From positions 1-64,000 of the forward strand of contig CALJNA010000032.1 of the NCBI GenBank assembly GCA_937981955.1: DNA of 64,000 bases. Reading direction: 5' to 3'. Positions 1-64,000 of this stretch are shown here, one piece after another. The stretch is from an uncultured Granulosicoccaceae bacterium. Lineage in GTDB: Bacteria; Pseudomonadota; Gammaproteobacteria; Granulosicoccales; Granulosicoccaceae. The notes under the pieces were generated by a model. That model was given only the letters and a program-made list of their open reading frames with translations, was not told the DNA's origin and ran no database searches. The translations under genes and the position numbers were made by a program. How positions within the stretch are numbered: position 1 is the first letter of the stretch; the number at the start of each line of letters is the position of its first letter.

Positions 1-332
1 AGATAAGCGCGCAGGTATTCGCGGTTCTTCCGTCGGGATAATGCCGCTTGCCAACGCAAACGCGATGCAACCGTTTTGATGTTAACGCCCACCAATTCGG
101 CAATATCGCGCGGGCACATATTGCTGGCAAAGCAAAATCGAATCGTCGAATTAATGCGCCGTTTCTTTTGTCGATAGGTTGGTTTGTAGGTGGCTGCGGA
201 AAATTTCTTGCCACAGGCTTTGCACCGGTAGCGTTGTACCGCTTTGGCATCATCGGCGCGAAAAAAGTGTCCGTCACGCACAATGGATTGTCGGTTTGCC
301 GCGCAGCTCGGGCATTGGATGTTCGCGTCCAT
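1..332 (-). CDS. Transposase-like protein, N-terminal part (truncated by window edge)
   Basis: The minus-strand frame opens at an ATG at 332, preceded by a good GGAGGT ribosome site at 337-342, and runs off the left edge without a stop (110 codons visible). The protein starts with a zinc ribbon: CPSC at residues 7-10 and CKACGKKFS further on. A basic stretch follows, then a helix-turn-helix-like segment (RDIAELVGVNIKTVASRL). This zinc ribbon plus HTH order is typical of IS1- and IS1595-like transposases and related DNA-binding proteins. The catalytic domain would lie outside the window, so the family is not settled. No terminal inverted repeat could be confirmed. Confidence 0.6.
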   Translation of the reverse strand, partial: MDANIQCPSCAANRQSIVRDGHFFRADDAKAVQRYRCKACGKKFSAATYKPTYRQKKRRINSTIRFCFASNMCPRDIAELVGVNIKTVASRLRWQAALSRRKNREYLRAY

Positions 333-382
333 GCGAACCTCCTTAATTGTCTGGGAAACTAAACAGTATCAGAAAAGTCTAT

Positions 383-398
383 CCCCAGCATGCTGGGG
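383..398. terminator. 16-bp perfect palindrome, possible terminator
   Basis: CCCCAGCATGCTGGGG is a perfect self-complementary palindrome. On the plus strand it is followed by a T-rich run (GTTTTGTCTTTATTT). On the minus strand it lies between the end of the iron alcohol dehydrogenase operon and the transposase-like gene. It may terminate transcription or belong to the edge of an insertion element; the sequence alone does not decide. Confidence 0.45.
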
Positions 399-423
399 CA
401 GTTTTGTCTTTATTTCTGCAATA

Positions 424-462
424 GTTGCTTGAGGCCAGTTTTTAGCAATGGCCTCAAGCAAC
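424..462. terminator. 14-bp stem-loop over the stop codon of the alcohol dehydrogenase gene
   Basis: A perfect 14-bp stem (424-437 pairs with 449-462) encloses an 11-nt loop. The minus-strand stop codon (454-456) of the iron alcohol dehydrogenase lies inside the stem. There is no clear U-run on either side, so it may be a factor-assisted terminator or a 3' mRNA-stabilising hairpin at the end of the operon. Confidence 0.5.
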
Positions 463-1599
463 AGACTCATAAAGGGCTCTGGTATTTTTTGCCGTCATCT
501 CTACAGGGTTTCCGCCAACACTTGGATCCCGCAGCGCAGAATCAATGAGCCTTTCAAAATCCGGATTGCTAACACCTAACTCAGTCAGATTTTTTGGAAT
601 TGAAAAAGCATCATTAAACTCATCGACAAATTGACAAAAGCCATCAAACCCGCCTTCAATATCGAGATAGGCTGCAACATGATTAAAGCGATCGCGAATG
701 GCTGGTTCATTAAACTTCAAGACACTTGGCATAAACACAGCGTTGGTTGTGCCGTGATGTGTGTGATGCATAGCCCCGATAGGGTGGCTTAGTGCGTGTA
801 TTGCACCCAGACCTTTCTGAAATGCGGTAGCACCCATGGATGCGGCACTCATCATATTGGCACGAGCGTCCAGATTGCTTCCGTTGTTGTAGGCTTCGGG
901 AAGATTGTCTTTGACCAGGCGCATGCCTTCCAGAGCAATGCCCTGACTCATTGGGTGATAGTGCGGGCTGGAATAAGCTTCAACACAATGTGCAAATGCA
1001 TCCAGACCAGTGCCTGCGGTAATCGCTTGAGGCATGCCCACGGTGAGTTTGGGATCGCAAATAACGACCACGGGTAACATTTTCGGGTGAAAGATAATCT
1101 TTTTCTCTTCGCTTTCTGAATTGGAAATAACGCTGGCACGTCCAACTTCAGAGCCAGTGCCTGCGGTTGTCGGCACCGCGATAACCGGTGCAATTGCATC
1201 TGCATCCGCCCGGGTCCACCAGTCACCGATATCTTCGAAATCCCACAAAGGTCTTTTTTGTCCGGCCATAAATGCGATTGCTTTGCCAAGGTCCAGCCCC
1301 GAGCCTCCACCGAAAGCAATCACGCCATCAAATCCACCGTCTCGATAAGCCTGCACACCGGCATCCACATTTTTATCGTTCGGATTCGGATCAACCTCGG
1401 AAAAGATGGCGCGACCAAGTCCAGCTGCATCCAGCAGATCGAGTGTGCTGGTTGTGATATCCAAATTAGCCAGGCCCCGATCAGTGACAAGCAATGGTTT
1501 TTGTATGCCGGACGATTGGCAGGCTTCAACAACCTCGTTTATGCGATCGGTGCCAAAGCGAATATTGGTTGGGTAGGACCAGTTTCCGACAAGGTTCAT
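454..1599 (-). CDS. Iron-containing (group III) alcohol dehydrogenase
   Basis: A 381-residue cytoplasmic NAD(P)-dependent alcohol dehydrogenase of the Fe-ADH family, of usual length. The nucleotide-binding motif GGGSGLD is at 97-103 and TTAGTGSE at 144-151. Likely metal ligands are D200, H204, H268 and H282 (in DAFAH and HALSHPIGAMHHTHHG). It is the last gene of a minus-strand operon, 27 bp after an aldehyde dehydrogenase. By context it should oxidise an alcohol, perhaps a gamma-glutamylated amino alcohol, to the aldehyde used by its neighbour. The substrate is inferred only; the family assignment is firm. Confidence 0.9.
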   Translation of the reverse strand: MNLVGNWSYPTNIRFGTDRINEVVEACQSSGIQKPLLVTDRGLANLDITTSTLDLLDAAGLGRAIFSEVDPNPNDKNVDAGVQAYRDGGFDGVIAFGGGSGLDLGKAIAFMAGQKRPLWDFEDIGDWWTRADADAIAPVIAVPTTAGTGSEVGRASVISNSESEEKKIIFHPKMLPVVVICDPKLTVGMPQAITAGTGLDAFAHCVEAYSSPHYHPMSQGIALEGMRLVKDNLPEAYNNGSNLDARANMMSAASMGATAFQKGLGAIHALSHPIGAMHHTHHGTTNAVFMPSVLKFNEPAIRDRFNHVAAYLDIEGGFDGFCQFVDEFNDAFSIPKNLTELGVSNPDFERLIDSALRDPSVGGNPVEMTAKNTRALYESVA

Positions 1600-1626
1600 A
1601 AGGTATTTCTCATTCTATGGTTTCTC

Positions 1627-3000
1627 TCAAGCTCGCTTGAGGTGGAAAGACTTTGGTCTTGTCAGGTTGTGATAGCCAATTTCCGACAAGGCGCCACCGC
1701 GTCCTGTGTTTTTGCAACCTGTCCAGCACAAAGCGGGATCAAGATAGTCGCAACGATTCATGAAAACCGTACCGGTGGTAATACGCTCACCGATGGATAT
1801 CGCACGGTCTATGTCCTGGGTCCACAGTGAGGCGGTAAGTCCGAACTCACTATCATTCATGAGCGCCACTGCCTGTTCATCCGACTCCACTGGCATGATA
1901 CCCACGACGGGTCCAAAACTCTCTTCACGCATGATGCGCATATCGTGACTTACATTAGTCAGGATTTGTGGAGACAAGTACGTGCCGCCATCGTCAGTTG
2001 GAAATGTCGTGATGTGTGGCATTGCTCCCTGGTCTACTGCATCAGCGATTTGAGAACGAACCAGGTTTGCAAAACGCACGTTTGCCATGGGACCGAGGGT
2101 GGTGGCTTCGTCGAGTGGATTTCCCAGTGTGTAGTTACTGACTATTTCAACGGCACGCTCAACAAATGTATCGAACAGCTGTTGCGCAACATAGATGCGT
2201 TCAATACCACAGCAACACTGGCCTGAATTGAACATGGCGCCGTCAATGAGGGTGTCAACTGCCGCGTCCAAATCTGCATCTTCCATAACATAACCTGGGT
2301 CTTTGCCACCGAGTTCCAGGCCCAGGCTGGTGAAGGTGCCTGAAGCTGCTGCCTCGATCGCCTTACCGCCTTTGACTGAACCGGTAAAATTGACAAACCC
2401 GAAATGATTCGCAGCAATTAACGAAGCGGTGGTGTCATGATCGATAAAGAGATTAACAAACACGTCTTCAGGTACACCGGCAGAGTGAAATGCTTTTGCC
2501 ATTCGTTCACCCACCAACGGCGTTTGCGAAGCGTGTTTCAACACTACTGCGTTCCCGGCAATCAGAGCGGGCGCAACTGTGTTCACAGCTGTCATGTATG
2601 GATAGTTCCAGGGCGCGATCACAAGCACTAACCCGTGTGGTACGCGTTGAATATAGCGTTTAAATTGCTTGTCATTGGATACTTCTATCGGCGCCAGTGC
2701 AGATTTGGCAATGTTGGCCATATGAGAAGCTCGCTCTTCGAAACCACCGAACTCGCCACCATAGCGAACTGGTCTTCCCATTTGCCATGCTAGCTCGGGC
2801 ACGATTTCGTTGTTCATGGCCCCAACTGCTGCAACACCGGCCTGAACTACTGCTATGCGTTCTTCTAAAGGCAACGCTGCCCAGGCAACTTGAGCAGAGG
2901 TTGCCTTGTTAATGTTATCGGTTGCTTGGTTTAATGATTGTAAGGTTCTTTCAGCGTAGATCGAACCGTCAATTGGTGATACACATTTTATCGAATTCAT
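1627..3000 (-). CDS. NAD(P)-dependent aldehyde dehydrogenase
   Basis: A 457-residue aldehyde dehydrogenase superfamily protein. The general base E229 sits in LELGGK and the catalytic cysteine is C263 in GQCCCG; IAPWNYP near 128 and FTGSVKGGKAI near 205 complete the cofactor site. Three consecutive cysteines at the nucleophile position are uncommon. It follows the glutamine-synthetase-like gene with only 5 bp between them, so the two are surely co-transcribed. Context suggests it oxidises an aldehyde produced by the downstream Fe-ADH, possibly while attached to glutamate. Succinate-semialdehyde or gamma-glutamyl-aldehyde dehydrogenases are the closest functional models. Confidence 0.9.
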   Translation of the reverse strand: MNSIKCVSPIDGSIYAERTLQSLNQATDNINKATSAQVAWAALPLEERIAVVQAGVAAVGAMNNEIVPELAWQMGRPVRYGGEFGGFEERASHMANIAKSALAPIEVSNDKQFKRYIQRVPHGLVLVIAPWNYPYMTAVNTVAPALIAGNAVVLKHASQTPLVGERMAKAFHSAGVPEDVFVNLFIDHDTTASLIAANHFGFVNFTGSVKGGKAIEAAASGTFTSLGLELGGKDPGYVMEDADLDAAVDTLIDGAMFNSGQCCCGIERIYVAQQLFDTFVERAVEIVSNYTLGNPLDEATTLGPMANVRFANLVRSQIADAVDQGAMPHITTFPTDDGGTYLSPQILTNVSHDMRIMREESFGPVVGIMPVESDEQAVALMNDSEFGLTASLWTQDIDRAISIGERITTGTVFMNRCDYLDPALCWTGCKNTGRGGALSEIGYHNLTRPKSFHLKRA

Positions 3001-3005
3001 GTCTG

Positions 3006-4370
3006 TCAGGCTCGTTCAAATCCGCGGGCAATTTCCCATTGCGTTACCGCATTATCAAAACTTTCCTGTTCCCATTCTGCGCTGCGTGTGTAATGGGCAA
3101 TAACGTCTTCGCCCATGGCCTGCTTCAACATGTCGGACCGATCGAACAGCGTTGTGGCATAGCGTAGTGTTGATGGAATCTCCGGTACTGAATCGTCGTT
3201 GTACAAGTCACCTGTGGCTGCGTCGTCAAGTTCAAGCTTATCTTCAATGCCTTTTATTCCTGCCGCAATTAATGCAGACTGAGCAAGGTATGGGTTTACA
3301 TCAGAGCCTGGAATTCTGCATTCGACTCGAACCGATTTAGTGCTCTCACCACAAAGACGAAAACCTGCGGTTCGATTATCCACCGACCATGCTGTCTTTG
3401 TTGGCGCGAACGTTCCTTTCATAAAGCGTTTGTACGAATTAACATAAGGTGCCAGAAAGATTGTGTATTCCGGTGCATAGTGAATAATGCCGGCCATAAA
3501 CTGCTGCATCAGATCAGACATGCCGTATTTTTTGCTGGAATCGTGGAACGCATTGCTGCCATCCTTCCAGAGTGACATATGTATGTGGCTTGCGCTGCCA
3601 ACTCGATCAGCGTGCCATTTGGGTAGAAAGGTAGCAGAGTAACCCTGCTGCCATGCAATCTCTTTGGTTGCATGTTTTGCAATGCTGTGGTGATCAGCAC
3701 AGGCAAGTGCATCGCTGTAACGAATGTTCAGTTCTTCCTGACCTACTTCGGCTTCGCCTTTGGAGTTTTCTACCGGTATACCCGCTCCATACAAGCCATT
3801 ACGTAAACGCTGCATCACAGGCTCTTCCTTGGTTGTCTGCAATATATTGTAATCCTCGTTGTAACCGCTGATAGGTTCGAGGTTCATGTAATGCTTGCGA
3901 CGCAACTTTTCATACGAGCCCTTGAACAGAAAGAATTCGAGCTCGGTGGCCATCATTGCGCTGTAACCGAGTTGCTCAAGTCGTTCAATTTGTTTTTTCA
4001 GAATGCTTCTAGGGGAATGCGGTACTGGTTCATGCGTATGATGATCAATGATGTCACACAGCACAAGTGCAGTGCGCTTTAACCACGGTAGCACTCTTAG
4101 TGTGGATAAATCGGGTTTCATGACATAGTCGCCAAACCCGGATTGCCAGCTCGTTGCTGCATAGCCTTCCAGAGTACTCATTTCCAGGTCTGTAGCGAGC
4201 AGGTAGTCGCAGCAATGGGTTTCCTGCCAGGCGCTGTCAAGAAAGTTTGAAACATGGAAGCGCTTACCCATGAGTCTTCCTTGCATATCGATCAGGCATA
4301 CCAGAACGGTGTCGATTGTACCGTTCTCCGCAGCTGATTTAAGTGAGTCGAGATCTAGAAACCCTTTCAT
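3006..4370 (-). CDS. Glutamine synthetase family ligase (gamma-glutamyl-amine synthetase type)
   Basis: A 454-residue GS-fold ATP-dependent ligase. It has the ATP and metal motifs ATELEFFLF, EAEVGQEELNI and HIHMSLW, the loop residues NSYKR and NRTAGFRLCG, and the C-terminal VECRIPGSDVNPYL. These patterns resemble PuuA, IpuC and GlnA3/GlnA4-type enzymes, which attach glutamate to an amine, more than nitrogen-assimilating GlnA. The neighbours support that role: transporter, alcohol and aldehyde dehydrogenases and an amidohydrolase, with no ammonium-assimilation genes. The actual amine (ethanolamine, polyamine or other) cannot be read from sequence. Confidence 0.88.
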   Translation of the reverse strand: MKGFLDLDSLKSAAENGTIDTVLVCLIDMQGRLMGKRFHVSNFLDSAWQETHCCDYLLATDLEMSTLEGYAATSWQSGFGDYVMKPDLSTLRVLPWLKRTALVLCDIIDHHTHEPVPHSPRSILKKQIERLEQLGYSAMMATELEFFLFKGSYEKLRRKHYMNLEPISGYNEDYNILQTTKEEPVMQRLRNGLYGAGIPVENSKGEAEVGQEELNIRYSDALACADHHSIAKHATKEIAWQQGYSATFLPKWHADRVGSASHIHMSLWKDGSNAFHDSSKKYGMSDLMQQFMAGIIHYAPEYTIFLAPYVNSYKRFMKGTFAPTKTAWSVDNRTAGFRLCGESTKSVRVECRIPGSDVNPYLAQSALIAAGIKGIEDKLELDDAATGDLYNDDSVPEIPSTLRYATTLFDRSDMLKQAMGEDVIAHYTRSAEWEQESFDNAVTQWEIARGFERA

Positions 4371-4402
4371 ACAAAAGCTCTGTTAAGAAAATGAGTATTT
4401 AT

Positions 4403-4430
4403 ACCACCACCCCGTATTGGGGGTGGTGGT
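4403..4430 (-). promoter_or_regulatory. Intercistronic hairpin between dctP-like and GS-like genes
   Basis: Eleven perfect base pairs (4403-4413 with 4420-4430, all C/A against G/T) close on a 6-nt loop, just after the stop codon of the solute-binding-protein gene. There is no U-run, so full termination is unlikely. In transport operons such hairpins often protect the upstream message, allowing more binding protein than enzyme. That role is inferred. Confidence 0.6.
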
Positions 4431-4441
4431 GTTTGCCGGAT

Positions 4442-5500
4442 TTAACCGTAGCGATAAGGTCGTCCGGCTTTTTGCATGTCGTCGTTATACTTGCGAAAAA
4501 TCTCAACGACCTTGGCTTTAGTCTCAGACTCTTTTGCAATTTCGTCCCAGAACGCCACCGCTGCGCTTTCAACTTCTGCCCATTCTTCATCAGGTATAGT
4601 CGTCAGCTGCATCTTGGTGCCATTGACGCGAAGATCTGCTTCGCCACCCCAATACCACCACTGTCGATAATAATGACTTTGCTCCATGCAAACTGACAGA
4701 AGCTCTTTCAAATGCTCCGGCAGTTCTTCATAGCGTTCCATATTGGCGAAGAAGTGACCGATCCATGCACCGGAAATGTTGTTGGTTAAAAAATAATTGG
4801 TTACGTCAGCCCAGCCGACCGTGTAGTCCTCGGTAATTCCGGACCATGCGATACCATCAAGTTCTCCGGTTTGTACAGCGACTTCAATGTCTTCCCAGGG
4901 CAATGTCACGGGCACCACACCAAACTGGGACAGGAATCGGCCAGCGGTGGGGAAGGTAAAGACCCGTTTACCTTTCAGGTCGGCCAGAGAGTTGATTGGA
5001 TCTTTTGTGGCAAAGTGACAAGGGTCCCAGGAACCGGCGGATATGTGCTTCACACCAACCTTACTGTATTCAGCATCCCAGATTTCATTTAGTCCGTATT
5101 GGTTGAATAGTACGGGCACATCGAGTGAATAACGGCTGCCAAATGGAAAGTAACCACCAAATACTGTTACTTCAGTTGGTGATGCCATGGAGTCATCATC
5201 CGATTGTACTGCGTCTATGGTGCCTCTTTGTAATGCCTGAAAGAGCTCGCCGGTTGGTACCAGCTGATCAGCGTAAAACAGTTCAATCTCCATCTCGTCA
5301 CCGGCAATTTTGTTGAACTTGTCGATGGCTGGTTTTACTACATGCTCCGCCAGTGCTGTGCCTGCATAGGTTTGCATTCGCCATTTGATTTTAGATTGAG
5401 CTATTGCTGGTGCAGCCGTGATTGCTCCGGCGGCTGGTAGTGCAACTGCGGCTTTCTTTATAAAGGAACGTCTGTTGGTTTTCTGATCTGTATCACTCAA
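4442..5500 (-). CDS. dctP: TRAP transporter periplasmic solute-binding protein (DctP/TakP type)
   Basis: A 352-residue substrate-binding subunit of a tripartite TRAP importer. I place the start at TTG 5500 because GAGGAAAAG lies just upstream; a longer reading from 5557 would overlap dctM. The N-terminus carries a twin-arginine motif (NRRSFIKK), a hydrophobic stretch and a likely cleavage site after PAIAQ, so export may be by Tat. The body has DctP-family signatures (LADLKGKRVF, VAVQTGELDG). The GAWIGHF region resembles the TakP subgroup, whose known ligands are organic acids. It feeds substrate to the catabolic genes downstream. Confidence 0.88.
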   Translation of the reverse strand: MSDTDQKTNRRSFIKKAAVALPAAGAITAAPAIAQSKIKWRMQTYAGTALAEHVVKPAIDKFNKIAGDEMEIELFYADQLVPTGELFQALQRGTIDAVQSDDDSMASPTEVTVFGGYFPFGSRYSLDVPVLFNQYGLNEIWDAEYSKVGVKHISAGSWDPCHFATKDPINSLADLKGKRVFTFPTAGRFLSQFGVVPVTLPWEDIEVAVQTGELDGIAWSGITEDYTVGWADVTNYFLTNNISGAWIGHFFANMERYEELPEHLKELLSVCMEQSHYYRQWWYWGGEADLRVNGTKMQLTTIPDEEWAEVESAAVAFWDEIAKESETKAKVVEIFRKYNDDMQKAGRPYRYG

Positions 5501-5526
5501 AGTCTTTTCCTCATTTATTTCCGTCT

Positions 5527-6852
5527 CTATTTGCCGTAGACGGTTTCCGGCAGCCACAGTGCTATTTGTGGAAACACCATGACCAGTGTAAGAGCCAAAA
5601 TCATCACCAATACGAATGGAACAATTGATCTGTATATGTCGATCAACGTAATCTCTGGTGGCGACATGGCGCGCATAAGAAACAGGTTGTAGCCAAACGG
5701 AGGTGTCATGTAAGCCACCTGCGTTGTAATGGTGTACAAAACGCCGTACCAGATCAGGTCGAAACCCAGCGCACCTACTAAAGGAATATAGAGTGGTGCC
5801 ACAATAACCAGCATGGCTGTGTCATCAAGAAAAGTGCCCATGGCAATGAAACTGAGTTGCATGAGGATCAGAATCATCCAGGGCGAAAGCCCTAACTTTT
5901 CAGTAAACAGACTTTCAATTGCTTTAACCGCACCCAGGCCGTCGAATACCGCACCAAATGCCAGCGCTGCGAGAATGATCCACATAAACATACACGTAAT
6001 GCCAAGCGTGTTTTTTAAGGATGTGTCGAAGACCTTCCATGTCATACGACCTTTGAGTAGCGCAGCAACAAATGCCGCAATTGCGCCGATGGCTGAACTT
6101 TCCACCAATGAGGTCCAGCCGTTCACGAATGGAATCATCATTGAGAAGAAGATAACCAGCGGCAGCAAGCCTGCGAACAGCAGCCGGATTTTTTCCGATT
6201 GAGGCATGTCGCGTTCTTCTTTGGACAGAGAAGGCCCAAGCGTTGGATTAATCTTGCACCGAATGGCAATGTAAGTAATGAACATTGCCGCCATCATCAG
6301 GCCTGGTACTACACCGGCAAGCCATAATTGCCCGACGGGTTGTCGTGCAATCATTGCGTAAAGTACCAGTACAACTGACGGTGGCACCAATATGCCAAGA
6401 GAGCTTCCCGCTTGAACTACACCGGTAACCATGCGCTTATCGTAACCCCTGCGAAGCAGCTCAGGTAGCGCAATGGTGGCACCGATTGCCATGCCGGCCA
6501 CGGATAGTCCGTTCATTGCAGAGATCAGCACCATAAGTCCGATGGTGCCAATGGCGAGTCCACCGTTTATGCCACCCATCCAGACATGGAACATTCTGTA
6601 CAGGTCTTTTGCGATGCCGCTTTCCGACATGATGTAGCCCATGAAAACAAACATGGGAACGGTTAGCAGCGGATACCAGCGCATGACCTTAATGGTTTGT
6701 GCGAAAGCGATATCAAAGCCACCGCGTTCACCCCATAGAAACAATGCGGCGATAACGGCTACAAAACCGATTGCACCGAAAACACGCTGCCCCGAAAAAA
6801 GCAATACCATCATTGCAGTGAACATCAGTAACGCGATCATCTCGTAACTCAT
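5527..6852 (-). CDS. dctM: TRAP transporter large membrane subunit (DctM)
   Basis: A 441-residue very hydrophobic protein with about a dozen membrane segments and DctM motifs such as GFVAV, SGMAIGATIALPEL-like loops and PPSVVLVLYAMI. It forms the Na+-driven channel that accepts ligand from DctP. The ATG at 6852 is preceded by AGGAG at suitable spacing, whereas an upstream in-frame TTG (6858) is too close to that site. Only 2 bp separate it from the end of dctQ. Confidence 0.92.
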   Translation of the reverse strand: MSYEMIALLMFTAMMVLLFSGQRVFGAIGFVAVIAALFLWGERGGFDIAFAQTIKVMRWYPLLTVPMFVFMGYIMSESGIAKDLYRMFHVWMGGINGGLAIGTIGLMVLISAMNGLSVAGMAIGATIALPELLRRGYDKRMVTGVVQAGSSLGILVPPSVVLVLYAMIARQPVGQLWLAGVVPGLMMAAMFITYIAIRCKINPTLGPSLSKEERDMPQSEKIRLLFAGLLPLVIFFSMMIPFVNGWTSLVESSAIGAIAAFVAALLKGRMTWKVFDTSLKNTLGITCMFMWIILAALAFGAVFDGLGAVKAIESLFTEKLGLSPWMILILMQLSFIAMGTFLDDTAMLVIVAPLYIPLVGALGFDLIWYGVLYTITTQVAYMTPPFGYNLFLMRAMSPPEITLIDIYRSIVPFVLVMILALTLVMVFPQIALWLPETVYGK

Positions 6853-6854
6853 GC

Positions 6855-7421
6855 TCAAATCTCCTGCCCGCGGATTCGCAGAATGTCTTTAAAAAGCTCA
6901 GACAATGCCTGCAAAAGCATTAACAGTATGCCCACACAGATGAGCAGTTTGATCGGCCACAAATACGGTCGCCAGATAGTTCGACTGCGTTCAAGCGTGC
7001 CAGGTTCTTTTGTCCCGGTTATTAATTCGCTAAAAAAGCCAAGAGGATCGGAGCCGAAATAACCCAGCGAGTATGCAGTGGAGCCAAGTCCGCCCCACAA
7101 CAGCACCAGCAAATAAGCAATCAAACAGAAAACGGTAATTGCATCGACAGTGGCTTTTCTTTTTAACGACCAATTGTCATAAAAGAGATCCATGCGAACA
7201 TGGGAACCCATTTGAATGGCATAAGGACCGCCCAGAATGAAATACGCCACCATGGCGAACTGAGCCGCTTCAAGTGTCCACAAAGAGGGTTGATCGCTAA
7301 ATTTACTGATAATCGACCACAGCAGAATTCCCATCATGGCGAAAATGCCGTAAGTCATAATGCGGCCAATGCCTCGGTTAAACCAGTCAACGGCTGTTAT
7401 GTAACCGCGCATAAACTTCAC
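6855..7421 (-). CDS. dctQ: TRAP transporter small membrane subunit (DctQ)
   Basis: A 188-residue protein with about four transmembrane helices and the DctQ-type core (SLWTLEAAQFAMVAYFILGG, GSHVRMDLFY). The start is GTG 7421, which overlaps the stop of the amidohydrolase gene as GTGA and has AGGAG seven bases upstream. A longer reading from 7523 would run deep into the neighbour and add a non-hydrophobic, arginine-rich lead, so I reject it. It bridges DctP docking and DctM transport. Confidence 0.88.
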   Translation of the reverse strand: MKFMRGYITAVDWFNRGIGRIMTYGIFAMMGILLWSIISKFSDQPSLWTLEAAQFAMVAYFILGGPYAIQMGSHVRMDLFYDNWSLKRKATVDAITVFCLIAYLLVLLWGGLGSTAYSLGYFGSDPLGFFSELITGTKEPGTLERSRTIWRPYLWPIKLLICVGILLMLLQALSELFKDILRIRGQEI

Positions 7422-8173
7422 GCTTCGGCTCCTTCTTGTGATGCGTTTTCCAATCGGTCGAGGCTTTTGGTTAACCAGTGATTCAGATGCGAGGCGATTG
7501 ATTTGCAAGCGCTGTCGTCGCACAATAAATCATTGCGTAGTTCTATCATGATGTTCAGGTATTGATTTTTCAGACCATGAAGTTTTAGTGTGTGGGTTAC
7601 ACCGTCCTCCGGTCCATAAGGCTCATTCAATCGGACATTAAATGCAGCTGAGGCTGTGCTGAGCATTGCGTCGGCTAGTCTTGTGTCTTCGTCGTGTAGC
7701 AAACCAATTTCAACGTCACGACGAACACCCTGATAGACGGGTGTGAAACTGTGTACGGTAACCAGCACCGGATTGGTTGCGCGCTGTGAAAGAAGATTTG
7801 TCAGTTTGTTTTTAAACGGTTGGTAGTATGTGTTAACGCGATGTTGTCTTTCAGTTGCGCTTATACCGACATTGCCTGGCACATCATAAATCTCGCTACG
7901 AACGATCATCGCATCTGACGCATCAGGAGGGCGATTGCAATCGTAAATTAATCTTGAAACGGTACCCTCGACCAATACGGCGTCGAGCTGATCGGCTATC
8001 AATCGCGCGGTTGTTTTTGCTCCGGGGTCCCAGGCGATATGGCTTTTGGCGACGTCTTGATCAAGGCCTAAGTTGTTGTAGTGTTCAGGTATGACCGCGC
8101 TGGCGTGCTCACACACCAATACAACCCGGTGTTGTCCGTTCGTGTTGTATACATTAACGGCCGTTTCAGTCAT
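7418..8173 (-). CDS. N-formylglutamate amidohydrolase family hydrolase
   Basis: A 251-residue member of the FGase family, recognisable by CEHAS (near 21-25), SRLIYDCNRPPD (near 73), VTVHSFTPV and ELRNDLL. Characterised members (HutG type) hydrolyse N-formylglutamate in histidine breakdown, but no other hut gene is near. As first gene of an operon with a glutamyl ligase, it may instead release glutamate from a gamma-glutamyl intermediate. That is inference. It is translationally coupled to dctQ by a 4-bp overlap. Confidence 0.85.
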   Translation of the reverse strand: MTETAVNVYNTNGQHRVVLVCEHASAVIPEHYNNLGLDQDVAKSHIAWDPGAKTTARLIADQLDAVLVEGTVSRLIYDCNRPPDASDAMIVRSEIYDVPGNVGISATERQHRVNTYYQPFKNKLTNLLSQRATNPVLVTVHSFTPVYQGVRRDVEIGLLHDEDTRLADAMLSTASAAFNVRLNEPYGPEDGVTHTLKLHGLKNQYLNIMIELRNDLLCDDSACKSIASHLNHWLTKSLDRLENASQEGAEA

Positions 8174-8193
8174 CGCACTCTTGCAGCTGGACT

Positions 8194-8210
8194 AGAATGT
8201 AAAGTATTCT
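8194..8210. promoter_or_regulatory. Possible RpiR operator in the divergent promoter region
   Basis: AGAAT-N7-ATTCT is a 17-bp imperfect dyad midway between the divergent amidohydrolase and rpiR-type genes. Its length suits a dimeric HTH regulator and its place suits control of both directions. The arms are only 5 bp, so chance is possible. Confidence 0.3.
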
Positions 8211-8254
8211 TCAGTTGGAGTGCAGATGTCAATAGTTTTTCATTCGGGGGATGA

Positions 8255-9118
8255 ATGGGCCGGGTTACCATTGCTGTTCAACTAAAGAAACACAATGAAA
8301 ATCTAACTCCGCTGGAGCGGCAGCTCAGCGACGTTATTTTGCAAAATTACCCTGTATCCGGACTGGGATCTATTACCAGTCTGGCTGACGCAGCAGGTGT
8401 ATCAACACCAACGGTTGCGCGGCTGGTGCAAAAGCTTGGATTTAGCGGATACCCTGAATTTCAACAGTCTCTAAGGAAAGAACTTGATGAAGCTATATCC
8501 AGCCCATTGTCCAAGCGCGAAAAGTGGGCAAACGATGCACCAGATGAGCACATCCTGAATCGGTTTACCAAAGCAGTCATCGACAATATCAGTCAATCAT
8601 TGGGAGAGGTTGATACAAAAGAGTTTGACAAGGCTTGTGATCTTATTTCCGATTCAAGACGTCGCGTGTTTATTGTCGGTGGTCGAATAACCCGAACCCT
8701 GGCTGATTATTTCTTTCTGCACCTTCAGGTTATACGTGATCAGGTTATACACGTGGCGTCGAATTCAAACGCGTGGCCACACTATTTACTTGAAGCCAAT
8801 AAGAACGATGTGGTTGTCATCTTTGACATTCGCCGTTACGAGAACTCCACGCTTCAGCTTGCAAAGATGGCAAACGAGAGAAAAGCCAAAATTGTGTTGT
8901 TTACCGATCAGTGGACTTCGCCGGTGGCAAAGTATGCTGACATTACTTTTCGAAATAGGATATCAGTGCCGTCGGCGTGGGATTCCAGCGTTACCAGTAT
9001 GTTGCTTGCTGAAATACTGATAGCTCAAGTGCAGGAGTGCGACTGGGGAAAAACAAAAAAACGCATGGAAGTCCTTGAGGATATGTTTGATCAGACGAAA
9101 CTGTTTAGAAAGCTGTAA
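8255..9118 (+). CDS. RpiR/MurR family transcriptional regulator (HTH plus SIS domain)
   Basis: A 287-residue DNA-binding regulator. Residues 1-77 form an RpiR-type HTH (LTPLERQLSDVIL, SITSLADAAGVSTPTVARL). Residues from about 130 onward form a SIS sugar-phosphate-binding domain (RRVFIVGGRITRTLADYF, VVIFDIRRYENSTLQLAK). The start ATG at 8255 follows a G-run at 8246-8250. It is divergent from the amine/TRAP operon and is its likely local regulator. The ligand is unknown; RpiR proteins usually bind phosphosugars, but several control amino-acid or amine catabolism. Confidence 0.88.
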   Translation: MGRVTIAVQLKKHNENLTPLERQLSDVILQNYPVSGLGSITSLADAAGVSTPTVARLVQKLGFSGYPEFQQSLRKELDEAISSPLSKREKWANDAPDEHILNRFTKAVIDNISQSLGEVDTKEFDKACDLISDSRRRVFIVGGRITRTLADYFFLHLQVIRDQVIHVASNSNAWPHYLLEANKNDVVVIFDIRRYENSTLQLAKMANERKAKIVLFTDQWTSPVAKYADITFRNRISVPSAWDSSVTSMLLAEILIAQVQECDWGKTKKRMEVLEDMFDQTKLFRKL

Positions 9119-9122
9119 GGTT

Positions 9123-9749
9123 CTAAGTCGATAAATTCTGCGCTTTTCGAAAACTAACGCTTCCGGTGATTAACTGGGTTGCCAGAATCGAAATCAGGCA
9201 ATAGCCCAGAAAATAGTAGAATCCGCTACCCAGCTCTGAATTGAAATCGACCAAAGCCCGACTTTCCTTAAGACCGTTTGCTGCCAGAAACGCGACAAAT
9301 ATTGCCACAACAAAAACATCTGCCATGGACCACTTACTGGTCACCGAGCTAACCCATAGCAGTTTTCGTTTTAAATGGTCAGCAAAAGGAAAGTGGGCTC
9401 CGATAAGCAGCAAAGCCTTTAGCAGCGGAATGCCTACACTGAATAACAGAATAAGCCCAGCGACCGGCTTATGGTTGTTGATATACAGTTCTCTTGCAGT
9501 ATTTATGATGCTATTGGTCTTGTCGAACGCCGGTATTGTTCCTGATACGCGCACGTTACTGATTAGCGGGTCAACCAAGTCTTTGAACAAGCCTGGAAAA
9601 TCGTCGCTTTCATTGAACATTTTCTGTCCCACTGCAACCAGCTTTGCCTTTTCCACCGTGCCGGAAACACTTAACATGGGCTGTGTCAGGCCGGGCACCA
9701 GCATCGCATAGGCACACGCCAATAGAATAAAGCCTAGAATTTTTCGCAT
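9123..9749 (-). CDS. PqiA-like (paraquat-inducible protein A family) inner-membrane protein
   Basis: About 208 residues with an N-terminal membrane anchor (MRKILGFILLACAYAMLVPG) and three further hydrophobic segments. The segment SKWSMADVFVVAIFVAFLAANG is characteristic of PqiA-domain proteins. It is half the length of E. coli PqiA, so it carries a single PqiA unit. No PqiB/MCE partner is adjacent. I chose the ATG at 9749 because it begins the signal anchor; a GTG at 9776 is possible and neither has a clear ribosome site. It converges with rpiR, with 4 bp between. Confidence 0.75.
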   Translation of the reverse strand: MRKILGFILLACAYAMLVPGLTQPMLSVSGTVEKAKLVAVGQKMFNESDDFPGLFKDLVDPLISNVRVSGTIPAFDKTNSIINTARELYINNHKPVAGLILLFSVGIPLLKALLLIGAHFPFADHLKRKLLWVSSVTSKWSMADVFVVAIFVAFLAANGLKESRALVDFNSELGSGFYYFLGYCLISILATQLITGSVSFRKAQNLST

Positions 9750-9817
9750 CAGGGTTGAATGGAAGGGCAATTGCACGTGAATTGGTTGCAGAGTATAGCA
9801 ATTTGGGGTGTTGATAT

Positions 9818-10414
9818 ATGAGAGTCTTGCTGGTTGTATTTTTCTTACTGATCAGTGGTTGCGGCAAGTCAGCACTTGAACCCTTGCACTCTGATGATGT
9901 CATTGTTGCATTTGGCGACAGTTTGACCGCTGGTTATGGGGTGCCAAACAGCAGCGCGTACCCCGTTGTTTTAAGTGAGCTGACTGGCCTGACAGTAATT
10001 AATGCTGGGGTGTCTGGCGAAACGACTGAAGAGGGTTTGAATCGATTGCCAGAAGTCATTATCACGGAGAACCCTGCATTGATCATTCTGTTCGAAGGCG
10101 GCAATGATATTTTACGTAACCATGATTTATCGAAAACCAAACAGAATCTGGCAGCAATGATTCAAATTGCAAAAGAGCAAGAAATACAAGTTGCGTTAGT
10201 TGGCTTACCTCGCAAGCAGTTGTTTTCCAGTACTGCTGAATTTTATCGCGAACTGGCCGACGAGTACAAAATACCCCTGCAAGACGATATAGTAGCTTCC
10301 TTGTTACGAAAGCCTGCGATGAAGTCAGATAATGTTCACTTCAATGTGAAAGGTTATCGCGCTTTGGCAGAAGCAGTTGCCGACATGCTCAAAGAAGCTG
10401 GCGCGATTAAGTGA
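9818..10414 (+). CDS. tesA: GDSL/SGNH family arylesterase or lysophospholipase (TesA-like lipoprotein)
   Basis: A 198-residue SGNH hydrolase. Block I is FGDSLTAGYG with nucleophile S35; block III is GGND; block V is DNVHFN with catalytic D171 and H174. The N-terminus is a lipoprotein signal ending LISGC (C15), so the protein should be anchored in the envelope rather than free in the periplasm as E. coli TesA is. It should cleave short acyl esters, thioesters or lysophospholipids. It is divergent from the PqiA-like gene. Confidence 0.88.
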   Translation: MRVLLVVFFLLISGCGKSALEPLHSDDVIVAFGDSLTAGYGVPNSSAYPVVLSELTGLTVINAGVSGETTEEGLNRLPEVIITENPALIILFEGGNDILRNHDLSKTKQNLAAMIQIAKEQEIQVALVGLPRKQLFSSTAEFYRELADEYKIPLQDDIVASLLRKPAMKSDNVHFNVKGYRALAEAVADMLKEAGAIK

Positions 10415-10472
10415 TTTGGTGTAACTATAGCGATTCGAAAAATACGATGAGTATCTGCGCTGATTGTCCGAC

Positions 10473-10712
10473 TTAGCTTGATTTAAATTTATCTGCCAGA
10501 CGGCTCAGTTTGAATTTGACTGTGTCGGTGTCAGAAACGGATGAACCACTGTGGGCGGTTTCCATTTTCTTGCGAGCGATACTGATCATTTCGTCTGTAA
10601 CCGGCTGTTTCTTTTTCATCCGGTCACGTAGCTCTGCGTAAGTGATATCGGTAACCTGTAAATCAGTATCTGGAAGATTTGATTCAACAGGGTAATCGGT
10701 GGGCTTGTTCAT
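10473..10712 (-). CDS. Small hypothetical protein, 79 residues
   Basis: A charged, soluble, 79-residue protein with no membrane segment. It includes a lysine/arginine-rich middle (LRDRMKKKQPV) and a predicted helical C-terminus (FKLSRLADKFKSS). I do not recognise a family. No strong ribosome site precedes the ATG at 10712. The codon pattern and absence of a better reading frame make it plausible. It stands alone between the esterase and the next operon; the 271 bases after it (10713-10983) show nothing I can assign. Confidence 0.5.
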   Translation of the reverse strand: MNKPTDYPVESNLPDTDLQVTDITYAELRDRMKKKQPVTDEMISIARKKMETAHSGSSVSDTDTVKFKLSRLADKFKSS

Positions 10713-10983
10713 GGTGCAATTACAACTCTAAATCTGTTTAAAAACGCGTCTGTTTAAAGAAGTTTACTGAGCGTCTATGACAACATGGTTGCCGCTCTTT
10801 TGCCAGTGGCGTGGGTGGCGGCCAGTTCACAAAAGCAGCAAATACTTTTAATGCTTAAGGGTAGTTGGGCTGCTCGCTACTTGACGTTAACGTATGCAAA
10901 CAAAGGGCCATTGCGGCCGGAAAAGAGTTGATGCGTCGGTTTGGGCGCTGATAAAGAATTGTTCTTGACTTTTGTGATTGCAC

Positions 10984-11307
10984 TCAATGGTGTTTAAAGA
11001 CATAGTGCCAAAGCTCGACACTTTCGAAAAACCGTTCATAGAAAGATGGCAGCATGGCTTTTGCGGTATGTCTTGCTGAACTCTCCATAGCAATGGCCAT
11101 ATCTTTTTCATCACGATAGCTTACGGCCAGAACCAGTGGAATGGTTGGTCCGCCGGGCTCCTGTTCATGCCCGTAAAGTACCTGTACCTTCTGCGATGGT
11201 TGAAATTGTTCCCAAAGCGGCTGCAGTTCAGTTTGAACGTAGGCGCGCATTTCATTTTCCATTCCGGATTTAATGCTGCCTGTAAAAAACGCGTATTTTG
11301 TCAGCAT
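10984..11307 (-). CDS. Small protein, possible ferredoxin-like alpha/beta barrel
   Basis: A 107-residue protein, last in the minus-strand catabolic operon, 2 bp after the ThDP enzyme gene. The pattern of strand (YAFFTGSIK), helix (MRAYVQTELQPLWEQF), strand (KVQVLYGH), strand (LVLAVSYRDE) and helix suggests a dimeric alpha/beta-barrel fold like the EthD or antibiotic-monooxygenase families, but identity is not certain. Proteins of this fold act as small monooxygenases, isomerases or accessory subunits, so a role in the same pathway is likely. No function should be assigned beyond that. Confidence 0.65.
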   Translation of the reverse strand: MLTKYAFFTGSIKSGMENEMRAYVQTELQPLWEQFQPSQKVQVLYGHEQEPGGPTIPLVLAVSYRDEKDMAIAMESSARHTAKAMLPSFYERFFESVELWHYVFKHH

Positions 11308-11309
11308 GA

Positions 11310-12998
11310 CTATCCGCCTCTGTGTTTAAAACTGTCGCGTCGAAAGCTGTACAGTGCATCGGGGTCAACAGACACATTGACAACAGCAGGTGCATCACAC
11401 GCAAGTGCCGACTCAATGGCCGGTATAACATCGCTTAACTTATCTGCTTTGAAACCTTTCGCGCCGTATAGCTCAGCTACCTTGTCAAACGGTGGGCTGG
11501 ATACGTCAGCGCCAATGTAGCGGCCGTTAAAGAAATCACGCTGGTAAGCTTTTTCGGCGCCCCAACATTGATTGTTCATAACCACTGTAACTGTATTGAT
11601 GTTGTGATCGACTGCGGTGCTGAGTTCAGATAGCGTCATGCCAAACCCGCCATCACCCATTAAGCTGACAACCGGGCGCTCGGGCATGGCGCACTTTACA
11701 CCGAGTCCGCATGCGTAAGAAAAACCCACCAGCCCGAAGTCTAATGGGGTAAATAAGCTTTTTGGTGTCCAGTAATTTAACGCATCGGTGGCCTGCAAAC
11801 ACAATGTGCCTGCATCGAGTGTTATGGCAGCATCTTTTGGTAGAACCGACCTTAATGACTTGAACAGACCCGAGGGTTGCGTAGGGTGAGATAGCAAAGC
11901 AGCGGTGTCACGCTGTTGCAAAAAGTGTTTTCGTTCGTCTACAAATGCGCTGGTCCAGGAATCAGCCTTGTGTTTGAAGTCCAGACTGATCAGTTCCTCG
12001 ATCAGTTGTCTAGCGGCAGTGGGTGCATCGCTCCAGATACCCAGCTCGACCGGAAAAAAGCGCCCAATGGCGGTTGGCTCCAATTCTATTTGAATAATTT
12101 TGGCGTCTTCGTTTATGTTGTCATAGGTGTAGAAAGTAGAATTAAATCCGAGTCTTGTACCCAATGCTAAAATAACATCGGCTTCCAGAACCAGCCTGGA
12201 TGCAACCGGGTTACCTCTGGGGCCCATCTGTCCTGCATTAAGCCGATGTTCAAATGGTATGGCATCTCCATGACCCGGGGATGTCACAATCGGGCAGTTT
12301 AGCTTTTCAGCCAGTTCAACAGCCGCAGCGTGACCATCGGTGTTTTTGATACCGCCACCGGCAACGATTACCGGTTGGCTGGCGCCGCTTAACAGCTTGG
12401 CTGCCTGTTTTATCTCGTGTATACCCGCGGCTGGTTTTGAATGATTGCGATAACCAGCAGGTGCTTGCATGTCTGGGAAATCGGCTTGTGCAGACAGGAC
12501 GTCTCTGGGCAAATTTAACTGTACCGGTCCTTGACGTGGTGACAATGCGGTGCGAAATGCTTCTCGGAACAACTCGGGCACACGATCAACAGAAGGTGCG
12601 GTCCAGGTTTTTTTCGTCACCGGTGTAAATAACGATTGTTGATCCACTTCCTGAAAAGCGTCTCGATAAACATGGCCAGAGGACAAAGCACCGGCAATAG
12701 AAACCACTGGCGAAAAGGCTGCTTTGGCTTGCGACAATCCGGTAACCAGATTGGTGGCTCCCGGTCCATTTTGTCCTGCGAGTATGACACCAGCTTTGCC
12801 GGATGCGCGCGCATAACCGTCGGCCATGTGTGTGCCGGTACGCTCATCGTGCACGCCAACAAACTCGATGCCTTTGGCATCGTAGAGCGCGTCAAACATT
12901 TCCATAGTGGCTGAGCCTATCAGGCCGAACACATAGCGAGTATCTTCTGCTTCCAAGGCAGCAATAGCGGCCGCGCCGCCGGACATTGTTGATGTCAT
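11310..12998 (-). CDS. ThDP-dependent enzyme, acetolactate synthase / sulfoacetaldehyde acetyltransferase-like
   Basis: A 562-residue thiamine-diphosphate enzyme with the three usual domains. The cofactor-activating glutamate is E52 (VHDERTGTHMADGYAR). The middle domain contains VAGGGIKNTD. The ThDP/Mg motif is GDGGFGMTLSEL followed 25-30 residues later by MNN. The segment NNQCWGAEKAYQRDFFNGR resembles the same place in sulfoacetaldehyde acetyltransferase (Xsc) more than in biosynthetic acetolactate synthase. No regulatory small subunit, Pta or sulfite exporter is nearby, so an Xsc role is not proven. A decarboxylase or carboligase acting on a 2-oxo acid is the alternative. Confidence 0.85.
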   Translation of the reverse strand: MTSTMSGGAAAIAALEAEDTRYVFGLIGSATMEMFDALYDAKGIEFVGVHDERTGTHMADGYARASGKAGVILAGQNGPGATNLVTGLSQAKAAFSPVVSIAGALSSGHVYRDAFQEVDQQSLFTPVTKKTWTAPSVDRVPELFREAFRTALSPRQGPVQLNLPRDVLSAQADFPDMQAPAGYRNHSKPAAGIHEIKQAAKLLSGASQPVIVAGGGIKNTDGHAAAVELAEKLNCPIVTSPGHGDAIPFEHRLNAGQMGPRGNPVASRLVLEADVILALGTRLGFNSTFYTYDNINEDAKIIQIELEPTAIGRFFPVELGIWSDAPTAARQLIEELISLDFKHKADSWTSAFVDERKHFLQQRDTAALLSHPTQPSGLFKSLRSVLPKDAAITLDAGTLCLQATDALNYWTPKSLFTPLDFGLVGFSYACGLGVKCAMPERPVVSLMGDGGFGMTLSELSTAVDHNINTVTVVMNNQCWGAEKAYQRDFFNGRYIGADVSSPPFDKVAELYGAKGFKADKLSDVIPAIESALACDAPAVVNVSVDPDALYSFRRDSFKHRGG

Positions 12999-12999
12999 G

Positions 13000-13806
13000 C
13001 TAGGTTTGCTCGTTTAGAAATGAAAGTATCGGTTGGGTAAAAAGTGGCGCATCTTCCAATAATCCCAAATGTTGCAATCGCGGAATGATAAGAGTACGCG
13101 CGCCGTGGATTTCGTTTGCTATTGCATGACTCATGGCAGGCGTGCTGCCAGAATCGTTCTCGCATGTGATCACAAGTGTGGGTGTGCTAATGGGTGTATT
13201 GGGACTTACCAGCTCGCGAACACCGTTTGCTAAAACCCAGGCTGCCTGTGCATAGCTTTCGGCATCGACTTGTTCACGCCAGGCTACAACTTGATTGGCA
13301 CCGTCACTGTTTTGCAGATACTCAGACGTGAACCATCTTTTCAGCGCATCGCTCATCGTTGCTGAAGCGCCTTGCTCTTTTACTTTTTTTGCTCGTAGCT
13401 CGACCTGATGTTGTAATTCCTCGCCACGATTATGCGGCGAATTCAGAATAACCAGGCTGGTTAAATGTTGTGGATAGTCCAGCGCAAATCGTCTGTTGAT
13501 CATGCCACCGATTGAAAAACCGACAACGGACACCTTGGTGAGTTCAAGTGCGTCCAATAGTTTTGCAAGCTGATCGGCATAGACTTTAAGCGACGCAGTC
13601 TGCGGTGGTGGCGCGCTGTCCCCATGCCCATATAAATCGTAGTTCAGCACACGATAACGGCGACTAAACTCCGGCATGTGTTGTTGCCAAAGTTGGCTGC
13701 ACAAGCCAAGCCCGTGAATCAATACTATAACCGGTGCATTCTCAGGACCAACAAGCTCGTAAGCAGTGCCGTCTTCGGTTACACCATGGGTGGGTGTACT
13801 AGACAC
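13000..13806 (-). CDS. Alpha/beta-fold hydrolase
   Basis: A 268-residue alpha/beta hydrolase. HGLGLC (near 31) forms the oxyanion loop; the nucleophile elbow is GFSIGG (near 97); and the catalytic histidine lies in LQHLGLLEDAP near the C-terminus. The overall pattern resembles 3-oxoadipate enol-lactonases and aminoacrylate hydrolase RutD. It overlaps the AA_synth gene by 8 bp (GTG start 13806) and ends 1 bp before the ThDP gene, so it is part of the operon. It probably opens a lactone, ester or amide intermediate made by the flavin monooxygenase; the substrate is unknown. Confidence 0.85.
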   Translation of the reverse strand: MSSTPTHGVTEDGTAYELVGPENAPVIVLIHGLGLCSQLWQQHMPEFSRRYRVLNYDLYGHGDSAPPPQTASLKVYADQLAKLLDALELTKVSVVGFSIGGMINRRFALDYPQHLTSLVILNSPHNRGEELQHQVELRAKKVKEQGASATMSDALKRWFTSEYLQNSDGANQVVAWREQVDAESYAQAAWVLANGVRELVSPNTPISTPTLVITCENDSGSTPAMSHAIANEIHGARTLIIPRLQHLGLLEDAPLFTQPILSFLNEQT

Positions 13807-14395
13807 CTGCCGGATTGTCCACGTCTCTGCCCATTTCTTTCAGGTCTTCGTAGCGATTGCCAATGCGGTGGTTGGGGTGTCCGCCTACCGATGCGCCAAG
13901 TGCAATGATGATTTCATCTTCGGCTGGCGCATCAGGTATGCTTAAGTGGATTGTCTGGTAGTGTGATCGGCGACCGGCGTCATGTTTGTCCATTAACGGT
14001 ATAACCAGGGACGTGCCGGCTCCGCCACGCGTGTTGGCAAACACGAGATAGGTTTTTGCATCTACGGCTTCGCGATACTGGTTTCCAAACCAGAGCGTAT
14101 GCGTTAAACCCTGACCGTGCTCCATCTCACCACCCATGCCAACGACGGATGCCTTGCCATACCCTTCAATGGCATCGCCAGTGACATCCAGTATCATGCT
14201 GGTCAGCAATTTACCCAGAACAGGCCCGTTTTCTCTAATTTCGGGCTTTAAATCTTCAACATAGCCACGTCCAAACCACGGATTTTTAATAATTGCTATA
14301 GCCGACACCAGCTTGGTTGGTGTGTCGATCACCTTGCCACCTTCTTCAATTGTGGTTTGAATGTTCAAAATTGTACGGCGAATGTCTGTAGGCAT
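13799..14395 (-). CDS. AA_synth / DUF1185 family protein
   Basis: A 198-residue protein that matches the so-called amino acid synthesis family. Typical features are IKNPWFGRGYVEDL, GYGKASVVGMGGEMEHGQ and the C-terminal GGHPNHRIGNRYEDL. The family name is historical; to my knowledge no firm biochemical role is established. Its repeated pairing with luciferase-like flavin monooxygenases in catabolic clusters fits what is seen here. Conserved charged residues (E, H in GGEMEHG; R, H near the end) could form an active site. It starts at ATG 14395 with AGGA ten bases upstream. Confidence 0.82.
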   Translation of the reverse strand: MPTDIRRTILNIQTTIEEGGKVIDTPTKLVSAIAIIKNPWFGRGYVEDLKPEIRENGPVLGKLLTSMILDVTGDAIEGYGKASVVGMGGEMEHGQGLTHTLWFGNQYREAVDAKTYLVFANTRGGAGTSLVIPLMDKHDAGRRSHYQTIHLSIPDAPAEDEIIIALGASVGGHPNHRIGNRYEDLKEMGRDVDNPAGV

Positions 14396-14410
14396 TGATT
14401 AGGTATCCTG

Positions 14411-15442
14411 TTAAGAAAAGGCTGGCATCACTTTATCGATAAAGGTTTGCAAAGAGCGCTTTTGTACATCTTGAGATAAACCCATGGACGCATAGTAAAT
14501 AAATGCATCAACGCCTATATCTTCATATTGCTTCAATTTTGCGATCGCCGTTCCGGGGTCACCAAACATCAGATTTTCTTCCAGCATGCCAGGTTCTACT
14601 CTGACATTACCGTCGAGTTCTTCGAGTGGTACGTTGTCCGGGTAGCCATTAACGACATCACCCTTTTTCATCATCAAGTTACCGAACTTGCCCAATACAT
14701 TTCTTATTGCATGCATTGAAGCGGCTCGGTCTGCTTCGGACTCATATACCGATGTGTGGCGCATTAACGCAAAACTGCCATCCCAGCCGTTTGCTTTTGC
14801 AATTGCCTCATCAAGCTGGCCGCGGTATTTCTCTGCTTCACTAAACGGCAGTGTCAGTGGCCAGCACATAATGTTGCACTGGTTGGCTACGGCATAGTCG
14901 AAGGTTATCGGCGAGCGCGCTGCTACCCACATTGGCACATCACTTTGTAGTGGCTTTGGGCAGGATGTGGATTTTGGGAATTGCCAGTACTCGCCGTTGT
15001 GTTCAACATCGCCTTTCCAAAGTTCTTTCACCAGCGGCAACATCTCCTGCATGTATTTCCAGGAATCTGATTGTTGCAGCCCAGGTTTCATCCGGTCGAA
15101 TTCTCGCTGATAGGCACCAGAGCCTAAACCCAATTCAAGCCGTCCACCGGAAAGTAAGTCCAGCATAGCGGCTTCACCTGCGATGTTTATCGGATGCCAG
15201 TACGCCGCATTGGCAACCCCGCAGCCGAGTCGAATATTCTCGGTATGATCTGCCCACCAGGTCAGCAACTGAAATGGGTTCGGTGCAATGGTCATTTCAA
15301 GTGCGTGATGTTCAGCCGCCCAAGCAATCTCAAATCCGGCCCGGTCAGCCATCTGAATCATTTCGAGCGTGTGGTCGCGGACGCTGGCCATATCGACCTT
15401 GTCGTCCATGCGTTCCAGATTGATGGCGATATGAAATTTCAT
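14411..15442 (-). CDS. LLM-class (luciferase-like) flavin-dependent monooxygenase
   Basis: A 343-residue bacterial-luciferase-family TIM-barrel oxygenase. It has AWAAEHHALEM near the N-terminus, LSGGRLELGLGSGAY near 93, and MWVAARSP and GDPGTAIAKLKQYEDIGVD toward the end. It needs reduced FMN supplied by a reductase, which is not encoded nearby. Relatives include alkanesulfonate monooxygenase SsuD and the pyrimidine-ring-opening RutA, so C-S cleavage or ring opening of a nitrogen heterocycle are both possible. GGAG lies seven bases before the ATG at 15442. It is the second gene of the operon. Confidence 0.88.
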   Translation of the reverse strand: MKFHIAINLERMDDKVDMASVRDHTLEMIQMADRAGFEIAWAAEHHALEMTIAPNPFQLLTWWADHTENIRLGCGVANAAYWHPINIAGEAAMLDLLSGGRLELGLGSGAYQREFDRMKPGLQQSDSWKYMQEMLPLVKELWKGDVEHNGEYWQFPKSTSCPKPLQSDVPMWVAARSPITFDYAVANQCNIMCWPLTLPFSEAEKYRGQLDEAIAKANGWDGSFALMRHTSVYESEADRAASMHAIRNVLGKFGNLMMKKGDVVNGYPDNVPLEELDGNVRVEPGMLEENLMFGDPGTAIAKLKQYEDIGVDAFIYYASMGLSQDVQKRSLQTFIDKVMPAFS

Positions 15443-15489
15443 TTGTCGCTCCGTGTGAGGAATTGAGTAAGCTCAGTTTTTCGTGTGAG

Positions 15490-16965
15490 TTAACGAGGCT
15501 TGAAAGGATTGGCGATAGGATCATCGGACAAATTCATCCAGATCGTTTTGGGCCGCGTGTAGTCGTACACCGCCTGCATGCCTGCCTCACGTCCATACCC
15601 GCTGTTTTTCATGCCACCAAACTCGGCAATTGGGGATATAACGCGGTACGTGTTCACCCAAACTATGCCAGCTTTAACACGTTTAGCCATGCGCATTGAG
15701 CGAGCACTGTCTCGGGTGAATATGCCTGCCGCCAAACCGTGTTTGGTGTCATTGGCAAGTGCAACAACTTCGTCTTCTGTTTTGAATCTTTGTACCGCAA
15801 GAACCGGCCCGAATAATTCTGTATCGACAATGCTCATGCTTTGATCGGGGCACGACACTATAGTTGGTTCAAAATATAAACCCTTTGCTTGCACTCGCTT
15901 CCCACCACACAAAATCTTTCCACCCTCCTGTTCAGCCAATGCTACTTGCGCTTCAATATGAGCAAGCTGTCCTTCGGTACACAACGGACCCATCTCGGTT
16001 TCTTCAGCTTGCGGGTCGCCGATTACAATATGCCTGGCAATATTCGTCATGCGTTCAAGAAATTCATCGGCGATGTTTTCGTGCAGATAAAGTCGTGAGC
16101 CAGCAACGCAGGATTGTCCGGTTGCTGCGAAAATACCGGCAACCGAGCCATTCACCGCGCTGTCAATATCTGCATCGTCGAACACAATGAAGGGCGATTT
16201 TCCGCCTAGTTCAAGCGAGACTTCAGCAAAATTTTCTGCAGAATTTCTAATGATGTGACGAGCCGATTCAGGGCCGCCGGTAAAAGCGATGCGCGCAACG
16301 TCAGGGTGTGATGTCAGTGTTCGACCACAAGGTTCGCCATGGCCGGTAATGATGTTGACAACACCTGGTGGTATCTCTGCTTGTTCAATCAGTTTGCCGA
16401 ACTCCAAAAGAGGTGCTGATGCATGTTCAGACGCCTTCAATACAATCGTGTTGCCTGCGGCGAGTGCTGGACCGATTTTCGTTGCACTTAAAAACATCTG
16501 CGAATTCCAGGGCACAACTGCTGCAATCACACCGAGTGGTTCGCGATCGGTGAAGACGAACATATCCGGTTTATCGATTGGCAAAGTATCGCCGTGAATT
16601 TTGTCAGCAGCGCCTGCGAAGAAGTGCAAATATTCGGCGATGTAGGTCGCCTGCCACGCGGTTTCTTTGAACATCTTTCCGGTGTCGCGTGTTTCGATAC
16701 GGCCAAGGTGTTCAGAGTTTGCTGCCAACAGATCGCCAAGCCGGTGCAAGCACTTGCCTCGTTGAGTTGGCGTCATCTCACCCCAGGGTCCGTCCAGTGC
16801 TCCTTTCGCTGCAGCTACTGCAGCATTCACGTCTATTTCGGTGGCCGCTGGTACGCGCGCCCAGATTTCTCCGCTAGCAGGGTTGAAACTGTCAAAGCTG
16901 GCCTTATCCGATGCGGCAACCCATTTGCCGTCGATAAGCATCGAATACGTTTCTACCTTTTCCAT
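15490..16965 (-). CDS. Aldehyde dehydrogenase
   Basis: A 491-residue NAD(P)-dependent aldehyde dehydrogenase of standard length. E252 lies in LELGGKSPF, catalytic C286 in GQSC, and the cofactor motif FTGGPESARHI is near 228. It resembles betaine-aldehyde or gamma-aminobutyraldehyde type enzymes in layout, but this does not set the substrate. It is the first gene of the operon and divergent from the LysR gene, so it lies immediately next to the palindrome at 17092-17120. It shares little with the shorter aldehyde dehydrogenase at 1627-3000, so the two are not a recent duplication. Confidence 0.92.
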   Translation of the reverse strand: MEKVETYSMLIDGKWVAASDKASFDSFNPASGEIWARVPAATEIDVNAAVAAAKGALDGPWGEMTPTQRGKCLHRLGDLLAANSEHLGRIETRDTGKMFKETAWQATYIAEYLHFFAGAADKIHGDTLPIDKPDMFVFTDREPLGVIAAVVPWNSQMFLSATKIGPALAAGNTIVLKASEHASAPLLEFGKLIEQAEIPPGVVNIITGHGEPCGRTLTSHPDVARIAFTGGPESARHIIRNSAENFAEVSLELGGKSPFIVFDDADIDSAVNGSVAGIFAATGQSCVAGSRLYLHENIADEFLERMTNIARHIVIGDPQAEETEMGPLCTEGQLAHIEAQVALAEQEGGKILCGGKRVQAKGLYFEPTIVSCPDQSMSIVDTELFGPVLAVQRFKTEDEVVALANDTKHGLAAGIFTRDSARSMRMAKRVKAGIVWVNTYRVISPIAEFGGMKNSGYGREAGMQAVYDYTRPKTIWMNLSDDPIANPFKPR

Positions 16966-17091
16966 ATTGACTCAGCCGGTTAGTTCGGGAAAAGCAACGA
17001 TACTCTTAAGCAGTTGGAGCATAAAGAGCTCGATAAAAGTTGGGTAAAGACTAAGCGTTCTTGGTAATATTTAAAATCAAAAATTAATGAA

Positions 17092-17120
17092 CCAATAATT
17101 CGATAAAATCGAATTATTGG
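17092..17120. promoter_or_regulatory. Perfect 13+13 bp inverted repeat, probable LysR operator
   Basis: CCAATAATTCGAT (17092-17104) and its exact reverse complement (17108-17120) are separated by AAA. It lies 20 bp before the LysR ATG at 17141 and 127 bp before the aldehyde dehydrogenase start. A-T rich perfect dyads at this place are typical autoregulatory binding sites of LysR proteins. Confidence 0.65.
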
Positions 17121-17140
17121 CAAACAAAATTCGAAACCTT

Positions 17141-18004
17141 ATGCAACTGGCAGAGCTGCACACCTTCCTGGCAATAGTTGAATCCGGCAGCCTGGTCCGC
17201 GCGTCCGAGCAATTGCACGTGACCCAGTCAACCGTGACCGCAAGACTGAAATCCCTGGAAAGCGAATTGGGGCAGACGCTGATCAACCGGCGTAAGTCCG
17301 GAGTTTCAATGACGCCTGCTGGTATCAAACTGCATCGCTATGCCGCAACCATTTCCGGTTTGTGGAGCCAGGCCAGGCAGGAAACAGCTGTGGCTGATGG
17401 TCGAAACGATGTGTGTAATCTTGGTTGTCATCCAGATTTATGGTCAGGGTTTGGAGAGCACGTGGTTGATTACATTCGACAAGCTGACCCGAATCTGCGT
17501 TTGTCCGTGTGGGCAGGTAGTCAGGCTGAACTGGTTGACTGGTTTGATGATCGACTGATCGACCTGTCATTAAGTTATTGGCCTGGAACCAATCAACAAC
17601 AGGAAATCGTTTTAACCATTGATGATCAGCTTATTCTGGTTTCCAGTAAAAAGAACAGTCCGATCAAGTTTGATCCCAACTATATCTTTGTTGAGGCAGG
17701 CGAGGAGTTTGGTCGTGACCATGCAGCGGCCTACGCGGATGCCGATACTGCGCGAATTAGTTTTAATTCAGCTCGCTCGGGTTTGGAATATCTATTGAAA
17801 AACGGTGGAAGTGCCTATTTGCCATCACGCATGGTTGCACGTGCATTGGAAACAAAAGCGCTGCATGTTTTAGGTGATGCACCAACATTTTCAAGGCGAG
17901 CATATATGATGGTCAATAGGGAGAGCTCTGGTGATTGGTCATGGCTGGATGCAGATAAAATAGATGTGCACGTTGCGGCACCGAATGCACACTTAAGCAA
18001 CTAA
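17141..18004 (+). CDS. LysR family transcriptional regulator
   Basis: A 287-residue LysR protein. The winged HTH occupies about residues 1-60 (LAELHTFLAIVESGSLVRASEQLHV, then QSTVTARLKSLESELG) and the effector domain follows. The ATG at 17141 gives the usual LysR N-terminus; a TTG at 17117 lies inside the palindrome and is less likely. No clear ribosome site is visible. It is divergent from the monooxygenase/ThDP operon and is its likely activator, with effector unknown. It ends 3 bp from the convergent ABC permease gene. Confidence 0.88.
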   Translation: MQLAELHTFLAIVESGSLVRASEQLHVTQSTVTARLKSLESELGQTLINRRKSGVSMTPAGIKLHRYAATISGLWSQARQETAVADGRNDVCNLGCHPDLWSGFGEHVVDYIRQADPNLRLSVWAGSQAELVDWFDDRLIDLSLSYWPGTNQQQEIVLTIDDQLILVSSKKNSPIKFDPNYIFVEAGEEFGRDHAAAYADADTARISFNSARSGLEYLLKNGGSAYLPSRMVARALETKALHVLGDAPTFSRRAYMMVNRESSGDWSWLDADKIDVHVAAPNAHLSN

Positions 18005-18007
18005 TCG

Positions 18008-20518
18008 CTATTCACTTCGCAGCTGCTGCGCAATGCCAGACCGGCTTAAGCGCCACGCCGGGTATAAACCTGCGAGTATCGCGGCAGTGCATGACAGAAT
18101 GAATGTGGATGAAATGGTTCCATTGGGTATAAAGCTATCCATACTCCAGCCAAATGATCGCAAGTTGATTACGTGAATGAGAATTTTAGCCATTGCCCAT
18201 CCCAGTGGCAGTGCCAGCAGGCCAGCGAGTACACCCATCCATAAGGTTTGACTGGTAATCAGCACAAGCAGTTGTTTGCGCGAGGTGCCGGTTGCTCGCA
18301 ACACGGCGAATTCTCTGGCGCGTTCCAGATTTAAAGCTAGCAGTGCACTGAAAACGCCAACAAAAGCAACGCCAACTGTCAGCCAGCGTAAAACTCGCGT
18401 CACTTCAAAGGTTCTGTCAAAAATTGCCAGCGAGCTTTCGTGGATTTCATTGTTCGCTTGCAAACGAAGTGCTTGATTCTGTGAAGAAACGAGTGACCTT
18501 ATGTCCTGGGTCGCCTGCGATTTATCAGTGCTTTGTTTAAAAATCGCTCCGACTGACGATATGGAACGGTTTTTCCAGTAGGCATTAAACGTATTTCGAT
18601 GCATGGTCATTTGTCCATGACTGGATGCATAGTCGCGAATGACACCGCTGACAGTAAATTCAACATCACCTCTAAGCTCTGTAAACAGGCTGATTGAATT
18701 GCCAACCGACAATCGGTATTTGTTTGCCATTGGTTCGCTTATCAACAAAGCTTTATCACTGATAAATGCTTGCCAGCCAGCCGGCGCATCATTGCTAATA
18801 ATATTTATACCCACAGGCTGATTGTTATGTGGCTCGAGAACCAGCGTGTCGAACTCGCCAATGGAGGTACGAATGTTGGTTTTAAATCCTGTGCTAACGG
18901 AATCAACCTGCTCATGCTGAGAAATTTCCGCGACCAGGGTTTTGTTCAGCACACCGCCGGTTCTGCTGGAGACCGTTGATGGCACGGACACATATACATC
19001 GCTTTTAAGCGTGTTACCCAGCCAGTTATCCACCGATGTTCGAAAGCTGCCAATCATGACATCGACACCGAAGGTGGATGAAACAGCAATGCTTAGCGCC
19101 GCAATCGCCAGACCCGTTCGGCTGATATTACGTTCAATACTGCCAGCCGCCATCGATAAAATTGGACTGATACCGGAAAGAATCTCTTTAAGTGCACGGG
19201 ATGTATAAAAACTGATGCCTGGTAACAGCAATCCATAGCCAACAATGATGAGCATCAACGCTACAAACCCCAGTAATAGCGATTGTGTGTGGGTGGTTGC
19301 CAGCGCCACGCCAAATAACATGATGACTATTCCAATGGATGCCAGCAGCGGTAGCAGTTGTCGCGTTTTTTGTTCAGTGGCTGAGCGCTGATGCGCCTGC
19401 ACCGGATTCGTTCTGGCTGCATCGATAGCGCTAAGCAATGCCGCCAGAACACTGCAACCTACACCAAGTAGTAAGCCACCAAAGAACAACCAGGGAGTAA
19501 ACCAGATTTTCTGCACGTGTAAAACAAAATACAGATCGTTTATTGTCTGAGTGGTAAGTTGAATCAGTTGGTGTGCCAGCAGCAGTCCGAGTAACACGCC
19601 AACAACGGAGCCAACCAGGCTGATTAACACAGCTTCGATTAGTACCGAAGCAAACAGCGACTGGACACTTACTCCAATGGTGCGTTTAACTGCAAACAAC
19701 TCTCGACGTTGCAGCACCGTAAAACTCATGGTGTTATGAATGAGAAATGCCCCGACAAGTAATGAGAGTAAACTCATGGCTGTCAGATTTATTTGAAAAC
19801 CACGTGTCATTGCCAGCATGGTTTGATTTCTGGCTGCAGCGTTACTTAGTTTAAGTGTGGGTGGAAGAAAGTCGCGAATGGCAGTTGCTTCCTGCTTGTT
19901 CGCAATAATGTCGATACGGTCAATGACATTGCCGCGTTTTAGAAGCATTTGAACCAAAGCGATGTCACCAATCAGCATGCCCTCGCTGGCCGCGGGGTTA
20001 GGTGAGTCAAAGCTACCGAGTAGCTTGATATCGGTGGTATCGTTGCCGGTCCGCAACGACAACACATCGCCAGCACTTAAATTCAGGCGCTCACTGGTCA
20101 CGCTACTTAACAATAGTCCTGATGCATCAAGTTTATAGGCATCTGAATTTGCAGACTGGACAAGCACCCGTTGAAAACTAATTTCGGAAAACGGGTCTAC
20201 GCCCAACAGGGAAAACACATTGTTGTCGATCAGCGCATGACCTTCGATAATGGGGGCCGCGAGTATGTGTGGAAACGTTTTTCGAAAACCTGAATAAACT
20301 GTTTGATCAACACCATCGGCTGCAACAATGTGATGTGTCGTTCGACCATAAAGTGACTCAGTTGATAAAGCAAAGGCCCGTTTTGAGCTGCTATTGGTTA
20401 TCCATACAGCGGTTACTATGCAAACGCCGAGTATGATGCCAAGCACTGACAGCACGAGCTGCAAAGGATGTTGCCGGTAAAACGTGACGCTCGATCGCAG
20501 TAATAGTGCGCCTACCAC
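18008..20518 (-). CDS. ABC transporter permease, FtsX/MacB-LolC superfamily
   Basis: An 836-residue permease with two tandem FtsX-type units. Each unit has an outer first helix and a large extracytoplasmic loop, then three helices, giving roughly eight to ten segments overall. The helix near the N-terminus (LVLSVLGIILGVCIVTAVWI) and the C-terminal SCTAAILAGLYPAWRLSRSGIAQQLRSE end, with its PA.R..R motif, are typical. Such proteins do not import; they drive extraction of lipids, lipoproteins or peptides, or send mechanical signals to periplasmic partners. The GTG start overlaps the ATPase gene by 7 bp. No membrane-fusion protein is adjacent. Confidence 0.88.
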   Translation of the reverse strand: MVGALLLRSSVTFYRQHPLQLVLSVLGIILGVCIVTAVWITNSSSKRAFALSTESLYGRTTHHIVAADGVDQTVYSGFRKTFPHILAAPIIEGHALIDNNVFSLLGVDPFSEISFQRVLVQSANSDAYKLDASGLLLSSVTSERLNLSAGDVLSLRTGNDTTDIKLLGSFDSPNPAASEGMLIGDIALVQMLLKRGNVIDRIDIIANKQEATAIRDFLPPTLKLSNAAARNQTMLAMTRGFQINLTAMSLLSLLVGAFLIHNTMSFTVLQRRELFAVKRTIGVSVQSLFASVLIEAVLISLVGSVVGVLLGLLLAHQLIQLTTQTINDLYFVLHVQKIWFTPWLFFGGLLLGVGCSVLAALLSAIDAARTNPVQAHQRSATEQKTRQLLPLLASIGIVIMLFGVALATTHTQSLLLGFVALMLIIVGYGLLLPGISFYTSRALKEILSGISPILSMAAGSIERNISRTGLAIAALSIAVSSTFGVDVMIGSFRTSVDNWLGNTLKSDVYVSVPSTVSSRTGGVLNKTLVAEISQHEQVDSVSTGFKTNIRTSIGEFDTLVLEPHNNQPVGINIISNDAPAGWQAFISDKALLISEPMANKYRLSVGNSISLFTELRGDVEFTVSGVIRDYASSHGQMTMHRNTFNAYWKNRSISSVGAIFKQSTDKSQATQDIRSLVSSQNQALRLQANNEIHESSLAIFDRTFEVTRVLRWLTVGVAFVGVFSALLALNLERAREFAVLRATGTSRKQLLVLITSQTLWMGVLAGLLALPLGWAMAKILIHVINLRSFGWSMDSFIPNGTISSTFILSCTAAILAGLYPAWRLSRSGIAQQLRSE

Positions 20519-21222
20519 GCCAACGAACCATTCAGTTGAGATTCCTCAGCAGTTAAAAGCTTGCCATTGGACATGACTAATATTCGATCAGCGACCTGAG
20601 CGACTTCTAAACTGTGAGTGACCAGTAACAGAGAAGAGCGTTGTTCTTTAACCAGCGCGTCAAGCAGCGAAAGAATATTGCGCCCGCTTTGTGCGTCAAG
20701 ATTGCCGGTGGGTTCGTCTGCCAGAACAATCGCCGGTTTATGGATGAGTGCACGAGCTATGGCAACGCGTTGTTGTTCACCACCTGAGAGCACGTCAGGA
20801 TAATCATCACCCCGGTCTTCGAGCCCGATTGCGTTCAGTAGTGGTTTGAGTGCTTCGGTTCGGCTGCGGGTTGTGTGTCCTGCTAATGCCAGCGGGAGTG
20901 TGATGTTATCGGCAACATTCAGGGTCGGTATCAGATTAAACGCCTGATATATAAAACCGATGTCTGAGCGTCTCAAGGCCGTTCGGTCCGTATCACTCAT
21001 GTGGTTCAGTGTATTGTTTAAAACGCGAACCTTGCCGGATTGGACCGGCTCCAATCCTCCAATAATGTTAAGCAAGGTTGATTTGCCTGAACCGCTGCGA
21101 CCCACAATGGCGACAATGTCACCCATGGACACATCCAGTGACAAATTATCGACAATGAAACGTGGCTTGGAACTTCGATTGTAGGCGTGACTCAAGCCGC
21201 TGATCGATACGGCATCACTCAT
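20512..21222 (-). CDS. ABC transporter ATPase, LolD/MacB type
   Basis: A 236-residue nucleotide-binding subunit. Walker A is GRSGSGKST, the Q-loop lies in [15 protein letters not shown], the signature is LSGGEQQR, and Walker B is [12 protein letters not shown]. The FNLIPTL and GNLDAQSG patterns place it with the LolD/MacB/FtsE group that partners FtsX-like permeases. I prefer the ATG at 21222; an upstream GTG at 21237 would add five residues. It is translationally coupled to the permease and should power it from the cytoplasm. Confidence 0.9.
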
Positions 21223-21289
21223 GCCTGAACACGACACCCGAGGATTGCACTTTGCTTTTCATTAGACTTGTTCTATCGCCAAGGACCGT

Positions 21290-21316
21290 GCGAGAGTGAC
21301 TACCGATCACACTCGC
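21290..21316. terminator. Hairpin downstream of the unknown gene at 21327
   Basis: A 10-bp stem with one mismatch (21290-21299 against 21307-21316) and a 7-nt loop lies 11 bp past the stop codon of the minus-strand gene and ahead of the ABC ATPase gene. No U-run follows, so termination strength is uncertain. Confidence 0.4.
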
Positions 21317-21326
21317 TATTGACCGG

Positions 21327-21782
21327 TTAATTTTCACTTTGACTGAAGCGCTTTAGCGATTCCCATAGCGATGCAGCCCCCGGTTTCCCTATCATTTTTT
21401 CAAAATGCTTCGGGTGCACGTAAGACAGATCGTGCAACGTTTTGGCATGGTAACGCTGAGTCAAGGGCTCAATAGCCTCCTCAGGCACACAGGCACTGAG
21501 TTCGGTGTGAAGGTATTGCTCTCGCCAACCAACCCGGTTGTAGAAAGCCAGTGCCCCTTCGCAGCGTGCTATGGCTATGCCCTGTAACGGTGCAGGCAGA
21601 GATTCGAAAAACGCGCCTGACATGACGCTGGATTCGAAATCAACATTCTGCGTTGTCGACGGCTTGACTCGACCTATGCTGGCGAAAATGTCCTGTTTGA
21701 GTCGGCGCTCAAGTTGCTCAGGCGATGCTGGGTTGATCAATTCTGCGGTTCGTCGAACCGGGTCGATTACCTCTTCTGTCAT
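21327..21782 (-). CDS. Hypothetical protein, 151 residues
   Basis: A soluble, mainly helical protein of 151 residues starting at ATG 21782 (weak AGG six bases upstream). It has no signal peptide or membrane segment. Features include the repeated short patterns RRLKQDIFASIGRVKPS and YVHPKHFEKMIGKPGAASLW, and two tryptophans. I do not recognise the family. It is divergent from cytochrome b561 with just 24 bp between start codons, so their expression may be linked. Longer in-frame readings run into the b561 gene and are unlikely. Confidence 0.6.
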   Translation of the reverse strand: MTEEVIDPVRRTAELINPASPEQLERRLKQDIFASIGRVKPSTTQNVDFESSVMSGAFFESLPAPLQGIAIARCEGALAFYNRVGWREQYLHTELSACVPEEAIEPLTQRYHAKTLHDLSYVHPKHFEKMIGKPGAASLWESLKRFSQSEN

Positions 21783-21806
21783 GGTTGACCTGCTACTCTT
21801 GTCTAC

Positions 21807-22310
21807 ATGAACAATATAACCCGATACGGTGCGTTGCAACGAAGACTGCACTGGGTCGTTGTGGTACTGGTCGGTTCTCAATATGTGCTGCAAGCGCCGA
21901 TGAAAGCGGCGATGTCGTCGCTGCAGGATGATGTGCAGCTTACCGCGCTGGACTTTCTGGTGACAACGCTGCACACCTGGGGAGGGGCTGCCATAGGCGC
22001 CATCATGGTCTATCGTTTGTGGTTACGCTGGCAAAACCCGGTACCAGTCGGTAATGGCAGGTTACACGGATTGGCAGGTGGTGTCGCCAGGGGCATGCAT
22101 TGGGGGTTCTACGCGGTATTGATGTTCATGGTAGCCAGCGGCACGCTCCATTACTATTTTGACCAGCACTGGGTCGCGAGCTGGCATGAGAGGGGCGAGT
22201 GGCTGCTGTTAATCATGATTGCGATACACGGATTGGCGGCCATGTTGCATCACTTCTGGAAAAAAGACGATGTGTTGCGCCAAATGTGGGGAAGCGGGCC
22301 TCAGCACTGA
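21807..22310 (+). CDS. Cytochrome b561 family protein
   Basis: A 167-residue inner-membrane di-haem b cytochrome. Four hydrophobic segments carry candidate haem-ligand histidines H15 (QRRLHWVVV), H56 (TTLHTWGG), H98 (ARGMHWGFY) and H141/H148 (IAIHGLAAMLHH). Bacterial members pass electrons between the quinone pool and periplasmic acceptors or superoxide. The next gene downstream encodes a c-type cytochrome, suggesting a functional pair. No ribosome site is evident before the ATG. Confidence 0.88.
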   Translation: MNNITRYGALQRRLHWVVVVLVGSQYVLQAPMKAAMSSLQDDVQLTALDFLVTTLHTWGGAAIGAIMVYRLWLRWQNPVPVGNGRLHGLAGGVARGMHWGFYAVLMFMVASGTLHYYFDQHWVASWHERGEWLLLIMIAIHGLAAMLHHFWKKDDVLRQMWGSGPQH

Positions 22311-22396
22311 TACAATTGGCGTTTGTATTGTCGGCCCTGCCGACGTGAAGATTTGATTATTTGAAGGCATCTGATGCCAGTCAGGAGAAGACAGTA

Positions 22397-22879
22397 ATGA
22401 GTTCGACCGAAACCAGCGATGCGGGAATGTACAAAATGATGGGGCTTGTCATGTCGGCATTGGTCCTGTTCACGCTGACTTGCATGGTAATGGCGCGTAT
22501 TCTGGGAGCTGATGAACACGATCCCACTGACCAGGTTATGCGCAATGCGCTTATCGACCGCATTGGCCCGGTTGGAAAAATTCGCACAGCCGCTATGGCT
22601 GAGGCGGAGGGTGCTGCACAGCCAGCCGAAACAGTAGCAGTTGCTGAGCTTTCACCAGAAGAGCTTTACAACGGCGGCTGCGCCGCGTGTCACGCTTCAG
22701 GGGTCGCCAACGCACCCAAGTTGGGTGATACCGCAGAATGGGATAAGCGAAATGCTGCCGGGCTGCAGGCGCTGGTTGCCAGCGTGGTCAATGGCAAGGG
22801 TGCCATGCCCGCTCGAGGCGGCAGCAGTTACTCCGATGAAGATATCGAACGGGCGGTCAAGCATCTGACTGGTCTGTAA
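22397..22879 (+). CDS. Cytochrome c5-type monohaem cytochrome
   Basis: A 160-residue periplasmic cytochrome anchored by an N-terminal helix (residues 12-36). The haem site is CAACH at 95-99, and the axial methionine is likely in GAMPARGG. The spacing and VVNGKGAMP pattern match the cytochrome c5/CycB group. An alanine/glutamate-rich linker (65-85) lets the haem domain swing away from the membrane. Start ATG 22397 follows AGGAG. It probably accepts electrons from the bc1 complex or b561 and delivers them to terminal oxidases. Confidence 0.9.
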   Translation: MSSTETSDAGMYKMMGLVMSALVLFTLTCMVMARILGADEHDPTDQVMRNALIDRIGPVGKIRTAAMAEAEGAAQPAETVAVAELSPEELYNGGCAACHASGVANAPKLGDTAEWDKRNAAGLQALVASVVNGKGAMPARGGSSYSDEDIERAVKHLTGL

Positions 22880-22893
22880 ATGCGCTCATCTGA

Positions 22894-22919
22894 CACACGC
22901 CGGTCTGGTCCGGCGTGTG
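22894..22919 (+). terminator. Hairpin after the cytochrome c5 gene
   Basis: A 10-bp perfect GC-rich stem (22894-22903 with 22910-22919, loop TCTGGT) begins 14 bp after the stop codon. No U-run follows, so it may act as an RNA 3' end protector or a weak terminator. The rest of 22920-23136 has no assignable feature. Confidence 0.5.
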
Positions 22920-23136
22920 ACGCGAGCTGCAGCAGCACTTATACAGGGTCTCACTAACCTGCGTTGGCGGGCCTTTCTACTCGATTCAAACCAATCCCTG
23001 TACACAGAGTTTGGCCTATAGCTTGACTGGGCTTCGGTAATATACTGGCCGGCGCTGCTTGTTATTGGGCCTATTCCGCCCCAAGTTTCCTTCACAAACG
23101 TTACAATTCAGTCTCCAAGGGCAGCACACGTTTTTT

Positions 23137-23562
23137 ATGCAGCAACTATTCGAATTTATCGGCAACCATCCGTTGCTTGTAGCCGCGTTCGCAGCGGTAC
23201 TGGGCATGCTTTTGTATACCGAGTATGTGCGTTTCTTTTCTGGCATTCCGGGTTTGTCTCCCTATGCTGCTACCCAGTTGCTTAACGATGGCGAGGCCGT
23301 GTTCATTGATGTCAGGGACGAAAAGGAGTTCAAGACCGGACACATCAAAGGTGCTCGCTCGATGCCAGTTAAGCAACTTGAACAGCAGATGCACGATATT
23401 GAAAAATTCAAAGACAGCGATGTCGTGGTGTATTGCGATAATGGTATGCGAACCTCTCGTGTAACCGGCAAATTAAAGAAACAGGGTTTCACCAAAGTCA
23501 GCACCATAGCTGGTGGTTTGGCGCAATGGGAAAAAGCCAACTTGCCGCTCGTTAACAAATAA
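23137..23562 (+). CDS. Membrane-anchored rhodanese domain protein (YibN-like)
   Basis: A 141-residue protein with one N-terminal transmembrane helix (about 11-28) and a cytoplasmic rhodanese domain. The active cysteine is C100 in YCDNGMRTSR. It sits directly upstream of grxC and secB, the same order as E. coli yibN-grxC-secB. Sulfurtransferase activity is expected, but the physiological acceptor is not known; recent work on YibN links it to membrane protein insertion. I chose ATG 23137 over a longer reading from 23059 because the helix begins there. Confidence 0.88.
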   Translation: MQQLFEFIGNHPLLVAAFAAVLGMLLYTEYVRFFSGIPGLSPYAATQLLNDGEAVFIDVRDEKEFKTGHIKGARSMPVKQLEQQMHDIEKFKDSDVVVYCDNGMRTSRVTGKLKKQGFTKVSTIAGGLAQWEKANLPLVNK

Positions 23563-23618
23563 ACGTATCGGACCGACAGGCTGGTGTAACCAAGTCGAAC
23601 TGGAAAGCGAACGAAAAA

Positions 23619-23894
23619 ATGCCAAAAGAAATTGTGATGTACGAATCAGGGCTTTGTGGTTTTTGCATGGCTGCAAAGCGATTGCTGGAAAAGAAGGGAT
23701 GGCAGTACGAAGCCAGGGTAGTTGATGGTAATCCTGAATTGCGCAGTGAAATGCAAAAACTCTCCGGCAGAACATCGGTACCGCAGATATTTTTCGGTGA
23801 TACACACGTGGGTGGTTTCGACGACATGGCAGAACTGGAAGCAGACGGGGAGCTTGACGCTCTTTACAACGATACCGACGGGCAAACATCTTAA
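23619..23894 (+). CDS. grxC: Glutaredoxin 3 (GrxC type)
   Basis: A 91-residue cytoplasmic thiol-disulfide reductase. The redox motif is CGFC (C13, C16) instead of the usual CPYC. The cis-proline loop TSVPQIFFG and the glutathione-binding GGFDDMAEL are conserved. It reduces mixed disulfides using glutathione. Changing proline to glycine inside CxxC often makes the protein more oxidising or gives it Fe-S binding ability in other glutaredoxins, so its properties may differ from E. coli Grx3. The stop overlaps the secB start (TAATG). Confidence 0.9.
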   Translation: MPKEIVMYESGLCGFCMAAKRLLEKKGWQYEARVVDGNPELRSEMQKLSGRTSVPQIFFGDTHVGGFDDMAELEADGELDALYNDTDGQTS

Positions 23895-24400
23895 TGGCTG
23901 ACAACGACGTAAAAACGACTAACGAGGGTGCAGCAACAGATGCACCGGAACAGATTTTCAAGATTCAGCGCATATATTTAAAAGATGTGTCATACGAATC
24001 GCCACAAACCCCGGGTGTTTTTGCCGGTAGTACCAACTGGCAACCTCAAGTGTCATTGCATCTGAACACGGAAAGCACCAAGCTGGAAAACGATTTGTTT
24101 GAAAGCGTACTTACCGTTACAGCAACCGTTAAGCTTGGTGAAGAAACAGCCTACCTTACCGAGGTAAAGCAGGCCGGTCTGTTTTTGATTAAAGGATTTC
24201 CTGAAGACAGACTTGCGCCCATGTTGGGAAGCTTCTGTCCGAATTTACTGTTCCCGTTTGCAAGAGAAGCAGTTGGCTCACTGGTACAGAAGGGTGGTTT
24301 TCCGCAACTACTGCTCGACCCGGTCAACTTTGATGCGCTGTACGCGCAGCATGTTGAGGCCAATCGACAAAACGCTCCTGCGCCGGATACGCAACAATAA
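23894..24400 (+). CDS. secB: Protein-export chaperone SecB
   Basis: A 168-residue tetrameric chaperone that keeps preproteins unfolded and delivers them to SecA. The family core is clear: FKIQRIYLKDVSYESP, FESVLTVTATVK, QAGLFLIKGFP, LGSFCPNLLFPFAREAV and GGFPQLLLDPVNF. The start is coupled to grxC by a 1-bp overlap. Its last 93 bp lie antisense to the 3' end of the hydrolase gene at 24308-26422, so the acidic/alanine-rich SecB tail is coded over another protein's tail. Confidence 0.95.
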   Translation: MADNDVKTTNEGAATDAPEQIFKIQRIYLKDVSYESPQTPGVFAGSTNWQPQVSLHLNTESTKLENDLFESVLTVTATVKLGEETAYLTEVKQAGLFLIKGFPEDRLAPMLGSFCPNLLFPFAREAVGSLVQKGGFPQLLLDPVNFDALYAQHVEANRQNAPAPDTQQ

Positions 24401-26422
24401 TCGAATGGCCGCCAGAAGTGCGACGTTAATCAGAAGCCACTTGCTTGCTGAGCCACTTCCTGATGCGTTTGCTTCACCCAGTTCCGGTTCATCTGCCTCG
24501 TTTTCTGAAGTTTGATTGATGCCGGTGCCAGGCTCGGTGGCGTCGGTGTTATCCCCTGAATTTACATCGACGTTATCGTTTGCATTGTTATCGGTTGCTG
24601 GCTCGTTATTCTCATTTTCGGTTGTGTCGGTTGTAACGATTCTTTTAACCAGTACCACCCAATCCTGCTGTGGTTCCTCGGGAGCCATACCAGTGTCGAT
24701 TGCGCTACCACTTACGTTGCGAGTATCGCCGACATATTCGCCGCTGCGCGGATTGAACCACTGCACGGTGTACTGGCCGGGCTCTACGTCCAGTTGTGCG
24801 TTGCGGTTACCTTCGTTTAAGTAGAGCGCGTAAACACTTCCGTGCTTGGCAAACACCTGATCGTTAATGTTGCCGCCGGTCAATGCAGTATCGTCTGGTT
24901 CCATTTCCCAGAACGGCAGGTGTTGCAACATTAGCTCCCGCGCGTACCGCATGTAGCGATACATCGATTCGCGTGTGCGGAAATTTTCGGTGCGAATGTC
25001 GGCTCCTTGAAATCCGAAATACCATTCTATGTTGCCACCGCTAAAGTAGACCGGGTACAGCACCTCACGTCTAAGTTGGTCTGCGTTTTCTGCGGTAAGG
25101 CCGAGATTACCCGGACCCACTTCATCCATATCAATAACCCAGGGAATACCCGCGTTAGCTGATAGCTGCCGCCACTGCTCGGTAAATGTATCTGCGTTTT
25201 CAGCACTGAATTGAATCGATGAAATATTGAACAGTGAATTGCCGAGCAGCGCGTTGTATGCTTTGGCGGGATCGTCAACGAACGAGTGCACAGCAACAGG
25301 GTGGTCTGCCCAGTCGATATTGCGCAACGCTGTTGCAAAGGCTATATGCCGTTCGTTGCCGTAACGACTTTCTTCGCTGATGTTCCACTTCAGCGCATTG
25401 AGATAAGTAAAACGAGCAACCATCTCGCGATAGTACAATCGTCTTTCTACTCCCAGCTCACCACCATCGAGCCAGTTCTTATTTTCCTCTTCCTGTTCTC
25501 CAAGCACAAAATGCACTGCAACACCTTTGCTTTGCATGTGTTGCAGAACCGTGTTCCATTGATTTAATTTGGACACATCGTAGTGCGTGTTGTCTTCATA
25601 GCTGCCTGTTGCGTTAATGAATGGATATGTATCGCGTCCGTCGCCGCCAAGGTTCATCAACAGGAAGTACATTGAATTAACGCCCTCACTGGCAAGGTAG
25701 TTAACTGCGCCGATAATGCCTTTGCTGTCTACTCCGGAATCTGTTGAACTAAACAACGGATCGCCAGGCTGCCAGTCATCAACATGCTCAGTGTAGTGAT
25801 GTAAGCCGTTAACTAATTGCGCTTCACCCACGCCGCCAGGTTGATTCACTGTGTTGTCAAAGCCTGCATAACCGAAGAAATTTTCCGGGCTGTCTACTCC
25901 GCCTTTTATCCAATACGACCCGTTTGCGAACTTAAGGTAGTGCGTGCCGTCGTACGACAATGGACCGGTTTTCAGAAATCCAGGCGCTTCAGGGTCCGGA
26001 TTAGCGATGGTTACCATGCCGGTTTTGCCGGATTCGCCGATTGCTTCAAAGCCAGTCACCTGTTGTGCTACGGCCACGTTCGGGCCGCGGTGCATGGCCA
26101 CGGTATATTGCCAATCACCTGCTATGTCAGGTGTAAACCTTGCTCGCCATACTGTGCCGTTTTCCCCACCTGAACCATTGCCTGCAAAAAATCCGGGAAC
26201 CACAACCGTCTGACCTTCGGGGGAAGTAAATGTGATATCCAGTCGAATATCAAGAAACGGATTCGGAGCTATATCGGACTCGTTTGCAAAAGGACCGGAT
26301 ACATCGAGTTGCAATGGTTGATACGCGACTTGCGATCCCGAAATCGTTACAGCACCCGCAAGCTTTACTGAAAAGACGAGTACTGTTGCTAATAGAAGGA
26401 GTCGTGAGGAAGTAATAGTCAT
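24308..26422 (-). CDS. Secreted glycoside-hydrolase-like protein with C-terminal anchor (DUF5060 and collagen-binding-like domains)
   Basis: About 704 residues. A Sec signal (MTITSSRLLLLATVLVFSVK) is followed by a beta-sandwich resembling DUF5060 (to about 125). A TIM-barrel-like centre follows, with possible catalytic acids in WNISEES and WVIDMDEVG. Next is a beta-domain like the putative collagen-binding domain of glycosidases (YALYLNEGNRNAQLDV, WFNPRSGEYVGD). The C-terminus has an Asn/Asp/Glu-rich linker, then SGSGSASKWLLINVALLAAI and an arginine cluster, as in GlyGly-CTERM sorting tails. It probably degrades a polysaccharide at the cell surface. A start further upstream (26488) is possible. 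Confidence 0.75.
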   Translation of the reverse strand: MTITSSRLLLLATVLVFSVKLAGAVTISGSQVAYQPLQLDVSGPFANESDIAPNPFLDIRLDITFTSPEGQTVVVPGFFAGNGSGGENGTVWRARFTPDIAGDWQYTVAMHRGPNVAVAQQVTGFEAIGESGKTGMVTIANPDPEAPGFLKTGPLSYDGTHYLKFANGSYWIKGGVDSPENFFGYAGFDNTVNQPGGVGEAQLVNGLHHYTEHVDDWQPGDPLFSSTDSGVDSKGIIGAVNYLASEGVNSMYFLLMNLGGDGRDTYPFINATGSYEDNTHYDVSKLNQWNTVLQHMQSKGVAVHFVLGEQEEENKNWLDGGELGVERRLYYREMVARFTYLNALKWNISEESRYGNERHIAFATALRNIDWADHPVAVHSFVDDPAKAYNALLGNSLFNISSIQFSAENADTFTEQWRQLSANAGIPWVIDMDEVGPGNLGLTAENADQLRREVLYPVYFSGGNIEWYFGFQGADIRTENFRTRESMYRYMRYARELMLQHLPFWEMEPDDTALTGGNINDQVFAKHGSVYALYLNEGNRNAQLDVEPGQYTVQWFNPRSGEYVGDTRNVSGSAIDTGMAPEEPQQDWVVLVKRIVTTDTTENENNEPATDNNANDNVDVNSGDNTDATEPGTGINQTSENEADEPELGEANASGSGSASKWLLINVALLAAIRLLLRIRRRSVLSIGLNMLRVQRIKVDRVEQ

Positions 26423-26957
26423 AAGCCAAGGCATGCAAGTTTGGTACTGATTCGCACTGCTAAACGCTAAGCAGTAGGCGCTTTTCATCGTACTTAATCA
26501 GTAGGCAGTCAATAGTTAGCCGTTTTCAGAACACTTGGCTGAAGCTTCGTAAATTGCGAAATAGAAACAAATGCAAACGATCGGATTTATTTTGTGCGCA
26601 GTATCCTAATTTCACTGTGGAAACGACAGTGTACATAGGCGTTTCTTTCTATCTGTCACGTCTCTATCGCGTTCATGTAATCGCAATTACCTATTTGGGT
26701 CTTTTAATTTTTATGTTCTTGGATTTTGAATGTGGTAATTTCTTCCCAATAGGCTGGCAGATCCTGGAGTGTTAGAAACTCAAAGCAAATGCGTTATACG
26801 AACCAAGTGCGATACAACGCATCAAGCTTAGTGATGAACTGAAGCGCGTATGTCGTACCTAGCTGGCGGTTGTGAGTGCCGGTTTTGTTTATGCGGTTAG
26901 TCTGGAAGACGTCGCATTTCATAACTCATAACAAATTGGAAAACAGCAACATCAGCT
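26423..26957. other. Non-coding AT-rich region between divergent hydrolase and GntR genes
   Basis: About 535 bases (469 if the hydrolase starts at 26488) with no credible gene. A 73-codon open frame at 26554-26775 has no ribosome site and a composition typical of AT-rich junk. A weak dyad (CACTGT-N7-ACAGTG, 26613-26631) is the only regular structure seen. Promoters for both neighbours must lie here, but no confident -35/-10 pair was found. Confidence 0.5.
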
Positions 26958-27710
26958 ATGATTCTTCAAGATAAAAACGGGTTTGTCATGCCCGAGTTAC
27001 AGTTGTCCTCATTGCCAACAGGCGCGGTAAAGCAGTTAGTCAACAAGTTGGGTAAACGCATTGCCAATGGTGAATATGCTGTAGGCGAAAACATCCCAAT
27101 GGAACCTGAACTGGTTGCTGAGAATGGAGTTTCGCGAACAGTTGTTCGCGAGGCTGTTAAGGTTCTTTCGGGCAAGGGCATGGTTCGCACTGCACGCCGC
27201 TATGGCACGCATGTTTGTGAAATTGACGAATGGAATCTGCTTGACCCGGATGTTATCGGTTGGCATGCCCCGGATTCACCAATGGCAAAACAGATTTTCA
27301 TCGAGGCAACATCTTTTCGAATATTGATTGAGCCGCATGCTGCTGCTCTGGCTGCTGCGAATGTCAATGACATTCAGCGCGAAGTAATCCAGTCTTCTGC
27401 CACTGTCTTGGAAAGCGTCGACCGTTATCAACATAGTGTGCTGGCTGCAGACTTTGCCTTTCACGCAACCGTACTGGAGGCGTCGGGAAGCTTGTTACTC
27501 AGACAGTTCCGCCGATTTCTGCATGCCGTACTGCATTTTTCGTATGCCACTGTTTCAGAACAGGTGCAGGATGAACACCGCGTCCCAAATGCCCATGGAT
27601 TGGTGGCTGACGCTATTGCTGCTGGAAACGCTGAACTTGCTCAACAGCACATGCATGCCATGCTCTCTACGGATATCGCTGCAGCGAACTCGTTATATCG
27701 ATCAGCTTAA
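26958..27710 (+). CDS. GntR family regulator, FadR/FCD subfamily
   Basis: A 250-residue regulator. The winged HTH covers about residues 15-85 (LVNKLGKRIANGEYAVGENIP, SRTVVREAVKVLSGKGMV). The all-helical FCD ligand domain follows with metal-site histidines in DFAFHATVLEA and in NAHGLVADAI/QHMHAM. FCD proteins of this type respond to sugar acids or amino-acid breakdown products. It is 63 bp upstream of the zinc dehydrogenase gene and likely controls that gene and kynureninase. The start may instead be ATG 26988. Confidence 0.88.
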   Translation: MILQDKNGFVMPELQLSSLPTGAVKQLVNKLGKRIANGEYAVGENIPMEPELVAENGVSRTVVREAVKVLSGKGMVRTARRYGTHVCEIDEWNLLDPDVIGWHAPDSPMAKQIFIEATSFRILIEPHAAALAAANVNDIQREVIQSSATVLESVDRYQHSVLAADFAFHATVLEASGSLLLRQFRRFLHAVLHFSYATVSEQVQDEHRVPNAHGLVADAIAAGNAELAQQHMHAMLSTDIAAANSLYRSA

Positions 27711-27773
27711 TCCTACTCAACCGACGGCCTTGGCGGTACTATGGGGCTTCTGTGAGTCGTTTTGGAGCCGCAT

Positions 27774-28808
27774 ATGCTTGCTGCGCAAATCAGTGGGCCT
27801 TTGTCTGTTGACGTACAAGAAGTATCTGAACCACCGTTATCACCAGACGATGTTCGCATAGCCGTTCTTGCTTGCGGCATCTGCGCCACCGATATAGAAA
27901 TCTATGAAGGAAACATGGTGTACTTTACGCGTGGCATGGCCTCGTTTCCTGTTATTCCAGGGCATGAGTGGGTTGGCAAGGTAATCGAGTGTGGGAGTAA
28001 TGCAAGTGGTTTCAAGCCAGGTGCTCATGTCGTAGGCGAAGTCAGCATTGGTTGCACCCGATGTACGTCGTGCCAATCCGGAAACTATCATCGCTGTTTA
28101 ACCCGAGTTGAAACAGGCATACTGAATCGCCCTGGTTGCTTTGCTCAAACTATTCATCACCCAGCTCATTATCTGCATGTCATAGATGCGCAGGTCCCGA
28201 TCGAATCCGCCGCGTTGGTTGAACCAACTGCTGTTGCTTTTAATGGTGTACTAAAAGCAGGGGTATCGCCTCAGGATTATGTGGCCGTGTTTGGTGATGG
28301 CCCGATTGGATTGCTGCTGCTGCAAGTGGCGCGCGCATTCGGCGCTGCTAAAGTTGCCCTGGTCGGTGCCAGTGATCATAGACTTACCAAAGCGCGTGAG
28401 CTTGGTGCTGATTTGGTGCTCGATGCCCGAAAGGACAATGTGGTTAACGCCCTGACAAAAGCAGGAGGCGGAGAATTGCCATCGGTTGCCATAGAAGCAA
28501 CCGGACGACCTGACGCGGCTTATACTGCATTGCATTCGATTCGTCCCGGAGGACGAATTGTGTTTCAGGGATTGTTTGCCGGGCAAACCCTCGAGGGGTT
28601 TGATCTTGATCAGATCGTGATTAATGATTTACAGGTTTGTGGTGCGCTGGGTAGCCCCAACATCTGGCCAGATGTGATTCGTCTGATTGAGTCAGGCAAA
28701 GTCAATCCATCTGCAATAGTGTCTGATGAATATCCGTTAAACCAGTTTGGTCGTGCATTGGAAAAAGCACGCAGTGGCGAAGGAATCAAGGTGTTGCTCA
28801 GGCCGTAG
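27774..28808 (+). CDS. Zinc-dependent medium-chain alcohol/polyol dehydrogenase
   Basis: A 344-residue MDR dehydrogenase. Catalytic zinc ligands are C37 (ACGICATD) and H64-E65 (GHEW); the structural zinc loop has four cysteines (CTRCTSCQSGNYHRC). The NAD site is VFGDGPIGLLLLQVARAFGA, where GDGPIG replaces the usual GxGxxG pattern with a conservative variant. It resembles threonine, sorbitol and galactonate-type dehydrogenases. The substrate is unclear; with a GntR/FCD regulator upstream and kynureninase downstream, a sugar-acid or amino-acid-derived alcohol is possible. ATG 27774 is preceded by GGAG at 6 bp. Confidence 0.88.
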   Translation: MLAAQISGPLSVDVQEVSEPPLSPDDVRIAVLACGICATDIEIYEGNMVYFTRGMASFPVIPGHEWVGKVIECGSNASGFKPGAHVVGEVSIGCTRCTSCQSGNYHRCLTRVETGILNRPGCFAQTIHHPAHYLHVIDAQVPIESAALVEPTAVAFNGVLKAGVSPQDYVAVFGDGPIGLLLLQVARAFGAAKVALVGASDHRLTKARELGADLVLDARKDNVVNALTKAGGGELPSVAIEATGRPDAAYTALHSIRPGGRIVFQGLFAGQTLEGFDLDQIVINDLQVCGALGSPNIWPDVIRLIESGKVNPSAIVSDEYPLNQFGRALEKARSGEGIKVLLRP

Positions 28809-28900
28809 TGATCAATGACAAATGACGCAATCCATATTGTGAAATAGCATGAAAAAACTATTGGGCGCGCTCCTTGACAAACTACTAAGCGAGTTGTGTG

Positions 28901-30091
28901 ATGAATAAGCTGCCATTAAAACATCGCTTCGATATACCAGCGAATATGATTTACCTTGACGGTAACTCGCTGGGGCCATTGCCAAGGGGTGTGCCGGAGC
29001 GGGTTCAGCGCATGTTAACGGCAGAGTGGGGGCATCATCTCATTAAGGGATGGAATGTGGATCAGTGGATGGCGCAACCGCAACGGGTGGGCGACCAGAT
29101 TGCCAGGCTCATTGGCGCGAGCGAAGGCAGCATTTCAGTGGGCGATACACTGTCCGTGAAGATTTTTCAGGCGCTGTCTGCTGCTTTGAAAATGCGTCCG
29201 GATAGAAACGTCTTGCTGTCGGATCATGGAAATTTTCCAACTGATTTGTACATGGCCGAAGGACTGATTCGGCAAATTGACAAAGCTTATGAATTACGTT
29301 TGGTATCACCCGAAGACGTGGCGTCTTCTATAACCAGCGATGTCGCGGTGGTTATGCTAACGCATGTGGACTATCGCACCGGACGATTGCACGATATGCA
29401 ATCCATGACAGATGCTGCTCACAGCAAAGGTGCTGTCATGTTATGGGATCTGGCACACAGCGCCGGCGCCGTGCCGGTAGACTTGCAGTCCTGCAATGCA
29501 GAGATGGCGGCTGGATGTACTTATAAGTACTTGAATGGCGGGCCGGGTGCGCCGGCGTTTATTTATGCACGGCCCGATCTTGTCGCTGACATGGAACCGG
29601 CATTGTCTGGCTGGCTAGGACATGATGAACCATTTGCGTTCGAACTGAATTATCGGCCGGCTCCTGATATTGAACGTATGCGAATTGGTACTCCGCCGGT
29701 TATACAGCTTGCCGCGCTCGAGGAGGCTTTAAGTGTGTGGGACGACGTTAGCATGCACGATATTCGCAAGGCCTCCATCGATCTGTGTGATCTGTTCATT
29801 TCAGAAGTTGAAGCTCATTGTCCTGAACTCAGTTTAGTGAGTCCGCGTGATGGCAGTCAGCGCGGTAGTCAGGTGTCCTTTGCATATGAGCATGGGTTTG
29901 CGGCTATGCAAGCGTTGATTGCACATAATGTGATAGGAGATTTTCGAGCACCGGACATTATGCGCTTTGGTTTTACACCGCTCTATATCGATGAAACCGA
30001 TGTTAGAGCGGCGGTTGCCATTCTCAGTGACATTCTGTCGAAGCGATTATGGGATAAACCGGAGTTCCATAAGCGGGGCAGGGTGACTTGA
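28901..30091 (+). CDS. kynU: Kynureninase
   Basis: A 396-residue PLP enzyme of aminotransferase class V. The N-terminal YLDGNSLGPLP is the kynureninase signature; WDLAHSAGAVPVDL holds the PLP-binding aspartate D183; and K209 in YKYLNGGPGAP is the Schiff-base lysine. It cleaves kynurenine to anthranilate and alanine. Tryptophan dioxygenase and formamidase genes are not in the window, so it may use externally supplied kynurenine or work with distant genes. GTG 28898 directly precedes the chosen ATG. Confidence 0.9.
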   Translation: MNKLPLKHRFDIPANMIYLDGNSLGPLPRGVPERVQRMLTAEWGHHLIKGWNVDQWMAQPQRVGDQIARLIGASEGSISVGDTLSVKIFQALSAALKMRPDRNVLLSDHGNFPTDLYMAEGLIRQIDKAYELRLVSPEDVASSITSDVAVVMLTHVDYRTGRLHDMQSMTDAAHSKGAVMLWDLAHSAGAVPVDLQSCNAEMAAGCTYKYLNGGPGAPAFIYARPDLVADMEPALSGWLGHDEPFAFELNYRPAPDIERMRIGTPPVIQLAALEEALSVWDDVSMHDIRKASIDLCDLFISEVEAHCPELSLVSPRDGSQRGSQVSFAYEHGFAAMQALIAHNVIGDFRAPDIMRFGFTPLYIDETDVRAAVAILSDILSKRLWDKPEFHKRGRVT

Positions 30092-30102
30092 GCACCTGGG
30101 TG

Positions 30103-30564
30103 CTAACCAAATCCGTTCTGACGCCAAGCCTCAAAAGCAATAATAGCCACGGCATTCGACAGGTTCAAACTTCGACTTCCTTCTCGCATGGGAATGCGCA
30201 GCCTGTGTGATACCCGCTCATCAGCGAGTACTGAGTCCGGCAATCCTCTGGTTTCGGGGCCGAATAAAAATGTATCATCGGGCTGAAAATCCGCTTCCGC
30301 ATAGTTAGTCGAGCCTTTAGTTGTGCAGGCAAACACGCGCTCGCTGGTCGGTAATATGACCGCCAGTGCCTGTTCAAGATCGGCGTGGATTTGCATGCTT
30401 GCCGCCTCATGGTAATCAAGCCCGGCCCGCCTGAAAGCCTTCTCTGACACCGAAAAACCCAATGGTTCGATCAGATGAAGCCGGAATCCGGTATTCGCAC
30501 AAAGGCGAATCAGGTTGCCCGTATTTGGTGGTATTTCCGGCTGGTAAAGAACAAGATTGAACAT
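30103..30564 (-). CDS. trmL: tRNA (cytidine/uridine-34 2'-O)-methyltransferase TrmL
   Basis: A 153-residue minimal SPOUT methyltransferase that methylates the wobble ribose of leucine tRNAs using SAM. Signatures are LYQPEIPPNTGNLIRLCANTG at the N-terminus and the trefoil-knot motifs FLFGPETRGLPD, LRIPMREGSRSLNLSNAVAI. I start at ATG 30564, as in family members; a longer reading adds six residues. The gene converges with kynU, 11 bp apart, and seems monocistronic. Confidence 0.93.
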   Translation of the reverse strand: MFNLVLYQPEIPPNTGNLIRLCANTGFRLHLIEPLGFSVSEKAFRRAGLDYHEAASMQIHADLEQALAVILPTSERVFACTTKGSTNYAEADFQPDDTFLFGPETRGLPDSVLADERVSHRLRIPMREGSRSLNLSNAVAIIAFEAWRQNGFG

Positions 30565-30776
30565 GTGGCAGTAAATTGTCACCTGGGTTAGACAAAAGCG
30601 GGAGCGGCTGGCGGCAGAAACCTGCCAAACATTACCGTCGCCAGCAGGGAATTCAAAACTTGCCGACCGGCGTCACGCAAACTACCTTTATTATAGCTGC
30701 CAGCAGTAAATGGCATTCTCATTGCTGAACTCATAAGCACCAATCCGGTGGTGTGAGCGAGCGGGAATTGTTGGGT

Positions 30777-31769
30777 ATGAGTTACAACGAACAGAGTATC
30801 AGTGCCGAAAAAAGACACTATTACTCATCATCGCAAGGGCCTTTCCATAACGCCAACAACATATTAATGTTTTTTGGTGGTGGTGGACGTGGTGAAATTG
30901 TCGAGACTATCATTCGCTCCCTGCGTTTAGGCGACCCCGTTCTTACCGTGTGTGGAGAACGAGGCAGTGGCAAAACCATGATGAGCCTGGTGCTTGCCGA
31001 TCGTCTCAAACACCGCTACAACATTATTCGCTACGACCTGCCGCATATTTCTACGGCGTTAATGTTGCGCCACTTATTGATTGAAATATGTCCAAGGCAG
31101 GCTGACCTTATCAGTGTTGATCAAGCAGCCGATGGCGTATCGCAAGATCTGGTTAATCAAAGCGTCAGCTGCTTGAACGCAGCGCTGCATGGCAGTAGCC
31201 CTGGCGACAAGCCTTACATGCTAACCGTGGACACGCAGGCTGATCTGGATGCGGCAACTCTGCAAGTACTTAACGATCTTGTTCGCTTACAGGACCCGAA
31301 TGCACCCGGTATACAAATTGTGCTGTTTCGACGCACCGAAGCCGGTGACCATCAAGGCAGAACAGCGCATTCCATTGCGGGGGATAACACAACAAACCCG
31401 GCTGAAGACCATTATTGGCTGCGTCGATTAACGCTGAATGAAATCAGTGAGTATCTGCGTCATCACATGATGCTGTTTGATTTTAATCAACGTGATGTTT
31501 TCACTCGTGAAATGGCGTATTTCATTGCCGATCGCTCCGACGGTATCTTCCGTTCAATTAACACGTTGGCCCGCAATGCTTTTATGGTTGCAGGTCTCGA
31601 AGATGCTGAACATGTTTCCATGTCGCACTTGTTGGCTGCGGGCTTGCCTGCGCCTGAAGCTGAAGTTGAAACACACGGATTTTTGTGGCGACACCGTGGC
31701 GCCGTTGTTGGGCTATTGGGTGTGGGTGTTCTGGCTGGTTTAGCACTTGCGGTTGCTTTTGGGCGCTAA
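30777..31769 (+). CDS. ExeA/MshM-like AAA ATPase with C-terminal membrane helix
   Basis: A 330-residue ATPase. Walker A is GERGSGKT (60-67), a Walker B-like YMLTVDTQADLD occurs near 150, and a sensor/lid region (LRRLTLNEISEYLRHHMMLF) is typical of ExeA/MshM-type AAA_22 ATPases. A single helix ends the chain (VVGLLGVGVLAGLALAVAF), so the ATPase is held at the inner membrane. MSHA and type II secretion loci often contain such an ATPase; here it lies 2 kb upstream of the pilus operon, separated by unrelated small genes. The peptidoglycan-binding domain of ExeA is missing. Confidence 0.8.
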   Translation: MSYNEQSISAEKRHYYSSSQGPFHNANNILMFFGGGGRGEIVETIIRSLRLGDPVLTVCGERGSGKTMMSLVLADRLKHRYNIIRYDLPHISTALMLRHLLIEICPRQADLISVDQAADGVSQDLVNQSVSCLNAALHGSSPGDKPYMLTVDTQADLDAATLQVLNDLVRLQDPNAPGIQIVLFRRTEAGDHQGRTAHSIAGDNTTNPAEDHYWLRRLTLNEISEYLRHHMMLFDFNQRDVFTREMAYFIADRSDGIFRSINTLARNAFMVAGLEDAEHVSMSHLLAAGLPAPEAEVETHGFLWRHRGAVVGLLGVGVLAGLALAVAFGR

Positions 31770-31795
31770 GGCTTTGTACTACCCAAAGCTATAAG

Positions 31796-32476
31796 TTATA
31801 GGCCGAAGGTCGAATTAAATTCTCGCTCGCCTTTTGCACTGAATTTTATAACTCGGCTGTTGCCGTCTCGCTTTACCCAGCGAAGTTGCTCGAACTTTGC
31901 CATCAGGGCCCTTCCCAGACTCCCCGCCAAGTGCGAACGACGTTCGCTCCAGTCCAGGCATGATCGACACATTGGTGTCCGTGATGCTTGCAGTGAATCG
32001 AGATCGATACCGAACTCTTGCATGAAATGGCTACCCTTTCGAGTCAGTACCAGCTCTGCGTCATTGTGTTTAAGGTACCGTTTGGTTATCAGAGCATCGT
32101 GCAGCTGAATTCCTTTGTTGCCAGCCAAGTGGTTGTAGCAGACTCGTGCGTTACGCATGGCAGAATCACGCGGGCCGGTTGTGATACGGATGGGCTCAAC
32201 CCCAGCGCTTAACCCCATTAGTGTCTCCAGAAGAGCAGCGACATCATCGTTCGCCAAAGCGAAGTATTTATGTCGCCCTTGTTTCCTTAGAGCGAGCAAG
32301 CCACCAGCCTCCATTTTTGCCAGGTGCGAAGTCGCGGTTTGAGCCGTTACACCCGCTTCCCGAGCAAGTTCAGATGCAGTGAGTGCCTTGCCGTGCATCA
32401 ACGTCGATAACATACGGGCGCGCGTGTTGTCTCCGAGCAATGCGCCGATTTTGGCGATATTGGGTGTTCCATCCAT
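31796..32476 (-). CDS. ArsR-type winged-helix transcriptional regulator
   Basis: A 226-residue regulator, twice the usual ArsR length. The N-terminal HTH is clear (GDNTRARMLSTLMHGKALTASELAREAGVTAQTATSHLAKMEAGGLL). The C-terminal 130 residues hold a cysteine pair (PMCRSCLDWSERRSHLAG) and a second region that resembles a helical effector domain seen in longer ArsR proteins. No arsenic or metal genes are near. It is divergent from the NIPSNAP gene, so that is the likeliest target. Confidence 0.85.
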   Translation of the reverse strand: MDGTPNIAKIGALLGDNTRARMLSTLMHGKALTASELAREAGVTAQTATSHLAKMEAGGLLALRKQGRHKYFALANDDVAALLETLMGLSAGVEPIRITTGPRDSAMRNARVCYNHLAGNKGIQLHDALITKRYLKHNDAELVLTRKGSHFMQEFGIDLDSLQASRTPMCRSCLDWSERRSHLAGSLGRALMAKFEQLRWVKRDGNSRVIKFSAKGEREFNSTFGL

Positions 32477-32509
32477 ACTTCGACGATAACCGAAGCATAC
32501 ACCGCTGTC

Positions 32510-32538
32510 AATCTGCCAGACTAACCGTGTTGCAGATT
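32510..32538. promoter_or_regulatory. Inverted repeat between ArsR-type and NIPSNAP genes
   Basis: AATCTGC (32510-32516) and its exact complement GCAGATT (32532-32538) are separated by 15 bp, centred between the two divergent start codons. A second weaker dyad (CTTCG-N8-CGAAG, 32478-32495) lies next to the regulator start. Either may be the operator. Confidence 0.4.
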
Positions 32539-32571
32539 CAAAACCGGATTAACTCTAAGAGGAATATGATT

Positions 32572-32895
32572 ATGTTGACATGCATTATTCGCTATCACAT
32601 TGATCCCACCAAGAAAGCGCAGTTTGAGCAGTACGCCAGAAACTGGGGACAGGCTATACCGCGTTGTGGTGCTGATTTGGTTGGGTATTACGCACCGTGC
32701 GAGGGATCGACTACGCTGGCATACGGGATCTATAACATTGACAGCCTTGCGCAATACGAACAGTATCGTTCACGGCTGGCTGAAGATCCGCTGGGTAAAG
32801 AGAACTACAAGTTTGCTCAAAAAGAAAAATTTCTGCTTCGCGAAGACAGAACATTTCTGACTATTGCATCAACACCGCACGACGTAAAACGATGA
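32572..32895 (+). CDS. NIPSNAP family protein
   Basis: A 107-residue ferredoxin-like alpha/beta-barrel protein. Its pattern LTCIIRYHIDPTKKAQFEQYARNWGQAIPRC and the spaced YEQYRSRLAEDP match bacterial NIPSNAP proteins. Ribosome site AAGAGG lies nine bases before ATG 32572; a second ATG at 32566 is too close. Members are small homodimers with no agreed activity. Divergent arrangement with a 226-residue ArsR-type regulator is common for this family and suggests induced expression. Confidence 0.85.
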   Translation: MLTCIIRYHIDPTKKAQFEQYARNWGQAIPRCGADLVGYYAPCEGSTTLAYGIYNIDSLAQYEQYRSRLAEDPLGKENYKFAQKEKFLLREDRTFLTIASTPHDVKR

Positions 32896-33036
32896 TCGCT
32901 GACGCTGCACCTGATTTACCGGCATTGCCGTCCCGTTCTGTTAGTCTTGGTATAGCGTGATTAAACTACGTTGACTCGGTTGGAATTTTGATTTGCCAGG
33001 CGTGATAGATGAAATTCTTCAAGGTTGGATAGATAC

Positions 33037-33399
33037 ATGGAAGAGCGAAATAGTGTCGTCTGTAATGGCAGCTGTCATTGTGGAGCAGTTACCTTCAAGT
33101 TCAGTTCAATTATCGAGGAGCTGACTACTTGTAATTGCTCACTTTGTAAAAAGAAAAATGCGCTGATGTTGAAAGTGCACGAAAAGGATTTGCAGATTCT
33201 TTCTGGTGAATCCTGTTTAACGGAGTATCAGTTCCATACGCGTACCGCTCGTCACTTCTTCTGTAACACCTGCGGTATCTACCCGTTTCATCGGAAAAGA
33301 GTCACGCCCGATTTCTTTGGAGTAAACGTTCATTGCCTGATCGACTTCCCTTTGGATGAATACCCTGTAAGAGAAACCAATGGAATTTTCATGGAATAG
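33037..33399 (+). CDS. GFA / CENP-V family zinc protein
   Basis: A 120-residue protein of the glutathione-dependent formaldehyde-activating (GFA) superfamily. It carries the zinc motifs CHCGAV, CNCSLCKKK and FFCNTCGIYPFH, giving seven cysteines in the usual spacing. GFA was first described as adding glutathione to formaldehyde, but many relatives have other or unknown roles. No formaldehyde genes are nearby. It stands alone between the NIPSNAP gene and a small membrane-protein gene. Confidence 0.88.
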   Translation: MEERNSVVCNGSCHCGAVTFKFSSIIEELTTCNCSLCKKKNALMLKVHEKDLQILSGESCLTEYQFHTRTARHFFCNTCGIYPFHRKRVTPDFFGVNVHCLIDFPLDEYPVRETNGIFME

Positions 33400-33508
33400 A
33401 CGGTTAACAGACAAAGTATCGGCTGCAATGTTGAATATGCATCGTGATACGATGGGTTGACAGCATTGGAAATTGATTCTCATAAAATGACTGACCAGGA
33501 GTTCAGTA

Positions 33509-33736
33509 ATGAGTATTGAAGAAAATGAAAAGCCATTTCACTTGTTAGCTAAAGGTGCCATAACCGGGGCTTTACTCGGAGGGGTGCTCGGAGGTCTTTC
33601 AAGTGGCGTTATCGGTATGGGAGCCGAAACCATAATCGGCGGCATACTGTGGGGATTATTCTATGGAATGCTGGCTGGTATCTTTGTTGGCTCCGTATTG
33701 CATGCCCTGCTATTCAAAAAGAAACAAACCGGCTGA
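33509..33736 (+). CDS. Small glycine-zipper membrane protein
   Basis: A 75-residue protein made almost entirely of two glycine-rich membrane helices (GAITGALLGGVLGGLSSGVIG and GGILWGLFYGMLAGIFVGSV) with a short acidic start and basic end. The GxxxG spacing suggests tight helix packing or oligomers. No family is recognised. The ribosome site CAGGAG precedes ATG 33509. It ends 128 bp ahead of the pilus secretin and could be the first gene of that operon, but its function is unknown. Confidence 0.6.
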   Translation: MSIEENEKPFHLLAKGAITGALLGGVLGGLSSGVIGMGAETIIGGILWGLFYGMLAGIFVGSVLHALLFKKKQTG

Positions 33737-33864
33737 TACAAAAAAATTGCGACTATTGTCTATTCGCTATTGCGTTCGACAATATTGCACAGGTAGACTA
33801 CTGGCAGTGGCATGAAGCTACTCTCCTAGGGCACTCACGCCTTTGCAACAAATGGAACTTGTTG

Positions 33865-35511
33865 ATGAGATTTTTATTTCATTTTTTACTTATGCTCTCA
33901 ATTACCGGTTGCGCGATGCAGCCAGTTGGTCACGGGAAAGACCTTAAAAGAGAGGACATAAAAAAGAAAAACATAAAACCACTCACCTTGCAGGAACAAG
34001 CGCTCCGTGGTGCGCAATCGCTTGTGCGTGAATTGGCAGATTGGAATTTGCTGGAGCAATCCACGTCAATTGAAGATGATCTTACCGTTCCAATAGTACC
34101 GTATAGTTCTGAATTCCAAATTCGCCGACGATCCGGCATCACTGTTCATCTTATCTCGGCGCCTATTGAAAAAGTGCTGCTGCAACTGGCAGATGATGCG
34201 AATCTGAGTTTGCAGTTAAACCAACCACTGTCGGGTAATGTCACTCTGCTGGCTAACAACCAGACTCTTGAGCAGATACTCGCACAAATTGCGCATCAGG
34301 TTCCCATTTTCTGGAGAGTGAACAATGGTGTGTTGCACCTTTGGGGGAATCAGGCATACACCGAAAGCTACTCTGTGGATTACCTGAACCTTGATCGATC
34401 CACACGAAGCAGGGTTGGTCTGGCAACGCAGGTAGGGACGATCAATTCCAATGGAGATGGTGCTGCATCCGGGGTCTCCAACAGCTCGCAAACCTTGCTG
34501 GAAAACAGTGCAGACCATCTTTTCTGGTCCAGTTTATCAATCGATATCGAGGGATTGGTAAAGCGGGCTGGCCAGGATACTCAGTCGAGCTATACGGTTA
34601 ACCGTGATGCGGGCTTAGTCACCCTGCATGCTTCGGCCAAACTTCACCATGCGTTAAAGGAATATCTGTTAAAGCTAACCGATAATGCGCAGAGGCAAGT
34701 TCTAATTGAAGCCACAGTTGTTGAAGTTGCATTGTCTGATGATTTTGAGGCCGGGATAGACTGGCAGCTGATTGCGGATGAGAATAACAGCGTTAGCGCC
34801 GCTCAAATATTGTCCGGTGCCCCAAGCGTTAATTCAAGTTCTATCGGGCGAATAACAGCACCCAATGGGTTACTGAGCTATGTGCAGAAAACCGGCGCGG
34901 GGACGGTATCAGCCACGCTCAACTTATTGCAAAAGTTTGGCGATGTACGCATATTGTCGAAACCCCGGATTATTGCGCTGAACAATCAATCGTCCGTTTT
35001 GAAAGTGGTCGACAATCGGGTCTACTTTACGGTCAATGTTGAACGGGCCCGATCTGAAACGAAAGATGAGGTTATAACGGAAACAGAAATTCATACTGTT
35101 CCGGTTGGATTAGTCATGAATGTCACTCCTTATATTGATAAAGATGACGGGGTTATGCTTAATGTCAGACCAACCTTGTCTCGCATATTGGGTTTTGTAG
35201 ACGACCCTAATCCCGAACTGGCAGCAGCCGACGTTAAAAACAGCGTGCCCGAAATTCAAGTACGTGAAATGGAATCAATGCTCCGGGTCAACAGTGGGGA
35301 TGTAGCTATCATTGGTGGTTTAATGCAAGACATACAGGATGGAAGTGAAAGGCAGCTGCCGGGTTTGGCCGGAATACCGCTGTTAGGAACTCTGTTTAAA
35401 CAACGCTCGAAGCGACGCAGGCAAACCGAATTGCTCATTGTTTTAAAGCCAACCGTGCTGCAGCCAACCGGTCCAAAAAGCAGCAATAATTCTCGATCGA
35501 CTTTTAACTAG
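33865..35511 (+). CDS. mshL: MSHA-type pilus outer-membrane secretin (MshL-like)
   Basis: About 548 residues. A lipoprotein signal (MRFLFHFLLMLSITGC) anchors it in the outer membrane; residues about 90-160 form an STN-like domain. The C-terminal 250 residues form the secretin gate (LIEATVVEVAL, RILSKPRIIALNNQ, VPVGLVMNVTPYI, RVNSGDVAIIGGLM and PGLAGIPLLGTLFK). It would form the multimeric pore through which the pilus leaves. Longer readings from 33649 overlap the previous gene. It opens a tightly packed operon of eight genes. Confidence 0.9.
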   Translation: MRFLFHFLLMLSITGCAMQPVGHGKDLKREDIKKKNIKPLTLQEQALRGAQSLVRELADWNLLEQSTSIEDDLTVPIVPYSSEFQIRRRSGITVHLISAPIEKVLLQLADDANLSLQLNQPLSGNVTLLANNQTLEQILAQIAHQVPIFWRVNNGVLHLWGNQAYTESYSVDYLNLDRSTRSRVGLATQVGTINSNGDGAASGVSNSSQTLLENSADHLFWSSLSIDIEGLVKRAGQDTQSSYTVNRDAGLVTLHASAKLHHALKEYLLKLTDNAQRQVLIEATVVEVALSDDFEAGIDWQLIADENNSVSAAQILSGAPSVNSSSIGRITAPNGLLSYVQKTGAGTVSATLNLLQKFGDVRILSKPRIIALNNQSSVLKVVDNRVYFTVNVERARSETKDEVITETEIHTVPVGLVMNVTPYIDKDDGVMLNVRPTLSRILGFVDDPNPELAAADVKNSVPEIQVREMESMLRVNSGDVAIIGGLMQDIQDGSERQLPGLAGIPLLGTLFKQRSKRRRQTELLIVLKPTVLQPTGPKSSNNSRSTFN

Positions 35512-35532
35512 GCGACAACCTTTTACAAGCTT

Positions 35533-37131
35533 ATGGACAAGCTTTTAGAACAATTGCAATCTGATCAGCACATTACGGCAGATCAAGCGCGCGTGCTGCA
35601 CATTGAGTCAGTCAAGACCAATCGCGCGATGCGTCATATCGTATCCACAACTAATCTGGTTCCGGAGCACGTATTAGATCAGTATCAGAATGGTTCATCG
35701 AGAATCGAGCTTACAGCCGAGGAGTTTGTGCCTGATTCACAAGCTTTGGAATGGTTGGGCGAAGACATCGCCAGAAAGCATAATGTACTTCCCGTTACAT
35801 TTAACGCTGGTGAATGTGTTCTTGTGCTGGCACTGGATGATAGTTCGGGTTTGATATCAAAAGACAGACTGCGACGTGAAATACCATTGCACATAAACCT
35901 TGATTTTCGTATCACTAGCGCCACCGAATTAAAGCGATGTATCGACAAATGTTATGGCGCTTGTCATTCACTTGATGGAATACTGCTTGAGCTTCAGCAG
36001 CTTTGTATTACATCTGATCACCAAGCCAACGGAAGTCACACCGCTGTCGTGCGATTACTGGATGCGATACTCCAAGACGCGGTGACGCGTCGTGCGTCTG
36101 ATATTCACCTATCGCCAGAAAAGCCGTTCGTCCAAGTTCGCTACCGCATAGACGGAGTTTTATGCGTCGCGTGCCATCTGCATGTTTCCTATTGGCCGGC
36201 CATGCTTGTCAGAATCAAAGTGCTCAGTGGAATTGATATTGCGGAAACACGAATTGCGCAAGACGGGCACATGACACGCACAATTCACGGACAGCCGATT
36301 GACTTCAGGGCTGCAAGTTTTCCTGTGCGAGGTGGTGAAAATGTGGTCTTGAGAGTGTTAGACAGACGGCGAGGCATCCGATCGTTGAAAAGTATATGTG
36401 GCGACGACGCGGTGATACGTTCTATTCGCTTAATGATCGGTCAATCGCATGGTCTTGTTGTTGTCTGTGGACCCACCGGGTCGGGTAAAACGACAACCCT
36501 CTATGCCATTTTACAATCTCTTGATACCAGAAAATTGAACATCATGACGCTTGAAGATCCAATCGAGTATCCCATGTCCAATATTCGCCAAACCCGAGTA
36601 CTCGGTAGCGCCGCATTCGGTTTTGCCGAGGGTATTAAAGGGGTGCTTCGACAGGACCCGGATGTCATTCTGATTGGCGAGATTCGAGACAGAGACAGTT
36701 GTTTAATGGCGTGTCGGGCTGCAATGACCGGACATCTGGTTCTAACGTCGACACACGCTGAAGACTGTGTTGGTGTGATCGGTCGACTTATTGATCTTGG
36801 TGCTTCTCGAAGTGTTCTTGCTTCGGTTTTATCCGGTGTGCTGTCACAGCGATTACTCAGAAAACGTTGTACGCATTGCGATCAACCACAGTCTGACTGC
36901 GGCGTATGTGGTGGTGTTGGCTACAGCGGTCGGCTGGCATTGTTCGAGTGTCTTTTATTAAGCGCTGAACTGCAGTCTTTGCTGCACGACGCCGCGTCAC
37001 CCGAGCAGCTTAGAGCGCAGGCTAAGAATGATGGATTTCAGTCTCTGGAAATGCAAGCAGAAAGCTTAATGCGTAATGGGGTGACCACAGCTGAGGAAAT
37101 CACTCGCGTGCTTGGCTGCATAAAAAGTTAA
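35533..37131 (+). CDS. mshE: Pilus assembly ATPase, GspE/PilB/MshE type
   Basis: A 532-residue cytoplasmic hexameric ATPase that drives pilin polymerisation. The N-terminal domain (1-150) resembles MshEN. Walker A is GPTGSGKTT at about 312-320, followed by the Asp box (LEDPIEYPM) and Walker B (VILIGEIRDRD). A tetracysteine zinc motif lies near the end (CTHCDQPQSDCGVCGG). It starts 21 bp after the secretin and is followed by the platform protein, as expected for an MSHA operon. No separate retraction ATPase (PilT) is present. Confidence 0.9.
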   Translation: MDKLLEQLQSDQHITADQARVLHIESVKTNRAMRHIVSTTNLVPEHVLDQYQNGSSRIELTAEEFVPDSQALEWLGEDIARKHNVLPVTFNAGECVLVLALDDSSGLISKDRLRREIPLHINLDFRITSATELKRCIDKCYGACHSLDGILLELQQLCITSDHQANGSHTAVVRLLDAILQDAVTRRASDIHLSPEKPFVQVRYRIDGVLCVACHLHVSYWPAMLVRIKVLSGIDIAETRIAQDGHMTRTIHGQPIDFRAASFPVRGGENVVLRVLDRRRGIRSLKSICGDDAVIRSIRLMIGQSHGLVVVCGPTGSGKTTTLYAILQSLDTRKLNIMTLEDPIEYPMSNIRQTRVLGSAAFGFAEGIKGVLRQDPDVILIGEIRDRDSCLMACRAAMTGHLVLTSTHAEDCVGVIGRLIDLGASRSVLASVLSGVLSQRLLRKRCTHCDQPQSDCGVCGGVGYSGRLALFECLLLSAELQSLLHDAASPEQLRAQAKNDGFQSLEMQAESLMRNGVTTAEEITRVLGCIKS

Positions 37132-37159
37132 AACTGGTTTCAAACATAGGAGAACGTCA

Positions 37160-38380
37160 ATGCATGGATTGCATTACCGGGCGATAGACGAACAAGGACG
37201 AATACATATTGGTTTTACAACCAGCCGTAATCAGCTTGAGCTGAATCAATGGATTGCGCAACGCGGGTGGCAGGCACTGCCAGTATCCGCGTCTCAACGA
37301 ATTCGAAATGTACTTGGTATTGGGCCACGATACCCGCGCTGGTCAAAGTCGGAAGCGGCGGTTTTCTCTTTGCATTTGTCGCAGCTTCTTAGTGCCGGCG
37401 TCCCACTGATTTCGGCTTTGGAAGAACTTGCAAAAATGGAATCAAACAAGTCAGTCAGCGCCGCCCTGGCAGACATGACCAGGCGGATTGATCACGGTGA
37501 CGCTCTTTCAGTTGCTATGGCTGCTTGCCCCGGCTTGTTCGGTAATGATTACGTTGCCGCTGTAAGGGCTGCAGAGCTTGCTGGTCAGTTGAACGATTGC
37601 TTACGTCAGCAAGCAAATAATCTGCATTGGCAAGCTGAGCTAAGCGAGCGCTTGAAGACTGTTTTGGCTTATCCGATTTTTGCGTTGATGTGTCTGCTTG
37701 GCGTTTTTTTATTTGTGCTCGTTTATCTGGTACCGGCGATGTTGCCGTTGCTGTCCATGAGTCATTCTCCGCTGCCAACACATACGAAGTGGTTAATTGG
37801 ATTGTCAGAGGTGGTGAGACAATCAGGGGTGATTGTGCTGGCGGTTGTAAGCGCCATTTCACTGCTGATCATTTTGTTAATGCAGTCAGAATCTACCCTC
37901 AAGTGGCGCTTGCAAGCTATTTTCCTGCGTGGCATGTACGGGCGTGTCGCTACTCAATTTACTCTTGCACGCTACGCTCGCTCAATTAGCGTGCTTTATG
38001 AATCGGGAATAGAGATAACCGATGCCATGCGCATTAGTCAGGAGCTGGTGCGTAATGCTTTCTTGAAAAAACAACTGGGTGATGCCTGCCGAAGGATACT
38101 GGCGGGTGATTCAATTTCCAAAGCTATGCAGCTGCAATCGGCGTTGCCACCGCTGTTCGTTCGTATGGTGGCAGCGGGTGAGCAGGCTGGCGTTCTGGAT
38201 GTTGCATTGCGTCAGTGTGCTGACCAATTGCAGTCGACAGCTCAGTTTTCACTGGCTCGAGTAGAGCGACTGATTGGCCCTTGTCTTTTGTGCGTTATGG
38301 GTGGGCTGTTGCTTTGGGTTGCTTTGTCGGTGCTCGGGCCAATCTATTCTGCCGTTGGGCAGAACGGATTGTTGTCGTGA
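37160..38380 (+). CDS. mshG: Pilus inner-membrane platform protein, GspF/PilC/MshG type
   Basis: A 406-residue polytopic protein with two duplicated T2SSF domains. The first (KSEAAVFSLHLSQLLSAGVPLI) and second (FTLARYARSISVLYESGIEIT) copies each carry the cytoplasmic helix bundle, followed by membrane helices near 175-200, 220-240 and 380-400. It couples the ATPase to the growing pilus. A clean ribosome site (TAGGAG) precedes ATG 37160. The stop codon overlaps the next start as GTGA. Confidence 0.92.
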   Translation: MHGLHYRAIDEQGRIHIGFTTSRNQLELNQWIAQRGWQALPVSASQRIRNVLGIGPRYPRWSKSEAAVFSLHLSQLLSAGVPLISALEELAKMESNKSVSAALADMTRRIDHGDALSVAMAACPGLFGNDYVAAVRAAELAGQLNDCLRQQANNLHWQAELSERLKTVLAYPIFALMCLLGVFLFVLVYLVPAMLPLLSMSHSPLPTHTKWLIGLSEVVRQSGVIVLAVVSAISLLIILLMQSESTLKWRLQAIFLRGMYGRVATQFTLARYARSISVLYESGIEITDAMRISQELVRNAFLKKQLGDACRRILAGDSISKAMQLQSALPPLFVRMVAAGEQAGVLDVALRQCADQLQSTAQFSLARVERLIGPCLLCVMGGLLLWVALSVLGPIYSAVGQNGLLS

Positions 38381-39924
38381 GCACCTTACTGTATCTCTCG
38401 CCCGAGGCTGCGCTTTGGGTCCAGGTAAAAAAACAAACTATTGTGGATTACATTTGGGAGCCGTTAAAAATTGACCCGGCGGTACCGTATCGGGCATGTC
38501 GGTGGTTGAATGCGAAATTGGAATACGTTCATGTACTGGTCGACTGTGACCAAATTGAGATAGACAATTGCTCATTACAGAAGGTTGATTCAGCTTGGCA
38601 GTCCAGATCCAACCAGCGCGCTTTGCAAAAAAACCTTATAGCTCGGTTTCCTGAAGCCATTGTGCGGACAACAAACAGGCAGGCGAAAATGAGCTCCGTT
38701 GCCGTACAGCATGTTCACCTGCCAGAGTCTGCGCAAAAGTGGATGTCCTATGTTGAGAAAAGCACAATCGTATTTTCTTCCGTAAGTACGGTACCTGATG
38801 TGATCGCAGCGCGTTGGAGTCAAACTGATCCAACAGAGGGGTCTATTGTTGTCAATAACAATTCCCAATTCATCCGATTTACCTATTGTCGAGCGGGTCT
38901 TGCGTTGTTTACTCGAGTTATAAGCTATTCGAGTGCTGCTGAGTTTAAAAATCAGTTTGTACAGACACTGGAACATCTGAGTAACTCAGGACTGGTCCAA
39001 GGAGCGATTCCGGCTTATTGCATTGGATTGCTTGAAGCTGATCCCGCTTCTGTGCATAAACATGAATTAATCAGAAAATGGATTGATATTGAGCCGGAGA
39101 TTACTCTGGCCGAAAATGCCGATACACCGAACGCACAAGACAGCAATGCATTTGCATTGTTGAACTGGTTGTTGGCGAGTAATCTGGTCCACGATGGATA
39201 CGCCAACAGACAGATCAGTTTCGGGACCAGCAAATACCTGAATCGAAGAAAACGCAGAAGGCAGAAATTTCAATTGGGTTTGGTGGTATCACTTTTTATC
39301 ACATCAGCTATGTATACAGCGGCAAGTGAACGGCAACGAATCAATCAGCAGCGGCAATTCAACCAGCGAAAAGCCGAACTGATCGAAGTCATCAGTGCCT
39401 ATCGGGCCGAGGCGGAAAGCTTGACAGCGCAATCTAATATTGTGTCTAAGGCTCTATTGGATAAGTCGGCGTTGGAGTCAGTGTACGGTGTTAGTCCAGC
39501 CACTCTACTGACTATGCTTGCACAAGCGTTTACTCAATTTCGCGAACTCGAACTTGATGAGCTTCGCTGGGTTGTCACGGATTCAACCAACGAGGTGCAA
39601 CAGTTTGAATTAGCTTCCGGCGATGTCATGAATGTTTATGCCAGAAAGCGTATTCCCGGAACAGAGAATGCACCGTCCATGACAAAAGTAATGGTAACGG
39701 GAACGGTGATTGGCGGGGATACGTTGCGGGCGCAGCACAGTTTACTGGGTCGGTTTATCCAATACCTTGAAGAACAAAAAGGGGTAAATGAGCTTGTCAT
39801 CCTGAACACTCCACTTAGTCAGTTCGATGGTTCGTCAAGCATTAACTTAAATCAACGAGAAGTAAGGCCTGAATTCAAATTGCAATTCGTTATTAGTCGA
39901 GCTGAGCGCAATGATGCCTGGTAA
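38377..39924 (+). CDS. Pilus assembly protein, MshI/PilM-PilN-like
   Basis: A 515-residue protein starting at GTG 38377. The first 320 residues form a cytoplasmic domain with weak PilM-like (actin-fold) patterning. A basic turn (NRRKRRRQKFQ) and one membrane helix (LGLVVSLFITSAMYTAA) follow. After these come a coiled coil and a PilN-like periplasmic domain (LLTMLAQAFTQFRELELDEL). In type IV pili PilM and PilN are separate; MSHA MshI joins similar parts. It should link the ATPase/platform to the secretin. The exact assignment is by position as much as by motif. Confidence 0.72.
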   Translation: MSTLLYLSPEAALWVQVKKQTIVDYIWEPLKIDPAVPYRACRWLNAKLEYVHVLVDCDQIEIDNCSLQKVDSAWQSRSNQRALQKNLIARFPEAIVRTTNRQAKMSSVAVQHVHLPESAQKWMSYVEKSTIVFSSVSTVPDVIAARWSQTDPTEGSIVVNNNSQFIRFTYCRAGLALFTRVISYSSAAEFKNQFVQTLEHLSNSGLVQGAIPAYCIGLLEADPASVHKHELIRKWIDIEPEITLAENADTPNAQDSNAFALLNWLLASNLVHDGYANRQISFGTSKYLNRRKRRRQKFQLGLVVSLFITSAMYTAASERQRINQQRQFNQRKAELIEVISAYRAEAESLTAQSNIVSKALLDKSALESVYGVSPATLLTMLAQAFTQFRELELDELRWVVTDSTNEVQQFELASGDVMNVYARKRIPGTENAPSMTKVMVTGTVIGGDTLRAQHSLLGRFIQYLEEQKGVNELVILNTPLSQFDGSSSINLNQREVRPEFKLQFVISRAERNDAW

Positions 39925-40474
39925 CGATAATCAGCGACGCGTTTTGCTCCGTGGATTGCTATTCATGTTGGTTGTTTCGAGCGCTGTACTGCCGATTGGA
40001 ACCTTGCGTGATGGTTCAGTTAGTCAATGGTATGAGGAAATACGACAGCTTAAAACGCAGCGATTATTCTCCGCACGAGCATTAGATGTGCTTAAGGATA
40101 ATCCCGATGTAATCAATTCGGTCAGAGATTCAGCTACAACGCCAACAGCGCTGAGGGTGTCGCTTGTTGAGTCCGTTAAGCGTTCAGTAACCGCAATGGA
40201 CGCCGAATTAACAGAGCTGAGCGTTACCGATGCAAGATCAAAACTCGCCGACGGTAGTGTTGATCAAACCCAGTTGCATACATTGCGAATAGAGTTCGTT
40301 TCTGTACTGAATCGTGCAACGGATTTATTGTATTTGCTGGACGCCGTTCGTGAAGTGGCCGATTGGAGAACCTTAGAGGTTCGCGGCTGCACAGTTAGTA
40401 GACTCAGCGAAAAAGTAGCCGTGTCCGCCAGTTGCAGTATCGATCTTTATTATTTCCCGGAGCTCGATACATGA
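39911..40474 (+). CDS. Pilus assembly protein, MshJ/PilO-like
   Basis: A 187-residue bitopic protein. One membrane helix (LLFMLVVSSAVLPIGTL) is followed by a heptad-like region (WYEEIRQLKTQRLFSARALDVL) and a small periplasmic alpha/beta domain (LHTLRIEFVSVLNRATDLLYLLDAV), the PilO/GspM pattern. It overlaps the upstream gene by 14 bp and the next by 4 bp, which indicates translational coupling. Sequence identity to known MshJ could not be checked. Confidence 0.68.
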   Translation: MMPGNDNQRRVLLRGLLFMLVVSSAVLPIGTLRDGSVSQWYEEIRQLKTQRLFSARALDVLKDNPDVINSVRDSATTPTALRVSLVESVKRSVTAMDAELTELSVTDARSKLADGSVDQTQLHTLRIEFVSVLNRATDLLYLLDAVREVADWRTLEVRGCTVSRLSEKVAVSASCSIDLYYFPELDT

Positions 40475-40980
40475 AGCTGACTGTATGGGGCACTTCGCTG
40501 ATCATGCTGGTGCTCAGCCACTGGCTAAGTACCGTGATCGCAGCGGAGCTTGAATCGCTTCGATTGTTTCATGAGCCCGCTCAGACCAACGCAGTTGATG
40601 CGCCGTTCGAGAAACATTCGCAACAAGCCTCCGCCGTAGAACCTAACCCCATAGCAGTTGAACTCAAATCAAAGTCGGTAGCACGTGCAACCGCCCAAAT
40701 TGAGTATCGCTACAACGGGTTTATCAAGACAAATGCCGGTGTATTCCACTTTGTAAACGGAGTGCCAATTGCTCAATTGAAGAGCATCAAGTTTGTCTCG
40801 AGCAGTGACAAAGGGCGCTCTGTGCAACTGGTCACTCGTCACGGATACGAATTTACAGTTTCTGTTGGCGATGCGATACAGGTTCCCAAAGGACCTGTGG
40901 GTGATAACCATCAGCAAGCCGTCGGGGTGGCATCTCCGAAAAGTGCGATTGTAGATAAACGAACTGAAAATACACCATGA
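40471..40980 (+). CDS. Pilus assembly protein, MshK/PilP-like
   Basis: A 169-residue exported protein: a Sec signal (MKLTVWGTSLIMLVLSHWLS...A|AE), then a disordered linker (40-75) and one beta domain (YNGFIKTNAGVFHFVNGVPI...VTRHGYEFTVSVGDAIQV). This layout is that of PilP/GspC HR domains, which bridge inner-membrane PilN/O to the secretin. It overlaps both neighbours by 4 bp. No lipobox is present, unlike PilP, so MshK is the closer analogue. Confidence 0.65.
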   Translation: MKLTVWGTSLIMLVLSHWLSTVIAAELESLRLFHEPAQTNAVDAPFEKHSQQASAVEPNPIAVELKSKSVARATAQIEYRYNGFIKTNAGVFHFVNGVPIAQLKSIKFVSSSDKGRSVQLVTRHGYEFTVSVGDAIQVPKGPVGDNHQQAVGVASPKSAIVDKRTENTP

Positions 40981-42014
40981 ATCAATCCGGGTATTCCATG
41001 TTGCTGGCGTTATTTATCTTATTTGGAATAAGCGGGCTATGGGTTAGTGGCACTTGGAGTGTCGAATCTACTTATCATCGTGATAGAACGGCTGAACTTG
41101 AGAAGGCCAGAACAGCGTTGATTAGTTACGCTACGAATTATATCGATCACTACGGAGTCGAAGGCGCCGGGCCGGGTCATCTGCCATGCCCGGACACAGA
41201 TGCACCAGATGTAAGTGATGTTGTAAATGATCTTGTAAATGAAAAAGATTCGTGGGCTCTTGATGGCCCCAACCCACCCTGTAGTAAATCAGTCGTGGAA
41301 TCGGGCTGGTTGCCCAGGCATGTTAATACCAATGCTGGGCGATACCACTTCCATACGCGGCAACGGCAAAGAATATGGTATGCCGTTTCCGGGCGATACA
41401 TTAACAACCCGCTCAATAGAGTTGTTAATCCTGATACCGTGGGCAATATAGATTTGGGTCAGGGCAATGATTTCGTGGCGGTATTAACCCTGCCACCGTT
41501 ATATACCGATGCTATGGTGCCGCAAGAATGGTGGAAAAATAGAGGGTCTGCTCCTCAAGGTGGTGCGTACACTGTTATTCGCACAACAGATCTGCGTGAA
41601 TCTGTTATGCGCCGCGTTGCGAGCTGGACAGTAACGCGCCTTAATCTTGCAGCGCACAATCGGTGTCTTGCCGACAGCAACGGTCCGGCTTGTCAACAAT
41701 CCGCGTACAGTGGACATGCCTGTCATTTCGATGCTGAAGTTGAGCTGCTGTTCTGGCTTAGTGAGCAGCTGTTTGCATCAACGTGTGATGATATGGAATT
41801 GGAGCTGCGTTCAGCATTCGAATTGTTTGACGGAGCGCCATATGTGCGCCATTGGTTCGTGCGAAACAGCTGGTTCAATTATATTGACTTTAAAATCAAT
41901 CCAGCTTGTCTCGATACCGAAAACTCAATTTGCAGATTTGTAGTTGAGCCGTTCGGCGCTTTTGATAACACAATCTCGCTGACTTTACGCATGGACCCTG
42001 ACCAGAGCGTTTGA
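40977..42014 (+). CDS. Large GspK/PilX-like minor pilin
   Basis: A 345-residue protein with a prepilin-like N-terminus (SG|YSMLLALFILFGISG) and a large extracellular domain containing ten or more cysteines and the motif HLPCPDTD. Position +5 of the mature protein is leucine, not the usual glutamate. That is typical of tip pseudopilins of the GspK type, which begin the fibre. It pairs with the next pilin, which has the same LPCP motif. The cleavage by a prepilin peptidase encoded elsewhere is assumed. Confidence 0.7.
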   Translation: MNQSGYSMLLALFILFGISGLWVSGTWSVESTYHRDRTAELEKARTALISYATNYIDHYGVEGAGPGHLPCPDTDAPDVSDVVNDLVNEKDSWALDGPNPPCSKSVVESGWLPRHVNTNAGRYHFHTRQRQRIWYAVSGRYINNPLNRVVNPDTVGNIDLGQGNDFVAVLTLPPLYTDAMVPQEWWKNRGSAPQGGAYTVIRTTDLRESVMRRVASWTVTRLNLAAHNRCLADSNGPACQQSAYSGHACHFDAEVELLFWLSEQLFASTCDDMELELRSAFELFDGAPYVRHWFVRNSWFNYIDFKINPACLDTENSICRFVVEPFGAFDNTISLTLRMDPDQSV

Positions 42015-42733
42015 TGAATGCGCAGTTACAGCGAGGCTTTTCACTGGTAGAGCTTAGCCTTGTTCTGGTTGTTATTGGTGTGCTCGCCGGCAGTGCTGTG
42101 ATTCCATTGACATCGGTTATTCGTCAATCACACTACCGCCAAACCGATGCTCAATTGGCGATAATAAGAGAAGCTATGCACGGGTATCTTGTCAGTCATG
42201 GAAAATTGCCCTGTCCGCTCGACAATGATTTGATCAATCCAGCAAAAACTGACGCAACTGCTTCTTGTCAGCGTTCGCTTGGCGGGGTGCCAGCAGCTGC
42301 TCTGGGCATTATGGGCGAGCGCTCGGCCAGTGGTGCAGTGTTAGACAGTTGGGGTAATCCTATCCAGTACGCGGTTAGCCTGAGTGACAACAAAACAATG
42401 GGACAAGTTGGTGTGCCGGACTGGCTGACTACGGGGGAACCTGCCAATGTTGGAGTGGAGCATCTAGATGCAGGGTTATCGCTGTGCAGGGTTGCTGCGG
42501 CGAACCGATGTTCTCGGGTAGATCTGATCGCCGATCAAATTGTGTGGGTGGTGTATTCAACAGGCGAGAGTCAATCCGCCACTGGTATTCAGGTGGAAAA
42601 TCAGGATAGCGATAGCGTGTTCGCTGTTACTGCCTATTCCAGTAATGTGGATAGCCCGTTTGATGATCAACTGGTCTGGGCATCGCGAAGTGAGTTGGTT
42701 TATTGGTTGTTAAGAGCGAATTGGTTGCCTTAA
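42014..42733 (+). CDS. Type IV prepilin-like protein with LPCP motif
   Basis: A 239-residue prepilin. The class III signal QRG|FSLVELSLVLVVIGVLA has glutamate at +5, the normal polymerisation residue. The exposed domain has LPCPLDND, a conserved SWGNPIQY loop and several cysteines likely forming disulfides. The start ATG overlaps the last base of the previous stop. At this size it is larger than a major pilin (about 150-180 residues) and may be a minor one; no small major pilin gene is found in the window. Confidence 0.82.
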   Translation: MNAQLQRGFSLVELSLVLVVIGVLAGSAVIPLTSVIRQSHYRQTDAQLAIIREAMHGYLVSHGKLPCPLDNDLINPAKTDATASCQRSLGGVPAAALGIMGERSASGAVLDSWGNPIQYAVSLSDNKTMGQVGVPDWLTTGEPANVGVEHLDAGLSLCRVAAANRCSRVDLIADQIVWVVYSTGESQSATGIQVENQDSDSVFAVTAYSSNVDSPFDDQLVWASRSELVYWLLRANWLP

Positions 42734-42841
42734 GTGCTATATTAAAATTAATCAGTTGGGTTCACGTAGATCCACGTTTTTTGCGTTACCCCTTTTTATC
42801 GCAGCGTAGTGACTGTAACTTTTTCGGGGATCGCTTTTTCA

Positions 42842-43270
42842 ATGCAAGCACAATCTATCATCAGGGTCATCATATTCTCTGCGCTGCTTAGTGTTTCTGT
42901 GCTGCTTAGTGCTTGTAGCAGCACGATAAAGCCGTTCACCAGCGATGGTTGCAGTTCATTCCCGGATGGCACACTTGAGCAGGGCGAGCTGTGGTTAAGC
43001 TGTTGTACGGCTCATGATCTGGCCTATTGGAAAGGCGGAACATACAGTGAAAGACACGATGCCGATAAAGCCTTACGTATGTGTGTAAAGGAAGTTGGCG
43101 AACCTGAAATAGCATTATTGATGTTGGCTGGTGTGCGGGTGGGTGGTTCCCCCATTTGGCCAACAACGTTCCGCTGGGGATACGGGTGGTCTTACCCCAA
43201 GTGGTATGGGGAGCTAACCGAAGATGAGTTAAAGCAGGTTCAAGAGCTGGAGCCTGAGTTATTAGAGTAA
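42842..43270 (+). CDS. Phospholipase-A2-like lipoprotein
   Basis: A 142-residue lipoprotein (signal ends LLSAC, C25) with the secreted phospholipase A2 active-site motif CCTAHD (C54-D59). An R/D-rich helix containing a further aspartate and C81 (GGTYSERHDADKALRMC) follows, as in the second PLA2 helix. Family enzymes use the histidine with a second aspartate and calcium to cut the sn-2 ester. A signal-anchored PLA2 is unusual. It sits 108 bp after the pilus operon and may be separate from it. The rest of the calcium loop is not clear. Confidence 0.7.
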   Translation: MQAQSIIRVIIFSALLSVSVLLSACSSTIKPFTSDGCSSFPDGTLEQGELWLSCCTAHDLAYWKGGTYSERHDADKALRMCVKEVGEPEIALLMLAGVRVGGSPIWPTTFRWGYGWSYPKWYGELTEDELKQVQELEPELLE

Positions 43271-43303
43271 AGTATGGCGAATCAAGCAATGCGTGTATTG
43301 CTG

Positions 43304-43924
43304 TTAGTACAGTGTACTTTTCTGTCGATCGGGCAAGTCAGCATCGTATTGTTCGGCATCGAATTCCGCATTCGTCCCTTTGGACATTTGTCCGGCAGTG
43401 GGAACCTTCGATTTTTCAATGACATTCTCCGCCGACCACAACCGCGACCTGAGCAGCGCTCTGGCACATTGGAAATAAACTGACTTGATATTCACGACAA
43501 TGACGGTTTTAGGTTCCTGATTATTGATGAGAAAACTCTGCCTTATAGCTGCATCTGTTACCACTTGTGCTAGTCCATTAATACGCATGGTTTCATTGAT
43601 TCCCGGCAGCAGAAACAGCAGTGAGATACGTGGATCGGTTACCAGGTTCCTTAACGTATCCAGTCGGTTGTTTCCTCTGCGGTCAGGAACTGCAATGGTT
43701 TGATCGTCGAGAATGCGGAAAAGTTGTCCGGGGGCATCACCACGAGGAGAACAGTCCAGTCCGCCCTGACCAATTGATGCAATTGCCATAAATGGTGCTT
43801 GTTCTATCCATTTTCGATACTCTGGGGTGAGGGCATCAACTTCTTTTGTCAGTGAGTTCGTACCGGGTTGTCCGTATAGAGCTTCAAGGCTGGCTTCATC
43901 GGTAACTGTGTTCTTGTATTCCAT
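43304..43924 (-). CDS. PPOX-class FMN flavoprotein (pyridoxamine 5'-phosphate oxidase-like)
   Basis: A 206-residue split-barrel flavoprotein, start ATG 43924 preceded by AAGGTG. The motifs ASIGQGGLDCSPRGDAPG, AVPDRRGNNRLDTLRNL and ISLLFLLPGINETMRINGLA match the MSMEG_1061-type group rather than true PdxH. These proteins bind FMN or F420 and probably reduce small molecules; the substrate is unknown. The gene converges with the phospholipase-like gene and is separate from the transporter upstream. Confidence 0.85.
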   Translation of the reverse strand: MEYKNTVTDEASLEALYGQPGTNSLTKEVDALTPEYRKWIEQAPFMAIASIGQGGLDCSPRGDAPGQLFRILDDQTIAVPDRRGNNRLDTLRNLVTDPRISLLFLLPGINETMRINGLAQVVTDAAIRQSFLINNQEPKTVIVVNIKSVYFQCARALLRSRLWSAENVIEKSKVPTAGQMSKGTNAEFDAEQYDADLPDRQKSTLY

Positions 43925-44003
43925 AGAGTTGCACCTTGACTGGGCGTAGGTTGCGTCATCACAGTTTACTAAAGTCCGCAATGACATGAGTTATTGGTCA
44001 ATG

Positions 44004-44918
44004 TTATCGCCACAGCGATAATATGCCTGCAATCACAATCAAAACAATACCGACTATCGAAATAACATCCGGTACATCGGAAAACAACAACACACTCCAC
44101 AGCACGGCAAAACCGACATAGGCAAAATCGAATATGCCAATAGTTGAAGACGGGCCGTTTTGATAGGCGACTGCGGCACCAATGCTGCCAATGAGCAGAA
44201 CGATTGCCAGCAAGACCATCGCAAACCATTCCTTTGTATGCATCGAAGACCATTGTGCAAGCAGAAATCCCGTTCGTGATTCTCCAGGAAGGGTTGTAAT
44301 GACTAAGGCTGCGACACTGCCAACAATGACGAATGCGAAATTCAGCGACAGCGACAGGAGCAGCGGGTGTTCTGCTCTGCATTTGGTTCGCGTTAGTATC
44401 ATTGCCAGTGCATAGAGTATGGCGGATAGCAGCGGAAGAAAAGCGTACCAGTTGAAGTCGGTAGTATTGGGTTGAAGAATTAGCAATACACCAACGAAAC
44501 CTAATAGAACGGCTATCCAGCCTGTTCTATTGATTTGCTTGCAGACAATGGCGGCCGAGAAAAGTGTAATAAAAATAGGCAGTGTGTAATAAGCCGCAGC
44601 TGCAACCGAAAGTGAAAGCTTAGGCAAAGCGATATAGTAGCTTACCCACATTGCCACCAACAAAAAACTGCGTAACACCGTCCACCAGAGCGACACAGGC
44701 AGATGCAATGACATTTGTGTGCCTACCCTCATAAAGATCAACAGGCACGGAATGGCAATGATGGAGCGCACAACGAATATTTGCCAGAGAACAAACGTGT
44801 TACTGGTCAGTTTGACCACCGCATCACCCAGCGACAAGGCGAATACGGTGAATATAATCACGCTAACGGCTAGAGGCAGGTCATCTTCTTTAGTCGACTT
44901 TGCTGCGCTGTTTTTCAC
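44004..44918 (-). CDS. DMT superfamily (EamA) transporter
   Basis: A 304-residue protein with ten transmembrane helices in two EamA repeats (SLGDAVVKLTSNTFVLWQIFV; LIGSIGAAVAYQNGPSSTIGIF). EamA permeases export amino acids, metabolites or nucleotide sugars. It is 9 bp downstream of tatD on the same strand and likely co-transcribed. Substrate cannot be deduced. Confidence 0.88.
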   Translation of the reverse strand: MKNSAAKSTKEDDLPLAVSVIIFTVFALSLGDAVVKLTSNTFVLWQIFVVRSIIAIPCLLIFMRVGTQMSLHLPVSLWWTVLRSFLLVAMWVSYYIALPKLSLSVAAAAYYTLPIFITLFSAAIVCKQINRTGWIAVLLGFVGVLLILQPNTTDFNWYAFLPLLSAILYALAMILTRTKCRAEHPLLLSLSLNFAFVIVGSVAALVITTLPGESRTGFLLAQWSSMHTKEWFAMVLLAIVLLIGSIGAAVAYQNGPSSTIGIFDFAYVGFAVLWSVLLFSDVPDVISIVGIVLIVIAGILSLWR

Positions 44919-44927
44919 ATTGCTAAT

Positions 44928-45701
44928 TTATTGCGCTGCAGCGGAAAACAAACGAAAGAAATTTCCAGTTGTTGCCTCTGCGAGTTCTTCTAATGGAATG
45001 CCGCGCAGCTCTGCTACAAATTCAGCGGTATGACGAACATAAGCGGGTTCGTTGGTTTTCCCCCTGAACGGCACGGGTGCAAGATAGGGTGCATCGGTTT
45101 CCACTAAAATGCGATCAAGCGGTGCTTTCAATGCAACTTCCTGAACGGACTTTGCGCTCTTGAAAGTCACAATACCGGAGAACGAAATATAAAAGCCGAT
45201 ATCTAGAGCGGCTTTTGCGACATCCCAATCTTCTGCAAAGCAATGCATAACACCACCGGCGTCAGACGCTTTTTGGTCACGCAAGGTGTTCATTGTGTCT
45301 TTCGCGGCTGCGCGGGTGTGAATGATCAATGGCTTTTTACAGACCTTCGCAGCTTCTATGTGTGCGTGGAATCGCTCATGTTGCCAGGTCAGGTCGCCCT
45401 CGCTGCGAAAATAATCAAGACCGGTTTCTCCAATTGCAACGACACGCGGATGGTCAGCTGCCTTTACCAAGTCGTTAACGTCCGGTTCATGCCCACCTTC
45501 GGTGGTCGGGTGCTTGCCGACGGAGGCGAAGATTTCCGGGTGATTCTGTGCCAGTGCGATGACATCTGCCTGATTTTCCCAACTGGTCGATATACACAGC
45601 AAATGAGCTATCTGGTTCTCTGCAGCATTCTGTAGAATATCTGGTATACGGCCATCAAAATCCGGGAAATTGATATGGCAATGCGAGTCAACGAGTTGCA
45701 T
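44928..45701 (-). CDS. tatD: TatD family metal-dependent deoxyribonuclease
   Basis: A 257-residue TIM-barrel hydrolase. Metal ligands include DSHCHINFPDF (H7, H9), GETGLDYFR (E in the middle strand), IIHTRAA, MHCFAEDWDVA and VETDAPYLAPVPFRG. The enzyme has 3'-exonuclease activity on DNA and RNA. It could be TatD, YcfH or YjjV; these paralogues cannot be separated by eye. It is divergent from proA. Confidence 0.9.
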   Translation of the reverse strand: MQLVDSHCHINFPDFDGRIPDILQNAAENQIAHLLCISTSWENQADVIALAQNHPEIFASVGKHPTTEGGHEPDVNDLVKAADHPRVVAIGETGLDYFRSEGDLTWQHERFHAHIEAAKVCKKPLIIHTRAAAKDTMNTLRDQKASDAGGVMHCFAEDWDVAKAALDIGFYISFSGIVTFKSAKSVQEVALKAPLDRILVETDAPYLAPVPFRGKTNEPAYVRHTAEFVAELRGIPLEELAEATTGNFFRLFSAAAQ

Positions 45702-45788
45702 GTTTTTTTCGGATGTGTAAAAACACTAGTTTACGCCGATCTGTCACCGGTGAGTGACTGGTGGCAAGCCAATAGAGAGTAACTAATA

Positions 45789-47072
45789 ATGAGTACCGTC
45801 AGCGCAGAGCTAATTGAAGATCCTGTCGCCATTGTACAAACCTGTGGTGAGCGAGCCAGTGCTTGCGCATCCATTCTGGCCAGTACCGATACCGCTGTGA
45901 AAAACGCTGCGCTGTTGGCCATGGCGGATGCCATTGATGCGTCGGTAGACACGCTGTTGCAAGCAAATGCAAAAGATCTCGAACTGGCAAAAGGCAGCGG
46001 AATCAGCGATGCGTTGTTTGATCGGCTGGAACTCAATCACGATCGTATCGCATCCATGTCAAAAGGGTTGCGTGATATCGCAGCGCAACCTGACCCTGTC
46101 GGTGCACTTTCAGCCAGCGAGCGTCAGCCCTCAGGGTTGGAAATCGCACGTATGCGCGTGCCGCTTGGTGTTATTGGGGTTATCTACGAGTCACGACCGA
46201 ATGTCACAGCCGATGCTGCGGCTTTGTGCTTAAAGTCGGGTAACGCGGTTATTCTGCGTGGCGGAACAGAAGCCAGGCAATCGAATATGGCGATTGCAAA
46301 ATGCATTACTCAAGGGTTGCTAAAGGTGGGTTTACCTGAACATGCTGTGCAGCTGGTGCCCACCACAGACAGAGCAGCCGTTGGTGCCATGTTGGTAATG
46401 GAAGAGCATATCGATGTGATCATTCCACGTGGCGGGAAAGGATTGACCACTCGCATTAGTAAAGATGCGAAGGTGCCGGTGATAAAACACCTCGATGGTA
46501 TTTGTCATGTGTACATCGACACTGGTGCAGATAAAGAAAAAGCCCATGCGGTCGCATTTAATTCCAAAACATACCGCTACGGCATTTGCGGTGCAATGGA
46601 AACCTTGCTGGTCGCTGAGTCAGAAGCCGCAACCGTGTTGCCGGATTTGTGTGACGCGCTGAATGAGCACGGTGTTGAAGTGCTCGGTTGTTCAAGAGCC
46701 AAAGGCATTGTCAGTCATATTGGCACCGCATCGGAAGAAGACTGGAGCACAGAGTATCTTGCACCCGTGCTGTCGATAAAAATTGTCGACGGTATTGATG
46801 AGGCAATGCAACACATCGCGCAGTATGGCTCGGGGCATACCGATGCCATAGTCACCAGTGATATAGAGCGCGGCAGAAAATTTGTTCGTCAGGTTGATTC
46901 CAGTTCTGTCATGGTCAATGCGGCGACTTGCTTTGCAGATGGTGCACAGTATGGACTGGGTGCGGAAATCGGTATCAGCACAAACAAGATGCATGTGCGT
47001 GGCCCGGTAGGTGCACTGGGTCTCACAACCGAAAAATACGTGGTAACTGGGGATGGTACAACGCGTAACTAG
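45789..47072 (+). CDS. proA: Gamma-glutamyl phosphate reductase (ProA)
   Basis: A 427-residue NADPH-dependent enzyme for the second step of proline synthesis, yielding glutamate-5-semialdehyde. Key features are RVPLGVIGVIYESRPNVT, ILRGGTEA, the catalytic cysteine in TYRYGICGAMETLLV, and SSVMVNAATCFADG. ProB is not adjacent. The gene is followed by the arfA-like gene and nadD, as in several Gammaproteobacteria. Confidence 0.95.
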   Translation: MSTVSAELIEDPVAIVQTCGERASACASILASTDTAVKNAALLAMADAIDASVDTLLQANAKDLELAKGSGISDALFDRLELNHDRIASMSKGLRDIAAQPDPVGALSASERQPSGLEIARMRVPLGVIGVIYESRPNVTADAAALCLKSGNAVILRGGTEARQSNMAIAKCITQGLLKVGLPEHAVQLVPTTDRAAVGAMLVMEEHIDVIIPRGGKGLTTRISKDAKVPVIKHLDGICHVYIDTGADKEKAHAVAFNSKTYRYGICGAMETLLVAESEAATVLPDLCDALNEHGVEVLGCSRAKGIVSHIGTASEEDWSTEYLAPVLSIKIVDGIDEAMQHIAQYGSGHTDAIVTSDIERGRKFVRQVDSSSVMVNAATCFADGAQYGLGAEIGISTNKMHVRGPVGALGLTTEKYVVTGDGTTRN

Positions 47073-47159
47073 TTGTTAAATATGATTGATAAGTGTTTGC
47101 CTGGTCCATACCTTTGTCGATACGGGTACCAAGGGTATACACAACAGAAAGGAAAAAGT

Positions 47160-47420
47160 ATGAGTAAACAAAGAAAACGAAACACGAAACAATCCGTTAA
47201 ACAGCCACCGATAAAAGAACGGAATTCAGTCGCATTGAATCCCTTGCTAAAAAAATCATCGGTGCACGAAAAATCCGGCAAGGCAAAACGTACTGCCGCA
47301 AAAGTACAACTGAAGAAAACCTGGCTTGATCGAGCTGCTGCTGTTGCAGCATCTGGCTCAAGCCAGGTTTTCTGTTTTATTGCTGCATCTCTTGCCTTAC
47401 CGTTTCAGCAGGTGCGCTAA
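47160..47420 (+). CDS. arfA: ArfA-like alternative ribosome-rescue factor with hairpin inside the coding sequence
   Basis: An 86-residue, very basic protein. Residues 18-45 (IKERNSVALNPLLKKSSVHE and KSGKAKRT) resemble the ArfA core that binds the mRNA channel and recruits RF2. The ATG at 47160 has AAGGA upstream. Codons 52-57 and 67-71 form the two arms of a strong stem-loop. In E. coli arfA such a hairpin causes transcript ends without a stop codon, so that only a shortened protein is made when tmRNA is lacking. The hydrophobic tail (SQVFCFIAASLALPF) after the hairpin matches the unstable tail of full-length ArfA. Identity is by pattern, not search. Confidence 0.72.
   Translation: MSKQRKRNTKQSVKQPPIKERNSVALNPLLKKSSVHEKSGKAKRTAAKVQLKKTWLDRAAAVAASGSSQVFCFIAASLALPFQQVR
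47315..47381 (+). terminator. Intragenic stem-loop and U-run in the arfA-like gene
   Basis: Fifteen perfect base pairs (47315-47329 with 47358-47372) enclose a 28-nt loop that has its own short stem (TGCTGC...GCAGCA). The right arm ends in TTTTC followed by TGTTTTATT, a U-rich tract fitting intrinsic termination. All of it lies before the arfA-like stop at 47418-47420. The long perfect stem could also be cut by RNase III. Confidence 0.75.
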
Positions 47421-47458
47421 TCGAATCATTTAGCAACAACACCGCGAAACGTATCGGT

Positions 47459-48070
47459 TTGTTTGGTGGAACGTTCGACCCAGTGCACTTTGGACACCTT
47501 CGTCCTGCAGTAGAGCTGGCAGAGGCGTTTAACCTCGACCGGCTGCACCTGTTGCCGAATCATCGCCCGGTTCATCGCGACGCTCCATCGGCTACGACCG
47601 AACAACGCATTGCCATGCTGGAGCTTGCCACACAATCTCAACCGCAGTTGATCGTCGATCCGCGTGAAGCCATGCGCGACAAAGCGTCTTACACCTTCGA
47701 TACCCTGACAGAGTTCCGTCACGAGTACCCTGAGAGTTCCCTGGTCTTTTTTATGGGTCTGGATGCCTATTCGGAATTCGATACCTGGCACCGCTGGCAG
47801 GATATCTTGCAGCTTGCCAACCTGGTCGTGGTAGAGCGTCCGGATGCAAAAATGAGTGCGTGGGCGGCTGATTTACTCAAAACCCAGCAGAAAACGTATG
47901 GAAGCAAAGCGATTGATGCAGCTTTTGGTGTAATTGAGCGGCGCAACGTGACTCAGTTGGCTATATCTGCAACCGATATCAGGCATCGTATTCAGGCTGG
48001 CGAAAGCATCGATTTCCTCCTGCCCCAGAGCGTAAAAGAGTATATTGATCGCCAGCAACTTTATCGGTAG
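47459..48070 (+). CDS. nadD: Nicotinate-nucleotide adenylyltransferase (NadD)
   Basis: The enzyme makes deamido-NAD from nicotinate mononucleotide. The nucleotidyltransferase site GTFDPVHFGHLR (HFGH) and the C-terminal ISATDIRHRI, LLPQSVKEYID are clear. A TTG at 47459 is the first standard start and gives 203 residues, but it falls on the leucine of RIGLFGGTF and would remove the first beta strand. The frame stays open upstream, with no ATG, GTG or TTG. An ATC at 47420, with AGGTG five bases before it and overlapping the arfA stop (TAATC), would give 216 residues, close to E. coli NadD. The true start is unresolved. Confidence 0.88.
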   Translation: MFGGTFDPVHFGHLRPAVELAEAFNLDRLHLLPNHRPVHRDAPSATTEQRIAMLELATQSQPQLIVDPREAMRDKASYTFDTLTEFRHEYPESSLVFFMGLDAYSEFDTWHRWQDILQLANLVVVERPDAKMSAWAADLLKTQQKTYGSKAIDAAFGVIERRNVTQLAISATDIRHRIQAGESIDFLLPQSVKEYIDRQQLYR

Positions 48071-48169
48071 CGTCATACAGCTGAGTCGTCGACCGGTCGG
48101 TCGCGCGATTACGTAACTGCTTGTATCAAAAGCGCCGAAAAACAAAAAAGTAACGGTATTATTCATTCT

Positions 48170-48535
48170 ATGAAAACAGAGCAACTCATTGAACTTGCCT
48201 CGGAAGCGCTCGATGCACTTAAGGGCATCGACATCACCGTCATTGATATAGCGGAAAAATCCAGCATTGCCGATGCCATGATGGTTGCCACGGGTACCTC
48301 CAAACGGCACGTTCGCTCGCTGGCTGAATCTGTTCGACAAAGTGCGAAGCAGGCTGACCACGCACCGCTGGGATTTGAAGGTGGTGACAGCAGCGACTGG
48401 ATTCTGGTAGATCTTGGCGATGTTATCGTGCATGTCATGACACAGGAAAAGCGCGACTTCTATGCGTTGGAAAAACTGTGGTCGGTTGGTCCCGATGGCG
48501 ACGAAAAGCAACCCAGTATGTTGGGCGCGGTATAA
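48170..48535 (+). CDS. rsfS: Ribosome silencing factor RsfS
   Basis: A 121-residue protein that binds L14 on the large subunit and blocks subunit joining in starvation. Signatures: ALKGIDITVIDIAEKSSIADAMMVATGTS, DWILVDLGDVIVHVM and REFYALEKLW-like end (RDFYALEKLW). It follows nadD by 99 bp and precedes rlmH, the usual order. Confidence 0.95.
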   Translation: MKTEQLIELASEALDALKGIDITVIDIAEKSSIADAMMVATGTSKRHVRSLAESVRQSAKQADHAPLGFEGGDSSDWILVDLGDVIVHVMTQEKRDFYALEKLWSVGPDGDEKQPSMLGAV

Positions 48536-48569
48536 GGCATCATAGTTAAACTGCCCTACAGCCAAACCA

Positions 48570-49031
48570 ATGCAGCTTTCGCTCTATGCGGTCGGTCGGA
48601 AAATGCCTGCCTGGGTGCAGCAAGGTTGCAGTGAGTATCAAAAGCGCCTTCCACGCCAATGGCAGTTTGGTGTTCGCGAAGTGGCGCAAGCCAATCTGGG
48701 TTCGGCTGCACTAAATAAGGTCAAGGAAGGCAATGCGCTGCGGGCGAGCATGGCTGAGAAAACCCATGTAGTCGCGCTGGATAATCGTGGCTCGTCATGG
48801 AGTACCAGTGATCTCGCCGCTCAACTACAATCATGGCAGGCGCTAGGCAAACCCGTTGCTCTGATCGTCGGGGGGCCCGATGGCCTTGATGATGTCACGT
48901 TGGAAAGCTCACAACAGCAATGGAGTTTGTCGAACTTAACTTTTCCGCATCCGTTAGTCAGGGTATTGGTTGTGGAGCAGTTATACCGAGCGCATTCATT
49001 ACTGATCAATCACCCTTACCACCGGGCTTGA
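48570..49031 (+). CDS. rlmH: 23S rRNA pseudouridine-1915 N3-methyltransferase RlmH
   Basis: A 153-residue SPOUT methyltransferase acting on assembled 70S ribosomes. It shows YQKRLPRQWQF, VALDNRGSSWSTSDLAAQL, ALIVGGPDGLDD and SNLTFPHPLVRVLVVEQLYRA, which match the family throughout. Length is near E. coli RlmH (155). Here the usual GGADG loop is GGPDG. Confidence 0.95.
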   Translation: MQLSLYAVGRKMPAWVQQGCSEYQKRLPRQWQFGVREVAQANLGSAALNKVKEGNALRASMAEKTHVVALDNRGSSWSTSDLAAQLQSWQALGKPVALIVGGPDGLDDVTLESSQQQWSLSNLTFPHPLVRVLVVEQLYRAHSLLINHPYHRA

Positions 49032-49107
49032 AGGTTTTACGGTCTGTCACACCGCAGGCAGGTAGCTTGAAAGAGCCGTAAAACGCTGAGTCGGAACGCC
49101 GCGCACT

Positions 49108-49686
49108 ATGAACAATTCACTTTTACTGGCATCGGCGTCACCGCGTCGGCTGGAATTATTGGCCCAGATTGGCATCAGACCTACCGTACAACCAGCCGAT
49201 ATTGATGAAACGCCGCTATCCGGGGAGTCTGGCAACGCCCTGGTGGAACGTTTGGCCAGACTAAAGTGCGAATCGATTCAGAGTGACAAACCGGTTTTGG
49301 CTGCCGATACGGTTGTCGTTCGTGGCAACAGGGTCTACGGGAAACCCTCTAACCGTGCACACGGTATCGATATGCTGCTATCGCTATCGGGTGAGGAGCA
49401 CAGTGTTTACACCTGTGTTTGTATTAAGTCGGCGGAGCAAGTGGTATCGAGCACGGTGCAGACCGTGGTCACCTTCGTTCATTTTAATGAAGAGACAGCG
49501 CAACGTTATTGGGCAACAGGTGAGTGTGCTGGCAAAGCAGGCAGTTATGCCATTCAGGGCATGGGTGCTGTGTTTGTTGAGCGTATCGTTGGCAGCTACA
49601 GTAATGTCATGGGATTACCTTTGTTTGAAACCGCGCAATTGCTGACAAAAATTGGACTCAATATTTTTCAGGTTGATGATAGATGA
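49108..49686 (+). CDS. maf: Maf/YhdE family nucleotide pyrophosphatase
   Basis: A 192-residue house-cleaning nucleotide pyrophosphatase. SASPRRLELLAQIG at the N-terminus and AADTVVVRGNRVYGKP carry the catalytic arginine and aspartate; GKAGSYAIQGMGAVFVERI is the second conserved block. YhdE-type proteins hydrolyse dTTP and UTP. It overlaps rng by 4 bp (ATGA), matching the E. coli order yhdE-rng-yhdP. Confidence 0.93.
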   Translation: MNNSLLLASASPRRLELLAQIGIRPTVQPADIDETPLSGESGNALVERLARLKCESIQSDKPVLAADTVVVRGNRVYGKPSNRAHGIDMLLSLSGEEHSVYTCVCIKSAEQVVSSTVQTVVTFVHFNEETAQRYWATGECAGKAGSYAIQGMGAVFVERIVGSYSNVMGLPLFETAQLLTKIGLNIFQVDDR

Positions 49687-51167
49687 CCGAAGAGTTACTC
49701 ATTAATGTAACGCCGCAGGAGACCCGCGTCGCGACCGTCGAGAACGGAATGCTGACCGAGGTCTGGATTGAGCGCGCTCAGAAGATTGGTCTGGTTGGTA
49801 CCGTTTTCAAAGGAACAGTAAAGCGGGTATTACCCGGAATGGAAGCGGCCTTTATTGATATTGGGCTGGAGAAAGCAGCGTTTCTGCACGTATCGGATAT
49901 TGCCGGTTCGGTTGAAACCGGTGAAGACGGCGAGAAAGTGACAAAAACCATTGCCAGCATGTTGCGCGAGGGGCAGAAAATTGCTGTGCAGGTCATCAAG
50001 GATCCACTGGGTACCAAAGGTGCCCGTGTCACGTCCAATCTGACGGCACCTTCGCGATATTTGGTCATGATGCCCTACGAAAACAGTATTGGTGTGTCGA
50101 CCAAGATCGAAGCGGAAGAGGAGCGTGAAAGGCTGCGTGAGCTGGTCAGTGAATTGTGTGAGATGGTCAATGAAATCGACAAAGAGGAGGCCTGTGGTTA
50201 CATAGTACGCACGGCTGCCGAGGGTGTTGATGCAGAAGCACTTGCCGCTGATATGACTTATCTGAAAAAGGTCTGGGCAGGTATTCAGAATCAGATTGGC
50301 AGTGCGAAAGATGGACAAGTCATATTTCGCGATTTGCCGCTGGTGCTGCGTACACTGCGTGACATACGTGGTTCTGGCATAGAGCGAATCCGTATCGACT
50401 CACGAGAGACCTGCAAAAGCAGCATTGAGTTTTGTCAGGAGTATGTTCCGGCACTGGCGGAACGCATCGAACACTATCCGGGCGAGCGACCTATATTCGA
50501 TTTGCACGGTATCGAAGATGAAATCGAACGTGCCTTGAACAAAAAGGTGCCGCTCAAATCGGGCGGGCATCTGGTTATTGATCAAACGGAATCCATGACC
50601 ACCGTTGATGTCAATACCGGCGGCTTTGTTGGTCGACACAATCTGGAAGAAACCATTTTCAAAACCAATCTGGAAGCGGCACAGGCCATAGCGCGTCAGC
50701 TGCGACTAAGAAACCTCGGCGGCATCGTCATTATCGACTTCATTGATATGCAGGTCGTCGATCATCGTCGGCAAGTGCTTCGTGCGCTTGAAAAAGCACT
50801 GGAAAAAGATCACGCGAAAACACAAGTCAGTGATGTCTCGGCGCTGGGTCTGGTTGAAATGACCAGAAAGCGCACGCGTGAAAGTCTTGAGCAGGTGCTT
50901 TGCACCGAATGCGGTGTGTGTAACGGCCGTGGCATGACGAAAACTCTGGAAACAGTGGTGTTTGAAATTACGCGCGAAATCATACGTCAGGTCAGACAGT
51001 TCGATATAGAGTCGGTCACCGTGCTCGCATCCACCGATATTGTTGAATGGTTTACTGAGGAACGTTCAGACGATCTGGCATTGCTCGAAGACTTTGTCGA
51101 CGTTCCCATTCGACTACAGGGTGAGATTATGTACACCCGTGAACAATACGACGTTGTTCTTAAGTGA
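49683..51167 (+). CDS. rng: Ribonuclease G
   Basis: A 494-residue endonuclease that matures the 5' end of 16S rRNA and turns over mRNA. The S1 domain is about residues 36-128. The catalytic metal site includes VDVNTGGFVG and IVIIDFIDM (aspartates), and the zinc link is CTECGVCNGRG. Its length and the lack of an RNase E scaffold tail favour RNase G. It overlaps both maf and yhdP by 4 bp. Confidence 0.96.
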   Translation: MTEELLINVTPQETRVATVENGMLTEVWIERAQKIGLVGTVFKGTVKRVLPGMEAAFIDIGLEKAAFLHVSDIAGSVETGEDGEKVTKTIASMLREGQKIAVQVIKDPLGTKGARVTSNLTAPSRYLVMMPYENSIGVSTKIEAEEERERLRELVSELCEMVNEIDKEEACGYIVRTAAEGVDAEALAADMTYLKKVWAGIQNQIGSAKDGQVIFRDLPLVLRTLRDIRGSGIERIRIDSRETCKSSIEFCQEYVPALAERIEHYPGERPIFDLHGIEDEIERALNKKVPLKSGGHLVIDQTESMTTVDVNTGGFVGRHNLEETIFKTNLEAAQAIARQLRLRNLGGIVIIDFIDMQVVDHRRQVLRALEKALEKDHAKTQVSDVSALGLVEMTRKRTRESLEQVLCTECGVCNGRGMTKTLETVVFEITREIIRQVRQFDIESVTVLASTDIVEWFTEERSDDLALLEDFVDVPIRLQGEIMYTREQYDVVLK

Positions 51168-54100
51168 ATTCAAAACGCACCAATTCGGTCAACGCTCAAA
51201 GTGGAGCCCAGGCGGTGATGGACCAACCAGGTTCGCCCGTGGGTACTCCTGCCGGACGTAAAAAAGTCGCTAATGCTGCCAGCACAACTGCCCGCTGGTT
51301 ATTCTTTATCGTTGCTGTTTTTCTTATTGTTCTGGCTGTTTTATTACTGCTGGCGCGTATCGGATTACCCTGGCTCAGCGGTTACAAAGGCGAGGTTGAG
51401 CAGCGTTTAAGTGAACAACTCAATGGCCCTGTAACCATTGAAGAGCTGTCTGTGCGATGGGAGCAGTTCGGACCGAAGCTTAGTGCCGTAGGTGTGTCCT
51501 TGAGTGAATCGGCTGATCGTCAGGTCACACTCGATGAAGTGCTGATCGATATGAACATGTTGAAGTCGGTTTCACAAGGCACACCAGTTATTGATGAACT
51601 GACATTGGTCGGCGCCAGGCTGGCTTTGGAAAGTTCGCCCGAGGGTAGGTACCAATTGCATGGCTTGAAACAGTCAGCAGCTGCAACCTCGGATAGCAGA
51701 AAAGGTGTTGATGTTCTGTCCTGGTTAATGAACACAAGCCGTGTTGGCTTGCAGGACGCAACCATTACCCTGATTGGAGCAGAAAACCAGCAGCAGTTGA
51801 CGATTTCCGATTTGAATGTGATCGCAACCAATGATGGTGATCTGCATCAGCTGCGTGTGGACATGCAGCTACCTGAAGAGTTGGGTAACAAAATTGAAAT
51901 TGGTCTTGATCTTGTTGGGCACAGTGATGACATTCAAAATGCATCGGCCGAATTACATATCAAAGCAGTTGATCTTAAAGCCGATGCATGGCGTTCATTA
52001 CAAGCCAGCCGTTTTAAAGGGCTGCCAATTTCCACCACTGGTATTGCAAGACTGGATGCAACGATACAAATGGAGCTGTGGGGCAGCGTATCTGACGGGA
52101 AATTACAAACGGCACGTGGACAACTTAATGTTGCTGATGTTTTTGATACCGAAACCCGACAACCGGTACTCGATAATATAAGCACCGACGTCGTTTTCAC
52201 CGACTTGCCATTGGGGTGGCAGCTCAGTGCCGACTCACTTACTTTGCAAGATAGCGGTGAAACCACCACCGTCAACGATGTCGTGTATCAGTTCAAGCCC
52301 GCCGGCGACACGGCCTGGAAACTGGATGCCAGTGGTGAGAGTCTGGAGCTTGACCTGGCCACCAGGCTGACGCTATCGCTGTTTGATAAAAACGCTGATT
52401 TGCCACGTGCACAATGGTTAGCGCAAAGCTCGCCACGCGGCGATCTGTATGACTGGGATGCCACCTTTGCACTGGTTAACGGTAAGCCGGATTTTTCCCT
52501 GTTCAGCATATTCCACGAATTGGAGCTCAGTGCCGCTGGTGGTATACCCGGTGCAAAAAATATCGGCGGCACTATCGACATGAAACACAATGCCGGCAAG
52601 ATAAGCATGCAGGGTATTGATATGGAATTGGATTTACCTGCAGCTTTTGCGCAACCATTGCAGTTACAAAAACTCTATGGCGAGCTGGACATTGATGTTC
52701 AGGATCCACTTCGCACCGCTTTAAAAGGTGAGTTGTTCGTTACTGATCGTGGTCTCAACGCCAGTACGCGTCTTGAAGTCAAGCTGGACCCTGGTTCATC
52801 TCCACACATTTATACCCAGGGTCAGTTCTCGCTGGATGACATTGGCCAGGCAAAACGCTACATACCGGTAAGACTGCTAAGACCACCTACAACCCGCTGG
52901 TTGAACCAGGCCTTGATTGCAGGTGAAGCGGTTAATGGTGAGTTATTGATGTTCGGCAAGGTTGCAGATTTTCCTTTTCGAGAAAACGAAGGCGTGTTTA
53001 GAGTTGGTTTTGATATCAAAGATGCGACCATGGAGTATTTGAAGACCTGGCCACTTGCAACCGGCTTGCAGGGACGTTTTGATATGGATCGTGCGTCCAT
53101 TACCAGCACCGCTACCGACGGCAAAGTTGGTTCCATGCGTTTAAGTTCCGTGAAGGCGCGGGTGGACAATCTGCTTAACCCGGTACTCAATGTCAGCAGC
53201 ACCAGCGCAGGGTCGCTGCCAGAAATGATTGAATTCGGAACTACCGGGCCGTTAAAACGAATATTGCAGCCGGCGCTCGGCGGTATAGATGCTAACGGTC
53301 GTGCACAAATGGATTTGAATATCTCGGTACCGCTCAAGCGACAGGCAAGCTTTAACACCGTTGCTTCCGCGCAGCAAAGTGTCAGTAAACCAGCGACGCG
53401 AATTCCTGGACTGAAAGTCAATGGTTCGGTGTTCTTAAAAAACAATGACATTCGATTTGATGCGGCCAAATTTTTATTAACCGATGTCGATGGTGCAGTG
53501 GGATTTACCCAGAACGGCATTCGCGTGAATAATCTGCAGGGGCTCATGTACGGCCGACCGGTTCGTGTAGACAGTAAAACCGAAGGTAAAGGTAATAATC
53601 GCGGCGTCGAGATCACCGTAACGGGTCCGATGAGCATTGAGAAGGTGTTGAATAGTTACGATATACCGTTAACTCGTTTTGCCAAAGGTGAGTCGCGTTG
53701 GAATATCAGTGTGCGTATACCCATGAATGCAAAACAGGCTGAGCGTCGCGGAATTCGCTTTGCTGCTGTGAGTGAGCTTGTCGGCACTCGGCTCCTGTTG
53801 CCAGAACCTTTGGGTAAGGCAGTGGGGCAGTCAAGCCGGTTGGCCGTGTCATCAACACTGTTTCCTAAATCGACTAAACGCGAGTGGCTTATTGATATTG
53901 GTCAATCAACTAAATCACTGGTTCGGGTTGATGGTTCGAAACTGCTTTCAATGGCAGTTGCTTTTGGCGGAGGTTTACCGAATCCGAATGTGAAAGAAGG
54001 GTTCAGACTCGAAGGCAGCCTGTCCGAGCTGGGTCTGGATGGCTGGGTCAAAAGCGTAGCCGGTCTGATCGACGACTTAGAACCTTCAGACACACCGCAA

Positions 54101-55225
54101 CGGATAATGCCGGTGTCGGGTGATTTGAAAGTAAAGCAGTTTATCGCTGGCAAGCAATACATTGGTGGTGGCTCCTTGCGTTTTAATACTGATTACGATT
54201 ACGTCAATGGCGTCATTGAAAATCAATATCTGAGTGGCAGCGCTCGTTACCCGCGAGAGCATTGGAATAAAACCCAACCGGCTGTGGTCCGAATCAATAA
54301 TGTTGATAAACGCTTTGTTGATGCGCTGGACTCGGCTGTAGCTGATGAAGAATCCAATGAACTGGACCCAAGAACTCTGCCACCCATTCATGCACGTGTA
54401 GGCCACGTTCGTTGGGGCTCGCTCGACTTGCAAGCGTTAACCATCCGCACCTCGCCAGCGGTTAGTGGCATGAATATAGACACCTTTGGGTTTGCCTATG
54501 AATCGGCGCAACTGATCGGTTCCGGGTATTGGCGTTTACGTGACCCGCAAGGTGTGAACGCAGCGCTAAAAGATCAGCATGTCACAAAACTCGACCTGAC
54601 TATGCAGAGCAGCGATTTCGGTCGTGCGGCAACTCGTCTGGGTTTCGGTGGGACGCTGGATGAAGGCGAAGGTGTACTGACCGGTTCGTTGGTATGGCCA
54701 GCTCCGGCCTACAAGCCATCGCTGGATAATCTGGTTGGCGAAATGAATATTGATATCCAAAAGGGGCGCATTCTTAAAGTAGAACCAGGTGCTGCGAAGC
54801 TGGTTGGGCTGTTTGCACTTCAATCCATACCACGTCGTTTAAGTCTGGATTTCAAAGATCTGGTACTCGATGGTCTAGACTACGAAACCATTCGTGGTCA
54901 AGTGCAACTGGCAAACGGGATCGCCCATGCACCGTTGGTGCAGCTCAATGGCTCTGTCGGTGTTGTTGATATTGCCGGGGAATCCAATCTGGTTACGCAA
55001 CAATATAACCAGCGCATTACTGTTTTGCCGCGTGTGAGTGCTGCCTTACCAATTATTGGCATCATTTCCGGCGGGGCGACTGCGGGTGTTGGAGCATTAT
55101 TTGCCGGTGGCCTGTTGAAAGCCATTGGTCTGGATTTCGATAGAATCGGTTTACGCGAATACACCCTGACCGGTGGCTGGGATGAGCCGGAACTTACGGT
55201 GGTTCCGTTCGAACCAACACGCTAA
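51164..55225 (+). CDS. yhdP: YhdP family AsmA-like lipid-transport protein
   Basis: A very large (1353-residue) inner-membrane-anchored protein. One helix (about 43-65) leaves a long periplasmic part: a DUF3971-like region and an AsmA-2 C-terminal region (GRILKVEPGAAKLVGLFALQSI, GVVDIAGESNLVTQQYNQRITVLP). YhdP, TamB and YdbH form bridge-like carriers of phospholipid to the outer membrane. GTG 51164 overlaps the rng stop (GTGA). Its 3' end overlaps the convergent gene by 4 bp. Confidence 0.93.
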   Translation: MNSKRTNSVNAQSGAQAVMDQPGSPVGTPAGRKKVANAASTTARWLFFIVAVFLIVLAVLLLLARIGLPWLSGYKGEVEQRLSEQLNGPVTIEELSVRWEQFGPKLSAVGVSLSESADRQVTLDEVLIDMNMLKSVSQGTPVIDELTLVGARLALESSPEGRYQLHGLKQSAAATSDSRKGVDVLSWLMNTSRVGLQDATITLIGAENQQQLTISDLNVIATNDGDLHQLRVDMQLPEELGNKIEIGLDLVGHSDDIQNASAELHIKAVDLKADAWRSLQASRFKGLPISTTGIARLDATIQMELWGSVSDGKLQTARGQLNVADVFDTETRQPVLDNISTDVVFTDLPLGWQLSADSLTLQDSGETTTVNDVVYQFKPAGDTAWKLDASGESLELDLATRLTLSLFDKNADLPRAQWLAQSSPRGDLYDWDATFALVNGKPDFSLFSIFHELELSAAGGIPGAKNIGGTIDMKHNAGKISMQGIDMELDLPAAFAQPLQLQKLYGELDIDVQDPLRTALKGELFVTDRGLNASTRLEVKLDPGSSPHIYTQGQFSLDDIGQAKRYIPVRLLRPPTTRWLNQALIAGEAVNGELLMFGKVADFPFRENEGVFRVGFDIKDATMEYLKTWPLATGLQGRFDMDRASITSTATDGKVGSMRLSSVKARVDNLLNPVLNVSSTSAGSLPEMIEFGTTGPLKRILQPALGGIDANGRAQMDLNISVPLKRQASFNTVASAQQSVSKPATRIPGLKVNGSVFLKNNDIRFDAAKFLLTDVDGAVGFTQNGIRVNNLQGLMYGRPVRVDSKTEGKGNNRGVEITVTGPMSIEKVLNSYDIPLTRFAKGESRWNISVRIPMNAKQAERRGIRFAAVSELVGTRLLLPEPLGKAVGQSSRLAVSSTLFPKSTKREWLIDIGQSTKSLVRVDGSKLLSMAVAFGGGLPNPNVKEGFRLEGSLSELGLDGWVKSVAGLIDDLEPSDTPQRIMPVSGDLKVKQFIAGKQYIGGGSLRFNTDYDYVNGVIENQYLSGSARYPREHWNKTQPAVVRINNVDKRFVDALDSAVADEESNELDPRTLPPIHARVGHVRWGSLDLQALTIRTSPAVSGMNIDTFGFAYESAQLIGSGYWRLRDPQGVNAALKDQHVTKLDLTMQSSDFGRAATRLGFGGTLDEGEGVLTGSLVWPAPAYKPSLDNLVGEMNIDIQKGRILKVEPGAAKLVGLFALQSIPRRLSLDFKDLVLDGLDYETIRGQVQLANGIAHAPLVQLNGSVGVVDIAGESNLVTQQYNQRITVLPRVSAALPIIGIISGGATAGVGALFAGGLLKAIGLDFDRIGLREYTLTGGWDEPELTVVPFEPTR

Positions 55226-56307
55226 TTCGAATTTGAAGCTGGTAGTGCCCACAATGGCGCAGGCCGTTTCTCTGATGTAAACCACACCACACCGTTTTCG
55301 GCTACCGCCAAAGCTTCGGCTTGCGACAGCGAGTGCGAGTGAACACGTTGTCTTGGTTGCGCAAAGGTTTGTGCCCAACTGAGGTTTGCGCCGCGTCGAT
55401 ATCGGTATACGCTCCGATAAGTGAGAAGATAAGCCGTTTGATCATTTCCATCTATGTCCAGTGCGGTGGGTTGCGACACATCGACACCGCCAATTGAGGC
55501 AATCAGGCTGGACTCAATCGAGCCGGCAGGGATCGCCAACTGAGCGATTAATTCTGCTGTGTTCAGCTGCGACGGGTTCGTCAGCGACATGGGTATGCGA
55601 TAAACATGACTGGGCTGTCTTTCACCGTTGTTCAATGGTTCTTTGGTGAGCACATAAATCCAATCGCCATCAACCGCCATCGCCTCAGCGTTATGGGCCG
55701 AATGCGGATAACGAAACCTGATGGTATGCACAGGTTCCAGTACATCGGTAACTGCACGATCGATTTCAGGTTCTACAAGAACATGGATCACATGCTCATC
55801 TTTAATTCTCAGATTGTCCCCGATGTCTGCTATTAACAGATACGCCTCGCCATTAATCCAAACGCTGTCCATATCTTCCCAGTCACGACTCGCCGCATTT
55901 ACATTCCAGCTTCCCAGTGAATTGCCCTGATGATCGAACGCAAACAGTATCGATGCATTGCCACTGTCATTGATGGCCCAGAACGTATTGTTTTGTCGAA
56001 TGGATGCTGCCATGCCACTGACCTCAGTTAAATTCGGGTCCTGTAAATTGCCTGTGGACTGAGCATGATCAACGCTGAAAGATTCGTTAGTGAGGTTGCC
56101 TTCAGTCGCGACAATCAGGCTGGTCGTATTCTGGGCAGCCGGTTCGGTTAGTAAGGCGGTGTTGGACGACGCTGTTTCGTTACTGGTGTTTTCCTCAGCT
56201 TGCGACTCCGGAGTGATGACGACTCCCGGAGTTGCTTGAGTATTTGACTGACAGCCGTACAGGAATGACATAGCCAAACCAAGGGCGAACCAGCTCCGAT
56301 GTTTCAT
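55222..56307 (-). CDS. Lipoprotein with beta-propeller-like domain
   Basis: A 361-residue lipoprotein: the signal ends MSFLYGC (C19), followed by a low-complexity Thr/Asn/Glu linker to about residue 85. A repeat-rich domain follows, with motifs seen in propeller proteins (TEVSGMAASIRQNNTFWAIN, DWEDMDSVWINGEAYLLIAD, NAEAMAVDGDWIYVLTKE, QAEALAVAENGVVWFTSE). It resembles SdiA-regulated or phytase-esterase-like propellers, but no catalytic role can be named. It starts within the darP stop codon (4-bp overlap), so it is expressed with darP. Confidence 0.72.
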   Translation of the reverse strand: MKHRSWFALGLAMSFLYGCQSNTQATPGVVITPESQAEENTSNETASSNTALLTEPAAQNTTSLIVATEGNLTNESFSVDHAQSTGNLQDPNLTEVSGMAASIRQNNTFWAINDSGNASILFAFDHQGNSLGSWNVNAASRDWEDMDSVWINGEAYLLIADIGDNLRIKDEHVIHVLVEPEIDRAVTDVLEPVHTIRFRYPHSAHNAEAMAVDGDWIYVLTKEPLNNGERQPSHVYRIPMSLTNPSQLNTAELIAQLAIPAGSIESSLIASIGGVDVSQPTALDIDGNDQTAYLLTYRSVYRYRRGANLSWAQTFAQPRQRVHSHSLSQAEALAVAENGVVWFTSEKRPAPLWALPASNSN

Positions 56308-56849
56308 TGCCCTGATTCTGCCTGATGGTTTACCGCATCACGAACGGCTTTGAACAGCAGGCGAGCTGACTTCGGTGATTTGGTTTGCGATTTTTCCTTC
56401 ATCGCACTGCGTTGCAGTTGTCTGAGCTGTTGTCTATCGGCATGCGGGTACTTGTCGAGAAATTCTGTCAGTGCTGATTTTGCATCCCCGTCATCACCAA
56501 GCAACCGATCTCGCCATCGCTCTACTAAATGTAATGTTTGCGTGTTTGCGCGCGCAGCCTGCCGGATGGACTCCAGTGCAGCGTCAATCGGTTCGATGTC
56601 GATTTTACGAAGGCGTTTTGCCAGCCAGCCTAACTGACGTTTGCGAGCGCCGTTCTGCGTCGTTCGGTTCAGCTCGTTTATGGCATCAACCACATCATCC
56701 GGTAGCGGGATACGTGCGCGCTCTGCGGCTCCCAGCGCGGCCAGTTCAGAGCCGAGATCGCGAACAGCCAATGCTTCTCGCTTTAATTGCGATTTACTTG
56801 GCCCCTCGTCAAAATCGTCTTCGCCAAACTCGGGATCATCATCTATCAT
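56304..56849 (-). CDS. darP: Ribosome-associated protein DarP (YjgA, DUF615)
   Basis: A 181-residue basic protein for late 50S assembly. It has an acidic N-terminus (IDDDPEFGEDDFDEGPSKSQLKRE), LGWLAKRLRKIDIEPIDAAL and LTEFLDKYPHADRQQLRQL, as in YjgA. It is divergent from the next gene at 57032. In E. coli yjgA is next to pmbA; that neighbour is not seen here. Confidence 0.92.
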   Translation of the reverse strand: MIDDDPEFGEDDFDEGPSKSQLKREALAVRDLGSELAALGAAERARIPLPDDVVDAINELNRTTQNGARKRQLGWLAKRLRKIDIEPIDAALESIRQAARANTQTLHLVERWRDRLLGDDGDAKSALTEFLDKYPHADRQQLRQLQRSAMKEKSQTKSPKSARLLFKAVRDAVNHQAESGQ

Positions 56850-57031
56850 CTAAATACGGCCAGTTTCGTCAAGAGACTTGTTTCGAAGTGTGTCGTAAGA
56901 CACTGTAACAAATACGCAAAAGGGTGTTGTATTCTTACGACATTCATTATCTAATGGTGTGCGTTAAAGGTAGTAAGCACTGTTAACGGAAGTGGCAGGG
57001 TCATACCAGCCGAAAGGAAATCAATCCGAAC

Positions 57032-57850
57032 ATGAAACGACTCATTGCAATTGCTGCTTTACTTGCCCCCTCGGTGGTGCAGGTTGCGCATGCGCAATCG
57101 TTTGAACTCGGTGAATTTTCTACCTCACACGACCCGTTCACTTTCAACAGTAACGATCTTGACACCATACGCTACACGCGTGTTCCCGAGTCTGACAGGC
57201 TTCCCCAGTACTACGCCGATCGACAAACTGAACTTTCGGTTAGTCTGAAACCGGCTAAACCAAAGTTTAGCCTGAAGCACGGATTCGGGTTGAATATGTT
57301 TTCGCATGCGCAACCGGCTGTTGAGGTCGAGAGTGGGCGTCTCGGGAAAAACCGTTTGGTCGAAGCCATTCCTGATTTGCACGACGGCTTCGCGTATTCC
57401 GCCGGCGTCAAGGTCGAGCATGAAGATGAAGATATCGACGGCACGGCCTATGTCAGCTCCGGACTACTAGGGCTTTCATACGGACGCCTTGGGCGTCTTT
57501 GGTACGGTGGAGTCGATGTTAACGTCGAGCAGTTCGTGCACGGTAGCGGCAGCAATGATCAGAACGATACGCTAAGCGTTGATTTTACCACCGGCCGCCG
57601 TCTTGGCTGGACTGGCACATCCAGTGGCTCGCCTCTGTGGATGCTTTCCTTGCAAGGCAACCTTGATTTGCAGGAGCGCAGCAATGATCAAATGGACCGG
57701 GGAGACTGGTACCTGAACCCCAGCCTGTTCTGGCAGAACCCAGGGTTCACATTCTCCGCTCAGGTTCAGGTGCCTGTAGAAGCACCCTCTTCGGACGATA
57801 CAGTCGAACCAGACTACCGACTGCGCGCGATATTCGAAAAGCAGTTCTAA
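57032..57850 (+). CDS. Exported protein, likely outer-membrane beta-barrel
   Basis: A 272-residue protein with a Sec signal cleaved near VAHA|QS. The body has alternating polar/hydrophobic strands rich in glycine, Tyr and Trp, and ends in phenylalanine (IFEKQF), as barrels do. No family is recognised. A strong ribosome site (AAAGGAAAT) precedes ATG 57032. The 182 bases upstream are the shared promoter region with darP. The function is unknown. Confidence 0.65.
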   Translation: MKRLIAIAALLAPSVVQVAHAQSFELGEFSTSHDPFTFNSNDLDTIRYTRVPESDRLPQYYADRQTELSVSLKPAKPKFSLKHGFGLNMFSHAQPAVEVESGRLGKNRLVEAIPDLHDGFAYSAGVKVEHEDEDIDGTAYVSSGLLGLSYGRLGRLWYGGVDVNVEQFVHGSGSNDQNDTLSVDFTTGRRLGWTGTSSGSPLWMLSLQGNLDLQERSNDQMDRGDWYLNPSLFWQNPGFTFSAQVQVPVEAPSSDDTVEPDYRLRAIFEKQF

Positions 57851-57855
57851 AACGA

Positions 57856-58686
57856 TTACTTGGCTTTGTACGCTTCAGCACCGCCACCCTCGGTGATTCG
57901 GTTGCGTAATCGCGTCAGTGTTAGTCTGGCAACCAGCTTGTCTCGCTTATATTGCTCTATCTTCACCGGTACAAAATCGAGCTCGGGTGCAAACCAGGTC
58001 GTTGTATGTCGCGTTCCACCTCCTTCGGCATTACTGCGAACCCTGACAGTTTTAAGCGGGCCCATGCGAGTCTCGACTGTTTCAGTACCTTCGTTGGAAA
58101 ACAGCATGGTTTTCACACGTCCGTTGTCGAACACCTGCAGTTTCGCCTGCTGAAAGTTGTTTTTCTTTAACTCATCGATAACCGTTAAGGTGACCGACAA
58201 GCGATCGAGTACCGGATCGGAGAAGTCTTCAGTGAACTCTTCACCACGTCTTTTGTAGGTCAGTTGATTCTGGTTCCAGTCAAACCAGGCATCGACACTG
58301 CGGCGGGCTTCTGAATCTTGCCGGTAGGTGTATTTCTGTGGTTTTAAATTGAGCTTACCGGCTGAGTCTGAGACACTGAAAACACTGACTTCCTGAATTT
58401 TTCCTTTGCCGGTCAGCTTGAATACACCGGTTGGGGTGGTCTTCAGGCTGTAGATCCATTCGTCACCTTGCCTGGCCAGCTGTAATGTCGCACTGCCAGC
58501 GCTGATCATGTTGTTGCCAACTTCGTATTCGACTTCGAATGGGGTGAAGTCTGCAGGTTGTGCAATGGCGGCACCTGCGCCAAGCATCATGGTCGCAGCC
58601 GTTGCCATACAACCGAGTCGCGTTATGAGCTTGCTGTCCGATCGATTTCTGGCTGTTTTCCCAAGCCGGTGTGTTCTTGTCATCAT
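57856..58686 (-). CDS. DUF3108 domain periplasmic protein
   Basis: A 276-residue protein with an N-terminal signal (MATAATMMLGAGAAIAQPA) and a beta-rich domain (FTPFEVEYEVGNNMISAG, LTYKRRGEEFTEDFSDPVLDRLSV, KTVRVRSNAEGGGTRHTTTWFAPELDFVPVKI in part) matching DUF3108. The gene usually follows purN in Gammaproteobacteria, as here with a 4-bp overlap. Its role is unknown; an outer-membrane assembly or lipid link has been suggested for relatives. Confidence 0.88.
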   Translation of the reverse strand: MMTRTHRLGKTARNRSDSKLITRLGCMATAATMMLGAGAAIAQPADFTPFEVEYEVGNNMISAGSATLQLARQGDEWIYSLKTTPTGVFKLTGKGKIQEVSVFSVSDSAGKLNLKPQKYTYRQDSEARRSVDAWFDWNQNQLTYKRRGEEFTEDFSDPVLDRLSVTLTVIDELKKNNFQQAKLQVFDNGRVKTMLFSNEGTETVETRMGPLKTVRVRSNAEGGGTRHTTTWFAPELDFVPVKIEQYKRDKLVARLTLTRLRNRITEGGGAEAYKAK

Positions 58687-59339
58687 TGTGGTCCGTTCAG
58701 GGCACTGTCAGCACCGCGCTGTGCGGTACTTTTAAGGGTGCCACGGTAACATTCATCGTTACCCAATCGGGCGGTGCCGCTCACACAAAGTTGTAATGCA
58801 TGCACGTAAAGTTCATGTTCTGTGAGTAAGACACGGGTCGCAAGGGTTTGTTCTGTATCGGAAGGTAAAACTGGAACTTCGGTCTGTGCGATGACCGGTC
58901 CGGCATCGAGTTCCGGGGTCACAAAATGCACGCTGGCACCATGCCTGGTTTCTTTGGCTTCAAGCACCCTTGCGTGGGTATTCAGGCCTGGATAAAGCGG
59001 TAACAGCGACGGGTGAATATTCACCATTTTGCCGAGAAAGCGATCGACCAGTGCTTTGTTCAGAATTCTCATAAAGCCTGCCAGCGCGACAAAATCGGGG
59101 TTGAACGAGTCTATCAGCGCTTCAAGTTTTGCATCAAACTGGTTGCGATCATCGAAGTGCGTATGGTCGAGCGTGGCCGTTTCTATATTTTGCCTGGCCG
59201 CAAACTCTAAACCGGCAGCATCTGGGCGGTTGCTGATAACCGCCACAACTTCAGCGTCCAGACGACCGTCTCTGCAAGCTTCAACAATGGCACGCATGTT
59301 GGAACCGCGACCCGAAATTAACACGACGATGCGTGTCAT
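58683..59339 (-). CDS. purN: Phosphoribosylglycinamide formyltransferase (PurN)
   Basis: A 218-residue enzyme for the third step of purine synthesis, using 10-formyl-THF. Motifs: VLISGRGSNMRAI (GAR binding), the catalytic NIHPSLLPLYPGLNTH with the asparagine-histidine pair, and GASVHFVTPELDAGPVIAQ (D for catalysis). The ATG at 59339 overlaps the purM stop (ATGA), so I choose it over an upstream start at 59393. Confidence 0.95.
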   Translation of the reverse strand: MTRIVVLISGRGSNMRAIVEACRDGRLDAEVVAVISNRPDAAGLEFAARQNIETATLDHTHFDDRNQFDAKLEALIDSFNPDFVALAGFMRILNKALVDRFLGKMVNIHPSLLPLYPGLNTHARVLEAKETRHGASVHFVTPELDAGPVIAQTEVPVLPSDTEQTLATRVLLTEHELYVHALQLCVSGTARLGNDECYRGTLKSTAQRGADSALNGPQ

Positions 59340-60409
59340 GCGAACACGACCGTTGCCGCACCCGTACCGGCCTCGATGGAACCAATAACACAAGCTGTTT
59401 CACCAGCCTTTTCCAACTTGCCTATGACCTCATCGGCATCCGCGGCATCTACAACCAGAGTGAAACCGATTCCGCAGTTAAATGTGCGCAGCATTTCTTT
59501 GGGGTCAATTTGGCCGTTCTGCGCAAGCCAGTCGAACACTGCTGGTGTTTGCCAGCTGCTCTGATCGATGCGTGCAACAACGTTCTGCGGCAGGCTGCGT
59601 GGCACATTTTCAGTGATCCCACCGCCAGTGATATGTGCCATGGCTTTGATCGGTGCATTGTCTTTTAGCACCGACAATATGGCATTGACGTAAATCCGCG
59701 TTGGTCGCATCAGGGTTTCGCCCAAAGTGACGGTATCGAAAGGGGTATTGATATCATGTTCGGCGGCAACTTTACGTATCAGAGAGTAACCATTAGAGTG
59801 GGGACCACTGGATGCGATACCGATGATGCTGTCGCCTGTGGCCACACTGGTTCCATCAATAATATTTTCTTTTTCAACCACGCCGACCGCAAAGCCCGCC
59901 AGGTCGAAATCCTTGTCGTGGTACATGCCGGGCATTTCCGCCGTTTCACCACCAAGCAGGGCCGCCCCCGATTGCACGCAGCCCTCGGCTATGCCAGCTA
60001 TGACGCGGCTGGCCTGGTCAACATCAAGCTTGCCGGTAGCGAAATAGTCCAGAAACCACAATGGCTCTGCACCACAAACCAGAATATCGTTGACGCACAT
60101 GGCAACAAGGTCGATACCGACCGTATCAGGCATGTCCAGATCGATAGCGAGTCGCAGTTTCGTACCCACGCCATCGGTGCCAGAGACCATGACAGGTTGC
60201 CGAAATTGCGTCATAGGCAGCTCGAACATGCCCCCAAAGCCGCCAATAGCGCCTAAAATCCCTGTACGGTGTGTTTTTGCGACCAGCGGTTTGATCTTCT
60301 GAACCAGTGCATCGCCAGCTTCGATATCCACACCGGCGTCGCGATAGGTCAGACCGCTGGTTTCGGTCGATTTGGTCATGAACGTAGAGTCGCGCGGAAA
60401 AGTCGACAT
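59336..60409 (-). CDS. purM: Phosphoribosylformylglycinamidine cyclo-ligase (PurM)
   Basis: A 357-residue AIR synthetase. Features: TYRDAGVDIEAGDALVQ, SGTDGVGTKLRLA (ATP/substrate loop), ALLGGETAEMPGMY and GIASSGPHSNGYSLIRKV. The start may be the ATG at 60409 or at 60379; ten extra residues are the only difference. It is divergent from the DUF2066 gene, 38 bp apart, and operonic with purN. Confidence 0.95.
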   Translation of the reverse strand: MSTFPRDSTFMTKSTETSGLTYRDAGVDIEAGDALVQKIKPLVAKTHRTGILGAIGGFGGMFELPMTQFRQPVMVSGTDGVGTKLRLAIDLDMPDTVGIDLVAMCVNDILVCGAEPLWFLDYFATGKLDVDQASRVIAGIAEGCVQSGAALLGGETAEMPGMYHDKDFDLAGFAVGVVEKENIIDGTSVATGDSIIGIASSGPHSNGYSLIRKVAAEHDINTPFDTVTLGETLMRPTRIYVNAILSVLKDNAPIKAMAHITGGGITENVPRSLPQNVVARIDQSSWQTPAVFDWLAQNGQIDPKEMLRTFNCGIGFTLVVDAADADEVIGKLEKAGETACVIGSIEAGTGAATVVFA

Positions 60410-60447
60410 GATACTCGTATTACTTTACTAAGAGTGCGTAAAAGCGA

Positions 60448-61662
60448 ATGAGTCAAACAGTTGCCCTGAGTCACCCGAACCCAATTGCACGTTGGCGCGG
60501 AACTGCGCGCCTGATTACTGTGCTGCTTGTCTGGCTTGCAGTGACGCCAATGGTTCATGCGCAAACGGATGCCTACAGTATTCAGGTTGCCGTTCTCGAT
60601 CGTTCTGCTGAGGAACAGCGCTCCGCTTATCTGGTTGGGATGCGTTCGGTGCTGTTAAGCAACAGTGGCGACAAAACGTTGCTGAACCGTGATGATGTGC
60701 GAGCCGGTTTGCGTGACGCCGACACCTACGTTGAGTCTTTCAAATACGATTCTCCCGCACCCGGAACGGTAATCTCCCGCGATACGCCGCTGACTGACGC
60801 GGTCAGAAGCAGCGGCAAAGCCACGCAGTTAATGACCATACAATTTAATCGTGAGTTGATTAATCAGCTTATCCGTCCTGGGTCTGCAACGACTGAGCAG
60901 CCTGAACCCAATGCTGAATTTGACCCATTTGCAAACGTGCGCTCGGCGCTCATGTGGCTGATCATTGAAGATGGTGGGAATCAGGTTCTGGCCAGTGGTG
61001 CAGCGGCGCAAAACGTGATGGAGCGAGCTCGTGAAATTGCCGGTGGTGCTGGTGTATCGCTTTCGTTTCCTGCAGGTGATCAACAGGATACCCAGGCTGT
61101 AAGTGTCGAAGATATAAAAACGGCTAATACCGATGCCATTGTTGCTGCAGCATCGCGTTACGCTCAACCGCTGGTGCTGGCGGCACACATAAGAAGAACA
61201 CGTACCGGTTCCTGGGAAGGGGTCTGGTTAAAGAGTGCCGTGGGTCAACAGGACAACAAGGCATTTAATTCAGGCGGTCTCGATGAGGCTTTGCAGCAAG
61301 GTATTGGCTGGTTGAGCCCGCAATCATTGAGTTCAGCGCCGGCGCAATCAGGTTATCAACCGAGTCAGCAGTCGAACATTTCCAGCGCTGAAGGATTGGT
61401 CTGGGTTAGTCCTTTGCGAAGCACGAAAAGTTATGCCCAGGTCATCGACTTTTTAAGTTCGCTCGATTCGGTGACGGTGGCTTATCCTAAAGAGGTTCTT
61501 GGTGGTGGAATGGTGTTTGCCATTTTACCTCGCAGTGCATTGCCATCGGTAACCAGTGCGGCAATTGCGCAAGGCTGGCTGCGGCAGGCCGCAACACCAA
61601 GTTCTGCCAACGAAAGCCGGTTTGCTGCAGGCATATCAGCCTCGTTTGAATACCTGCGCTGA
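60448..61662 (+). CDS. DUF2066 domain protein
   Basis: A 404-residue protein with an N-terminal membrane/signal segment (LITVLLVWLAVTPMVHAQ). The region IQVAVLDRSAEEQRSAYLVGMRSVLLSNSGDKTLL matches DUF2066, a periplasmic domain common in Gammaproteobacteria and found near purM and hda. The C-terminal part (QVIDFLSSLDSVTVAYPKEV) may be a second small domain. No function is known. Confidence 0.85.
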   Translation: MSQTVALSHPNPIARWRGTARLITVLLVWLAVTPMVHAQTDAYSIQVAVLDRSAEEQRSAYLVGMRSVLLSNSGDKTLLNRDDVRAGLRDADTYVESFKYDSPAPGTVISRDTPLTDAVRSSGKATQLMTIQFNRELINQLIRPGSATTEQPEPNAEFDPFANVRSALMWLIIEDGGNQVLASGAAAQNVMERAREIAGGAGVSLSFPAGDQQDTQAVSVEDIKTANTDAIVAAASRYAQPLVLAAHIRRTRTGSWEGVWLKSAVGQQDNKAFNSGGLDEALQQGIGWLSPQSLSSAPAQSGYQPSQQSNISSAEGLVWVSPLRSTKSYAQVIDFLSSLDSVTVAYPKEVLGGGMVFAILPRSALPSVTSAAIAQGWLRQAATPSSANESRFAAGISASFEYLR

Positions 61663-61672
61663 AGACCCGAAG

Positions 61673-62368
61673 GTGCAACACCCGCAACTCACTTTGCCGT
61701 TAGGTATTGTCCCGTCGTCTTCGTTCGAATCGTTTCTGCCGGGCAAAGCCAATTTGAACGCATTCGCTACAATCAAAGCATTGTGTAGCGGGGAGCTCAA
61801 TGAACAGCAACTGCTACTTTGGGGCGACAGATCGGTTGGCAAAACGCACCTACTCAGTGCGGCTTGCGCAGATTTCACCGCTAAAGGCTATCAGGTTGCC
61901 TACCTGACTGGTGAACTGGCTAACCATACACATGCACTGCACGGGCTGGAAAGCTTTGAACTTGTGTGTGTAGACGATTTGCATTTACTGCACTCGACTT
62001 CAGAAGAAGCCTTATTCCATTTTATTAATCGTTGTCGCGAATCTCAAACCAGAATGATTTTTGCGTCCAGAAATTCAATCGATAATATGGGGTATGGCTT
62101 ACCTGACTTGTTAACACGACTGAGTTGGGGGCCGGTTTTCCAGCTACAGACACTAGACGACAATGAGTTGTCGACAGTGCTTGTGCACATGATTAAATTG
62201 CGCGGGCTTGAAGTTGGTGACGATGTGATTGAGTACGTATTGAGGCGTTATCCCAGAGATATAAGCGTGCTGAAACAGCTGGTTGATCAGCTCGACAGTG
62301 CTTCCCTGCGAGAACAACGACGCATAACCATTCCACTTATAAAGAGTATTAGTGCCGAAACTGCCTAG
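61673..62368 (+). CDS. hda: DnaA regulatory inactivator Hda
   Basis: A 231-residue AAA+ protein that turns DnaA-ATP to DnaA-ADP after replication starts. The clamp-binding motif QLTLPL is at residues 4-9; Walker A is GDRSVGKTHLL and Walker B is CVDDLHLL; sensor 2 is RYPRDISVL. I place the start at GTG 61673 so that the clamp motif is at the extreme N-terminus as in E. coli. It begins 10 bp after the DUF2066 stop. Confidence 0.92.
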   Translation: MQHPQLTLPLGIVPSSSFESFLPGKANLNAFATIKALCSGELNEQQLLLWGDRSVGKTHLLSAACADFTAKGYQVAYLTGELANHTHALHGLESFELVCVDDLHLLHSTSEEALFHFINRCRESQTRMIFASRNSIDNMGYGLPDLLTRLSWGPVFQLQTLDDNELSTVLVHMIKLRGLEVGDDVIEYVLRRYPRDISVLKQLVDQLDSASLREQRRITIPLIKSISAETA

Positions 62369-62404
62369 GCTGGAATTGTCATCTTGGTCGGGGTGGTGGG
62401 ACGT

Positions 62405-62767
62405 TCAGTCTTGTTTGCGTTCAGAGGGTGTGAAACGTGCAAAGAAAATACTGCCAATAAATAACATCAGACTGAAAACCACCGTTAAATAGCCGAGCCA
62501 GGCTTGTCCTTCGCCATGGTTAAAGCTGGCATCTACACCTACCATAAAATAGAACATGGACAGAAAACTGACCCATTGGTGGGTGTATCGCCGCGCATGG
62601 AGCATGCCGCGCAGCGGAAACAGTAGTGGTACAACCAGTAAAACGATAACCACGACTCTGGGAACATTTTCTGGTGGTGCAAGCCAGGTAAACCAGCTTA
62701 GTAGTAAGCCGATTAAACCCAGCAGGCCAATTAGCGCGCACCAGCGCGAGAGTGTTTTTTTGTTCAT
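62405..62767 (-). CDS. DUF2069 membrane protein
   Basis: A 120-residue protein with four membrane helices (CALIGLLGLIGLLLSWF, VVVIVLLVVPLLFPLRGML, FLSMFYFMVGVDASF, LGYLTVVFSLMLFIGSIFF) and the conserved LRGMLHARRYTHQW turn of DUF2069. Start ATG 62767 fits family length; an upstream reading adds 14 residues without helix. The gene converges with hda. Function unknown. Confidence 0.85.
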   Translation of the reverse strand: MNKKTLSRWCALIGLLGLIGLLLSWFTWLAPPENVPRVVVIVLLVVPLLFPLRGMLHARRYTHQWVSFLSMFYFMVGVDASFNHGEGQAWLGYLTVVFSLMLFIGSIFFARFTPSERKQD

Positions 62768-62915
62768 TGGTGTGTGTTGAGCGCGATAAACGGCGTCCTC
62801 GGTACACACAGTATAAAGCCCGAATCGACTTGCAGGGTGGGGTAATCATTATACCCCTCGAAATAGCTCTGCTTTGACGGGAAACTCGACTGGCTTCACC
62901 AGAGTTGCTCGAAAT

Positions 62916-63467
62916 CTAATTAATACTCACAAAGCGATTCTTTAACTCATCAATCGGAGTTACACCAGCAATGGTGTCCACCTTTTCTCCGGCGCTGTTG
63001 AAGATCAACAAAGACACAGTATTCGCCTGATGTTTCTGCTGGAACGCTGAACCCTCACCCGATGTAACGTCTGCTACCCGAAATAGAATGTCTTCGCGAC
63101 TTTTCAAGGCTTTTCGTGTGTTCTTCATTAAGCGTCGGCACAACTGGCAGGCCGGATCGTGAATTTGCACGACCACAGGTGAGCCCTGCCCAATCATTGT
63201 CAGATCGTGTAAACCCCGGTTTTGAACATCGTATCGATGAATGGCCGCACCTGCGGCTCCCGCAACGGGCAGAGCGATTAAAGCCCGGATCATATTGCGG
63301 CGCGATAACAGCGAGGGCTTGTCCGATGAGTTTTTAGCGCGGGTCGGGCTTTTTGCTTCTTTTCCGGCTACGTTTTTCGCAGGTGTTGCTTTTTGTTCCT
63401 CGACCGAGGGCTTGGCGACAGTATCAGTGCTGGAATGCTTTCTTCGTTTGTTTTTTCGTTTGCTCAT
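62916..63467 (-). CDS. Membrane-anchored thioredoxin-like protein
   Basis: A 183-residue protein with a lysine-rich N-terminal 55 residues, then SRRNMIRALIALPVAGAAGAA, which resembles a Tat-type signal or a membrane anchor. The rest is a short thioredoxin fold with C107 and C110 in DPACQLCRR. The CQLC active site differs from CGPC or CPHC. It is divergent from dsbA and may work in periplasmic thiol chemistry. ATG 63467 is the likeliest start; longer readings run into the promoter region. Confidence 0.72.
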   Translation of the reverse strand: MSKRKNKRRKHSSTDTVAKPSVEEQKATPAKNVAGKEAKSPTRAKNSSDKPSLLSRRNMIRALIALPVAGAAGAAIHRYDVQNRGLHDLTMIGQGSPVVVQIHDPACQLCRRLMKNTRKALKSREDILFRVADVTSGEGSAFQQKHQANTVSLLIFNSAGEKVDTIAGVTPIDELKNRFVSIN

Positions 63468-63701
63468 GCTGCAACAACGATTCAGTAACAAAGTTGATTG
63501 CATGTCGCATTTTTCGCCGTTTGTGTGGAACGTTAACGCCTGAAAGTGTCTGTTTATACCGACGCTGTCTGCAATCAAATACCCGCTGCAAACGTTATCC
63601 GGGCAGGGCGTGCTTGCCGCAGTTGTCCACCAGGGACGCAGGCGACTCAGCGCATTGACGCTATGATCAGCGTAGGGTACGACGTCCGTCACAGAATTAG
63701 A

Positions 63702-63725
63702 CTGCACGAGTATCTCCTCGTGCAG
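63702..63725 (+). promoter_or_regulatory. Hairpin in the dsbA leader
   Basis: CTGCACGAG (63702-63710) and its exact complement CTCGTGCAG (63717-63725) flank TATCTC. The 9-bp dyad ends 32 bp before the dsbA start. It could be an operator or an RNA leader hairpin. Confidence 0.5.
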
Positions 63726-63757
63726 GTTCACTTAACCTTAGATCTAAAGAGATGACA

Positions 63758-64000
63758 ATGAAAAAGATATTCGAAAACAACGCGACAGATCGACGCGGGT
63801 TTGTGAAAACACTTGCCGGAGTCGGCGCTGTGGGAGTGGCTTCAGCTCTTGGTATTGGCATCGGTGGGCAACGCGCTTTCGCTCAAAGCCAGGGCTATGA
63901 AGTGCTGGACAAACCAATGCCAACAGGTGATCCATCGCGAGTCGAAGTCCTTGAGTTTTTCTGGTTTGGTTGTCCTCACTGTTTTGCCTTTGAGCCTGCG
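63758..64000 (+). CDS. dsbA: DsbA thiol-disulfide oxidoreductase, N-terminal part (cut by window edge)
   Basis: Eighty-one codons are visible. A Tat-like signal (TDRRGFVKTLAG then a hydrophobic stretch to AFAQ) precedes a thioredoxin fold whose active site is CPHC (C72-C75) in FFWFGCPHCFAFEP, the DsbA hallmark. It should introduce disulfides into exported proteins, such as the cysteine-rich pilins in this window. Most DsbA proteins use the Sec/SRP route; the twin arginine here is notable. An in-frame ATG at 63752 is too close to the ribosome site AAGAG. Confidence 0.9.
   Translation, partial: MKKIFENNATDRRGFVKTLAGVGAVGVASALGIGIGGQRAFAQSQGYEVLDKPMPTGDPSRVEVLEFFWFGCPHCFAFEPA

Follow-up and report, generated by a model that had tools for sequence, protein, structure and literature searches.

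The window analyzed here, a 64,000-nucleotide stretch from an uncultured Granulosicoccaceae bacterium, starts at base 1 of contig CALJNA010000032.1, so that genes past the alcohol dehydrogenase (ADH) gene lie outside view; the assembly has 4.34 Mb and is 76.7% complete. The ORF list of the window contains seven minus-strand ORFs and a divergent plus-strand regulator gene (Table 1), and all eight named gene families exceed the curated cut-offs in a Pfam profile search. These coordinates and matches agree with the earlier note, made from the sequence alone, which had described a single operon of a GS-like ligase, an Fe-containing ADH, an aldehyde dehydrogenase (ALDH), a TRAP importer, and a formylglutamate amidohydrolase (FGase)-type enzyme with a divergent RpiR regulator. 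The listed DctQ ORF overlaps the FGase gene solely because the ORF finder chose an upstream GTG; an in-frame Met at residue 38 of this ORF would probably place the DctQ start directly past the FGase stop. In the NCBIfam profile search, the ADH remains under all equivalog cut-offs. A separate minus-strand cluster at positions 11310 to 16965 of the window encodes a TPP enzyme, an alpha/beta hydrolase, a PF06684 (AA_synth) protein, a luciferase-like monooxygenase, and an aldehyde dehydrogenase.

Table 1. Genes of the operon and its divergent regulator, with predicted roles (positions in the window)
Feature	Position	Strand	Basis
Fe-containing alcohol dehydrogenase, GETADH (gamma-glutamylethanolamide dehydrogenase) counterpart	454..1599	-	PF00465/PF25137; placed as MED193_10056
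Aldehyde dehydrogenase, GAADDH counterpart (glutamylated acetaldehyde to gamma-glutamylglycine)	1627..3000	-	PF00171 (Aldedh); placed as MED193_10051
Predicted GS-like ethanolamine gamma-glutamyl ligase, ETAGA type	3006..4370	-	PF00120 (Gln-synt_C); best PDB match 5dm3; tree
TRAP binding protein EtoX, Tat-type signal sequence	4442..5557	-	PF03480 (DctP); identity to 4UAB
TRAP large permease DctM, EtoW	5527..6858	-	PF06808
TRAP small permease DctQ, EtoV	6855..7523 as listed; start probably ~7412	-	PF04290
FGase-family hydrolase, predicted gamma-glutamylglycine amidohydrolase (GGAH)	7418..8173	-	PF05013; best PDB match 2odf
Divergent RpiR-family regulator, HTH_6 and SIS	8255..9118	+	PF01418, PF01380; placed as MED193_10021

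The DctP binding protein has 4uab as its best solved match in a PDB sequence search (E = 1.9e-187), far ahead of the next match (9.7e-16). The 4UAB structure is that of the Chromohalobacter salexigens protein Csal_0678 in complex with ethanolamine, which is contacted by Glu220 and aromatic side chains (PLoS Pathog. 2025, PMC12410723). Over 318 aligned residues, the two proteins share 262 identities (82.4%), including 39 of 43 aromatic residues, and all four Glu residues within 4UAB chain positions 195 to 245 are kept; these should include the published Glu220, unless the offset between author and chain numbering is large. The Arg with which TRAP proteins bind carboxylates is missing from Csal_0678 (JBC 2015, PMC4646407). 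When the operon protein was aligned with 16 further DctP pieces from the same genome, it had no Arg in this column, whereas most of the others did. Its closeness to ethanolamine-bound Csal_0678 and the absence of the carboxylate Arg identify the protein as EtoX. TRAP import of such a substrate, which the earlier note regarded as unusual, is already published for ethanolamine (PMC4646407, 4UAB).

The whole gene set also has a precedent. In Phaeobacter sp. MED193, the ethanolamine operon encodes RpiR, gamma-glutamylglycine amidohydrolase, EtoV, EtoW, EtoX, ethanolamine gamma-glutamylase, ALDH, and ADH (Sci Adv 2023, PMC10132767); its EtoX (MED193_10041) binds ethanolamine with a Kd of 7.9 uM, and five of the operon proteins rise on phosphoethanolamine (Table 2 of that paper). 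All eight gene types of this operon (MED193_10021 to MED193_10056) are present in the window in identical order, with the RpiR gene adjoining the hydrolase gene in both; the difference is the host, a Roseobacter there and a gammaproteobacterial MAG here. Ruegeria sp. B32 and Paracoccus denitrificans PD1222 have annotated operons of this same order, and in Sinorhizobium meliloti an amino acid permease replaces the TRAP genes. The MED193 genes are reported to be closely related to those of C. salexigens and A. tumefaciens (reference 32 in PMC10132767, Vetting et al. 2015). The C. salexigens ethanolamine pathway, compared here by its binding protein only, is "demonstrated" according to PMC10132767 and "predicted in silico" according to PMC6529630.

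The GlnA4 ethanolamine pathway of Streptomyces coelicolor (SCO1611 to SCO1615; mBio 2019, PMC6529630), likened here by description rather than sequence, shares glutamylation, two dehydrogenases, and an FGase-family hydrolase with the operon, its last steps being predicted there; the description of the pathway in that paper does not name a TRAP importer. The enzyme predicted to end it, SCO1615, belongs to the formylglutamate amidohydrolase family, which contradicts the earlier premise of a class I amidotransferase at this point. Given these precedents (PMC10132767, PMC6529630, and PMC4646407), the literature already covers the FGase ending and the TRAP import as well as the combination as a whole. 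The operon in the window is therefore not new, nor the undescribed combination it had been taken for, but the already published Eto operon in another host.

The same machinery could in principle serve another small amino alcohol, such as alaninol, 3-aminopropanol, or N-methylethanolamine, as the main substrate, since ligases within this superfamily differ in their substrates and an ADH plus an ALDH would suit any primary amino alcohol. The kept Glu and aromatic residues of EtoX, its high identity to an ethanolamine-bound structure, and the gene order shared throughout with the induced MED193 operon argue against this reading, which we consider very unlikely, and for ethanolamine.

The best solved matches of the ligase are 5dm3 (E = 3.7e-199), which we take to be a C. 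salexigens neighbor of Csal_0678, and 11zs (4.2e-169), with the next at 1.4e-54 (PDB sequence search). Against NCBIfam, it scores 259.3 bits with the GlnA model TIGR00653, short of the cut-off of 429.15 (732.1 for the E. coli GlnA control), and 250.3 bits with the type III GS model (cut-off, 469.6). It reaches 212.8 bits with the gamma-glutamylputrescine synthetase model NF045547 (cut-off, 650), a model that does not cover E. coli PuuA, whose own score is just 198.7. A 32-row tree places the ligase with operon ligases, Ruegeria, and 5dm3, leaving E. coli GlnA and PuuA outside on long branches. The GlnA stretch FDGSS, which presumably has a role in ammonium binding, has no counterpart in the operon ligases in the alignment of the tree sequences. 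Assignment as a true GlnA was rejected on the basis of the TIGR00653 score and the tree. Of the placement among reference ligases proposed in the earlier note, the separation from true GlnA and PuuA is thus obtained, in a tree that took in these two enzymes from E. coli. Resemblance of the ligase at 54.5% does not fix the pathway, because the Paraburkholderia phenoliruptrix ligase, 54.5% identical, has no partner genes nearby. The neighborhood remains in keeping with ethanolamine at loci with another kind of transporter, as in S. meliloti with its amino acid permease and in Thermomicrobium, where a ligase with 47.6% identity adjoins an annotated ethanolamine permease.

Glutamylation of a polyamine (Puu-like) or of isopropylamine (Ipu-like) has also to be weighed, since the E. 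coli Puu putrescine pathway follows the same gamma-glutamylation logic with a GS-like ligase and an ALDH. According to annotation, however, that pathway uses the oxidase PuuB and the hydrolase PuuD where the host has an Fe-ADH and an FGase, and the operon encodes neither a PuuB-type oxidase nor PuuD. With the binding protein being EtoX and the tree parting the ligase from PuuA (across long branches, with IpuC outside the tree), we give such pathways practically no chance; the Puu type was rejected on the tree separation.

The distribution of the operon in named genomes was scanned with the ligase alignment, taking the best 80 of 588 relatives, a sample that leans to near relatives. Room for the whole operon, taken as 5.4 kb or more upstream and no less than 3 kb downstream, was available at 67 of the 80 loci, and the other 13 were set aside. 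Of these 67 loci, 49 show the complete eight-gene set in the order of the window, RpiR being divergent, indicating that the eight-gene set is not a chance assembly. Individual partners are present at 54 (EtoX), 55 (FGase), 61 (ALDH), and 66 (ADH) of the 67 loci with room.

Several loci depart from this arrangement. On the Aminobacter aminovorans plasmid pAA03, typed as conjugative, flavin oxidoreductase genes and bhcABCD flank an RpiR-FGase-ligase-ALDH-ADH core (L158:771-17359). The adjacency of this core to bhcABCD (glyoxylate route) suggests a chain from ethanolamine to glycine to glyoxylate, which would fit glycine as the product. At four loci, namely L139:5747-6029, L142:9986-10049 (the same contig as L057), L140, and L080, the ADH gene follows the ligase gene and no ALDH gene was found nearby, so that the enzyme for the aldehyde step has to be encoded elsewhere. 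In an uncultured Amylibacter MAG (L074:3750-13895), the TRAP genes are replaced, and the ligase, ALDH, and ADH genes adjoin those of a phosphonate-type ABC importer and a HAD-type hydrolase; this arrangement might serve to take up a phosphorylated precursor, for instance phosphoethanolamine.

The FGase-family hydrolase is the sole FGase in the host genome (76.7% complete). Its best solved match is 2odf, Hypothetical protein Atu2144 (PDB sequence search), and its identity to relatives is modest, 38 to 59% at the 80 loci (best 80 of 588 relatives). No NCBIfam model, including that of N-formylglutamate deformylase, matched it at E ≤ 0.001. We also examined 36 genomes of the host family, our own included, counting an FGase above the Pfam cut-off; the ligase of G004 was scored as present on a partial match, and an FGase match of G006 below the cut-off was left out. 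The ligase was found in 30 and EtoX in 29 of the 36 genomes, and both in 27. An FGase occurs in 12 of these 27 genomes and in none of the 9 others. Membership in PF05013 would allow the enzyme to be HutG of histidine breakdown and merely a neighbor of the operon. This is very improbable: besides the missing NCBIfam match, HutU was not found in the host genome (incomplete, as stated), an FGase occurs in the host family only among genomes with both ligase and EtoX, and the FGase gene stands first in the operon in most of the relatives that have room (among the best 80 of 588). HutG was rejected on the first two of these grounds, and the hydrolase is better read as a part of the ethanolamine operon.

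No FGase was found anywhere in the other 15 of the 27 host-family genomes with both ligase and EtoX (G001, G005, G008, G010, G012 to G014, G016, G018 to G020, G023, G024, G026, and G035), of which 12 are at least 90% complete and one is a single contig. Hence, the FGase hydrolase step is not universal, although the genomes, being related, are no independent sample. A PuuD-type enzyme was rejected as a general stand-in: in the per-genome table, G012 is the only one of the 15 with strong PF07722 matches (best E < 1e-30), and its match contains a stop (among the matches listed). Gamma-glutamyl transpeptidase (PF01019) is present in all 36 host-family genomes and therefore discriminates nothing; it could take over the last step in genomes lacking an FGase. 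By eye, no obvious hydrolase is encoded among the neighboring ORFs of the FGase-less loci L138, L144, L147, L148, L150, L154, and L155. A non-orthologous replacement, in which these genomes finish the pathway via a different gamma-glutamylglycine hydrolase or transferase, is a tentative explanation that we rate at somewhat below even.

The locus in the window is almost certainly an ethanolamine utilization (Eto) operon, under the control of RpiR in our model. EtoXWV would import ethanolamine, and the GS-like ligase would couple it to glutamate at the expense of ATP. The protected alcohol would be oxidized by the Fe-ADH and then by the ALDH to gamma-glutamylglycine, which the FGase-family hydrolase is predicted to split into glutamate and glycine. 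We infer precisely which substrate this organism uses, in what order the enzymes act, and the FGase reaction; elsewhere, ethanolamine binding by EtoX homologues (Csal_0678 and MED193_10041) and induction of operon proteins on phosphoethanolamine have been shown. As a prediction, the glutamylation of an imported ethanolamine-like amino alcohol put forward in the earlier note fits both the binding protein and the MED193 gene order, and the cleavage of gamma-glutamylglycine by an FGase-type enzyme that it predicted agrees with the assignment in the MED193 operon (PMC10132767). Ethanolamine from phospholipids is a marine nitrogen source for which the Eto operon is the published route in marine bacteria (PMC10132767), and the window contributes one further host lineage for this operon.

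Follow-up and report, generated by a model that had tools for sequence, protein, structure and literature searches.

The window, the whole 64,000-nucleotide stretch of DNA analysed here, carries between proA and nadD a small gene for a basic protein of an uncatalogued family. The coding core of this gene ends about where a strong, conserved hairpin begins, and no stop codon precedes the hairpin. By analogy with known systems, we suggest that the gene product is, on balance, an alternative ribosome-rescue factor translated from a message without a usable stop codon. For the family as a whole we give about even weight to a broader proposal, namely that it constitutes an unrecognised group of adaptors for ribosome rescue that has no relation to ArfA, BrfA, ArfT or ArfB and would exist in two forms. 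One would be co-expressed with the RNA ligase RtcB, coupling RNA repair and ribosome release, and the other would stand alone, its synthesis being confined to non-stop mRNA and controlled by tmRNA.

The gene between proA and nadD

The gene and its surroundings comprise the following features.

45789..47072, + strand: proA, the upstream neighbour (NF001221/TIGR00407)
47148..47153, + strand: Shine-Dalgarno-like AAAGGA, read from the sequence, with an ATG 6 nt downstream
47160..47420, + strand: open reading frame of 86 codons, a stand-alone member of the RNxVAx(N/S)PLLxKGGxHxKS family (orthologues; pN/pS 0.31)
47220..47324, + strand: conserved basic core, codons 21-55, RNSVALNPLLKKSSVHEKSGKAKRTAAKVQLKKTW (alignments; the 52-aa homologue of Acinetobacter baumannii ends at equivalent residues)
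47459..48070, + strand: nadD, the downstream neighbour (NF000839/TIGR00482)

A preliminary description had placed a basic protein of 86 residues at 47160-47420, between proA and nadD. The reading frame, the AAAGGA and the ATG were found as stated there, and the order proA-X-nadD is correct, with both neighbours identified by NCBIfam models. The frame closes with a TAA at 47418-47420, 45 bases past the end of the hairpin. Codons 21-55 are likely the active part of the protein. In an AlphaFold model (mean pLDDT 75) the N-terminus is extended and residues 40-64 form a helix, an arrangement compatible with, and not diagnostic of, a channel-binding tail.

The nadD gene of the window has no ATG, GTG or TTG ahead of its conserved RIGLFGGTFDP (window 47418-47461). 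In sister genomes a TAATG overlaps the stop of the small gene, and the window has TAATC instead. The ATC may be a rare start codon, or a base may be in error.

We searched related genomes and obtained 12 proA-X-nadD orthologues from the same genus or family, 13 with the window. Of the 48 genomes that represent the taxonomic family, only 17 have the gene at E<=0.01. Among the 13, the length of the N-terminus varies and the core RNxVAxNPLLxKSxxHxKSxKAxRxxxKxxLKK is constant. In the eight closest sequences pN is 0.24 and pS 0.77, giving a pN/pS of 0.31 that indicates purifying selection and that overstates the true dN/dS, since synonymous sites are saturated. That the frame is not a gene at all is thus a practically negligible prospect: the window protein has no match in any protein library, but its start, Shine-Dalgarno sequence and core are conserved, this ratio is reached with saturated synonymous sites, and homologues occur throughout the Gammaproteobacteria and beyond.

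A conserved hairpin inside the reading frame

Three further features lie in the 3' part of the gene.

47314..47373, + strand: in-frame hairpin with a lower stem of 16 bp (47314-47329 with 47358-47373) and 24 pairs in total (folding, covariation, z -8.6)
about 47366..47379, + strand: U-rich stretch at the 3' foot of the hairpin, GGTTTTCTGTTTTA, partly within the stem (sequence, terminator-like site)
47374..47417, + strand: hydrophobic, non-conserved read-through tail, CFIAASLALPFQQVR (GRAVY +1.06 versus -0.99 for the core)

The 5' arm begins at codon 52, with no in-frame stop before it. Positions 47300-47430 fold at -52.3 kcal/mol, compared with -32.9 +/- 3.3 for shuffled sequences (z -5.8), and the best 60-nt window over the hairpin reaches z -8.6. 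The preliminary description had reported a 15-bp stem at codons 52-71 followed by a U-run; the in-frame hairpin is real, and its stem is slightly longer than was described. A terminator-like site is present, but its U-run is interrupted, so that termination here is uncertain. We predict that the hairpin is an RNase III substrate, a terminator stem, or both.

All 13 proA-X-nadD orthologues keep the protein core and a hairpin. In an alignment of the eight closest sequences the stem is free of gaps and 97% of its cells hold standard pairs. Two-sided changes affect 8 of the 21 stem pairs (15 cells). When the 3' partner was slid by 1-3 columns, at most three pairs showed two-sided changes and pairing fell to 44%; when the 3' letters were shuffled, the observed covariation score was never reached. 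In L011-L015 the hairpin sequence has wholly turned over and a long in-frame hairpin is still there, two of these hairpins reaching only z about -2 to -2.7. The hairpin of the window, kept with covariation in its orthologues, is therefore not a product of chance; it is a conserved in-frame element selected as RNA.

In L004, L006 and L007 a stop codon lies in the hairpin loop, and in L036 and L091 one lies in or near the hairpin. Cleavage of the stem would remove the stop in these cases.

Relationship to ArfA

The preliminary description had called the gene ArfA-like, with the layout of E. coli arfA, i.e. a short basic protein with an in-frame hairpin before the stop. That layout is confirmed and is conserved among the orthologues. 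The identity with ArfA does not hold. The profile search that had been named as a check, with the Pfam ArfA family PF03889, gave no match for the window protein at E<=10 and none for eight other family members. Across the whole window genome there was no PF03889 match at E<=0.01, and only two sub-cutoff chance matches elsewhere. The KGKGS mRNA-channel motif, found in every true ArfA retrieved, is absent from the window protein and from both family alignments. Aligning the family with ArfA sequences in hhalign gave a probability of 0.1-0.2%, and ArfAs score about 4 bits or less on the family HMM, versus 34.6 bits for the A. baumannii homologue, which had been held out of the profile. Since Pfam, NCBIfam, the genome-wide PF03889 search and hhalign were all negative, ArfA was dropped as the identity of the protein. 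The preliminary description had itself named the lack of an ArfA profile match as a refutation; this outcome removes the identity and leaves regulation of the arfA kind standing as a proposal.

A true ArfA, related by descent and strongly diverged, would share the size, charge and hairpin layout seen here, and inspection shows a loosely comparable PL(L/F)(R/K) step ahead of the basic part. Against these likenesses stand the negative profile, motif, hhalign and HMM results, and we consider common descent very unlikely. More broadly, Pfam, NCBIfam, PDB and hhalign gave no sequence or profile link between the family and any proven rescue factor.

An uncatalogued protein family

The family is defined by the motif RNxVAx(N/S)PLLxKGGxHxKSxxAxR and occurs in the Gammaproteobacteria and the beta lineage; over the whole family the broad motif reads RNPVARSPLLRKGGxHxKSKxxxR. 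The window protein belongs to it by profile match and conserved core. When 274 genomes drawn from the class were searched with the orthologue profile, 21 had members. A scan of named genomes added 47 loci, whose hosts include Chromatiaceae, Thiothrix, Beggiatoa-like bacteria, Competibacteraceae, Arenicella, Marinicella, Nitrosomonas, Burkholderiales and Mariprofundaceae. Homology between the proA-nadD group and the remaining members is clear (hhalign 96.7%, E 4e-10).

The members scanned have no match in Pfam or NCBIfam, and a search with the family profile gave none in PDB. We found no match to the family in phages, nor in plasmids (two queries). Three PLSDB "plasmid" records of A. baumannii (NZ_CP077849.1, NZ_CP064203.1 and NZ_CP104448.1; 3.7-4.1 Mb) resemble misfiled chromosomes. 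The literature searched, which leaves most subscription journals outside its coverage, held no earlier report of the family.

A Burkholderiales/beta subgroup (L113, L115, L117, L118, L121-L123 and L125) has the form MKRAKxHxxPKPRNPVARSPLLRKGGAHGKS...RDP and lacks the hairpin. In L113 and L117 the gene lies downstream of an amidase-like gene, and in L117 also upstream of a ChaC-like gene.

Hairpins and tails across the family

Among 74 non-redundant members, 26 have a coding 3' end folding with z<-3, versus 3 of 116 neighbouring genes treated identically as controls (Fisher p 1e-9, a nominal value, as family members share ancestry). Textbook intrinsic terminators occur in frame, with no prior stop, at the unrelated loci L047, L048, L090 and L127; the last, in Marinicella sediminis, has a predicted non-stop product of about 50 aa. 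The 3'-end folding scores give no in-frame hairpin for the Burkholderiales MKRAK group or for most Chromatiaceae. A hairpin in every member was accordingly rejected, as many distant members are without one, and its absence from other branches points to a repeated mode of control and not to a universal feature.

It could be argued that the hairpin serves only to terminate or process an operon transcript, between proA and nadD or downstream of rtcB, and overlaps the 3' end of the small gene by chance. Its U-rich foot is terminator-like, and several RtcB-linked members are the last gene of an operon and end in a terminator. However, in many lineages the frame crosses the hairpin with no earlier stop and runs 15-40 codons beyond it, hairpins accompany the protein at unrelated loci, and the stems exceed what a terminator needs, often with no clean U-run. 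Chance overlap is for these reasons most improbable.

The tails that follow the hairpins are non-conserved yet hydrophobic (mean GRAVY +0.66 versus -1.08 for the core). Full-length ArfA has been described with such a hydrophobic tail (PMC8012679). Of the 13 proA-nadD orthologues, which are not independent of each other, 7 have a full frame ending in AA, compared with 8 of 268 control ORFs. The tmRNA tag of the window genome is ANDDNYAMAA. We infer that such tails are built into the read-through product as a further safeguard and direct its degradation. L055, a true ArfA of the KGKGS type, has a full frame ending in ...SLLLAA, which suggests that AA-ending read-through tails also exist in real ArfAs.

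Association with RtcB

Outside the proA-nadD arrangement, a gene for the RNA ligase RtcB lies on the same strand within about 2.7 kb at 30 of 61 loci, often immediately upstream. These neighbours were verified by Pfam PF01139, and they score under the cut-off of TIGR03073, the model for PrfH-linked RtcB. An RNA- and ribosome-repair operon that joins RtcB to the release factor PrfH is already established (PMC9223846, PMC1586002).

In A. baumannii a 52-codon ORF begins three bases after rtcB, and the record used lists no gene over it. An ordinary stop closes it at ...QLKKGVW, about equivalent to the ...QLKKTW at the start of the hairpin in the window. By ending where the window hairpin starts, this form speaks for a complete domain ahead of the hairpin.

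At 18 loci the gene directly upstream of the small gene, or lying between it and rtcB, encodes an uncharacterised protein of about 300 aa. This protein has no Pfam or NCBIfam match (L083, L084, L086, L090, L091, L093, L095, L096, L101, L114, L080, L081, L111). In the Chromatiaceae loci L097, L099, L100, L104, L105 and L110 the order is an SPFH/slipin-like gene, the small gene and rtcB. Most of these have a weak hairpin or none, as expected if rtcB is transcribed through it.

The association could reflect a role in RNA repair that involves no peptide release. The family would then be an accessory of RtcB, an RNA-binding or chaperone peptide, and the hairpin would serve tmRNA- or RNase III-coupled control of its level in stand-alone copies. 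The frequency of RtcB neighbours, the A. baumannii copy being the next gene after rtcB, and a strongly basic core that lacks any known catalytic or release-factor motif all speak for this. The combination of hairpin and non-stop layout is not known outside the rescue factors ArfA and BrfA (PMC8012679, PMC6881298), the genus of the window keeps the gene away from RtcB, and within one genus the family alternates with ArfA, in four genomes only. Weighing these points, we regard the accessory role as unlikely.

tmRNA, ArfA and ArfB in the same genomes

The window genome encodes tmRNA, SmpB and ArfB, the first two being required for control of the arfA kind. Given its ArfB, another back-up is not strictly needed. 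Mutual exclusion between the family and ArfB was rejected, since clear ArfB matches are present in 39 of 48 genomes of the taxonomic family, the window genome included.

Of the four genomes from genus g57, three have ArfA and one has a family member instead, at a different locus. A swap of ArfA for the family member in place was rejected because the neighbours differ. In the class sample of 274 genomes the family is found in 21 and ArfA in 4 with no overlap, counts that are uninformative on mutual exclusion; the one hint of it comes from genus g57.

Proposed mechanism

Judged by its anatomy and by the precedents of ArfA and BrfA, the hairpin quite probably yields a non-stop message under tmRNA control. 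An RNase III cut in the stem, termination at its foot, or both, would give a non-stop mRNA of about 52-72 codons. In normal cells tmRNA-SmpB would tag the product for degradation. When trans-translation is overloaded, the truncated protein would accumulate and free ribosomes at the 3' ends of mRNAs. Its basic KGGxHxKS/helix part would probably occupy the vacant mRNA channel and bring in a release factor. The rare read-through product, with its hydrophobic tail and, in several orthologues, an -AA end like that of the tag ANDDNYAMAA, would be unstable.

That the protein rescues ribosomes is somewhat more probable than the opposite, given the layout, the charge, the link to RtcB and the alternation with ArfA in one genus. 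Points against it are the lack of a sequence or profile link to proven rescue factors, the ArfB of the window genome, the presence of the gene in only 17 of 48 genomes from the taxonomic family, and the many distant members that have no in-frame hairpin. The RtcB neighbourhood, in which some members have an ordinary stop, fits a role in translation damage.

If this is true, the family is a new one of the ArfA/BrfA kind, unrelated to these in sequence and with a form linked to RNA repair, and the RtcB link, if true, would tie non-stop rescue to RNA repair. A small basic ORF overlain by a conserved in-frame hairpin can be searched for without regard to sequence; here this led to a family of many members. 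Inhibitors of trans-translation are under development as antibiotics, and back-up pathways therefore matter for whether such drugs work. The family extends to A. baumannii.

Comparison with known systems

Like the window gene, that of ArfA (E. coli YhdL, PF03889) codes for a short basic protein and has an in-frame hairpin in the 3' part of its coding region, before the stop. Also alike are the expected truncated product of about 52-60 aa, the hydrophobic read-through tail and the presence of tmRNA for repression. The window family differs in having neither sequence or profile similarity to ArfA nor KGKGS; it has KGGxHxKS and the predicted helix at 40-64 instead. The genomic context of the window gene also differs, and the family is often linked to RtcB.

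In BrfA (B. subtilis YqkK) an intrinsic terminator within the coding region gives a non-stop message (PMC6881298). The in-frame intrinsic terminators of L047, L048, L090 and L127 resemble this arrangement. BrfA, compared here by its description only, is described as limited to Bacillus. The window hairpin is closer in appearance to an RNase III substrate.

ArfT of F. tularensis, a basic protein of very small size, carries the motif KKGGSTNKK (PMC6299226). This motif recalls the RKGGxHxKSK of the family, a likeness seen by eye from the motif alone and to be taken as a lead only. ArfT has an ordinary stop, as does the A. baumannii member, but it is 40 aa long and is not regulated by a hairpin.

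The RtcB-PrfH operon (RtcB2-PrfH) offers a parallel in that a putative translation-rescue protein is encoded beside an RtcB RNA ligase. PrfH is a release-factor paralogue, whereas the family described here consists of unrelated peptides of 50-90 aa.
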